Shown here piece by piece: positions 1 to 36,641 of a stretch of 36,641 nt of DNA. The notes under the pieces were generated by a model, which saw only the letters and a list, made by a program, of their open reading frames with translations, did no database searches and was not told the DNA's origin. The position numbers and the translations under genes are program-made. This DNA is from Verrucomicrobiota bacterium (GTDB taxonomy: Bacteria > Verrucomicrobiota > Verrucomicrobiia > Limisphaerales > Fontisphaeraceae): assembly GCA_037139415.1 (NCBI GenBank), contig JBAXGN010000067.1, forward strand, positions 1 through 36,641, given 5' to 3'. Positions within the stretch are counted from its first letter, which is position 1; each line of letters begins with the position of its first letter.

Positions 1-2
1 AA

Positions 3-611
3 GTGAGCGTGACCAATCCGGCGGTGAGTTGCGGCAACCAAGGGGATTACTATAACGTGGTGGTCAGCAACGCCTATGGCACCGCCATTGCTGGCCCCGC
101 TTATCTCGGCGTCACCGACAGCCGGTTGCCAGGGTTCACTCCGGTGTTGGTGCATATCACCAACACTGTGGACAAAGGTTCCAATGTCACCCTGAGTGTG
201 GGGGTATTGCACACCTGTAATGAATCGTATCGTTGGTATTTTGGTCCCGACCGATTGACTGCACAGACAACCCCGACCTTATCCCTGACCAATGTGGGGC
301 TGAACCGGGCGGGCACCTACTTGCTGGAACTGTCCAATGCCAACGGAACTGCTTTGGGCACTGCTATGACGCTGGTCGTGCAGTACACCGTCACGAAACC
401 CGCCATCAAGGTGGAGGAGAACAAGTTCACGCTGGCGGTGGAGGCAGAGCCGGGCCGGGCCTATTGGCTGGAGGTGCGCGATTCGTTGTCTTCCGGTACT
501 TGGACCGTCATTCGCGGGGTAACCAATACCAGTGGTTCCACGCAGCTTTTGGATACCAATGCGGCCGCCCAGCATCGCTTCTACCGAATCGGAAGCGCCT
601 TGGTACCGTAG
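3..611 (+). CDS. C-terminal part of an exported Ig-like domain protein (5' truncated by window edge)
   Basis: The reading frame is open from the first bases of the window, so the true start lies upstream; the 202 visible residues are only the C-terminus. Two Ig-like beta-sandwich segments can be seen, each ending in the typical Y-x-V/L-x-V/L-S-N-x-x-G strand: YNVVVSNAYG near residue 17 and YLLELSNANG near residue 105. The second also carries the Y-R-W-Y core tryptophan. The last 60 residues form a separate module with Y-W-L-E-V-R-D-S-L, a central W, a T-N-T-S-G-S turn and a terminal H-R-F-Y-R-I. The RCC1 protein at 6010-7386 ends with the same pattern. Such proteins are usually large secreted or surface proteins; the ligand cannot be told. 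The exported location is inferred because the signal peptide is outside the window. Confidence 0.75.
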   Translation: MSVTNPAVSCGNQGDYYNVVVSNAYGTAIAGPAYLGVTDSRLPGFTPVLVHITNTVDKGSNVTLSVGVLHTCNESYRWYFGPDRLTAQTTPTLSLTNVGLNRAGTYLLELSNANGTALGTAMTLVVQYTVTKPAIKVEENKFTLAVEAEPGRAYWLEVRDSLSSGTWTVIRGVTNTSGSTQLLDTNAAAQHRFYRIGSALVP

Positions 612-662
612 GCCGAATTTGTTTCCCTTGCAGAATTGGCCCGATCGTAGTTTCATAATCAC

Positions 663-1805
663 ATGAAACGAGCGCAACGTTTAACCGCAGCCACGTTATT
701 AGTGGCCTGCTTGACCTCATTCACCATGCAAGCCGCCAATGAATCGCTGGCCTTTGTAGGCACGTACACCAAGAAAAGCAAAGGCATCTATGCCTATCGC
801 TGGAACGCCGCCGATGGCCGGCTTACCGAAATCGGATTGGCGGCGGAAACCACCAATCCAAGTTTCCTGGCCATTCATTCCAATCGAAAATATCTCTATG
901 CCATCGGCGAAATCTCGGGTGGCGGAAAGAAAGGCGCCATCACCGCCTTCGCCATTGATGCCGCCAACGGCAAGCTCACTCAGCTCAACCAACAGAACAC
1001 CGGGGGCCCCGGCCCCTGCCACGTGGCGGTGGACCAACGCGGCTTGTGCGTTGTGGCTGCCAATTACGGCGGCGGCAGTGTGGTATCGCTGCCCATCAAG
1101 GCGGACGGAACGCTGGGCGAGGCAGTGTCATTTTTTCAACATGAAGGATCGAGCGTAAACAAACAGCGCCAGAGCGGCCCGCATGCCCATGCCTGCAACC
1201 TCTCGCCGGATAACCGGTTCGTGTTCGTTTGCGACCTGGGCCTGGATAAGATCATGTGCTACCAGCTTGATTCCGCAACGGCGAAACTGACGCCAAACGA
1301 TCCGCCCTTTACCACCGCTGAACCCGGCGCCGGCCCGCGCCATCTGGCGTTCCACCCTACCGGCAAGTTTGCCTACGTGATCAACGAGCTGGGGAACACC
1401 ATGACGGCGTTTGAATATGACGCGCCCCACGGCTCGCTGAAAGCCATCCAATCGCTTTCCACGTTACCCGCTGGATTCACCAACAAGAGTAGCTGCGCAG
1501 AGGTGGAAGTACACCCCTCCGGTAAATTCGTCTATGGCTCAAACCGGGGGCATGACAGCATCGTGGTGTACGCGGTGGACCAAAACAACGGTAAACTGAC
1601 CTTGGTGGAACATCAATCCACACAGGGACGCGCCCCGCGATTCTTCGGCCTCGATCCTTCCGGCCAATGGCTGCTCGCCGCCAATCAGGACACGGATAAT
1701 ATTGTCGTCTTCCGCGTGGATACCGCCACCGGCAAGCTGACTCCCACCGGACAAAATATCCAGGTGGGTGCGCCGGTATGCATCAAATTTCTGCCGGTAC
1801 GATGA
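663..1805 (+). CDS. Exported lactonase-family seven-bladed beta-propeller (6-phosphogluconolactonase-like)
   Basis: 380 aa. An N-terminal signal peptide (Lys-Arg, then a hydrophobic stretch ending at A-N-E near residue 26) is followed by a propeller of the lactonase/YbhE family (PF10282 type). Family hallmarks are visible: FVGTYTKKSKGIYAYRW at the start of the propeller, NPSFLAIHSNRKYLYA, GPGPCHVAVD, SGPHAHACNLSPDNRFVFVCDLG, GAGPRHLAFHPTGKFAYVINE, and the last blade G-R-A-P-R-F-F-G-L-D-P-S-G. Cytosolic members hydrolyse 6-phosphogluconolactone, but the export signal makes that substrate unlikely here. An extracytoplasmic sugar lactone is a better guess. The ATG at 663 is chosen because it places the signal peptide at the N-terminus. 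The gene stands alone, followed by the palindromic repeat at 1854-1923. Confidence 0.85.
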   Translation: MKRAQRLTAATLLVACLTSFTMQAANESLAFVGTYTKKSKGIYAYRWNAADGRLTEIGLAAETTNPSFLAIHSNRKYLYAIGEISGGGKKGAITAFAIDAANGKLTQLNQQNTGGPGPCHVAVDQRGLCVVAANYGGGSVVSLPIKADGTLGEAVSFFQHEGSSVNKQRQSGPHAHACNLSPDNRFVFVCDLGLDKIMCYQLDSATAKLTPNDPPFTTAEPGAGPRHLAFHPTGKFAYVINELGNTMTAFEYDAPHGSLKAIQSLSTLPAGFTNKSSCAEVEVHPSGKFVYGSNRGHDSIVVYAVDQNNGKLTLVEHQSTQGRAPRFFGLDPSGQWLLAANQDTDNIVVFRVDTATGKLTPTGQNIQVGAPVCIKFLPVR

Positions 1806-1853
1806 TCTGCTTGGCCCGGATTTTCTCATGGCAGCTTAAATGGGCCGCACCGG

Positions 1854-1923
1854 GTAGCCGTCGAGGTAAGGAGACGGACCGTGTGAACCCCTTGATAATC
1901 CGTCTCCTCACCTCGACGGCTAC
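1854..1923. repeat. 25-bp inverted repeat with 20-nt loop (REP-like palindrome)
   Basis: The left arm 1854-1878 and right arm 1899-1923 are reverse complements with a single mismatch (core GTAGCCGTCGAGG, then GGAGACGGA). The 20-nt spacer is 1879-1898. It lies between two plus-strand genes. There is no T tract after it, so it is a poor match to an intrinsic terminator. It looks like a dispersed REP-type element, but no second copy occurs in this window. Confidence 0.8.
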
Positions 1924-1980
1924 AAAGGCAGGTGCGTAATGCGGGCTGGTGGTTGATGGCGGATTATTGAACTCAGCATT

Positions 1981-2652
1981 ATGTTTTCCAAGTGGATTAA
2001 ATTCTTCATCGGTCTGCTATTGCTGCCGGTTTGTTACGGTGCGGGCAAGACGCTTTGGCTCACACTCAAAGCCAGCGGCAGCGCGGATACCACCTGGATT
2101 CCCATGTTGGCCGGTGCCGCCTGCTGGTTGGTGGTGTTCATCCTGCTGCCTGCGCCCATGTATATTTATGTGTTCGGCCACGAACTGACGCACGCCGTCT
2201 GGGCAATGTTGTTTGGCGGACGTGTCAAAAAATTCAAGGTTTCCTCCAATGGCGGCCATGTGGTGGTCACCAAGGATAACTTTATCATCACATTGGCACC
2301 GTACTTTTTCCCAATTTACGCGGCACTGGTGATATTGCTTTTTGGCGTCGGTCACCTGGTTTGGAACCTTCAGCCCTATCAGGTCTGGTTTCACCTCCTC
2401 TTGGGAATTGCCTATTCCTTCCACGTCACCCTGACCTGGCACATCCTAAAAACGCGGCAGTCAGACATCACCTCCCAAGGGTATATTTTCTCCGCCGTGA
2501 TCATTTTTCTGGGAAATGCGCTGGTGCTCCTGATTGCATTGCCGCTGTTGACCAAGAATGTCGGCCTCGACATGGTGGCCCGTTGGTGGTTCGATGCGAC
2601 GTTCGATTTTCTGGATTATGCCAGAATGTTCCTGGCGGCACACATGAAGTGA
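1981..2652 (+). CDS. Multi-pass membrane protein with HExxH motif (M50-like metallopeptidase fold)
   Basis: 223 aa, strongly hydrophobic, with about five to six membrane segments (roughly residues 5-20, 44-66, 100-125, 130-150, 165-190). A zinc-binding signature F-G-H-E-L-T-H places H67, E68 and H71 at the end of the second membrane segment. It is followed by A-M-L-F-G-G-R-V and a beta-like segment with a G-G-H-V pair, the usual arrangement of M50B-like site-2-protease relatives. A clear second Asp-Gly metal-ligand motif, typical of catalytically proven S2P enzymes, is not seen, so catalysis is uncertain. No PDZ domain and no clear substrate gene nearby. The ATG at 1981 begins directly with a positively charged stretch and the first membrane helix. 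Confidence 0.65.
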   Translation: MFSKWIKFFIGLLLLPVCYGAGKTLWLTLKASGSADTTWIPMLAGAACWLVVFILLPAPMYIYVFGHELTHAVWAMLFGGRVKKFKVSSNGGHVVVTKDNFIITLAPYFFPIYAALVILLFGVGHLVWNLQPYQVWFHLLLGIAYSFHVTLTWHILKTRQSDITSQGYIFSAVIIFLGNALVLLIALPLLTKNVGLDMVARWWFDATFDFLDYARMFLAAHMK

Positions 2653-2665
2653 TTGGCGGGACGAA

Positions 2666-4066
2666 TCAGTGACGCAGGCATGCCTGCTGTATCAACCCGC
2701 AAACATCGGTTGCTTCGATCACCGTCTTTCCGCAAAGCTCTGAAGCCGCCGCCACCAGCACCGGCCAATCCTGGGAATCCTTTGGTCGGCAGCCATGCGA
2801 CCCTTTCACCAAACCGGCATCAAGCGGAATAACGTCCATCAACATCCGGAACCTCAACTTTTTCTGCAGTAACCGCCAGAGGATCTTGAGTTGAATGGCG
2901 GGTGTTGCGGGATCGAGAAAAAGTTCCACTGGGTCATACCCCGGCTTCCGGTGGATATCCACCGTCCGCGCGAAATCCGGGGCCTTGCCATCCTCCTGCC
3001 AATAGTAATACGTGAACCAGGAATCTTCACGGGCGATGGCCACCAAATCTCCCGCGCGCGGATGTGCCAGCCCCGATTTCTGTTTGCCGGCCTCATCCAA
3101 CACCTGCTCGACGCCTGCCGTGCTTTCCAGCAACGCCCGCACCTCACTCAGTATGGCAGGATTGTTCACATACACATGTGCCACTTGATGATCCGCCACC
3201 GCAAACGCCTGGCTGGCTCCGGCATCCAGCAATTCCAGCCCCAACTCCTCCTTAATCGCCAGCCAGCCGCGCGCACGAAAGAGGCGGTTCAAGTGGATGG
3301 GTGCAGTCACCGGAGTAATGCCGTATTCAGAAAGCAACCGAACACCCACCCCTTGGCGATCAAAGAAACGCAGCAGGTCCCCCACCATCGCATCCACGCG
3401 TTGCAGGTCCTTTTGAATTTCCAGGTGGCTGGGTCCCAATCGTTGCAGGTTGTAATCCAAGTGCGGCAGATACACCAGGTTCAGATCCGGTGTGTAATGG
3501 GATTCAATCCATTTGGCGGCCTCGGCAATCCAACGTGAGGCGGCCTCCGGTGCTCCTTGTGGTGACTTCACCCCCGCTGCCGGCCCCCAAAAACCTGGGA
3601 ACGGGAATTCGCCCAGGTCCCGTTTGATCTCCGGTCGAAGGGAATAAGGCCAAGCGTAAATATCAAACACCTTGCGGCCATCGGCGGGATACATGGGGCG
3701 CGGTGTGATGGACCAATCCGCGCTGGAATACATGTTATGCCACCAAAAGAGTTTGGCGCAGGTAAAGCCCGGACGTTCCCGACGCAAAAGCTCCCAAACC
3801 TTGTTCGCTTGAACCAAATGGTTGGATTGCTTCCAAAACTGAACTTCGGCGAGTTCCCGGTTGTACCAGCCATTGCCAACAATCCCGTGTTCGGTGGGCG
3901 GTTTCCCCGTCAAATACGTGGCTTGGGCGGCACAGGTGACGGCGGGCAGAACCGGCGCAATGGACGTCACCGCCCGCGATGCGCAAAATGCGTTCAGATT
4001 CGGCGTCGCCATCCCGAGCAACCGCCGGGTCAAACCCACCACATTAATGACCGCAATTCGTGCCAT
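2666..4066 (-). CDS. Alkaline-phosphatase-superfamily phosphodiesterase, Ebo-cluster type
   Basis: 466 aa, no signal peptide, so cytoplasmic. It resembles the nucleotide pyrophosphatase/phosphodiesterase family (PF01663). The nucleophile region is PAVTCAAQATYLTG with candidate Thr44, followed by EHGIVGNGWY, FWKQSNHLV, TCAKLFWWHNMYSSADWS and RPMYPADGRK. I recognise this set as the phosphodiesterase that accompanies eboA-F clusters in cyanobacteria and others. Canonical metal-ligand motifs look altered: the usual I-D-G-L at the N-terminus is N-V-V-G-L, and the usual S-D-H-G-M is S-E-Y-G-I. None of the other ebo genes is present here, so it is a solitary copy. It converges on the membrane-protein gene ending at 2652 with a 13-nt gap. 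Substrate unknown. Confidence 0.75.
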   Translation of the reverse strand: MARIAVINVVGLTRRLLGMATPNLNAFCASRAVTSIAPVLPAVTCAAQATYLTGKPPTEHGIVGNGWYNRELAEVQFWKQSNHLVQANKVWELLRRERPGFTCAKLFWWHNMYSSADWSITPRPMYPADGRKVFDIYAWPYSLRPEIKRDLGEFPFPGFWGPAAGVKSPQGAPEAASRWIAEAAKWIESHYTPDLNLVYLPHLDYNLQRLGPSHLEIQKDLQRVDAMVGDLLRFFDRQGVGVRLLSEYGITPVTAPIHLNRLFRARGWLAIKEELGLELLDAGASQAFAVADHQVAHVYVNNPAILSEVRALLESTAGVEQVLDEAGKQKSGLAHPRAGDLVAIAREDSWFTYYYWQEDGKAPDFARTVDIHRKPGYDPVELFLDPATPAIQLKILWRLLQKKLRFRMLMDVIPLDAGLVKGSHGCRPKDSQDWPVLVAAASELCGKTVIEATDVCGLIQQACLRH

Positions 4067-4135
4067 GAAACTGGAGCGAGTCTAACCCAAACCCCGCCGA
4101 CGGTCCACGGTTACCATTCATAAAATTCTTGGCGA

Positions 4136-4295
4136 CATCGGTGTTTATCGGTGGTTTATTCCCCGGTTTTTTACCACGGATTACTCGGACGGCACGGATA
4201 AAGACCGGCTCAATGCGGAGTGCGGAACCCTCGATTGCGGAACTCTCGAATTCGGATTGCGGATTTCGGAATGCGGAATACCGGACCGGTGTATG
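4136..4295. repeat. Intergenic repeat: imperfect CACGGAT palindrome plus TGCGGAA tract
   Basis: The segment 4136-4199 has arms ATCGGTGTTTATCGGTGG and CCACGGATTACTCGG..CACGGAT that pair imperfectly across a short AT-rich centre. The same motif family is duplicated at 29544-29786. It is followed at about 4212-4290 by a run of TGCGGAA/TTGCGGA/TTCGGAA units spaced 8-20 nt apart. These are the reverse complement of the GCATTCCGCAATCC tract at 29787-29816. No coding potential of its own. Confidence 0.6.
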
Positions 4296-4334
4296 GTCTT
4301 ATCTGTGGTCGGGTAGGGTGAATAGCTGGGGGTA

Positions 4335-5784
4335 TTATGCAAACCCATCCCCATCTACTGCTGCGGCAGGGCAATCACGGGTTTGCCCCCCCCATTTGGT
4401 CGCTTTTTGCCACGAGTCATACCAGGGTGGCGGCATGAAGCGTGGGTTTAGTACATGCCGAACCGGACCAAGACGATAGACTTCGCGGTATAGCCGCTCC
4501 TGGGCGGCGAAATACTGGTCCACCAGCGCGAGCGCGGCGGGTGTCCACTCGTTGACTTTGGGGTTGCCGATGGCGCGATCCAGTGTTTCCAGTTCCACCT
4601 TGCTGCGCCAATGCTCGATGCGCCACGTTGGTTTCACTTCCGCAGATAGCCGGGCCAATTCCACGGCGGCAGCGGGTAGCGGAACGCGCTTTCGCTCGCC
4701 CCAGAGGCTTAACCATTGCGCCCACTCCGTCGCCCGCTCCGGGGATGCGCCGAAGTAGTGTTGCGCATAGGCCTGCAAGGCGGTGTTGGCATCTTTGAAC
4801 TGACTGCTACCCAGGCCGGCCAACAGCAGCTTATTGCAGTCGTCCAGAACCCCTTCGCTGTAGGCCTGAAAACCTTCAAACCCGCGCGCCTGCAGCTCGC
4901 GCAAAGTGTTCGGTAAGCGCTTGGGTGCGATCACCGCCCCGAGGCGGCCATAGACGTCCATGTCGCGCTGATCGCCATAGCCGATATGCACAAACGCCAG
5001 TTTGCGGCATCCGACGGGCACCTCCACCTCCTGCGGGTGGATCTGGCCGTATTCGATATGCATCGTCATGGCCTTGAGCCAGCCGGGCGCTTCCTTCGCC
5101 GACCATTCGTTGAACTGACGGTGTTCCTCCGGCGTCCACCACCAGGAGCAGAACCACGGTTCAATGCCGGGATGCCGGCGCTGGGCGATGGCGTGTATGT
5201 CCTTCATCAGCCGCGCAAAGGTCAAAATCCAAGGCCGGCATTTTTCGCAGTCGCAGCCGCCGTAATCGTAGGCAAAGGCCGTGAAGGCGCTGAACTGTAT
5301 CCCCGCATCCGCAAGGTCATTGAACCAGCGTTCAAAGTTGGTGAGGATCAGTTGGCGCGCTTCCGGATTGCTCGGGCAGATCAATTGGCCGAAAATATTT
5401 TTGTTTTGGGTCGCCGCATAATGCGGGCGCAATTGGTCCAGGTACACGTGATTGGGTGTGACAATCAGGTTGAGTTTGCGCGGCCAGAAATGCCTTTTTC
5501 TTGCGGTCGAGTTGTTCCTTGGCCAGGTCCCACGCGGCATCAGAGGTGTATGGATTGCAGATGTCGGTGGTGGTGATCCAGTCGCCGTAGCGGTTGAACC
5601 CCATCCATTTCAGCTCGGCGAGATATGCCGCCATCTCGCGCGGCCCCATGGCCTCATAGGCATTGCCAAAGTGGGCTGGGCAGTAGCATTCGCGAACCGG
5701 AAACGCCGCCGACAGTGCGGTGGTAGCGCTGTATGCCAGCGGCATCAGCACCAGGCCAGCGAGGGCGGAAATAAAGTATGACAT
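4335..5784 (-). pseudogene. Frameshifted exported glycosidase-like gene (TIM-barrel/DUF4838-like)
   Basis: Two overlapping minus-strand frames together make one protein of about 480 aa. The N-terminal frame starts at the ATG at 5784 with a signal peptide (MSYFISALAGLVLM...AYS), and reads through MGPREMAAYLAELKWMGFNRYGDW to LDRKKKAFLAA. The continuation, KLNLIVTPNHVYLDQLRP, lies in the next frame and runs to the TAA at 4335. The switch falls between about 5473 and 5500, beside a run of five T and a CGCGC stretch. Removing one base restores A-A-K-L-N-L. The C-terminal part has a CxCxxC motif (C-D-C-E-K-C) and F-Q-A-Y-S-E-G-V-L-D-D, like the DUF4838 protein at 9729-12035, so a uronidase-like barrel is plausible. 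This is either a real pseudogene or a one-base sequence error. Confidence 0.65.
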
Positions 5785-6009
5785 ATTTCGCACTGGAACC
5801 GATCAACCATGGCCAGCCGCCGTAAAATTTCCAAGCAGTTTTTAGCCTCAAAATTTCACCTACGACTCGAACCGGCTACTCGCGGATCGGAAACCGACCG
5901 ACCACTTATCGAATCAGTTTAACGTTTGACCCAAGCGCGATGGTGCAATATGCTTATTTTTGTTCTAACTTGTAGGGTGGGAAATCCTGTGGATATCACG
6001 AAACAAACC

Positions 6010-7386
6010 ATGGTCAGAATGATCATCGCGCTGCTCATCCCGATTATGAGCATCACCGGTTATGCCCAAAACCAAGTGGTCGCGTGGGGGAACAACGCGA
6101 ACGGCCAAACCGATGTCCCCAATGGCTTGACCAATGTCGTAGCCATAAAAGCGGGTTACCATCATAGCCTTGCCTTATTGCGAAATGGAACCGTCGTTGC
6201 GTGGGGAAGCAACGCTTATGGCGAGCGTGCTGTTCCAGCCGACGCTACCAATGTCATTGGCCTGGCGGCAGGCACGGGGCACAGCATGGCTTTGCGCGCC
6301 GACGGCACGGTGGTTGGTTGGGGGCTCAATGGGTGGCTGCGAACCAATACTCCCCCGGATTGGACAAATATCGTCGCGATCTCAGGCAGCATATCGCACT
6401 ATCTGGCATTAAGAGCCGATGGCACATTCCTCGGAATGGGAGACGATTACCAAGGGGCGGCGAATATGCCAGCGGGAATGAGCAATGTGATTCAAGTGGC
6501 AGCGGGCGGTCATTACAGCATGGCATTAAAAGGAGACGGGGGTATTTTTGGGTGGGGGCGCCGCTTTGAATTGGAAACGAATGGTGTAATTCCAATATCG
6601 AAAGCCATCTCGGTTGACGCCAATGCAGAACGCTATATGGCCCTCTGTGCCGATAACCACGCGGTGTCGGGGCATGTGTTATACAATGAGAAAATTGCTC
6701 CAGAAAATTTTTCGAGTGATGCAGTAGGTATCGCGGCGGGATCCAGTCACGGCTTATCCATTAATAATGATCACACTGTATTCGCGTCAGGCGCCAGTCC
6801 GGTTGCTGCCCTTGATGTTCCCAGTGGATTGACCAATGTCGTCCAGGTTTCTGGGGGAGAAAACTTCAGTCTGGCACTCATAGGTGATGGGCTGCCTTTC
6901 ATCATTACTCCCATTATTCAACGCACCATAAATCTCGGCTCGACAACCTGGTTTCACGTTTCTGCGACTGGTGCGCTGCCGTTAATGTATCAATGGCGGC
7001 TAAACGGCACAAATCTACTGCATGCAACCAATGCCTTATTAAGCCTTGAGAACCTTCAGTTTTCCCAGTCGGGTTCGTATTCAGTGGAAGTCAGTAACAA
7101 ATTTGGCTTGGTGCGCAGTCCCGAGGCTATGCTAACGATTACCAGCAACTTGAACTCACCAACACTCAACTCGTTTGTGAAGTCGAACCGTCTTAACACG
7201 TTTCATTTCAGCTTTTCCACTCAACCCGGAGTCAATTATGCCGTTGAATGGAGTGACACCCTGCGTTGGACCAATCGTCCTTCATGGGAAATATTCACCA
7301 ATTTAACGGGCTCCGGTTATTCGGTTCCCGTGATTGATCACAGCGCAACGAATCGTTTCCGCGCATATCGCGTACGAATTCCATAG
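6010..7386 (+). CDS. Exported RCC1-repeat beta-propeller with Ig-like domain and C-terminal sorting-like module
   Basis: 458 aa from the ATG at 6010, or 455 from the ATG at 6019. Either puts a signal peptide first (MIIALLIPIMSITGYAQ). A longer TTG-started reading from 5926 would bury it and is rejected. Residues from about 20 to 290 are RCC1-type repeats of about 40 aa: VVAWGNNANGQTDVP, IKAGYHHSLALLRNGTVVAW, LAAGTGHSMALRADGTVVGW, VAAGGHYSMALKGDGGIFGW, and VSGGENFSLALIGDG. An Ig-like domain follows, ending in SGSYSVEVSNKFG. The last module has Y-A-V-E-W-S-D-T-L, a central W and F-R-A-Y-R-V-R-I-P at the very end, matching the gene at 3-611. RCC1 propellers are protein-interaction scaffolds; the partner is unknown. 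Several repeats are degenerate. Confidence 0.8.
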   Translation: MVRMIIALLIPIMSITGYAQNQVVAWGNNANGQTDVPNGLTNVVAIKAGYHHSLALLRNGTVVAWGSNAYGERAVPADATNVIGLAAGTGHSMALRADGTVVGWGLNGWLRTNTPPDWTNIVAISGSISHYLALRADGTFLGMGDDYQGAANMPAGMSNVIQVAAGGHYSMALKGDGGIFGWGRRFELETNGVIPISKAISVDANAERYMALCADNHAVSGHVLYNEKIAPENFSSDAVGIAAGSSHGLSINNDHTVFASGASPVAALDVPSGLTNVVQVSGGENFSLALIGDGLPFIITPIIQRTINLGSTTWFHVSATGALPLMYQWRLNGTNLLHATNALLSLENLQFSQSGSYSVEVSNKFGLVRSPEAMLTITSNLNSPTLNSFVKSNRLNTFHFSFSTQPGVNYAVEWSDTLRWTNRPSWEIFTNLTGSGYSVPVIDHSATNRFRAYRVRIP

Positions 7387-7474
7387 CATTCTTAGACCAC
7401 CGAATTTGATGCATCACTTTTCACGATTTTCATTGAGTTTTTTGGCCGAAGCCCATAGAAATGCCCCAACACTT

Positions 7475-8203
7475 ATGCGAAACACCTTTATTTTGGTTGG
7501 TATTTTGGCCGGGGCGACCCTGATGGGCGCCGAAACCGTGAGCAAGCCCGTTGCGCAAGCGCCGGATGTGGCGGCCCCTAAAATGGGCACCAACGGCCAG
7601 GTGCAAGTGAACTTCCAGCGGGCCCACGAAAGTTTCGTGAAGATTGCCACGGCGGGCAGTACCGACTTGGTATTCCTGGGCGACTCCATCACCGCCGGCT
7701 GGAATGGCAAAAAGGACATTTGGGAGAAGTCGTTTGGCAAATATCGCCCGGCCAACTTTGGCATCGGCGGGGACCGCACCCAGCATGTGCTCTGGCGCAT
7801 CACCAACGGCGAACTTGACGGCATCAAACCCAAGGCGGCCGTCCTGATGATTGGCACGAACAATTCGGGTTCCGACTCAGCCGAGGGGATTGCCAGCGGC
7901 ATCACCAAGATCGTTCAATACATTCATACCAAGCTGCCCGGCACCAAAGTGCTGTTGCTGGCCGTCTTTCCGCGCGGCGAGAAACCCAATCCACAACGGG
8001 AAAAGCTCAAGCAGGTGAACAGCATCATTGCCAAGCTGCATGACGGGAACACCGTGTATTACCTGGATATTGGCGACAAGTTTTTGCAAGCCAATGGCAT
8101 GTTGACCAAAGAGATCATGCCTGATTTTCTCCACCTTTCCGCCAAAGGCTACCAGATCTGGGCTGATGCCATCACCCCCACGCTGGCGAGTCTGATGAAA
8201 TAA
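7475..8203 (+). CDS. Exported SGNH/GDSL esterase (PAF-acetylhydrolase-like)
   Basis: 242 aa. A signal peptide (MRNTFILVGILAGATLMGAE) is followed by an SGNH hydrolase domain. Block I is V-F-L-G-D-S-I-T with Ser71, then FGIGGDRTQHVLWRI (Gly block), LMIGTNNSG (Asn block, N129/N130) and MPDFLHLSAKGY with Asp217 and His220. The spacing and the G-I-G-G-D-R-T-Q-H-V-L-W-R segment are those of the PAF-acetylhydrolase IB beta/gamma-like group. In this phylum such exported enzymes usually act as carbohydrate acetyl-esterases, which is an inference here. The ATG at 7475 is chosen over an upstream in-frame codon at 7334, which would overlap the RCC1 gene and precede the signal peptide. The 88-nt gap after the RCC1 gene may allow co-transcription. 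Confidence 0.88.
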   Translation: MRNTFILVGILAGATLMGAETVSKPVAQAPDVAAPKMGTNGQVQVNFQRAHESFVKIATAGSTDLVFLGDSITAGWNGKKDIWEKSFGKYRPANFGIGGDRTQHVLWRITNGELDGIKPKAAVLMIGTNNSGSDSAEGIASGITKIVQYIHTKLPGTKVLLLAVFPRGEKPNPQREKLKQVNSIIAKLHDGNTVYYLDIGDKFLQANGMLTKEIMPDFLHLSAKGYQIWADAITPTLASLMK

Positions 8204-8319
8204 GGGCGAAGCGGAAAATTCCTCGCGATACCGCCTGATTATTTGGTCAATTTTGAGCTGATTTTCGCTATTACGTCCTGATCATCAATTAGTTAATTGT
8301 TATGGCCGCGTAATGGTGC

Positions 8320-8438
8320 TTATTTCAATTTTATCATAAAAATGAAATAATGCTGCATTTGGTGATGTTTGAATGAAATAACAAACCTCTTTATTTCAGT
8401 TCTTGCGTTAAAAATGAAATAAGGCTATTCCTTATTTC
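8320..8438. promoter_or_regulatory. Array of GAAATAA/TTATTTC half-sites upstream of the fic gene (putative operators)
   Basis: Six copies of one 7-mer occur within 119 bp: TTATTTC at 8320, 8391 and 8432, and GAAATAA at 8344, 8375 and 8416. Two pairs have the same inward layout, GAAATAA-N9-TTATTTC (8375-8397 and 8416-8438). The second pair extends to 9-bp arms, GAAATAAGG and CCTTATTTC. Start distances of 31, 41 and 41 nt are close to whole helical turns. A further inverted repeat, CAATTA-GT-TAATTG, lies at 8286-8299. The last site ends 4 nt before the GTG start at 8443, where no Shine-Dalgarno is seen. Binding by the winged-helix Fic protein itself is an inference. Confidence 0.65.
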
Positions 8439-8442
8439 CATT

Positions 8443-9654
8443 GTGAATTCAGAAAACGAGATTCAGGCTGAAGTTCGTAAGTCAGGCCGATGGGTAACGA
8501 CCTTGGAAGGCTACCGGGCTTTTCATCCCAATCCGTTACCGCCTGCGATCAATTGGTCATCGCAATTAGCTTCGGCTTTGGCGGATGCTTCGTTATTGAT
8601 TGGGCGTCTGGCTGGCGAGGGCAAGCGCCTGCCAAGTCCACACATTCTCATTCGGCCATTCATTCGCCGCGAAGCCGTGTTGTCCAGTCGCATTGAAGGT
8701 ACCCAAGCCACCTTGGGAGAATTATTGGCCGCTGAAGCCGGGGCGAGTATCAAGCGTAGCCCGGACGATTTGCGGGAGGTGGCAAACTATGTGACCGCGC
8801 TTGAGTATGGCATTGAGCGCCTTAAGACATGGCCGCTCTCATTGCGGTTGGTGCGCGAACTGCACGAGCGATTAATGACAGGTGTGCGCGGGAGCCATGC
8901 CACTCCCGGGGAGTTTCGCCGTTCACAAAATTGGATTGGAAAGCCGGGGGCGACACTTAACCAGGCGTCCTATGTGCCACCACCACCTGATGCTTTGGGT
9001 GACCAACTCGCAAATTGGGAGCGCTTCCTCCATGATCGTACCCAGCCTCCGCTCATCCATGCGGCGATGATGCATTACCAGTTTGAGGCCCTTCATCCGT
9101 TTCTGGATGGCAATGGACGGGTGGGGCGTCTGCTTATTACACTGCTGCTTTGTGAACGTGAAATGTTGCCCGCGCCGCTGCTGTATCTTTCCGCGTTTTT
9201 TGAAGCCACCCAAGACAGTTACTACAATGGGTTGAGCAGAGTGACTGAGCATGGTGACTGGGAAGGCTGGATTCAATATTTCCTCAATGGTGTGGCCCGT
9301 CAGTCGGAAGATGCTCTTAGCCGGGCTGAACGCATCAACCAACTCCTGGAGATGTGGTGCGGGTTATTGGTTGGCAAAGCAAATGCGAATGTTGCGCTTC
9401 AGATCATTGACCTGCTCGGTGCGAATCCCTTCCTCACGCCGCGCGGGGTCGAACAAAAGCTTGGGTTTGCGTACAACACGGTGATGCGCGCTATTAAACG
9501 GTTGCAGGAGCATGGCATTATCACGGTTACCACCGAAGCCAGACGTGACCGGGTCTTTTGCGCCAAAGCGTTGCTCGACATTCTTGAGGAGCCCGCTCGT
9601 CTGATACCCAGCGAGCCTTCCATCAGGGATCAGCAAAGGCAGCAAGGAATGTAA
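8443..9654 (+). CDS. Class II Fic-domain AMP-transferase with C-terminal winged helix
   Basis: 403 aa, cytoplasmic. The N-terminal Fic_N region carries the inhibitory-helix motif (S/T)xxxE(G/N) as S81-S-R-I-E85-G86, which marks an autoinhibited class II Fic protein. The catalytic loop is HPFLDGNGRVGR at 218-229, matching HPFx[D/E]GNGRxxR in full. Residues of about 315-385 look like a winged helix-turn-helix (NPFLTPRGVEQKLGFAYNTVMRAIKRLQEHGIITV). The family attaches AMP to target-protein hydroxyls; the target here is unknown. The start is the GTG at 8443, directly after the operator-like array, and the protein begins M-N-S-E-N-E-I. There is no separate antitoxin gene, as expected when inhibition is built in. 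The strongly AT-rich upstream island contrasts with its GC-rich surroundings and hints at horizontal acquisition. Confidence 0.92.
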   Translation: MNSENEIQAEVRKSGRWVTTLEGYRAFHPNPLPPAINWSSQLASALADASLLIGRLAGEGKRLPSPHILIRPFIRREAVLSSRIEGTQATLGELLAAEAGASIKRSPDDLREVANYVTALEYGIERLKTWPLSLRLVRELHERLMTGVRGSHATPGEFRRSQNWIGKPGATLNQASYVPPPPDALGDQLANWERFLHDRTQPPLIHAAMMHYQFEALHPFLDGNGRVGRLLITLLLCEREMLPAPLLYLSAFFEATQDSYYNGLSRVTEHGDWEGWIQYFLNGVARQSEDALSRAERINQLLEMWCGLLVGKANANVALQIIDLLGANPFLTPRGVEQKLGFAYNTVMRAIKRLQEHGIITVTTEARRDRVFCAKALLDILEEPARLIPSEPSIRDQQRQQGM

Positions 9655-9728
9655 TGGTTTACTTCCAGTGGACAAGTTGGCGAGTGCGGTTCACTATCGG
9701 TCAACCATTATGGATAGAGAGAAACTCG

Positions 9729-12035
9729 ATGAAAACGCATCTGCTTATTCTCGTTACCGCCCTAGCAACCAGCGGCTTTGCCGCCCAGAACCTGACGCTG
9801 GCCACGCGCGGGCAACCTGCCGCTTGCACCATCGTGCGGCCAGCCAACGCCTCGCCTTCCCAGGTGTACGCCGCTGAGGAATTCCAGAAATTCACCGAGC
9901 AGATGACCGGCGTAAAATTGCCGATCATCACCGACGATGCGCCGCTGCCGGAGCGCGCAGTTCTAATCGGCATAACCCGTTATACGGCGGGCATGTCGCC
10001 TGTGGCCATGGATTTGAAGTCGTTTGGGGACGATGGCTTTCGCCTGATATGTTGTCCGCCTTACCTGCTGATCATCGGCGGCCCGGTGCGTGGCACACTC
10101 TATGGCGTGTATGAAACTCTCGAACGTTTTGGCGGCTGCCGTTGGTACACCACCTGGCACAGCGTCATCCCCAAGCTCGATTCCTGGAGTATGCCGCCGT
10201 TCGATGAAACGCAGAAACTCGCCTTCGCCATGCGCGAACCGTTCTGGTTTGATATGTTCGATGGCAACCTGGCTGCCCGCAACAAGGCCAACGGCAATTC
10301 CATGCGCCTGACCGAGAAGCATGGCGGCAAAATCCGATTTGGTGGCGGGCTCTTTGTGCATACGTTCAACTCCCTGTGTCCGCCGGAGGAGTTTTTTGCC
10401 ACGCATCCCGAGTATTTCAGCGAGGTCAACGGTCAGCGGACCAAAGATCATTCCCAGCTTTGCCTCGCCAACCCGGAGGTCTTGAAGATTGTCACCGGGC
10501 GCCTGCTGGCGCGCATCCGCAAGGATCCCGGCGCGAAGCTGTTCAGTGTCAGCCAGAATGACTGGCATGGCTTCTGCACCTGTGCTGTCTGCAAGTCGCT
10601 GGATGACCGGGAGGAGTCACATGCCGGTTCGCTGATTCATTTTGTGAACCAGGTGGCGGAAGCGGTGGAGAAAGAGTTTCCGGAGGTGTGGATCGAGACA
10701 CTGGCCTACCAATACACGCGCAAGCCGCCGAAAACCATCCGCCCCCGCCACAACGTCGTGCCGCGCCTGTGTTCCATTGAATGCGATTTTTCCCATGCGC
10801 TCGACCAGAGCGCGTTTGAGCAGAACCGGAAGTTCACCGGCGAAATCAAGGCCTGGAGCGCCATGACCGACAAGCTCTATGTGTGGGATTACACCACAAA
10901 CTTCCGCCATTACATCGGGCCGTTCCCCAACGTGCTCGCGTTGCAGGGCAACGTGCAATTTTTCCGCGACCATCACGTCGTGGGGCTTTTCGAGCAGGGG
11001 GCCTATCAGGGACGGCATGGGGATTTCTCCGAACTCAAGGGTTGGCTGCTGGCCAAGTGGCTCTGGAATCCGGACCTCCCCGCCAAGCCGCTGCTGGATG
11101 ATTTCTTTGCCGGTTACTACGGCGCCGCCGCGCCGCTGGTGCGCCAGTATTTTGATGAGATCCACACGTTCTATAATGATCCCACCAATAAACCGCTGCG
11201 TATCTTTGAGGATGTGAAGAAATCGGCCATCCCGGACAGCTTCTATGAACGCGCGGCCGGACTCTGGCAGCAGGCCGAGGCGGCGGTCAAAGATTCACCC
11301 GTCCACCGTTACAACGTCCGCATGGGTGCCATTCCCGTGCTGTACACCCGCCTATTGCGCCTGGCACCGATGGAAGACATCAAGGTTTGGGTCACCCAAA
11401 ATCCCGGACAGTATGACGTGCCGCCGGAGCGTCGCGCGCTGGCCGCCGAATTACTGACGCGCTTCCGCGAGGCCAAAGACATCCGCATCTCCGAGAACAA
11501 CGAAAGCCATCAAAAAGCGCTGGCGCAATGGATGAGCTGGACCAATCCTTTGCCCTCGGCTGCCGCCGTGCCCCAGGGGCGGGCCATCGTCGAGGATACC
11601 GTGCTCTCGCTCAGCAAGCGCGGGACCTGGGGTGACACTGTGACCGATCCGCTGGCGGCGGATAAATCCGCCCTGAAACTCTACAACACCCATTACGAAT
11701 GGTGTGCCACCCTGCCGTTCAGCCGCGTGGCGTTTGATCCCGGCAAGAAATACCGTATCCGCATGAGGGTGCGCGTGGAAAAGGAACCGGGCAAGGACGG
11801 CGAAGCGTTCTGGGCGGGTGTCTATGATCCCGAACACAAAAAGAGCCACGGTGGTTGCGAACGCAAAACGACGGCGGTGGGTGACGGGTACACGTGGTAC
11901 GACGTCGCCGAATGGGTGCCCGAACGCAGCCACTACTTCTGGATCGGTCCCGGCCGATTCGACAAAAACGTCCCGAATAGTTCCGCCATCAAAGCGGTGT
12001 ACGTGGATCAGCTTGAGTTGATGCGACTTGATTGA
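9729..12035 (+). CDS. Exported DUF4838 protein (alpha-glucuronidase-like N-domain, predicted glycosidase)
   Basis: 768 aa from the ATG at 9729, which follows a GAGAG-type ribosome binding site and opens with a signal peptide (MKTHLLILVTALATSGFAAQ). An earlier in-frame ATG at 9654 would precede this signal and is rejected. Residues of about 25-140 look like the small alpha/beta domain found in front of GH67/GH20 barrels (AEEFQKFTEQMTG, LIIGGPVRGTLYGVYETLER). DUF4838 follows, with FFATHPEYF, FSVSQNDW and a CxCxxC motif at C283, C285 and C288, then DHHVVGLFEQGAYQGRHGDF and LKGWLLAKWLWNPD. The C-terminal 160 residues look like a beta-sandwich. Members are probably polysaccharide-degrading, but the reaction is unproven. 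The frameshifted gene at 4335-5784 appears to be a relative. Confidence 0.82.
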   Translation: MKTHLLILVTALATSGFAAQNLTLATRGQPAACTIVRPANASPSQVYAAEEFQKFTEQMTGVKLPIITDDAPLPERAVLIGITRYTAGMSPVAMDLKSFGDDGFRLICCPPYLLIIGGPVRGTLYGVYETLERFGGCRWYTTWHSVIPKLDSWSMPPFDETQKLAFAMREPFWFDMFDGNLAARNKANGNSMRLTEKHGGKIRFGGGLFVHTFNSLCPPEEFFATHPEYFSEVNGQRTKDHSQLCLANPEVLKIVTGRLLARIRKDPGAKLFSVSQNDWHGFCTCAVCKSLDDREESHAGSLIHFVNQVAEAVEKEFPEVWIETLAYQYTRKPPKTIRPRHNVVPRLCSIECDFSHALDQSAFEQNRKFTGEIKAWSAMTDKLYVWDYTTNFRHYIGPFPNVLALQGNVQFFRDHHVVGLFEQGAYQGRHGDFSELKGWLLAKWLWNPDLPAKPLLDDFFAGYYGAAAPLVRQYFDEIHTFYNDPTNKPLRIFEDVKKSAIPDSFYERAAGLWQQAEAAVKDSPVHRYNVRMGAIPVLYTRLLRLAPMEDIKVWVTQNPGQYDVPPERRALAAELLTRFREAKDIRISENNESHQKALAQWMSWTNPLPSAAAVPQGRAIVEDTVLSLSKRGTWGDTVTDPLAADKSALKLYNTHYEWCATLPFSRVAFDPGKKYRIRMRVRVEKEPGKDGEAFWAGVYDPEHKKSHGGCERKTTAVGDGYTWYDVAEWVPERSHYFWIGPGRFDKNVPNSSAIKAVYVDQLELMRLD

Positions 12036-12086
12036 GCCTCCGCTTTTCCCTTGCGCCAGACGGCAATCCGTCGTTTCCTTATTCCC

Positions 12087-12938
12087 ATGCATACATATAT
12101 GAATCTTCGCGCGCTTTGCGGTTTGGCCCTGGGCTGGATGCTCGGTGGCATGTTGATGGCCCAGAATGCGCCCACCCCGCAGGAACCCGCTCTGTTTCCC
12201 GGCAAACGTTCGGATTGGCACGGTTATGATCGCTACGAGTTTCCGCTGGCCGACAAGTCGCTCATTGTCATCCGGCCCAAGCAGCCGCTGCCCGGCAATC
12301 CGTGGGCGTGGAAGGGGGAATTCCTGGACGCCTTTCCCGGCACGGAAATCGCGCTGTTGGGCAAGGGATTCCATATCGTGCATTACCGGACACCGAACAT
12401 GCTGGGCTGTCCGGACGTGGTTCAGCAATGGAACGCCGCCTATCAGGAATTGACGGAAAAACACCACCTTGCCAAAAAGATGGCCCTCATCGGGCTGAGC
12501 CGGGGCGGGCTGTACTGCTACAACTGGGCGGCGGCCAACCCGGACAAAGTGGCCTGCATTTATGCCGATGCCGCCGTGTGCGATTTCAAAAGCTGGCCTG
12601 GCGGCAAAGGCAAGGGCAAAGGCAGTCCGGGCGATTGGAAGCTGGTGCTGGACCGCTACCACTTCAATTCCGAGGCCGAGGCGCTGGCGTACAAGTTAAA
12701 CCCGGTGGACAACCTGGCCCCGCTGGCGAAGGCGGGAATTCCGCTCATCCATGTGTATGGCGATGCGGATGACGTGGTGCCGTGGGAGGAAAACACCGGG
12801 ATCATCGCCGAGCGCTATCGCAAGCTGGGCGGAACGATTGTCCTGATCGGCAAACCCGGCATCAAACATCACCCGCACGGCCTGACCGATCCCACCCCCG
12901 TCGTTGATTTCATCCTCAAGCACGCGGCGGGACGGTAG
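12087..12938 (+). CDS. Exported alpha/beta-hydrolase
   Basis: 283 aa from the ATG at 12087; a second ATG at 12099 is an equal candidate, and both retain the signal peptide (NLRALCGLALGWMLGGMLMAQ). The alpha/beta-hydrolase triad is visible: nucleophile elbow G-L-S-R-G-G with Ser138, acid in Y-G-D-A-D-D-V-V-P-W, and His in K-H-H-P-H-G near the C-terminus. A low-complexity loop (G-G-K-G-K-G-K-G-S) interrupts the cap region. It starts 51 nt after the DUF4838 gene on the same strand, so the two may be co-transcribed and act on the same polysaccharide, for example by removing ester groups. That role is inferred from neighbourhood only. Confidence 0.82.
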   Translation: MHTYMNLRALCGLALGWMLGGMLMAQNAPTPQEPALFPGKRSDWHGYDRYEFPLADKSLIVIRPKQPLPGNPWAWKGEFLDAFPGTEIALLGKGFHIVHYRTPNMLGCPDVVQQWNAAYQELTEKHHLAKKMALIGLSRGGLYCYNWAAANPDKVACIYADAAVCDFKSWPGGKGKGKGSPGDWKLVLDRYHFNSEAEALAYKLNPVDNLAPLAKAGIPLIHVYGDADDVVPWEENTGIIAERYRKLGGTIVLIGKPGIKHHPHGLTDPTPVVDFILKHAAGR

Positions 12939-13166
12939 GGGTGGGAAGTTACATCCTTGGCGAGGTCGCCCTTCCGGCCAATCCTAAATGGGTTGCGTCC
13001 ATGAAGCCCAATGGTTGGCCTGCCAAGGGGAAAGGGGGCGGCGGGACAAAATGGGACTGGTTTTGTACTGGTTTTTGACCGGGCCAGACCAACAACGTGG
13101 GATGGACAAAACCGCAATTAACCTGCTTTAACGGTTTGACTTGCTTGGCACCCGCTCCTAAATTGG

Positions 13167-14222
13167 ATGACGATGTTGACGGCTGGTGCCAATTCGGCAA
13201 AGGGATTTGAGTCCTTTACCGCGAACGCCGACTCCCAACTTGCCTGGCGGCAAATTGCGGAGCCGGTGGAACCGTTTTTACTCGCAGTCGCCGGCCGCTT
13301 GCAAGATCAGGTGACGGCGTTTGATCCTGAAATTGCGACGTATGCGCGGTACGCGATCAGCAACCAGGGCAAGCAGATCCGCCCGGTTCTGGTGGGCTTG
13401 AGCGCCAGCGCCGCCGGCCGCCTCGAGGATGCTCACATCACTGCCGCCGTGATCATCGAGATGGTCCACCTGGCCACGCTCGTGCACGACGACATTGTGG
13501 ATGAAGCGAATTTGCGCCGTGGCCGACCCACGCTGGCTTCCAACTGGGGCAATGAAATTTCCGTGCTGCTGGGGGACTGCCTGTTTGCCCATGCGCTCGT
13601 GCTGGCGGCCGGTTTTCCCACCACCGAGGTCTGTCGGGCGGTTGCCTCGGCCACCAACACGGTGTGCTCGGGTGAAATCTTGCAAACGCAGCGCCGCCAA
13701 AACTTCCAATTCAGCCAGGCGGAATATTTTAAAATCCTGGGAATGAAAACGGGCGAACTGTTCGCGCTGGCGTGCGACATGGGAGCCTTCCTGAGCGGCG
13801 CCCCCGGCCCGACCCGCACCGCGTTGCGCGAATACGGCATGGCGCTGGGCACCGCGTACCAGATTTACGATGATTGCGTGGATTTGTTTGGCACGGAAGC
13901 CGAAGTCGGAAAATCGCTGGGGACGGACCTGATCACTGGCAAGTTGACCCTTCCGGTGATTTTCCTGCTGGAAAGCCTGCCGGTTGCAGAGCGGACGCGC
14001 TGGCAGGAGCAACTGACAACTTGGGATGCCAGCCAGCTTGATGGCCTCCAAAAATTGCTACGGCAACACCAAGCGCTGCCGCGCACCCAGGCCGTCATCC
14101 GCAGGTATCTGGAGCATGCCCGTAGTTGTCTGAAGGGGCTGCCTGGCCAAAGCGGGACGGGTTTGGGCGGGTTGGCGGATTTACTGGAGCGCATGGCGCA
14201 CGAGTTCGAGGAGGCGGGTTAA
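13167..14222 (+). CDS. Long-chain polyprenyl diphosphate synthase
   Basis: 351 aa, cytoplasmic, all-alpha isoprenyl synthase. The first Asp-rich motif is H-D-D-I-V-D (D108, D109, D112) followed by L-R-R-G-R-P-T. The second is Y-D-D-C-V-D (D235, D236, D239) followed by G-K-S-L-G-T-D. GKQIRPVLV near residue 68 binds the IPP diphosphate. The residue five places before the first Asp is Ala103, a small residue that in this family allows long chains, so the product is probably a C35-C50 quinone side chain. The ATG at 13167 is used; a second ATG is two codons later. The gene ends 3 nt before the sigma factor start and carries that gene's ribosome binding site in its last codons. Confidence 0.93.
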   Translation: MTMLTAGANSAKGFESFTANADSQLAWRQIAEPVEPFLLAVAGRLQDQVTAFDPEIATYARYAISNQGKQIRPVLVGLSASAAGRLEDAHITAAVIIEMVHLATLVHDDIVDEANLRRGRPTLASNWGNEISVLLGDCLFAHALVLAAGFPTTEVCRAVASATNTVCSGEILQTQRRQNFQFSQAEYFKILGMKTGELFALACDMGAFLSGAPGPTRTALREYGMALGTAYQIYDDCVDLFGTEAEVGKSLGTDLITGKLTLPVIFLLESLPVAERTRWQEQLTTWDASQLDGLQKLLRQHQALPRTQAVIRRYLEHARSCLKGLPGQSGTGLGGLADLLERMAHEFEEAG

Positions 14223-14225
14223 CCA

Positions 14226-14879
14226 GTGATTATGGGGACGATGGTACCTGACAATAACGGTTCCGGGACACCGCCAGCCTCGGGGGATTCGGTTGCGGTT
14301 GGTCGCACCCAATTAGAGGACGAGGTGCTCGTGTCCCGCGCGCAGCGGGGTGAAGCCACTGCCTTTGAAGAATTGGTCCGCCGTTATCAGGATCGCATTT
14401 ACTCGACGATCTACAACATGACGTCCAATCATGAGGACGCCGGGGATTTGGCTCAGGAAACGTTCATCAAAGCATACCGTGCGCTCAATTCCTTTAAAGG
14501 TGACTCGAGCTTCTACACTTGGATCTACCGTATCGCCATCAATAAAACCCTCAATTTCCTGAAGCAACGCAAGAATCGGGTGCTGATGAGTCTGAACGAC
14601 CTGGATTTTAACGCCGAACATGATCCGGATATTGTGGCGCTGATTTCCGAAAAAACCCCGCGCCGCGATATCAACCTGGCGGAGTTACAGGAAAAATTGA
14701 ACGCGGCGATGCTGAAGCTGTCTGAAATTCATCGGTTAGTGGTGACCCTGCACGATATTCAGGGCATGCCACACGAAGAGATTGCGCAGATTATGGATTG
14801 CAATGTGGGAACGGTTCGCTCGCGCTTGTTTTATGCGCGGCAACAGTTGCAGTCGTATTTATCGGATTACTTGAAATAA
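14226..14879 (+). CDS. RNA polymerase sigma-70 family factor, ECF type
   Basis: 217 aa. Region 2 (about residues 38-115) is AQRGEATAFEELVRRYQDR, DLAQETFIKAYRAL and SFYTWIYRIAINKTLNFLK. Region 4 (about 155-215) is LSEIHRLVVTLHDIQGMP and HEEIAQIMDCNVGTVRSRL. There is no region 1 or 3. The GTG at 14226 is preferred because AGGAGG lies at 14209-14214 inside the end of the preceding gene; ATGs at 14232 and 14241 are alternatives. It follows the polyprenyl synthase by 3 nt and is followed 5 nt later by a single-TM protein, probably one transcript. The layout fits a sigma factor with a membrane-linked partner. Confidence 0.93.
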   Translation: MIMGTMVPDNNGSGTPPASGDSVAVGRTQLEDEVLVSRAQRGEATAFEELVRRYQDRIYSTIYNMTSNHEDAGDLAQETFIKAYRALNSFKGDSSFYTWIYRIAINKTLNFLKQRKNRVLMSLNDLDFNAEHDPDIVALISEKTPRRDINLAELQEKLNAAMLKLSEIHRLVVTLHDIQGMPHEEIAQIMDCNVGTVRSRLFYARQQLQSYLSDYLK

Positions 14880-14884
14880 GTCGT

Positions 14885-15352
14885 ATGAGTGACAGTGACA
14901 CGAACATTCCGCCAGAGAATTTGGAGCCAGTGCGCCGCCTGCTGGCCCTCAAGCGGCATGAACAGCCGCCGCCGGGTTTCCGTGCCGACTTTGTCGGCAA
15001 GGTGATGGACCGAATTCGCGCGGGCGACAACGCTGAAGCAACGCCTTGGTTGACCCGCTGGTGGCAGACCTTGGTTTCCCGCCCGGCGCTTTCCGCCGCC
15101 CTGGCGGGCGGCACGTGTGTGTTACTCATCGGCGGGATGGTTTATTCGAGCAGCCTGAAGCCGGATCCCAAAGCCCAAGAGTTGGCCCTCCCATCGCTGA
15201 ATGGCACCAAACTCGGTCCGGCGTTTTACAACGAATTTTTCACCAGCAACCCCGAGCTGGCTACCAATACCAGCTCAGCTACGCGCGCGATGCCTTCGCT
15301 ATTTGCCCCCATCTCACTGCCAGTGGAACGTACCAGTTTCCAGACCAATTAG
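14885..15352 (+). CDS. Single-membrane-span protein downstream of the sigma factor (possible anti-sigma factor)
   Basis: 155 aa. It starts at the ATG at 14885, 5 nt after the sigma factor stop. Residues 1-75 are hydrophilic and would be cytoplasmic, including LEPVRRLLALKRHEQPPPGFRADF, a sequence style seen in short anti-sigma-like N-termini. One membrane helix follows at about 76-96 (LSAALAGGTCVLLIGGMVY), then a 60-residue Ser/Thr/Pro-rich tail outside. There is no zinc-finger HxxxCxxC, so it is not a canonical ZAS anti-sigma factor. A role as regulator of the adjacent sigma factor is inferred from position and topology only. It converges on hisS with a gap of only 6 nt. Confidence 0.65.
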   Translation: MSDSDTNIPPENLEPVRRLLALKRHEQPPPGFRADFVGKVMDRIRAGDNAEATPWLTRWWQTLVSRPALSAALAGGTCVLLIGGMVYSSSLKPDPKAQELALPSLNGTKLGPAFYNEFFTSNPELATNTSSATRAMPSLFAPISLPVERTSFQTN

Positions 15353-15358
15353 CCGCAG

Positions 15359-16630
15359 TCACGTCGAAGCCGGACCACACCAAGACTTGATTATACCGCT
15401 CACCGGGCCGGTGTGGGTTTGTTCTTCTCGGGTACGGAGATTTTTCAGACGCACCTGGTTTTCCCCGCGTTCATTTCGCGCCACGCAGGCGGTGCAGCCC
15501 GCATTCAATTCCAGCGCGCGCTTGAATTGTTTGTCCGATTTAAGCGGCGTGAACGAATAATCCACCAGCAGCCCGGCCTGGCGCAATTCCTGGACCAGTT
15601 TGAGCGACTCGGGCCGCAGGGCCTCGTCCTCGATCAATACAAACGCATTCAGTCCGGAGCTGAATTTGGGAAGCAGCTTGCGTTCCTTGAGCAATTCCAG
15701 CAGGACCACGTCTCCCATGCCGAAACCCAGCGCGGGAAGGTTCACCTTGCCGCCGCTCAGCAGTTTGACGAGGTTATCGTAACGCCCACCGCCAGCGATG
15801 GCGCGAAACTCGCCTTTCACGTCAAAGGCTTCAAACACCACCCCGGTATAATAGGCCAAACCGCGAATGACGGCGTAATCAATTTTGACAAACCCTTCCA
15901 AGCCCCGCGCCGCGAGGTTGGCCAGGATGCGCTGCAACTCGTCGGTGGGTAGCCCGGCCTGAATGAAGGCATTGACTTCTTCCAAAGAGAAGCCGAGCAC
16001 CCCCAGCTTTTTCGTATTTTCTTCCGGCGTCGTGCGCTCCAGTTTATCCACCACCTGGAAAAAATCGTATTCTTTGGCGGCATCGCCATTTTTGCGCTGG
16101 AAGAATTCATGCCACGCATTGCGGCTGCTCAGGCGGATCACAAAATCCTGCTGAGTCAGGCCAAACCCGCGCAAGGTATCAATTAACAGCGCGATCAATT
16201 CGGCATCCGCCGCCACGTCGGATTCGCCGATGATATCCGCATTGAACTGAAAATGTTCGCGCAACCGGCCCTTCTGCTGGCGCTCATAGCGGAACAGTTG
16301 CGGGAGGGCAAACCATTTGATGGGCTTCTTGTACGCCCGCTCGTGCGCGGCCACCATGCGTGCCAAGGTGGGCGTCAGCTCAGGCCGCAGCGAGATCTCA
16401 CGGTCCCCCTTGTCGCGGAAGTTGTAAAGCTGGCCGACGATTTCCGCACCGCTTTTAGTGGTGTATAGTTCGAGGGTCTCCAATGGCGGCCCGTCGTATT
16501 CGCGGAAGCCATAGCGGCGGGCTACCCCGCGCCACTGGTCGAAAATAAATTGGCGGGCATCCGCGCTCCACACATCGGTATGCGGTAACGGTTCAGGATA
16601 AAAATCACGAAATCCAGGCAGTCGTTCCAT
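15359..16630 (-). CDS. hisS: Histidyl-tRNA synthetase
   Basis: 423 aa class II synthetase, cytoplasmic, forms histidyl-tRNA. Class II motif 1 region: LPGFRDFYPEP and GFREYDGPPLET. Motif 2: FRYERQQKGRLREHFQFNADIIG. Motif 3: ALGFGMGDVVLLEL. The histidine-specific HisA segment reads I-R-G-L-A-Y-Y-T-G-V-V-F-E; the usual sequence is R-G-L-D-Y-Y, so Ala replaces Asp. The second His motif is G-G-G-R-Y-D-N-L. The C-terminal anticodon-binding domain follows (LKLVQELRQAGLLVDYSF, A-R-N-E-R-G-E). The ATG at 16630 begins M-E-R-L-P-G-F, the normal N-terminus. It lies 85 nt downstream of the HU-family gene on the same strand, separated by a terminator-like hairpin. Confidence 0.95.
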   Translation of the reverse strand: MERLPGFRDFYPEPLPHTDVWSADARQFIFDQWRGVARRYGFREYDGPPLETLELYTTKSGAEIVGQLYNFRDKGDREISLRPELTPTLARMVAAHERAYKKPIKWFALPQLFRYERQQKGRLREHFQFNADIIGESDVAADAELIALLIDTLRGFGLTQQDFVIRLSSRNAWHEFFQRKNGDAAKEYDFFQVVDKLERTTPEENTKKLGVLGFSLEEVNAFIQAGLPTDELQRILANLAARGLEGFVKIDYAVIRGLAYYTGVVFEAFDVKGEFRAIAGGGRYDNLVKLLSGGKVNLPALGFGMGDVVLLELLKERKLLPKFSSGLNAFVLIEDEALRPESLKLVQELRQAGLLVDYSFTPLKSDKQFKRALELNAGCTACVARNERGENQVRLKNLRTREEQTHTGPVSGIIKSWCGPAST

Positions 16631-16655
16631 GAGAAAAAATCAATGGTTATTAAAC

Positions 16656-16712
16656 AAAAAGGGCGCTCGCCACGAATGGCCTGAGCACCCCGAAAGTCAC
16701 CTTGGCGCGCCC
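16656..16712 (-). terminator. Probable intrinsic terminator of the HU-family gene
   Basis: Read on the minus strand, GGGCGCGCCA and TGGCGAGCGCCC pair with a 2-nt bulge and a loop of about 30 nt, followed directly by TTTTTG. It sits 3 nt after the HU stop codon and 26 nt before the hisS start. The large loop makes it a less than ideal terminator. Confidence 0.5.
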
Positions 16713-16715
16713 TGC

Positions 16716-17042
16716 TTACGCGGTCGCGGGTTTGGGTGATGGCGGCGGAGCTAGCGGCGGTAGCCGCAACACGGATTCACGCATTTCCTTGCCGGGCTTG
16801 AATTTCACCACGGAGCGCGCGGGAATCGGCACATTGGTTTTGGGCGCATTGGGATTGCGGCCCACCCGTGCTTTGCGCGGTTTCACTTCAAACACTCCGA
16901 AATTGCGCAACTCCACTTTTTTACGTTGCGCCACAGCATCGGCAATATGGTCCAGAGTTGCCTGCACCACCGCTAACACTTGCTGTTGCGAGATCTCAGG
17001 CATTTCTTTGCTGATGCGAACCACCAAGTCACGTTTTGTCAT
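16716..17042 (-). CDS. HU/IHF-family DNA-binding protein
   Basis: 108 aa. The whole HU fold is present: MTKRDLVVRISKEMPEIS with a helical pair to residue 40, then KKVELRNFGVFEVKPRKAR, the DNA-binding arm V-G-R-N-P-N-A-P-K-T with the intercalating Pro-containing tip, and PARSVVKFKPGKEMRE. It bends DNA and helps organise the nucleoid. A short Pro/Ala-rich tail (LPPLAPPPSPKPATA) extends past the usual 90-95 residues. It starts at the ATG at 17042 and has a plausible sigma-70 promoter at 17087-17115. The divergent neighbour is the Crp/Fnr regulator. Confidence 0.95.
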   Translation of the reverse strand: MTKRDLVVRISKEMPEISQQQVLAVVQATLDHIADAVAQRKKVELRNFGVFEVKPRKARVGRNPNAPKTNVPIPARSVVKFKPGKEMRESVLRLPPLAPPPSPKPATA

Positions 17043-17086
17043 AGCTATTATGTTTCGTTGTTCATGCCGCTGTTCGACTTTGCCTA

Positions 17087-17115
17087 TTCATAACTCCTTT
17101 GCGGCCAACGGTCAA
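17087..17115 (-). promoter_or_regulatory. Putative sigma-70 promoter for the HU-family gene
   Basis: On the minus strand the -35 element TTGACC (17110-17115) and -10 element TATGAA (17087-17092) are separated by exactly 17 nt, leaving a leader of about 40 nt before the HU start. It lies in the divergent region shared with the Crp/Fnr gene. Confidence 0.4.
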
Positions 17116-17182
17116 TAAGGGATTTTTCATATTTTTAGGCTGGTGAGTCCGCCAATTCAGGCCTATCTTGCAGCCATTATTC

Positions 17183-17911
17183 ATGGTCAACATTATGAAC
17201 GACACCGCTCCATTCAAACAGATTGCCATCATCAATACCCTGCGGAGTTGCCAGCTTTTCAATGGGGTGAGCCCGGATGATTTGCGCCACCTCGCCGCCA
17301 TTGTGGTCGTCAAAACCCTCGCCAAAGGAGCTTATGCATTTCGGGAGGGGGAACCTTGCCAGGGCTTTTTCATTGTGCAAACCGGGGCCATTAACGTGCA
17401 TCGGGTAAATGCCATCGGCAAGGAACAGGTGATTCATGTGTTTCGCGCGGGTGAATCCTTTGCCGAAGCCTCGCTCTCCATGCCGGGCGGGTATCCCGCC
17501 AATGCGCAGGCCATCGAATCTTCCCAAGTCTTGCTGGTGCAGAAGGCCGGGTTCCTGGCCCTACTTCGGCGATATCCCGAAATGGCGCTCTGCATGGTCG
17601 CCGCCATGAGCATGCACTTGCGCACGCTGGTCGGGCAACTCGAAGATCTGACCATGAAGGATGTGGAAACCCGGCTGGCCAATTGGTTGTTGAAACGTTG
17701 CCCGGACCCCAACAGCACCAAACCCGCGCGCGTTGAGTTGCCGATGACCAAACGGATGCTGGCCGCCGAATTGGGAACGGTGAGCGAAACCTTTTCCCGC
17801 ACTCTGGCAAAATTTCGTGATTTGAAATTGCTCCAAGTCAAAGGCCGGGTGATTACCCTGCTCAAGCCCGCACAACTGGCGGCCTTGTTGAAGGAAAACC
17901 TTGGGGAATAG
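17183..17911 (+). CDS. Crp/Fnr-family transcriptional regulator
   Basis: 242 aa from the ATG at 17183; an ATG at 17195 is equally possible. The N-terminal half is a cyclic-nucleotide-binding-type beta-roll (LAKGAYAFREGEPCQGFFIV, G-A-I-N-V-H, F-R-A-G-E-S-F-A-E-A-S-L). The long dimerisation helix follows (AAMSMHLRTLVGQLEDLTMK). The C-terminal HTH is MTKRMLAAELGTVSETFSRT, the Crp-type winged helix. The phosphate-cassette Arg of true cAMP receptors is not evident: the segment reads E-A-S-L-S-M-P-G-G-Y-P-A, so the ligand is uncertain. No Fnr-type N-terminal Cys cluster is present. It is divergent from the HU gene and ends 9 nt from the dprA stop codon. Confidence 0.9.
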   Translation: MVNIMNDTAPFKQIAIINTLRSCQLFNGVSPDDLRHLAAIVVVKTLAKGAYAFREGEPCQGFFIVQTGAINVHRVNAIGKEQVIHVFRAGESFAEASLSMPGGYPANAQAIESSQVLLVQKAGFLALLRRYPEMALCMVAAMSMHLRTLVGQLEDLTMKDVETRLANWLLKRCPDPNSTKPARVELPMTKRMLAAELGTVSETFSRTLAKFRDLKLLQVKGRVITLLKPAQLAALLKENLGE

Positions 17912-17920
17912 CGCGTGGCA

Positions 17921-19027
17921 CTACACGTTTTGAACAAACAGTTTCCCGGGCAACTGCCTCACCAGGCGTTTCATCTCCAGGCTGAATAACGCGACGCTCA
18001 CCGCCGAGGCTGGCAGCCCACTGCGGCGGATGACCTCGTCAATCGAACTCTCGTCCTTGCTGAGCGTGTCATACACTTTTCGCTCATTATCTGAAAGTTC
18101 GAGCGCCGGCAACACCCCGGTCTCCGCCGGGGATGGGGGCCGGTTACTGCCCGGAAACAGGTATTCAAATTCGCTGAGAATATCCTCGACGCCCTCGCAA
18201 AGTTTCGCACCCTTCTTAATCAGATCATGGCAGCCTTTGCTCGCAGGGGAATCAATGCGCCCGGGCACCGCAAACACCTGCCGGCCATATTCGATGGCAA
18301 AATTGGAGGTGATCATGGCCCCGCCATTCAGCCCGGTTTCAACGACCACCGTGCCCAAGGTGATCCCGGCCACAATGCGATTGCGAATGGGGAATGATTG
18401 CTTGTCGGCCGGGCGATGGAACGGGAACTGGGTAAGCAGCGCCCCATTGGCGGCAATGCGCTCGAATAACTCGGCGTTTTCGGGAGGGAATACCACGTTG
18501 ATGCCGGTGCCCAACACGGCAATGGTCCGACCCTTGGCGTTGATTGCGCCCTGGTGTGCCGCCGTATCCACACCCCGCGCACCACCGCTCACCACGGTCA
18601 CCCCCGTGTAAGCCAGTTGATAGCCCAGCTTGCGGGCGGTTTCGATGCCATAATGGGTGCCGCGCCGGGTGCCGACGATGGCCACGGAATTTTTATCCTG
18701 CGGCAACAACTGGCCTTTGACATACAATATCACGGGCGGATCATAAATCTGCTTCAGGGACGCGGGATACGCCTCATCGGCCTGCGTGAGAACGTGACAG
18801 CCAAAATCCTCAATGCGTTTCAGCTCCGCCGGCAGGTCCACGTTTTGCTCCCATCCGGCAATGGCGGCGGCGGTGTCCGGCCCGATACCCGGCACCCGCT
18901 GGAGTTTCTCGCGGGGCGCGCGCAACACGGCCGGCCCATCCACAAAATGTTCCAGCAATTGGCGCACCCGGATGGGGCCAACGCCCTCGATCATGTTCAA
19001 CGCCACTAAGGCTTCCTTATGGTTCAT
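17921..19027 (-). CDS. dprA: DNA-processing protein DprA
   Basis: 368 aa from the ATG at 19027 (M-N-H-K-E-A-L); an in-frame codon 12 residues upstream is not used because the family starts here. Residues 1-60 hold a helix-hairpin-helix-like region (MIEGVGPIRVRQLLEHF and VPGIGPDTAAAI). The extended Rossmann core has S-V-A-I-V-G-T-R-R-G-T, VSGGARGVDTAAHQGAI, VLGTGINVVFPPENAELF, FPIRNRIVAGI and VVVETGLNGGAMITSNFA. A C-terminal winged-helix DprA domain ends the protein (ELSDNERKVYDTLSKD onward). It binds incoming single-stranded DNA and loads RecA in natural transformation. No other competence gene is in the window. Confidence 0.95.
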   Translation of the reverse strand: MNHKEALVALNMIEGVGPIRVRQLLEHFVDGPAVLRAPREKLQRVPGIGPDTAAAIAGWEQNVDLPAELKRIEDFGCHVLTQADEAYPASLKQIYDPPVILYVKGQLLPQDKNSVAIVGTRRGTHYGIETARKLGYQLAYTGVTVVSGGARGVDTAAHQGAINAKGRTIAVLGTGINVVFPPENAELFERIAANGALLTQFPFHRPADKQSFPIRNRIVAGITLGTVVVETGLNGGAMITSNFAIEYGRQVFAVPGRIDSPASKGCHDLIKKGAKLCEGVEDILSEFEYLFPGSNRPPSPAETGVLPALELSDNERKVYDTLSKDESSIDEVIRRSGLPASAVSVALFSLEMKRLVRQLPGKLFVQNV

Positions 19028-19286
19028 ACCATGTAATATAACGGATTTGGCTGCTAATAACAAGCCAGAATCGGAAACCCGAATATGGCGGGAGAATTAT
19101 TCACACCGCTGGTATTCCTGACTGGGCAATATAGTGTGATCTGTTCAGGCAAAATATTTTGTGTTTTTTGCAGGCTTGACATACGAGGTGCGGCTGAACA
19201 CCCTGACACGGAGACACCGTATGCTGGCTGGGACTTGGCTTCAATAGATGCCGACGGTTGGCAGCGGCGCTCACGGAGATTAAATT

Positions 19287-19646
19287 ATGAAAGCAATAAT
19301 TGGTTTGATGTTTGTCGCCTTTGTATTGGCCATTGCCATCGTGATCATTGCGGGATTCTGGAAAGTGTTCACCAAGGCCGGCAAACCGGGTTGGGCGGTG
19401 CTGGTGCCCATCTATAACGTGATCGTCCTGGTGGAAATTGCTGGCAAGCCGCTCTGGTGGTTCATTCTGTTCTTCATCCCGTTTATTAACCTGGTAGCGG
19501 TAATTTTGGTGGGCCTCGCGGTCGCCAAGCAGTTCGGCAAGAGCGAGGCTTTTGGCATTGGGTTAGCCCTATTAGGCGGCATTTTTTATCCAATCCTCGG
19601 CTTCAGTGACGCGACTTATCAAGACAACCCTCCGCCGGTCGCTTAA
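19287..19646 (+). CDS. Small membrane protein, DUF5684-like
   Basis: 119 aa with three to four membrane segments (about residues 3-25, 33-50, 57-80 and 85-105). The conserved blocks K-A-G-K-P-G-W-A-V-L-V-P-I-Y-N, A-G-K-P-L-W-W, AKQFGKSEAFGIGLALLGG and F-Y-P-I-L-G-F-S-D-A match the family I know as DUF5684. Its function is unknown. The ATG at 19287 follows GGAG at about 10 nt. The upstream gap of 259 nt after dprA has a TTGACA at about 19177 but no good -10 partner, so I call no promoter. Confidence 0.75.
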   Translation: MKAIIGLMFVAFVLAIAIVIIAGFWKVFTKAGKPGWAVLVPIYNVIVLVEIAGKPLWWFILFFIPFINLVAVILVGLAVAKQFGKSEAFGIGLALLGGIFYPILGFSDATYQDNPPPVA

Positions 19647-19783
19647 GCACGAAACGCCTGCGATTTTAGGCCGAGAATAACCGAAGTGTTCGGGAGCGGT
19701 GGTTTTATACTGCCCGTCGCAATGTCTGGCGCACAGCTCATGCTGCCCAGACAGCCTGATAGGGCAGTGCCCTTTGGAAAACA

Positions 19784-21676
19784 TCAAAACTTCCAGCGAC
19801 GCAGTTTGCCCTCCGCCTTGAGTTCAATCCATTCGAGTTCAACGGGCTGAGTGGTGGCGGGCAGATAAATGCGCAAGATCCCCAGCAGGCCGGGCGGTGG
19901 CACCGTTACGGATACTTCCTGCCCGTTGCCACCGGGTAATTGAAACGGTACCGCTTGGGCTTTCAAAGCATCCCCAGACTGACCGGATGAAAGCCATTCG
20001 ATTTTCCCCGCTCCGCCAGCGGCTGAATTGGCGCGAAACTTGATCGTAGCCGGGCCGGTGGATTTGCCAGTGCCAAATCCCAAAAACGGTGCCGGTCCTT
20101 TGCTGGTGATTTGTAAGACGCCGGCCTTCACCACAGCGTCGCAGTTGCGGGCCTTCCAACCTTGCAACGGGTCTGGTGGCACCGCGCTATTCGTGCCATA
20201 AGCGGGGTTCGGGAGCGGAACGACCGCCGCCGTATCCTGAAGAAAACCCTCAATCAGCGCATCGAGTTCTTTGACCATCGCAGGCTGGGCGACGGCGAGA
20301 TCGCGAGCCTCGCTGAGATCTTCGCGCAGGTTGTACAATTCATAGCGATGCGCGAAATTTGTGCCATCCTGGAAAAATCGGATCAATTTCAGATCGCCAC
20401 GCCGCACGGATACTGCGGGCAGTTGCTGACTGGCGGGGGTATGATGGGGAAAGTAGGTAAAAATGGTGTCGCGATGGTGGGTGGATTCGCCTTTCAATAC
20501 GGGCAGAAAACTGCGTCCATCAATTTTATGTTCCTTGGGCAAAGGCACCCCAACAATCTCCGCGAGGGTGGGATACCAGTCTATGCTCTGGATGAGGGCG
20601 TCGCTCGACAAACCCGGTTTCACCGTTCCCGGCCATACCACAAAGCACGGCTCCCGCGTGCCACCCTCGTAGATGCTCGCTTTGCCGCCTCGCAACGGTA
20701 AATTACTGGTGGGTGGAATTTCGGCGAAGTCCGCCGCACGTCCTTTAGGTCCACCCTTACCCTCGGTCTTCATCGCCTGCCAGTTCACGCCGCCGTTGTC
20801 GGAGAAAAACACGATAAGCGTTTTATCGAGGATGCCCTCGGCTTCAAGAGCCTTGACCAGCGTGCCCACCCCGTCGTCAAGGCTGTGAACCATCGCGGCG
20901 TACAGCGGGTTATGTTGCGGCACGTTCTCGTCCATCGCCGCCCGGTACCGTTCGATCAGCGACTCCTTCGCGTCAAACGGGGAGTGAACGGAGAAGGCCC
21001 AATAATTCAGATAAAATGGGTGGTTTTTGTTTGCCTTGATAAATTTAACCGCCTCGCTCGCCATCCGGTCCTCAATGTGTTCGCCGGGTTGTCCGGTAAA
21101 ATTGAGGGTCACGGGAAATTTCCATGGGGCAATGTAACTCCCCGCCGGTCCGGGGCCATGCCAATGCGGGACATCCACCTCGAACCCGTGTTGTAACGGA
21201 CTATAGGGCTCCGCCCCCAAGTGCCATTTGCCGAAATGCCCGGTGGCGTAGCCGGCGGATTTCAGCGTATCCGCCAGCGTGACGTAATTGGTGTTCAGCC
21301 GCGTAACACTGGTGGGCGTCAGGCATTTTTTATCCGCCGCCGCGCGGGCGGGGAGCGTGGCTTGCAGGATGACCTGCGGCATGTGACAGCTTGGAGTGGT
21401 GATGCCCAGTCGCGCCGGATACAGACCCGTCATGATGCTGGCGCGGGTGGGCGAACACAGCGGGTTGGCGGCATACGCCTGGGTGAACTTCATCCCGCGC
21501 GCGGCGAGCGCGTCAATGTTCGGAGTTTTATAATACGTGCTGCCAAAGCAGCCCAAATCCCGCCAGCCAAGGTCATCCGCCAGAATGAACACAATGTTGG
21601 GACGCACGACTTCGGCAGCTTGTGCGGCCATTGCCAGTACAAAACTGGTCAATAGGCTAACAAGACACGTTTTCAT
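19784..21676 (-). CDS. Exported formylglycine sulfatase (arylsulfatase A-like) with C-terminal extension
   Basis: 630 aa. A signal peptide (MKTCLVSLLTSFVLAMAAQA) precedes the sulfatase domain. The metal-binding D-D pair is I-L-A-D-D-L-G (D34, D35). The formylglycine motif is C74-S-P-T-R followed by A-S-I-M-T-G. Further family blocks: HFGKWHLGAEPYSPLQHGFE, FFSDNGGVNW and the S-I-D-W-Y-P-T-L block. After about residue 500 comes a separate beta-rich segment of about 130 aa (GWKARNCDAVVKAGVLQI... to W-I-E-L-K-A), which may bind polysaccharide. It needs a formylglycine-generating enzyme encoded elsewhere. It lies 71 nt downstream of the OB-repeat gene on the same strand. The substrate, a sulfated glycan, is inferred. 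Confidence 0.92.
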   Translation of the reverse strand: MKTCLVSLLTSFVLAMAAQAAEVVRPNIVFILADDLGWRDLGCFGSTYYKTPNIDALAARGMKFTQAYAANPLCSPTRASIMTGLYPARLGITTPSCHMPQVILQATLPARAAADKKCLTPTSVTRLNTNYVTLADTLKSAGYATGHFGKWHLGAEPYSPLQHGFEVDVPHWHGPGPAGSYIAPWKFPVTLNFTGQPGEHIEDRMASEAVKFIKANKNHPFYLNYWAFSVHSPFDAKESLIERYRAAMDENVPQHNPLYAAMVHSLDDGVGTLVKALEAEGILDKTLIVFFSDNGGVNWQAMKTEGKGGPKGRAADFAEIPPTSNLPLRGGKASIYEGGTREPCFVVWPGTVKPGLSSDALIQSIDWYPTLAEIVGVPLPKEHKIDGRSFLPVLKGESTHHRDTIFTYFPHHTPASQQLPAVSVRRGDLKLIRFFQDGTNFAHRYELYNLREDLSEARDLAVAQPAMVKELDALIEGFLQDTAAVVPLPNPAYGTNSAVPPDPLQGWKARNCDAVVKAGVLQITSKGPAPFLGFGTGKSTGPATIKFRANSAAGGAGKIEWLSSGQSGDALKAQAVPFQLPGGNGQEVSVTVPPPGLLGILRIYLPATTQPVELEWIELKAEGKLRRWKF

Positions 21677-21747
21677 TTGGTTGCGTTTTTCGAATTTGGC
21701 AGAAGCTGGGTGACATCATCACGCCACAATTCCACAAGTTTGCCTGG

Positions 21748-22704
21748 TTACTGTTTTTGTGTGCCAAGAAAGGCCAGTTGGTTTGTGGTCACCAGAGTGA
21801 TTTGCGGACGCCCGCCGTAATTGTCCAAGGGCCCAGCCACCTCAATCGTTTGCCCGGTTAGTTTATCCACGTTGGGAAACGCTTCAAAATTTTCATAGTA
21901 AATGACGGCGGTGGACCGATGATCCGGAGCCTTGGCACCCAGATTGAGACGGATTACTTTGTCCGTCTTGACCACCTCGGCGACCAGTCCGCGAATGGTT
22001 CCGGGCGGGCCGGACGGGCCGGCAGCCACCACTGGAGCTGGCGCTGCCCGGAGCATGGCAATCTGGGTTTTGTTTGCCAGTAACACGTGCTTGCGCCCCG
22101 GGTAGTTCAACTCCGCTCCGGAAATTTCCACATCCTTGCCAATCAAGGCTTCAAGGTCTGGGAAGTCAGCAAAGTGATCGGGATAAATCAGGGCGGTAGC
22201 CCGGTGATCCGGCGCTTTGCCCCCCAAATTGAGGCGAATAACCGTGACCGTCCGGATCACCTCTGCCAGCGGTCCGCGGATCACTGCTTGTTCGCCGGTG
22301 ACCGGTGCCGCCACTTTGGCCAATGCCGTTTGCTTGAGCAAGGTTAGTTGCTTGGGTGACTTCAGCGTGATCACCCCGCGCCCTGCCAGATCCGTCATGT
22401 CACCAATAACCTGGATTGGCTGTCCTTCCAGCAAATCAAGATCGGTATAATTTTTACTTTCCTGGGCAGGGATGAGAACGATAATACGATGGTTGGGGGC
22501 TTTCGCACCCAAGTTGAGACGGATGAACTTATCGGTTTTGACGATTTCAGCTACGGTACTGCGCACCAACGCACGCGTGGGCTCATTGTCTTCATCCGGC
22601 GTAGTCGCCACCGCAGGCTTGCCTACCTGGCCAAACAACAGCCAAGAGACCGCTACCGTGCTCAGCGCCAGAAGCGCCAAGCGGAACGTAAAACCGCACT
22701 TCAT
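21748..22704 (-). CDS. Exported protein with three tandem OB-fold-like repeats
   Basis: 318 aa. The N-terminus (MKCGFTFRLALLALSTVAVSWLLFG) is a signal peptide or membrane anchor. Three homologous units lie at about 48-125, 143-220 and 238-316, about 95 residues apart. Each contains V-A-E-V-V-K-T-D-K-x-I-R-L-N-L-G-x-K-A-P-D-H-R, then a hydrophobic strand (T-A-V-I-Y), a D-L-x-x-L-x-G-x-x-I-x-V-x-G segment, and G-R-P/K-x-x-x-L-x-x-x-x-Q-L. The layout resembles short OB-fold proteins annotated as nucleic-acid-binding or thermonuclease-associated (F-L-N-F-G-x-x-Y-P-N-Q type), but tripled. Ala/Pro linkers join the units. It lies 41 nt downstream of leuS on the same strand and is followed by a sulfatase. 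Ligand unknown. Confidence 0.75.
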   Translation of the reverse strand: MKCGFTFRLALLALSTVAVSWLLFGQVGKPAVATTPDEDNEPTRALVRSTVAEIVKTDKFIRLNLGAKAPNHRIIVLIPAQESKNYTDLDLLEGQPIQVIGDMTDLAGRGVITLKSPKQLTLLKQTALAKVAAPVTGEQAVIRGPLAEVIRTVTVIRLNLGGKAPDHRATALIYPDHFADFPDLEALIGKDVEISGAELNYPGRKHVLLANKTQIAMLRAAPAPVVAAGPSGPPGTIRGLVAEVVKTDKVIRLNLGAKAPDHRSTAVIYYENFEAFPNVDKLTGQTIEVAGPLDNYGGRPQITLVTTNQLAFLGTQKQ

Positions 22705-22745
22705 GTTTTCCCTATATGGTAAACGTGGCCAATAAACAAGATTTT

Positions 22746-25691
22746 TTAACCCACCACCAGATTCACCAGTTTCTTTGGCACGACGATCACTTTTTTGATG
22801 GTTTTGCCTTCGAGAAACGGCTGCGCGGTATCACAAGCCCGGGCCGCCGCTTCAATTTCAGCTTGGCTGGCGGCGGTGGGCATGGAGATGCGTCCGCGCA
22901 GTTTGCCGTTGATTTGCACCGGGATTTCCAAGGTGTCCTCGACCAAGTGAGCGGGGTTAAACTCCGGCCAGTGGTAATAGGCCAGGGCGGGTGCCGGTCC
23001 GGCCACGTGGTTCAGCTTGTGCCATAATTCCTCACTGAGATGCGGTGCAAACGGTTGGAGTAAGGCCACAAATTCGCGCAACACGCTGCTGGGGCGAGTT
23101 TCCCAAGTCATGGCTTCGTTGGTGAATACCATCATGGCGGAGATGGCGGTATTGAAGCGCAAACCATCCAGGTCTTCGGTGACTTTTTTGATGCAAGCAT
23201 GCAGTGTCTTGAGCTGGGATGGTGAGGGCGGCGCATCCTTGATCGTAGCCGATAGTTGGATATTTTCAAGCAATGTGGCGGCGGTCTCTGGCGTCACGGT
23301 CAGGTTTTGCTCGAATTCCGTCTCGCTCTGTTCATCCACAAACAACCGCCAGACGCGGCCCAAGAAGCGATAGACGCCTTCCACTCCTTTGGTGTTCCAA
23401 GGTTTCACCATCTCTAGTGGCCCCATGAACATTTCGTAGAGCCGGAACGCATCCGCGCCATATTCCTTGAGAATGTCGTCGGGATTGATCACATTGCCAC
23501 GGGATTTGGACATCTTGAACGTGCGGGCATCCACCAGGATGTTTTTATTGGCTTTCAGCGCGAAGCCATGGCCGGATTTTTCCACGTCTTCCTCGGCGAT
23601 GCGTTTGCCAATGACTTTCTCACCGGTCTTTTTATGCAATCCGACCATCTGCGGACCGGCCTGCGAAGCCTCTTCATTAATATCACGGATATCCGCCACA
23701 CTGACCAGGTTGCCGGACGCGTCTTGGAACTGGGTGTACTCCATCTCGCCCAGGATCAATCCTTGATTGACCAGTTTGAAGAACGGTTCCGGCGTGGAAA
23801 CGTGCCCCAGATCATGCAGCACCTTATGCCAGAAACGGGCATATAACAGGTGCAACACTGCGTGTTCGGTGCCCCCCACGTACAAGTCCACTCCCGAAGT
23901 GATTCTCGGGTTTCGGGTTTCGGGTTTCGGATTTTCCTTCGTGCCCATCCAATACTGCTCCACAGCCGGGGCGCAAAACGCCTGGTCATTGCGGGCGTCC
24001 AGATAGCGCAGATAATACCAGCAACTGCCGGCCCATTGCGGCATGGTGTTGGTCTCGCGGATCGAGCCATCCGGCAGGTTGACCCATTCCGTGGCGCGGG
24101 CCAACGGCGGTTGCCCCTCCCGAGTCGGCTTGAAGTCCTCCAACGGGGGTGGCAGGAGCGGCAATACGCTATCCGGCAAAGATGTATGTGCGCCATCTTT
24201 CCAAATGATCGGGAACGGTTCCCCCCAATAACGCTGCCGGCTGAAAAGCCAATCGCGCAGCTTGTAATTCACCATGCGCTTGCCCAAACCGTGCTCTGCG
24301 AGCCAAGCGGTGATTTTTTTGGTGGCTTCCGGAGTGGTCAGTCCGGTGATGGGACCGGAATTGATGCTGATGCCGTCGTCCACGTAGCCGATGGATTCCT
24401 TGCCTTCCGGGGCCTGCACCACCACACGGATTGGCAAATTGAATTTGGTGGCGAACTCGTGATCCCGGGTGTCATGTGCCGGCACCGCCATGATCGCGCC
24501 GGTGCCGTAATTGATCAGCACATAGTCGGCGGTCCAGATCGGGATTTTCTCCCCGTTCACCGGGTTGATGGCATAAGCGCCGGTGAATACGCCCGATTTT
24601 TCCTTGGCCAGTTCCGTGCGCTCTAGGTCGCTCTTGGAGGCCGCCGCCGTCTGGTATTGCTTCACCGAATCCCGTTGGGCCGGAGTCGTGATGAATTCCA
24701 AGAGCCGGTGTTCCGGTGCCAGCACCATATAGGTCGCTCCAAAAAGCGTGTCCGGACGCGTGGTGAACACGCGGATCTTGACCGGTTGCCCATCCGCCGA
24801 TTTATGGTCCGCAATTTCAAAATCCACTTCTGCTCCCTCGCTGCGGCCAATCCAATTGCGCTGCATTTCCTTCAGGGAATCGCTCCAATCAATGGTATCG
24901 AGATCCTTGAGCAACTTCTCGGCGTAAGCTGTGATGCGCAGCATCCATTGGCGCATGGGACGGCGGATGACCGGGAAACCACCGACCTCGCTTTTGCCAT
25001 CAATGACTTCCTCGTTCGCCAAAACTGTGCCCAGTTCCGGACACCAGTTCACCGGGGCCTCGCTGACATAGGCCAATCGCCGGGCGTCACGATACGCCTG
25101 TTGCGCCTGCGCGGTTTTAAGTTCCGGCGGATAGGCCAGCGTTTCGATGGGTTCGGCTTTATTAGTGGCGGGATTAAACCAAGAGTTATATAGCTTCAGG
25201 AAAATCCACTGCGTCCAGCGCACGTACTTCGGATCGGTGGTATCCACCTCGCGACTCCAGTCGTAGCTGAAGCCGAGGGATTTGATCTGGCGCTTGAAGT
25301 TGGCGATATTGGCCTCGGTGGTCTTGCGCGGGTGCTGGCCGGTCTTGATGGCGTATTGTTCGGCGGGCAGGCCGAAGGCGTCCCAGCCCATGGGATGCAG
25401 CACGTTGAACCCGGCGGCCCGGCGGTAGCGGGACAGAATGTCGGTGGCGGTGTAACCTTCCGGATGCCCCACGTGCAGCCCGGCACCGGAGGGATACGGA
25501 AACATGTCGAGAATGTAGAACTTCGGCGGCAGCGCGCCACCCTTGAGGGTCTCGGCATGCCGTACGGCGAACGGATGGGTGGCGGGCACGATTTCCCCGG
25601 GATTCCAGGCCCGGAATGTTTCCTGCGTTTCCCAAGCCTGTTGCCACTTCGGTTCGATCACGTCAAAAGGATACTGTTTGCGACTCGACAT
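22746..25691 (-). CDS. leuS: Leucyl-tRNA synthetase
   Basis: 981 aa class I synthetase. The start is the ATG at 25691 ([16 protein letters not shown]), the normal N-terminus; an in-frame codon at 25736 is rejected. The HIGH-type motif is [11 protein letters not shown]. The editing domain includes [18 protein letters not shown] and [13 protein letters not shown]. The KMSKS motif is [15 protein letters not shown]. The tRNA-binding C-terminal domain ends in [12 protein letters not shown]. It is longer than the 860 aa of E. coli, with the longer connective segments seen in PVC-group LeuS. In addition it has an in-frame insertion of 17-18 residues ([12 protein letters not shown]) between Y-W-M and V-D-L-Y-V-G-G, encoded by a genomic repeat (see 23892-23945). 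Confidence 0.96.
23892..23945 (-). repeat. TCGGGTT-type repeat tract embedded in the leuS coding sequence
   Basis: The plus strand reads TCGGGTTTCGGGTTTCGG (about 23906-23930) inside leuS. It encodes 18 residues between Y-W-M and V-D-L-Y-V-G-G, where the family goes directly from Y-W-x-P to V-D. Related C-G-A-A-x-C-C tracts are intergenic at 27459-27592. The 54-nt length is a multiple of three, so the frame is kept. Confidence 0.75.
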
Positions 25692-26090
25692 AAGGCCGCA
25701 AATAATGAGGGAGCCCCGCCAAGATTCAAGAATCAAGTTTCACCCGGATAAAAACCAAACCATCGAACCATCGCCCATGTTCATTCTGCGCTTGACATTC
25801 ATCGTTGAATCCGTTTTCCTGTCGCCATGCGGCGTAAATCAAGAATCCAGCTTCCAGTGGCCTGCTACGCCGTGGAGACAGGGTGGACAGTATCCGGCTG
25901 AGGAGCAGATTGGGCTGAGTGATACAAATTTTTCAGAACTCCGCAGCCTGTTCAGTGACGTGGGAGCGGAGCAAATAACATTTGAAATTCCAAAGCGTCG
26001 AGCGCGTCATTCCCTCTCCCCGAGGGAGAGGGTCAGGTTGAGGGGAAACGCAACTTGCAGATGCTTCCGAGCCGGTGAGTTCAGGATTAA
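25692..26090. other. 399-nt divergent intergenic region with one perfect hairpin
   Basis: The region lies between the divergent leuS and aminotransferase starts. It holds a perfect 9-bp hairpin, CCCTCTCCC-CGA-GGGAGAGGG, at 26012-26032. This is a palindrome of the common dispersed CCCTCTCC..GGAGAGGG type, followed by GTCAGGTTGAGGGG. Short open frames across it have no recognisable product. I see no convincing promoter, but at least two are expected here because both flanking genes start outwards. Confidence 0.55.
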
Positions 26091-27452
26091 ATGCGTAAAA
26101 AAATAGCAACCAATGAAGTACTGCGGCTCTTGCGCCAATATGAGAGCCGTAATGTCACCTTCATGGAGACGGATGGTTCCTGGCCCATTGTCTTTGAGCG
26201 GGCGCAAGGGGTTCATGTTTGGGACGCCGCCGGGCGTAAGTACCTTGATCTGACTGCCGCCTTTGGGGTGGCGGCCGCGGGGCACGCCAATCCCCGGGTG
26301 GTGGCTGCCGGACGGCAGCAGATGGGCCGGTTGCTGCACGCGATGGGCGATGTCCACCCGCATGCGCCCAAGGCGTTGCTGGCCCGGGAACTCAGCCGCC
26401 TGACCTACGAGCGGTGGGCACGCGTGGGTCAATACTCTCCGCAAGTCCATGGTAAGGTCATCTTTTGCAATTCCGGATTTGAAGCGGTTGAGGCGGCGTT
26501 GAAGACCGCGTTTCTGTTAACCAAGCGCAAAGGGGTCATCGCTTTCAAGGGCGCTTATCACGGGCTGGGTTACGGGGCGTTGAATGCCACCCATCGCCGG
26601 CATTTTCGCCAGCCGTTCCTCCCACAAATCAAACAGTTTGGCCGGTTTCTGACATATCCCGCGTGCCTGGATGATTTGCTGGGCGTGGAAGCGGAATTGC
26701 GAGCGTGTTTAAACCAGGAGCCCATTGGCGCGGTGCTGGTGGAACCCGTGCAGGCACGGGGCGGGATTCAGGTGCCGCCGCTGGAATTTTTCCCGGTTTT
26801 GCGCACGTTGTGCAGCAAGTATAACGTGGCCCTGATATTCGACGAAATCTACACCGGCTTTGGCCGCACGGGTCGCTGGTTTGCGTGCGAACACACGGCC
26901 GTGGTTCCCGACTTGATCTGCGTGGGCAAGGCGATGGCCGGCGGGTTCCCGATTTCCGCCTGTGTGGGGCGCGCCGATTACATGGACCTCGCCTGGCCGG
27001 AATCCAACGGGGAAGCCATTCACACCAGCACCTTTCTGGGGCATCCGGTCGGCTGCCGCATGGCGCTGGCCCAGATCGCTGAATTGCAGGCACGGCATCT
27101 GCCGGAGCGCAGCGCGAAACTGGGAGCATTTGCGTTGCAGGAACTGCAGGCCCTGGCGCGTCATCTTCAAAACACCCATCCCAAACTCAAAGCAGACGCG
27201 CGTGGACAAGGGTTGATGCTGGGGTTGGAATTGCAATTCAAAGACGGGACACCCGCCACACAACTGTCCCTGGCGGTGATCAAGGATATGTTGCAGCGTG
27301 GCTATATTTTACTGCCCGAAGGAGAACACGCCAACGTCATCAGCCTCACGCCGCCGCTGACCATCACCCAACGCCAACTGAAAAGCACCATCGCGGCGCT
27401 GGGCACTTCGGTGAGAGATTGCGCCGCCCGGGTGCGGCCGGAGACGCTCTAA
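26091..27452 (+). CDS. Class III pyridoxal-phosphate aminotransferase
   Basis: 453 aa, cytoplasmic, fold type I. The cofactor lysine is K280 in C-V-G-K-A-M-A-G-G-F-P-I-S-A. Asp251 in L-I-F-D-E-I-Y-T-G-F-G-R-T-G binds the pyridine nitrogen. FCNSGFEAVEAALKTAFLLT and FKGAYHGLGYGAL are the PLP-phosphate and substrate-side blocks, and EPVQARGGIQVPP also matches the family. Relatives include acetylornithine, 4-aminobutyrate, putrescine and glutamate-semialdehyde aminotransferases. No pathway partner lies beside it, so the substrate is left open. The ATG at 26091 follows AGGA by about 7 nt. The opposite flank is the 399-nt region shared with leuS. Confidence 0.9.
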   Translation: MRKKIATNEVLRLLRQYESRNVTFMETDGSWPIVFERAQGVHVWDAAGRKYLDLTAAFGVAAAGHANPRVVAAGRQQMGRLLHAMGDVHPHAPKALLARELSRLTYERWARVGQYSPQVHGKVIFCNSGFEAVEAALKTAFLLTKRKGVIAFKGAYHGLGYGALNATHRRHFRQPFLPQIKQFGRFLTYPACLDDLLGVEAELRACLNQEPIGAVLVEPVQARGGIQVPPLEFFPVLRTLCSKYNVALIFDEIYTGFGRTGRWFACEHTAVVPDLICVGKAMAGGFPISACVGRADYMDLAWPESNGEAIHTSTFLGHPVGCRMALAQIAELQARHLPERSAKLGAFALQELQALARHLQNTHPKLKADARGQGLMLGLELQFKDGTPATQLSLAVIKDMLQRGYILLPEGEHANVISLTPPLTITQRQLKSTIAALGTSVRDCAARVRPETL

Positions 27453-27458
27453 TTCCTT

Positions 27459-27592
27459 AAAGCCGAAAACCGAAATGCGAAATCCGAAGAAAAACCGGAA
27501 CCCGAAGCCCGAAGCCGATTTGCAGGCTGGAGCATGGAGACTGGCGATACCCCGTTCGGCTTTCGGCTTTCGGTTTTCGGACTTCGGTTTTG
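27459..27592. repeat. Imperfect inverted repeat of CCGAAA/TTTCGG units upstream of rsmA
   Basis: The left arm at about 27459-27517 is a run of C-C-G-A-A units (CCGAAAACCGAAATGCG and on). The right arm 27555-27592 is a run of TTTCGG units (TCGGCTTTCGGTTTTCGG). They pair imperfectly around a 37-nt centre. Reading an upstream start through it would add a repeat-encoded N-terminus to RsmA, which is not credible. The same unit type sits in leuS at 23892-23945. Confidence 0.65.
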
Positions 27593-27632
27593 TCCGATTC
27601 TTTCCACGCCAAGCGCAAGGAGCGGTGCTGCC

Positions 27633-28496
27633 ATGACTCTTTCCGAAATGCGGCAAATCTTGGCGCAACGTGATCTGCAACTGACCAAATCACTCGGCCA
27701 GAACTTTCTCCACGACGGCAACCAGTTGCGGCGCATTGTCGCGGCGGCGGAATTGACTAAGGCCGACCAGGTTTTGGAAATTGGCCCCGGCTTGGGACCA
27801 CTCACCGAACTGCTGCTGGCACAGGCGGGCAAGGTGCTGGCCATTGAGAAGGATGCGCGCCTCGCCGCTATTTTGCAGGAGCGCTTCGCCGCCGTTGCGA
27901 ACCTCGAACTGCTGACCGCCGACGCCCTGGAGATCCTGCGGCGCGAGGCCCGCGATTGGTCCGCCTGGAAATTGGTGGCCAACCTGCCGTACTCGGTGGC
28001 CTCGCCCCTCCTGGTCGAACTGGCGCAATCCCCGCAACGTCCACAGCGTCTGGTCTGCACGCTGCAACTGGAAGTCGCCCAACGCCTGATGGCTGATCCG
28101 AGTTCGGACCACTACGGTTTGCTCACCTTGCTGGTCCAGCTTGATTACGAGCCGCGCGACTCGTTCAAAATCCCGGCCTCCTGTTTTTTCCCCGCGCCGG
28201 AGGTGGATAGCGCCTGTGTCGTGTTGCATCGGCGGCCGGTCCCGCTGGTCACGGGGGATGAGCGCACCGCGTTCCTGTGGCTGATCCGGCAGGGGTTTTC
28301 GCAACGCCGCAAAATGTTGCGCAAACTGTATAAAGCCGGCTGGTCCGAGCCCGTGCTCTCCGCTGCCTTTGAAAAAGCTGGCGTGCCCACCACGTCGCGC
28401 GCGGAAGCGCTCAGTTTGGAAACGTTTATCGCCCTGGCCCGGCAATTGAAAAAGCCCGGTGTCGCACAGCAATTTAACCAGCCACCCGTTTTATGA
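27633..28496 (+). CDS. rsmA: 16S rRNA (adenine1518-N6/adenine1519-N6) dimethyltransferase
   Basis: 287 aa. It dimethylates two adjacent adenines in the 3' terminal helix of 16S rRNA during small-subunit assembly. The N-terminal L-G-Q-N-F-L (residues 21-26), SAM-binding V-L-E-I-G-P-G-L-G (47-55), acidic A-I-E-K-D (70-74) and catalytic N-L-P-Y (117-120) are all present. The C-terminal helical domain has FRQ-like FLWLIRQGFSQRRKMLRKL. The ATG at 27633 is preceded by AAGGAG 10 nt upstream. A longer start at 27534 would be read through the repeat and is rejected. Its TGA overlaps the next gene's ATG (ATGA), so the two are translationally coupled. Confidence 0.96.
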   Translation: MTLSEMRQILAQRDLQLTKSLGQNFLHDGNQLRRIVAAAELTKADQVLEIGPGLGPLTELLLAQAGKVLAIEKDARLAAILQERFAAVANLELLTADALEILRREARDWSAWKLVANLPYSVASPLLVELAQSPQRPQRLVCTLQLEVAQRLMADPSSDHYGLLTLLVQLDYEPRDSFKIPASCFFPAPEVDSACVVLHRRPVPLVTGDERTAFLWLIRQGFSQRRKMLRKLYKAGWSEPVLSAAFEKAGVPTTSRAEALSLETFIALARQLKKPGVAQQFNQPPVL

Positions 28497-29296
28497 GTGA
28501 AGAGATTTTTGATGTCGTCAATGAGCGCGATGAAGTCATCGGGCGGGAAACCCGCCGGGAAGTGCATCGCCTCGGGCTGAAACACCGGGCGGTGCATGTG
28601 CTGGTCTTCAACCGGCGCGGCGAACTTTTTTTGCAGAAGCGTTCCTGGAAAAAAGACAAGCATCCCGGCACCTGGGACTCGTCCGCCTCGGGGCACCTGG
28701 CTTCCGGGGAGGATTACGATACCGCCGCCAGGCGGGAGGTCCGCGAGGAAATCGGGCTGGAACTCACTGAATGTCCCGAGCGACTCTTTAAAATCAATGC
28801 CTGCCCGGATACCGGCATGGAATTTGTGTGGGTCTATCGCAGTGAATCCGAGGGGCCATTCCGCCTCCAGCCAGAGGAAATTGAAACTGGCACGTGGTTT
28901 AGCCCGGAACACTTGGACCACTGGCTGGCCGAAAAACCGAGTGCCTTTGCTCCCAGCTTCCCGCTGATCTGGAGCCTGTACCGTGACAACTTAACCACCA
29001 CTGCGCACCCACTTTTAGCGGACGCCCCTGAAGCCAGCGCGCTTGCGTCCCGGCTGGCGGTGGAATCGCCGGCGAACCAATCCATGGACACCTCCGGCGC
29101 CGAACGATTGGAAAAGCTCGAAACCCACCTCGCCTTTCTGGAGCGCCAGGTGGAGCAGTTGAACGAAGTGGTCGTCGAGCAGGCGAAAATCCTGCATCGC
29201 CTGCAAACCCTGGTGCGCAATCAGGCGGAAAGCATCGAAACCATGGAACTGGAGCGGATCAAAAGCACCAACCCCAAACCGCCGCATTATCAGTAG
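28493..29296 (+). CDS. Nudix hydrolase fused to a C-terminal SlyX domain
   Basis: 267 aa. Residues 1-165 are a Nudix domain of the IPP-isomerase-like/YfcD type (EIFDVVNERDEVIGRETR, RAVHVLVFNRRGELFLQKRS, PGTWDSSASGHL). The Nudix box G67-x5-E73-x7-R81-E-V-x-E-E-x-G-L89 matches the consensus exactly. After a linker of about 35 residues, 203-267 are a complete SlyX-like coiled coil (ERLEKLETHLAFLERQVEQL, V-V-E-Q) ending in the diagnostic K-P-P-H-Y. An ATG at 29084 (residue 198) could start a separate SlyX-only product, but no clear ribosome binding site is seen there. The gene overlaps rsmA by 4 nt. Substrate unknown; SlyX function is also unknown. Confidence 0.88.
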   Translation: MSEEIFDVVNERDEVIGRETRREVHRLGLKHRAVHVLVFNRRGELFLQKRSWKKDKHPGTWDSSASGHLASGEDYDTAARREVREEIGLELTECPERLFKINACPDTGMEFVWVYRSESEGPFRLQPEEIETGTWFSPEHLDHWLAEKPSAFAPSFPLIWSLYRDNLTTTAHPLLADAPEASALASRLAVESPANQSMDTSGAERLEKLETHLAFLERQVEQLNEVVVEQAKILHRLQTLVRNQAESIETMELERIKSTNPKPPHYQ

Positions 29297-29434
29297 TTAA
29301 AAAGAAGGAAATGGAACTCAGCAGTTGGAAGCAGGCGGCCGGCGGGGAAAGGGCGCGGAAAAATAAACGGTAAAATTGGGTGTTTCGCTATTGCGTCGGC
29401 CTCCCGTTGTGTGCTAGTCATAGGTCTGGCGTGT

Positions 29435-29511
29435 CGGAACGTAGCTCAGCCTGGTAGAGCACTTGGTTTGGGACCAAGACGTCGCAGGTTCAAATCCTGT
29501 CGTTCCGACCA
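29435..29511 (+). tRNA. tRNA-Pro (anticodon UGG)
   Basis: A complete 77-nt cloverleaf. Acceptor stem CGGAACG/CGTTCCG (29435-29441 with 29501-29507), D arm GCTC...GAGC, and anticodon stem CTTGG/CCAAG with loop TTTGGGA and anticodon TGG at 29469-29471. The T arm is GCAGG-TTCAAAT-CCTGT, and A plus an encoded CCA closes it at 29508-29511. It follows the Nudix-SlyX gene and precedes the duplicated repeat. Confidence 0.97.
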
Positions 29512-29543
29512 TTTTCTTTTACGCGGTGAAGGAGTGATTGACC

Positions 29544-29786
29544 GCATTCCGCAATGGACTGGTTTTCATCCGTGCCATTCGTGTAATCCATGGTTAAAAA
29601 TCCGGAATTGGACCACGGATTACACCGATAACACGGATAGAACCAAACACTGTTTGGCCTTTCGCATTCCGCATTCCGCAATGGACTGGTTTTCATCCGT
29701 GCCATTCGTGTTATCCGTGGTTAAAAATCCGGAATTGAACCACGGATTACACCGATAACACGGATAGAACCAAACACCTGTTTGGC
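29544..29786. repeat. Two direct copies of a 115-bp imperfectly palindromic repeat
   Basis: Copy 1 (29544-29658) and copy 2 (29671-29786) both run from GCATTCCGCAATGGACTGG to AACCAAACAC..TGTTTGGC, 127 nt apart, with only a few differences. Each copy is itself a long imperfect palindrome: ATCCGTGCCATTCGTGTTAT..GTGGTT against AACCACGGATTACACCG..AACACGGAT, with about 28-bp arms around AAAAATCCGGAATTG. A related diverged element is at 4136-4199. The open frames that cross it on both strands are repeat-encoded and not genes. Confidence 0.85.
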
Positions 29787-29816
29787 AATCCGCATTCCGC
29801 AATCCGCATTCCGCAA
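29787..29816. repeat. Short tandem tract of GCATTCCGCAATCC units
   Basis: AATCCGCATTCCGC is repeated twice in a row directly after the second 115-bp copy. It is the reverse complement of the TTGCGGAATGCGGA units at about 4212-4290, and partial units also flank copy 1 and copy 2 at 29664-29680. Confidence 0.6.
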
Positions 29817-29840
29817 TCAAAGCTGGTGCTGCCGGAAATG

Positions 29841-29872
29841 AACAAAAACGGCGTTCGGGTAGAACGCCGTTT
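29841..29872 (-). terminator. Intrinsic terminator of rpsT
   Basis: The perfect 11-bp stem AAACGGCGTTC/GAACGCCGTTT (29846-29856 with 29862-29872) has a 5-nt loop. On the minus strand it is followed by a TTTTTGTT run. It sits 26 nt after the rpsT stop codon. Confidence 0.85.
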
Positions 29873-29898
29873 CACAGAAGAAAATGGAGACGGAGCGG

Positions 29899-30162
29899 TT
29901 ACTTGACCTTGGCGAGGGCCAGGGCCAAGCGCGAGCGCTTGCGTTGGGCGGTGCCCTTGGGGATGACGCCCACTTTGGCGGCTTTATCCAAGGCGGAACT
30001 CAAAGCCCGGTAGGCCTTGGTGGCTTCTTCTTTTTTACTTGCGGTCACGAGCGTTTGATAGCTCTTGTGCAGGGATTTCAGGCGCGTCTTTACCGCGCGA
30101 TTCTGCAAGCGTTTGCGTTCATTCCCGCGTACCCGCCGTTCGGCTGACTTCGTATTCGGCAT
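29899..30162 (-). CDS. rpsT: 30S ribosomal protein S20
   Basis: 87 aa, the usual length, very basic and helical. It starts M-P-N-T-K-S-A-E-R-R-V-R and continues N-R-A-V-K-T-R-L-K, ALDKAAKVGVIPKGTAQRKR and S-R-L-A. It is a primary binding protein of the 16S rRNA 5' domain. Single-gene transcript: a candidate promoter lies upstream (30198-30225) and a strong intrinsic terminator downstream (29841-29872). Confidence 0.97.
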   Translation of the reverse strand: MPNTKSAERRVRGNERKRLQNRAVKTRLKSLHKSYQTLVTASKKEEATKAYRALSSALDKAAKVGVIPKGTAQRKRSRLALALAKVK

Positions 30163-30197
30163 AAATCAATATCTATAGTTATAAACCAGAGCGCGCT

Positions 30198-30225
30198 ACC
30201 CTAGCGAATTCCCCGCCTTTGTCAA
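30198..30225 (-). promoter_or_regulatory. Candidate promoter for rpsT
   Basis: On the minus strand a perfect -35 TTGACA (30220-30225) is followed after 16 nt by TAGGGT (30198-30203), a weak -10. This leaves a leader of about 30 nt before the rpsT ATG. Confidence 0.35.
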
Positions 30226-30419
30226 TGGCTTTGCCAAAGATTTTTTGCGCCCCCTATTATGCGTCCGATTTCAAGCAGTGGGAGTGAGTGCATTACTCCC
30301 CAGTCTGGCACAACCCGCAGGAATCGCTGAGCTTCCTGAAAAAGGACCTGGCAGAGAAGCTTCGTTGATTAGTGGCCGGAGGTGAAATGGCATGCAACCA
30401 AATTGGTTAATGTTGAAGC

Positions 30420-31430
30420 TTAGTCCACCATCGTGTCGTAAAATTCAAGGATGTCGCCCTTGACTTTGCTTTCCTTGAACTTGATGGCGGCGCGCGGATG
30501 CTGATTGCGCAGGCCGGTCAGCATGTACGGCAGGTCAAACCCCCACCGCAACTCGGCTTGCATCGGCTCGATATGCTCTTGGATGCAGCCCAGGATGGGC
30601 CGCAGCTTGTATTTCGGGTTGTGCAGAAAACCGATCAGTAATTCCATGGGGCAATTGCCCGCGCCGCGTCCCAAGCCGGCGATGGTGGCATCCACCATGT
30701 TCGCACCGCAGATAATGGCCTCGATGGTGTTAGCATACGCAAGCTGCATATTATTATGCGCATGGATACCCACCTCTTTGCCACTATTCTTGACGTAGCC
30801 AAGATACTTTTTCATCAGGAACCGCACCTGCTCGCTGTACAGAGAACCAAAGCTGTCCACCACATAAACGCTCTCGACCTCGGAGTTGGCCAGGAGTTCC
30901 AGCCCCTCGTTCAGCTCCCGCTCGGCGATGGTCGAGGCGGACATGATGTTGACCGTGGTTTCATAGCCCTTGTCATGGGCGTCCTTGATCATATCAATCG
31001 CCGAAGGAATCTGGCTGATGTAGGCGGCGACGCGGATCATGTCCACCACGCTTTCCTTTTTCGGCAGGATGTCCGAATGATAATCGGTGCGGTCGGCGTC
31101 CGCCATGACGGAAATCTTCAAGTTGCTCGGGTTGTCGCCGATGATGCGGCGGATGTCCGTTTCCCGGCAGTATTTCCAATCGCCGTATTCTCCCGGGACA
31201 ATGATCTTTTGGGACGACTTGTACCCGATTTCCATGTAATCCACCCCGGATTCGACGCACGCCTTATAGACCGCGCGGACGACTTCGTCGCTAAACTTGT
31301 GATTGTTCATCAACCCGCCATCGCGGATGGTGCAATCCAGCACCTTGATCTCCGGACGATAGGACACCCAGCGTCCTGCGGATGACTCTTTTGGCTTGGC
31401 CGTCTGGGCCGCCTTGACTTGCGTACTCAT
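30420..31430 (-). CDS. DRE-TIM metallolyase-family aldolase-like enzyme
   Basis: 336 aa, cytoplasmic TIM barrel of the HMGL/isopropylmalate-synthase-like superfamily. The signature K-V-L-D-C-T-I-R-D-G-G is at about residues 29-39, followed by N-N-H-K-F. The metal-binding H-A-H pair is G-I-H-A-H-N-N-M-Q-L-A-Y, and the superfamily block DATIAGLGRGAGNCPMELLI follows. 4-hydroxy-2-oxovalerate aldolases share these motifs, but there is no aldehyde dehydrogenase partner beside it, so it is not part of a meta-cleavage operon. The conserved start is ambiguous: residues 1-20 are low-complexity, and the ATG at 31430 is the only upstream ATG I see. Reaction not assigned. Confidence 0.82.
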   Translation of the reverse strand: MSTQVKAAQTAKPKESSAGRWVSYRPEIKVLDCTIRDGGLMNNHKFSDEVVRAVYKACVESGVDYMEIGYKSSQKIIVPGEYGDWKYCRETDIRRIIGDNPSNLKISVMADADRTDYHSDILPKKESVVDMIRVAAYISQIPSAIDMIKDAHDKGYETTVNIMSASTIAERELNEGLELLANSEVESVYVVDSFGSLYSEQVRFLMKKYLGYVKNSGKEVGIHAHNNMQLAYANTIEAIICGANMVDATIAGLGRGAGNCPMELLIGFLHNPKYKLRPILGCIQEHIEPMQAELRWGFDLPYMLTGLRNQHPRAAIKFKESKVKGDILEFYDTMVD

Positions 31431-31636
31431 ATAAATATGTCTCGGTTATGTTTTACTGCGGACGGGATGCTAACGTGCCGCGCCCGGCTTTGGCAAGCGG
31501 ATACTATCGGGATTGCTAATAAGATGATAATGTGTACTTAACTCACATTCCGCACCAACTGTTGCAGGCACCGAAGAACGGGATCTGTGCCGCTCGCAGA
31601 TTGAGCGTATTTGACGGAGGCTGGCCAAGAAAGCGC

Positions 31637-33316
31637 CTATTCGGCGGCTTTCTTTTTGCCTTTCTTTTTGCCCGCCATCGGGCGATCAACCGCTTTGCCA
31701 TCGGATATGGCTTGGGCTTTGAATTCGTCCATGTGCTTCTGCCATTCCGCAGTCATCGCGGTGACTTTGTCTGGATGTTGGGCGGCAAGATTGTTGCATT
31801 CGGAGCGATCCTTGCTCAGGTCATATAATTCCCAGGCGTTGGTGCCATCGGCCACCACTTTCCAGTCGCCCATCCGGATGGCGCGATTATCACTGTGGAA
31901 CCACCAGAAATAATCATGCGAGACGGTTTGATCTTTCGTAAACACCGGCACCAGGCTTTTGCCGGGTAACGGCGGGCGGGCTTCGCCCGGCTGCGCCGGC
32001 GGTTGCGCGCCCCCCACGACGTCAAGCAGGGTCGGCACCAAGTCTATGAGGTGGCCCGGATTATTCCGCAACTCTCCCCGGGCCTTGATGCCGCCCAGCC
32101 ATTGCACGATGAGCGGGGTGGAGATGCCGCCCTCGTGTACCCAGGATTTGTGCAGGCGCAACGGGGTGTTGGCGGCGGTGGACCAGCCTGGCCCCAGGCA
32201 GAGGAAGGTTTTGCCCGATCCCGGGTCAGCAGTCTGGTCGTGACCATCGCCGCGAATGATTTGTTCGGCGGACGCGCCGTTGTCGGACAGGAACAGGATC
32301 AGCGTGTTTTCGTAAGCACCCATGGCCTTGAGCTGTTCCAGCACGCGGCCAATCTCGCGGTCCATGCGGTCCACCATCGCGGCATGGATGGCCATCTTGG
32401 TGGCTTGGAAACGCTTTTGTTCAGCGGATAACTCAGTCCACGCCACCGCCCGGCCCGCCTCGCCTTCGCCAATCTGCTTTTTCAAGCCCTCTTCCGCCAG
32501 GTTCCAGTTGGGATAAGACTGCGGCATGCGTGGCGACAACGCGCCGTTGGAGAAACCCATGTCCCGCTGGCGCTGATAACGGTGCTCGCGGGCCACGTCC
32601 CAGCCATCGAGGTAGCGGTCACGATATTTGGCGATATCCTCGGGCAACGCGTGCAAGGGGAAATGCGGAGAAATGAAAGCCAGGTAGTGGAAGAAAGGGC
32701 GGGCGGGATATTTTTCGGCGTGTTCCTTCAGGCACTTGATGGCATGGCTGGCAATGTAGGTGGTGGCATAATAGCCGGAACCGGGCTCGACCGCCGGCAG
32801 TTTCACATCGTCCTCGAAATGTTCGCGCGGATAAAAATAGCGGTTATGGTCTTCGATGGAATAGGAACGGTCAAACCCGGCAGGGAGGCGCTGGCCATCC
32901 ACGTGCCATTTGCCGGAATGATAGGCGCGATACCCAAGCGGTTTCAAATACGCGGGCAGGAGCTGCGCCCAAGCGGGGCGCATGCCATTGTTGCCGCTCT
33001 GGATGCCGGGCACGGTGTCGCGCCGGACCTGTTGCGCGTAATAACCCGTGAGGATGCTGGCGCGGGAAGGCCAGCAACGGGCGGTGTTGTAAAATTGGGT
33101 GAAACGTACACCGTTTTCGGCGAGCCGATTCAAATTTGGGGTCTCGATTTCTCCGCCGTAACAACCTGCATCCGAATACCCCATGTCGTCCGCCAGGATG
33201 AGCAGGATATTGGGTTTGGTTCCCGGCATAGCGGCGGTGGCTGGCGAAACCAACGGCAGGAACGCAGGCAACATGGCCGCCAGGCCAGTCGCGATGCCGC
33301 GAAGCACGTTCTTCAT
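31637..33316 (-). CDS. Exported formylglycine sulfatase with Lys-rich C-terminus
   Basis: 559 aa from the ATG at 33316; an ATG three codons upstream is also possible. A signal peptide (VLRGIATGLAAMLPAFLPLV) precedes the sulfatase domain. L-A-D-D-M-G-Y (D43, D44) holds the calcium. The formylglycine motif is C81-W-P-S-R-A-S-I-L-T-G. HSGKWHVDGQRLPAGFDRSY, FLSDNGASAEQ and V-H-E-G-G-I-S-T-P-L also match. The protein ends in a basic A-G-K-K-K-G-K-K-K-A-A-E tail. A small hairpin overlaps the stop codon (about 31628-31652) but lacks a clean T tract. It lies 102 nt downstream of the toroid-like gene and may be co-transcribed with it, as in a sulfated-polysaccharide locus. The substrate is inferred only as a sulfated glycan. 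Confidence 0.92.
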   Translation of the reverse strand: MKNVLRGIATGLAAMLPAFLPLVSPATAAMPGTKPNILLILADDMGYSDAGCYGGEIETPNLNRLAENGVRFTQFYNTARCWPSRASILTGYYAQQVRRDTVPGIQSGNNGMRPAWAQLLPAYLKPLGYRAYHSGKWHVDGQRLPAGFDRSYSIEDHNRYFYPREHFEDDVKLPAVEPGSGYYATTYIASHAIKCLKEHAEKYPARPFFHYLAFISPHFPLHALPEDIAKYRDRYLDGWDVAREHRYQRQRDMGFSNGALSPRMPQSYPNWNLAEEGLKKQIGEGEAGRAVAWTELSAEQKRFQATKMAIHAAMVDRMDREIGRVLEQLKAMGAYENTLILFLSDNGASAEQIIRGDGHDQTADPGSGKTFLCLGPGWSTAANTPLRLHKSWVHEGGISTPLIVQWLGGIKARGELRNNPGHLIDLVPTLLDVVGGAQPPAQPGEARPPLPGKSLVPVFTKDQTVSHDYFWWFHSDNRAIRMGDWKVVADGTNAWELYDLSKDRSECNNLAAQHPDKVTAMTAEWQKHMDEFKAQAISDGKAVDRPMAGKKKGKKKAAE

Positions 33317-33418
33317 AGCGATCATAATTTCAAACAGTCTGGCGGTCAGAGTAACCCTAGGGCAGAACTCCGGGCAATGGGATTCTTGCAGCCGTGGATG
33401 CCGGCCAGCCGAAATCAG

Positions 33419-35569
33419 TCATTCGGCAATTTTTAATGTCGGTGGCACGGCTTGCAAATGAACGTCGAGCCGCCAACCGTTTAACGTCAGTTTCATCTCC
33501 CCGGATTCGATCTGGTTCTCCAGCTTCAAGGACCGTTCCAAGTCAGCGGTCCGGCTGGCCGGGGCGTTCAGCAAGACCAACAGGCCGCGTTGCGTCAAAA
33601 TCTCCCCTTCGTGCCAGATCGTGCGTTGAGGCGGGGTGGCAAAGAGGAATTGTTCGCGGCGGCCTTTGGCGGCCTGGTGGGTGGGCTGATAGTAAAACCC
33701 GTGTTCCCCGAGCAGCACCAAACCCCAGGCGTCATCCACATTCAGCCAGGTGGAGGGCAGCGTGAACGCGGCACTGGCTTCCAGCCCATTGACGAATCGT
33801 TCGCCGGATGCTGAAAACAAGCGGCGCGGCTTGCGTTGGTAAACCCATTCCGGCTCGTTCAATACGCCGAGCTTGCACGATTCCAACCGTTTCAGCTCCA
33901 ACTCCTGCCGCGCGGTGAACCGCTCGAAATAAGCCACCGTCCCATCCGGCAGGCTGACAAACACGATGGCTTGTTCCACCAGCCCGCCCGCCCGGCTCAA
34001 CGTGGCTTGAACGGAAAAATACCGGGTGGTCACTTGCCGCGCCAGCTTGAGTATGCGTGGATATTCCGCGCCTTTTTTGGGGGCTGCCGGTTGGGGCGGA
34101 GTTCCGGTGGGGGTTGCCTCCACTGTCCCGATGAAGCTCCATTCGTAAGGGCTGCCCAGCAAGTCGCGGGTAAAGGGAATGGCCTGGCCCATAATGCGGT
34201 TGCCCCATGAGAACGACGCCCAGCCGTGCGGGGTGCGCTGCACGGCAAACTCCCCTTGCTCAAAATTTTGCACCCGCGTTTTGGCGTGCAGGAATTCCGC
34301 TGCGGATACTGGCTCAACTCCGTCGCCAAACGCCGCGTGCAGCAGAAACGCCATGGTGTACGCATTGACATACATCCCGGGCAGCGACGGGAAAAAATAT
34401 TCCTGGGGCAACAGGGTTGGCCCGCCCGGTTCGCGTTGCTGCATTTTTTCGCACGTTTCCAGCGTCGCCCGTTCCAGATAGGCCGCCTCGCGGTCTTTGA
34501 AGAGCACGTTCATCACGGCGTGATTCACCGGCGTCAGGCGATGCAGCTCCCAATCCTGGCCATTGGGGAAGTGCATGCGGCCATCCGGGTGCGAGAAAAA
34601 TTTCAGATGCTCATAGATCGGCTGGGCATTGAAGTGCAACGCTTCCGGCGCCGGATGTCCGGCCCACAGATAGAATAAATGCTGGTCCTGATTGAGCGTG
34701 ATGGCACCCATATAAGACGGGTGAACGCGATCATGATTTTCCAGCGTGTAGTCCTCATGGATGTTCGGCCCGAATCCCCACTCTTTCAGCGGCTTGCCAT
34801 CCACCACCCGGGCGCTGCGAGTGTCCGGTTCCGTGACGAACGAGGAAAGCTGCCAGCGGATGGCGGTCGCTTCCCAAATCGCCCGGCGCGGATGCTTGGA
34901 GAACATATTGGCCGCCAGCGAGATCACCATGGAATCCCACGCATTTTCCTCGGCTTTGGTGTCGTTCTTCACCTGGTGGGGCGGGGTCACGTCAACAAAG
35001 CGATCCGCCTCGGCACAAATCAGGTTGGCCGTGAGCCATTGCAATTCCGGATCAAGACGGTCCCACACCAACCATGCCCCCACACCGGCTTGCGCAGCCC
35101 ACAGGGCGGATTGCCATTGATTTTGCCACTTCTTGCCATCGCTGGCGGTCAACGGCCCGGCGGAATGGGTCGGCGCCACAAAATGCAGTATGGCGACCAA
35201 ATCCGCCAAGGCGTTGGTGCATTCCATTTCCGTATCACCGAACCGGGCGGCGATGGCCAAACCAATGAGAATTTGGGTGTTGGGGCGGATACCATGCTCG
35301 TGCGAGCGGCCATCGGTCAGGAGTTTGGCCCGGGCATCCTTGGACCACGGCTTGAGGCCGCGCTGCAGCGCCGCGGTTTCCTGGCGCGCCAACGCCAGCC
35401 AACGTTGGGCGAGCATTCCGGAATTCGTATTGATGACCGGGACGCGCGCAACGTTGAACTCCTGCTGCAACGCCAGTTGCCGTTGTTCCGGGGACGGCAA
35501 CTCTCCGGCACAAAGGCCCGCCAGACCAATCAATCCGGCGGTCAGGATCATGAACCCACAAAGCTTCAT
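33419..35569 (-). CDS. Large exported protein, probably an alpha/alpha-toroid polysaccharide-active enzyme
   Basis: 716 aa. A signal peptide (MKLCGFMILTAGLIGLAGLC, cleavage near A-G-E) is followed by about 400 helix-rich residues and then about 250 beta-rich residues. This two-part build is typical of polysaccharide lyases and related hydrolases with an (alpha/alpha) barrel and beta-sandwich. Conspicuous segments are A-E-E-N-A-W-D-S-M-V, NIHEDYTLENHDRVHPSYMG (His, Asp, Tyr and Asn clustered), W-A-G-H-P-A-P-E, and FPNGQDWELHRLTPVNHAVM. I do not recognise a numbered PL or GH family. It is preceded 32 nt upstream by a thioesterase gene and followed by a sulfatase, so it likely belongs to a glycan-degradation unit. 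A catalytic role is inferred from architecture and context. Confidence 0.65.
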   Translation of the reverse strand: MKLCGFMILTAGLIGLAGLCAGELPSPEQRQLALQQEFNVARVPVINTNSGMLAQRWLALARQETAALQRGLKPWSKDARAKLLTDGRSHEHGIRPNTQILIGLAIAARFGDTEMECTNALADLVAILHFVAPTHSAGPLTASDGKKWQNQWQSALWAAQAGVGAWLVWDRLDPELQWLTANLICAEADRFVDVTPPHQVKNDTKAEENAWDSMVISLAANMFSKHPRRAIWEATAIRWQLSSFVTEPDTRSARVVDGKPLKEWGFGPNIHEDYTLENHDRVHPSYMGAITLNQDQHLFYLWAGHPAPEALHFNAQPIYEHLKFFSHPDGRMHFPNGQDWELHRLTPVNHAVMNVLFKDREAAYLERATLETCEKMQQREPGGPTLLPQEYFFPSLPGMYVNAYTMAFLLHAAFGDGVEPVSAAEFLHAKTRVQNFEQGEFAVQRTPHGWASFSWGNRIMGQAIPFTRDLLGSPYEWSFIGTVEATPTGTPPQPAAPKKGAEYPRILKLARQVTTRYFSVQATLSRAGGLVEQAIVFVSLPDGTVAYFERFTARQELELKRLESCKLGVLNEPEWVYQRKPRRLFSASGERFVNGLEASAAFTLPSTWLNVDDAWGLVLLGEHGFYYQPTHQAAKGRREQFLFATPPQRTIWHEGEILTQRGLLVLLNAPASRTADLERSLKLENQIESGEMKLTLNGWRLDVHLQAVPPTLKIAE

Positions 35570-35601
35570 ACGCGGCTCATTGCACGTGTTTTACCCGGAT
35601 G

Positions 35602-36003
35602 TCAGCCATTCTTCTTTTTCCGATCCACTTTGCCCGCGAAACGCTCTTTGTTGATGATGGCGCGCTTGTGCATGCAGCGGGCGATGAGTTCGGTCTCGTC
35701 CGAGGCCTCGACCTGCAACGTGACGATCTTGTCTTCCGCGTGAATGACGCGGGCGGTGCAGGTGACGGTATGGCCCGGCGGCGTGGGGGCCAGGTGGCGG
35801 ATTTCGAGTTCCATGCCCACCGAGCTTTCACCGTCTTCCAAAGCGGGCCGGAGCGCCAGGCGTGCCGTTCGCTCCATGAAGTTGATGAGTGCGGGGGTGG
35901 ACAATACCTCGGGCATGCCCGCCCCGGCGAAGTCAATGGTGTAGGGACGCTCCACACGAAACGTGATTTGCGCCGTCATGCCGATTCGAATTGTGTCTTT
36001 CAT
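35602..36003 (-). CDS. Hotdog-fold thioesterase (FlK-like)
   Basis: 133 aa, cytoplasmic. The sequence V-L-S-T-P-A-L-I-N-F-M-E-R-T-A followed by V-G-M-E-L-E-I-R-H-L-A-P-T-P-P-G is the pattern of fluoroacetyl-CoA-thioesterase-like hotdog proteins. T37, E44 and H70 correspond to the Thr-Glu-His catalytic set. The fluoroacetate specificity of FlK itself is not implied. A basic K-V-D-R-K-K-K-N-G tail ends the protein. The ATG at 36003 gives the normal N-terminus. It lies upstream of the toroid-like gene with a 32-nt gap, though a shared function is not obvious. Confidence 0.8.
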   Translation of the reverse strand: MKDTIRIGMTAQITFRVERPYTIDFAGAGMPEVLSTPALINFMERTARLALRPALEDGESSVGMELEIRHLAPTPPGHTVTCTARVIHAEDKIVTLQVEASDETELIARCMHKRAIINKERFAGKVDRKKKNG

Positions 36004-36075
36004 GTAATCGTTGTGACCAGCATAACGGAAGCTGGGAGTTTTTCAAAACTCAATTTCGCCAACTAACGGTTTCCT

Positions 36076-36424
36076 TTGTTGACACAAGAGCACAAAGCCG
36101 AAGCGCAAGCCTGCGGAGCGCCCCATTCCCCGATGCTGCTCGCCCCGCGCCTATTTCGCCAGGAAGACCTGCCCATGGGACCGGCGTGGACGGAGGTGCG
36201 CCGGCACATTGCGGCGAGCGCTGGGGGACACGCGCTTGCATCTGCGCAACCGGACGATCCTGCTCTTGCTGGCGGTTTATGCCCTTCGGAGTGGGACGGT
36301 CAGGGGCTGGCGCTTGGAAGACCTTGATTGGCCTCGCCGCATCCTGCGGGTGCGGCGACAGGTTTCCACAGAGCGGTATGGAAAGCGCTGGAATACCGCA
36401 AAAGGCTGGTTGGCTGGCACATAG
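36076..36424 (+). pseudogene. Remnant of a tyrosine recombinase (integrase), frameshifted and truncated
   Basis: One frame gives LLAPRLFRQEDLPMGPAWTE and V-R-R-H-I-A-A-S-A-G (to about 36225). The next frame continues D-T-R-L-H-L-R-N-R-T-I-L-L-L-L-A and AVYALRSGTVRGWRLEDLDW. This is the start of the catalytic domain of XerC/D-type recombinases, with the R of A-L-R-S-G as first catalytic Arg. The shift is at a run of five G (36223-36227); four G would restore the frame. After R-I-L-R-V-R-R the sequence loses similarity and stops, and the later H-x-x-R, H and Tyr motifs are absent. It is not functional as an integrase. It marks a past integration or transposition event. Confidence 0.65.
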
Positions 36425-36469
36425 ACGTCAGGTTGAACGTAAATGCCATCCACATGTCAAAGTCCTGAT

Positions 36470-36641
36470 ATGATGCAATGGACAAAAGCAAGTGTTCGGG
36501 TCTGGCTGAAGCGGCAGTGGCTCGAATGGCGAGGGGTTATTTATTTCTTTATATTCGTGATGATTCCGGTGCGGTCGGTGCTGGCCGATTGGAACTGGGT
36601 GCCAACCGGCTCGATGAATCCGACCATACTGGAGGGCGACT
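36470..36641 (+). CDS. lepB: Signal peptidase I, N-terminal part (runs off window end)
   Basis: 57 codons are visible, from the ATG at 36470 (a second ATG follows directly). After a charged start, residues 22-38 form one membrane anchor (VIYFFIFVMIPVRSVLA). It is followed by the S26 catalytic serine motif W-V-P-T-G-S-M-N-P-T-I with Ser48, then L-E-G-D. This matches box B of signal peptidase I; the lysine box lies beyond the window. The enzyme removes signal peptides from exported proteins at the membrane outer face. Confidence 0.85.
   Translation, partial: MMQWTKASVRVWLKRQWLEWRGVIYFFIFVMIPVRSVLADWNWVPTGSMNPTILEGD

Follow-up and report, generated by a model that had tools for sequence, protein, structure and literature searches.

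A phased inverted-repeat array as the probable operator of a Sofic-like class II Fic protein in a Verrucomicrobiota bacterium

Which protein, if any, reads the cluster of short repeats that lies directly in front of a class II Fic protein gene in the window, i.e. the whole 36,641-nucleotide stretch of Verrucomicrobiota DNA analysed here? The gene (8443..9654, + strand) begins with GTG and encodes 403 amino acids with Fic_N, Fic and C-terminal winged-helix domains. Upstream of it, the initial annotation had described six exact 7-mers spanning 119 bp, two GAAATAA-N9-TTATTTC pairs among them, with steps of 31 and 41 nt and a last arm 4 nt from the start codon, and all of this is found in the letters: TTATTTC occupies 8320-8326, 8391-8397 and 8432-8438, and GAAATAA 8344-8350, 8375-8381 and 8416-8422. 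Likewise, no Shine-Dalgarno sequence is visible before the GTG at 8443. The pairing was right for the later pairs and needs amending for the first arm, as 8320 joins 8344 in a less regular half-site pair, TTATTTC-N17-GAAATAA (8320..8350), at the distal, upstream end of the array; the GAAATAA at 8344 is without its TTATTTC partner, expected at ~8360. When read in the frame of the homologs, the core of the array consists of TGAAATA at 8374, TATTTCA at 8392, TGAAATA at 8415 and TATTTCC at 8433, i.e. a word followed by its reverse complement at +18, the word again at +41 and the reverse complement at +59. These form two putative operator pairs, TGAAATA-N11-TATTTCA (8374..8398, the same letters as GAAATAA-N9-TTATTTC) and TGAAATA-N11-TATTTCC (8415..8439), the second placed exactly 41 bp past the first and leaving 3 nt before the GTG.

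The encoded protein carries the hallmarks of its class. The Fic domain (PF02661, E 7e-22) is accompanied by a match to Fic_N, and the Fic motif HPFLDGNGR at residues 218-226 fits HxFx(D/E)GNGR, with H218, P219, D222, N224, G225 and R226 invariant in 88 sequences. An inhibitory motif, SSRIEG (residues 81-86), fits (S/T)xxxE(G/N) and lies N-terminal to the Fic motif; E85 and G86 are invariant and S81 is nearly so among the 88 homologs. In the AlphaFold2 model (pLDDT 92.7), helices 316-327, 333-340 and 344-356 together with a wing make up a C-terminal winged helix, in which 344-356 is the recognition helix and N345 sits at its N-terminal end; the Pfam matches of this region (MarR_2/HTH_24) fall under the cut-off. 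Over its full length, the model best matches the structures of a Mycobacterium marinum FIC protein (7cb8) and of Shewanella SoFic (3zcn, 3zec, 3eqx), and CbFic2 (8cil) is also matched. The assignment as a class II Fic protein with a winged helix, made earlier from the letters, thus holds on motifs, model and fold matches to 3eqx and 8cil. The PADLOC SoFic model recognizes the protein with an E-value of 1.3e-118, and the narrower NCBIfam equivalog NF046030 (SoFic) scores 170.6 bits, below its cut-off of 550. Judged by sequence and predicted fold, the window protein is a Sofic-like class II Fic protein with a putative anti-phage role. A search of viral contigs for its relatives found none, and phage records contained partial or distant relatives only. 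Elsewhere in the window, two overlapping minus-strand ORFs in different frames (4335-5793) look like a single gene split by a frameshift near 5450, through an assembly error or as a pseudogene.

Could such an array arise by chance, or through neutral expansion of repeats within an AT-rich promoter? The region is indeed an AT-rich island, as described, with 29% G+C, and this is what speaks for such an origin. Against it, GAAATAA occurs 12 times in the window where 3.5 are expected, with six of the copies inside the 119 bp, and both the array score (6 vs ≤3.5 in 20 shuffles) and the four-site score (28/28 vs ≤24 in 30 dinucleotide shuffles) exceed those of all shuffled sequences, while the spacers bear no relation to one another. 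The homologs speak against it as well. These were drawn from the same order and phylum, from other phyla and by region, and an early geometry-free half-site scan, which was noisy, was superseded by fixed-geometry scoring with controls. Exact 6-mer direct repeats at 41 bp precede 61 of 170 dereplicated homologs (~5 in shuffles), a free four-site score of at least 24 is reached by 80/170 homologs vs 4/163 control stretches farther upstream, and the fixed 18/41 geometry at ≥23/28 is present in 52/170 (31%) vs 0.12% of shuffles. Another 107 homologs, mainly from Chloroflexota and Pseudomonadota, gave 21 vs 2/106 controls. The geometry is also kept in more G+C-rich homologs that use different words. 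Chance or neutral expansion is contradicted by these counts against controls and shuffles, and we regard it as scarcely credible.

Loss of the motif upstream of orthologous fic genes had been named at the outset as evidence that would count against an operator; among homologs of at least 60% identity, 20/29 retain the array under the strict fixed geometry, and in the closest ones it runs right up to the start codon. The strict 18/41 array is absent in ~69% of 280 homologs, some of which have other geometries and some none that is visible; part of them probably owe this to mis-called starts. The spacing of the repeats appears to follow the DNA helix. Upstream of 277 homologs, 6-mer repeats at 41 bp occur in 91 (10/269 controls), at 40 bp in 44 (8 controls), at 31 bp in 41 (9 controls) and at 30 bp in 37 (14 controls), whereas periods of 35, 36, 45 and 46 bp show no clear enrichment in the same set. 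This pattern supports the helical phasing proposed earlier and fits binding sites that all face the same side of the DNA. On the upstream sequences compared, the array layout is a trait of the Fic family. The genome also encodes a remote paralog of the Fic-winged-helix type (G000:C97:9512-10576), preceded by an array of its own that is built on another word, GCGGTGAA-N11-TTCACCGC followed by GCGGCGAA-N11-ATCACCGC, 34 bp apart, and three E. coli fic genes carry several TGTCGAT/ATCGACA half-sites ≤190 bp before the start codon. A fic homolog on a Thermus brockianus plasmid (L355, upstream of 677) has a palindrome-like TATAACAAGCTCCAAGCTTGTTATA just before its start codon.

Evidence on the identity of the reader comes from the words themselves, which were called on DNA alone and differ by clade: TGAAATA, GGAAACA, CGAAAATA, CGATAATA, TAAAATA, TTTAATT, TTTCAAA and TCGACAT. 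The second base of the word varies with residue 345, the position just ahead of a conserved Thr. With Asn at this position base 2 is G in 11/12 cases and with Pro it is T in 16/16; Ala, Thr or Ser go mostly with A, and Gln mostly with C. In the first set, residue 345 ranked 1/315 protein columns for half-site base 2, and in the pooled set 1/300, with a mutual information of 1.12 bits and p 1.5e-4 when the base was simulated along a tree built from the Fic part. Twelve of the top 20 covarying columns of the pooled set fall in the winged helix, where 5.2 are expected. The tree null is somewhat lenient, given that some columns of the Fic domain obtain simulated p values about as low at other positions of the half-site, and the N345 association fails correction over all column-by-position tests and passes it for the few recognition-helix residues. 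A simple residue-to-base rule predicted 13/19 hold-out cases, barely above a constant guess of A, which is common there; it was dropped as a reliable code for this weak result and kept as a trend. Where residue 346 is Thr the hold-out gave 11/12, a restriction set post hoc, after the misses. Five Chloroflexota homologs (L288, L292, L295, L296 and L309) have CATATTG/CATATGT-like words and a residue 346 other than Thr, and the trend mostly fails in them, which suggests another helix register in this class. Taken as a whole, the word-helix covariation is good evidence that the array is read by the gene's own product.

The same covariation bears on the possibility that a different host regulator, for instance a repressor responding to stress or to phage, occupies the array and governs the Fic gene. 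The half-site is simple and AT-rich, and a second multi-copy array, of GTGAAATA, precedes an unrelated gene in the same genome. Yet the array accompanies Fic homologs in different phyla, the word varies by clade in step with the recognition helix of the Fic protein itself, and the exact pair GAAATAA-N9-TTATTTC is found by pattern search nowhere else in the 7.9-Mb genome than at the two places described. With up to one mismatch, TGAAATA-N11-TATTTCA occurs at two further places, both unrelated loci and one of them within a separate array. The spaced motif is therefore not spread over the genome, a pattern that the initial annotation had also listed as counter-evidence, and the assignment of the array to the Fic gene survives this check. 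We judge control by another regulator to be unlikely. The GTGAAATA/TATTTCAC array (L349, G000:C96 ~6200-6320) lies directly 5' of its gene, which encodes 364 amino acids with no Pfam or NCBIfam match and seemingly contains an HTH. It has a TGAAATA core in common with the Fic array, and cross-talk between the two is conceivable.

Autorepression by the Fic protein, i.e. an operator that is bound by Fic dimers and keeps the downstream gene repressed, is in our judgement highly probable. The proposal to this effect in the initial annotation is supported by the covariation, by the outcome of the two checks for counter-evidence and by the precedent of CccR, where inverted repeats of one word likewise precede a Fic gene; placement of the window repeats on the promoter is predicted. 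In the proposed mechanism, Fic dimers would grip TGAAATA/TATTTCA half-sites through their C-terminal winged helices. The w-N11-w' pair is favoured over w'-N16-w as the putative site of a single dimer, as it is also present in the arrays of the TCGACAT clade and of the remote paralog. Sites of the same orientation, 31 and 41 bp apart, would be separated by about 3 and 4 helical turns, so that bound dimers would line up on one DNA face, covering both promoter and translation start, and would prevent transcription. A tentative core promoter within the array (8403..8431, + strand) combines TTGCGT at 8403-8408, a 17-nt spacer and TATTCC at 8426-8431. It is weak and was picked by eye, and a sigma-70 consensus scan upstream of the Fic gene recognized no promoter, TTGCGT-N17-TATTCC included; the G of its TTG is conserved in 58% of arrays. 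With this promoter, the transcription start would fall near the GTG. Repression would maintain a low level of a potentially toxic AMP-transferase, and would be lifted once the protein is titrated or altered by infection, nucleotide state or oligomer state. We infer binding by the window protein, repression, cooperativity, an inducing signal and an anti-phage role, and control of the array may depend on ATP or AMPylation.

The repeats could also work in RNA, as hairpins beside the start codon governing translation, and the stretch does fold better than 200 of 200 shuffles (z -3.9). Such folding is expected of any inverted repeat, however, and hairpins would need neither one word shared by separate pairs nor direct repeats spaced by integral turns of the DNA helix; covariation with a recognition helix would be unexpected as well. 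We consider an RNA role very unlikely.

A protein that silences its own gene would matter beyond this locus. A 2025 structural paper describes as unresolved how Sofic-type proteins stay harmless before infection (PMC12249575), and self-repression, if true, may explain how toxic Sofic stays silent in uninfected cells; phage or DNA-state sensing could then act by lifting it. With a conserved operator very probably read by its own protein, Sofic silencing becomes directly testable, and the natural helix/word pairs provide a set of matched repressor-operator pairs whose code is partly readable. The chances seem to us evenly balanced for the wider proposal that Sofic-type anti-phage AMP-transferases are one-chain toxin-repressors, each preceded by its own array, which follows a shared 40/41-bp grammar and uses a word dictated by a small code in the recognition helix. 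In the open-licence literature, no description appears to exist of the grammar shared by the operators, of the specificity trend or of the connection with Sofic-type anti-phage proteins.

A close parallel is CccR of Yersinia pseudotuberculosis, a T6SS effector and FIC protein with a C-terminal HTH that acts as a dimeric autorepressor and protects AGATAATCAT-N26-ATGATAATCT in its own promoter, near the -35/-10 elements (PMC9755527). Its autorepression is proven, and the kind of system is thus already known. CccR and the window protein share an N-terminal class II FIC domain, a C-terminal HTH and inverted repeats before their own genes, but CccR has one pair with an N26 spacer whereas the window array has tandem pairs in which the arms are offset by 18 bp and the period is 41 bp. 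CccR is a remote relative, set beside the window protein by its published description. CbFic2 of Coxiella burnetii, another class II Fic protein, likewise ends in a winged helix and is reported to switch between AMPylation and deAMPylation through DNA-induced dimerisation (PMC10628234). This offers a precedent, by analogy, for a possible coupling of AMPylation to DNA binding in the window protein. In the passages concerned, CbFic2 is examined on random DNA and on host histones, an operator is not identified, and, according to the authors, SoFic had yet to be shown to bind DNA (PMC10628234). For E. coli Sofic, the structural paper finds leaky expression to be toxic and terms the regulation elusive, and a term search of it gave no hit for HTH, DNA-binding or transcription (PMC12249575). 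The SoFic/Sofic structures (3eqx and 3zcn from S. oneidensis, 9vjc from E. coli) have the domain order and fold of the window protein at ~26-30% identity, with a VIA Z of ~41 for 3zcn/3eqx, and the C-terminus of one of the E. coli Fic proteins with upstream half-sites (L352) is identical to 9vjc over the printed alignment. Autorepressors are also familiar among AbiEi-type and type II antitoxins, whose DNA-binding portion acts on inverted repeats to repress the toxin locus it belongs to; in the Fic system proposed here, toxin and repressor would share one polypeptide.
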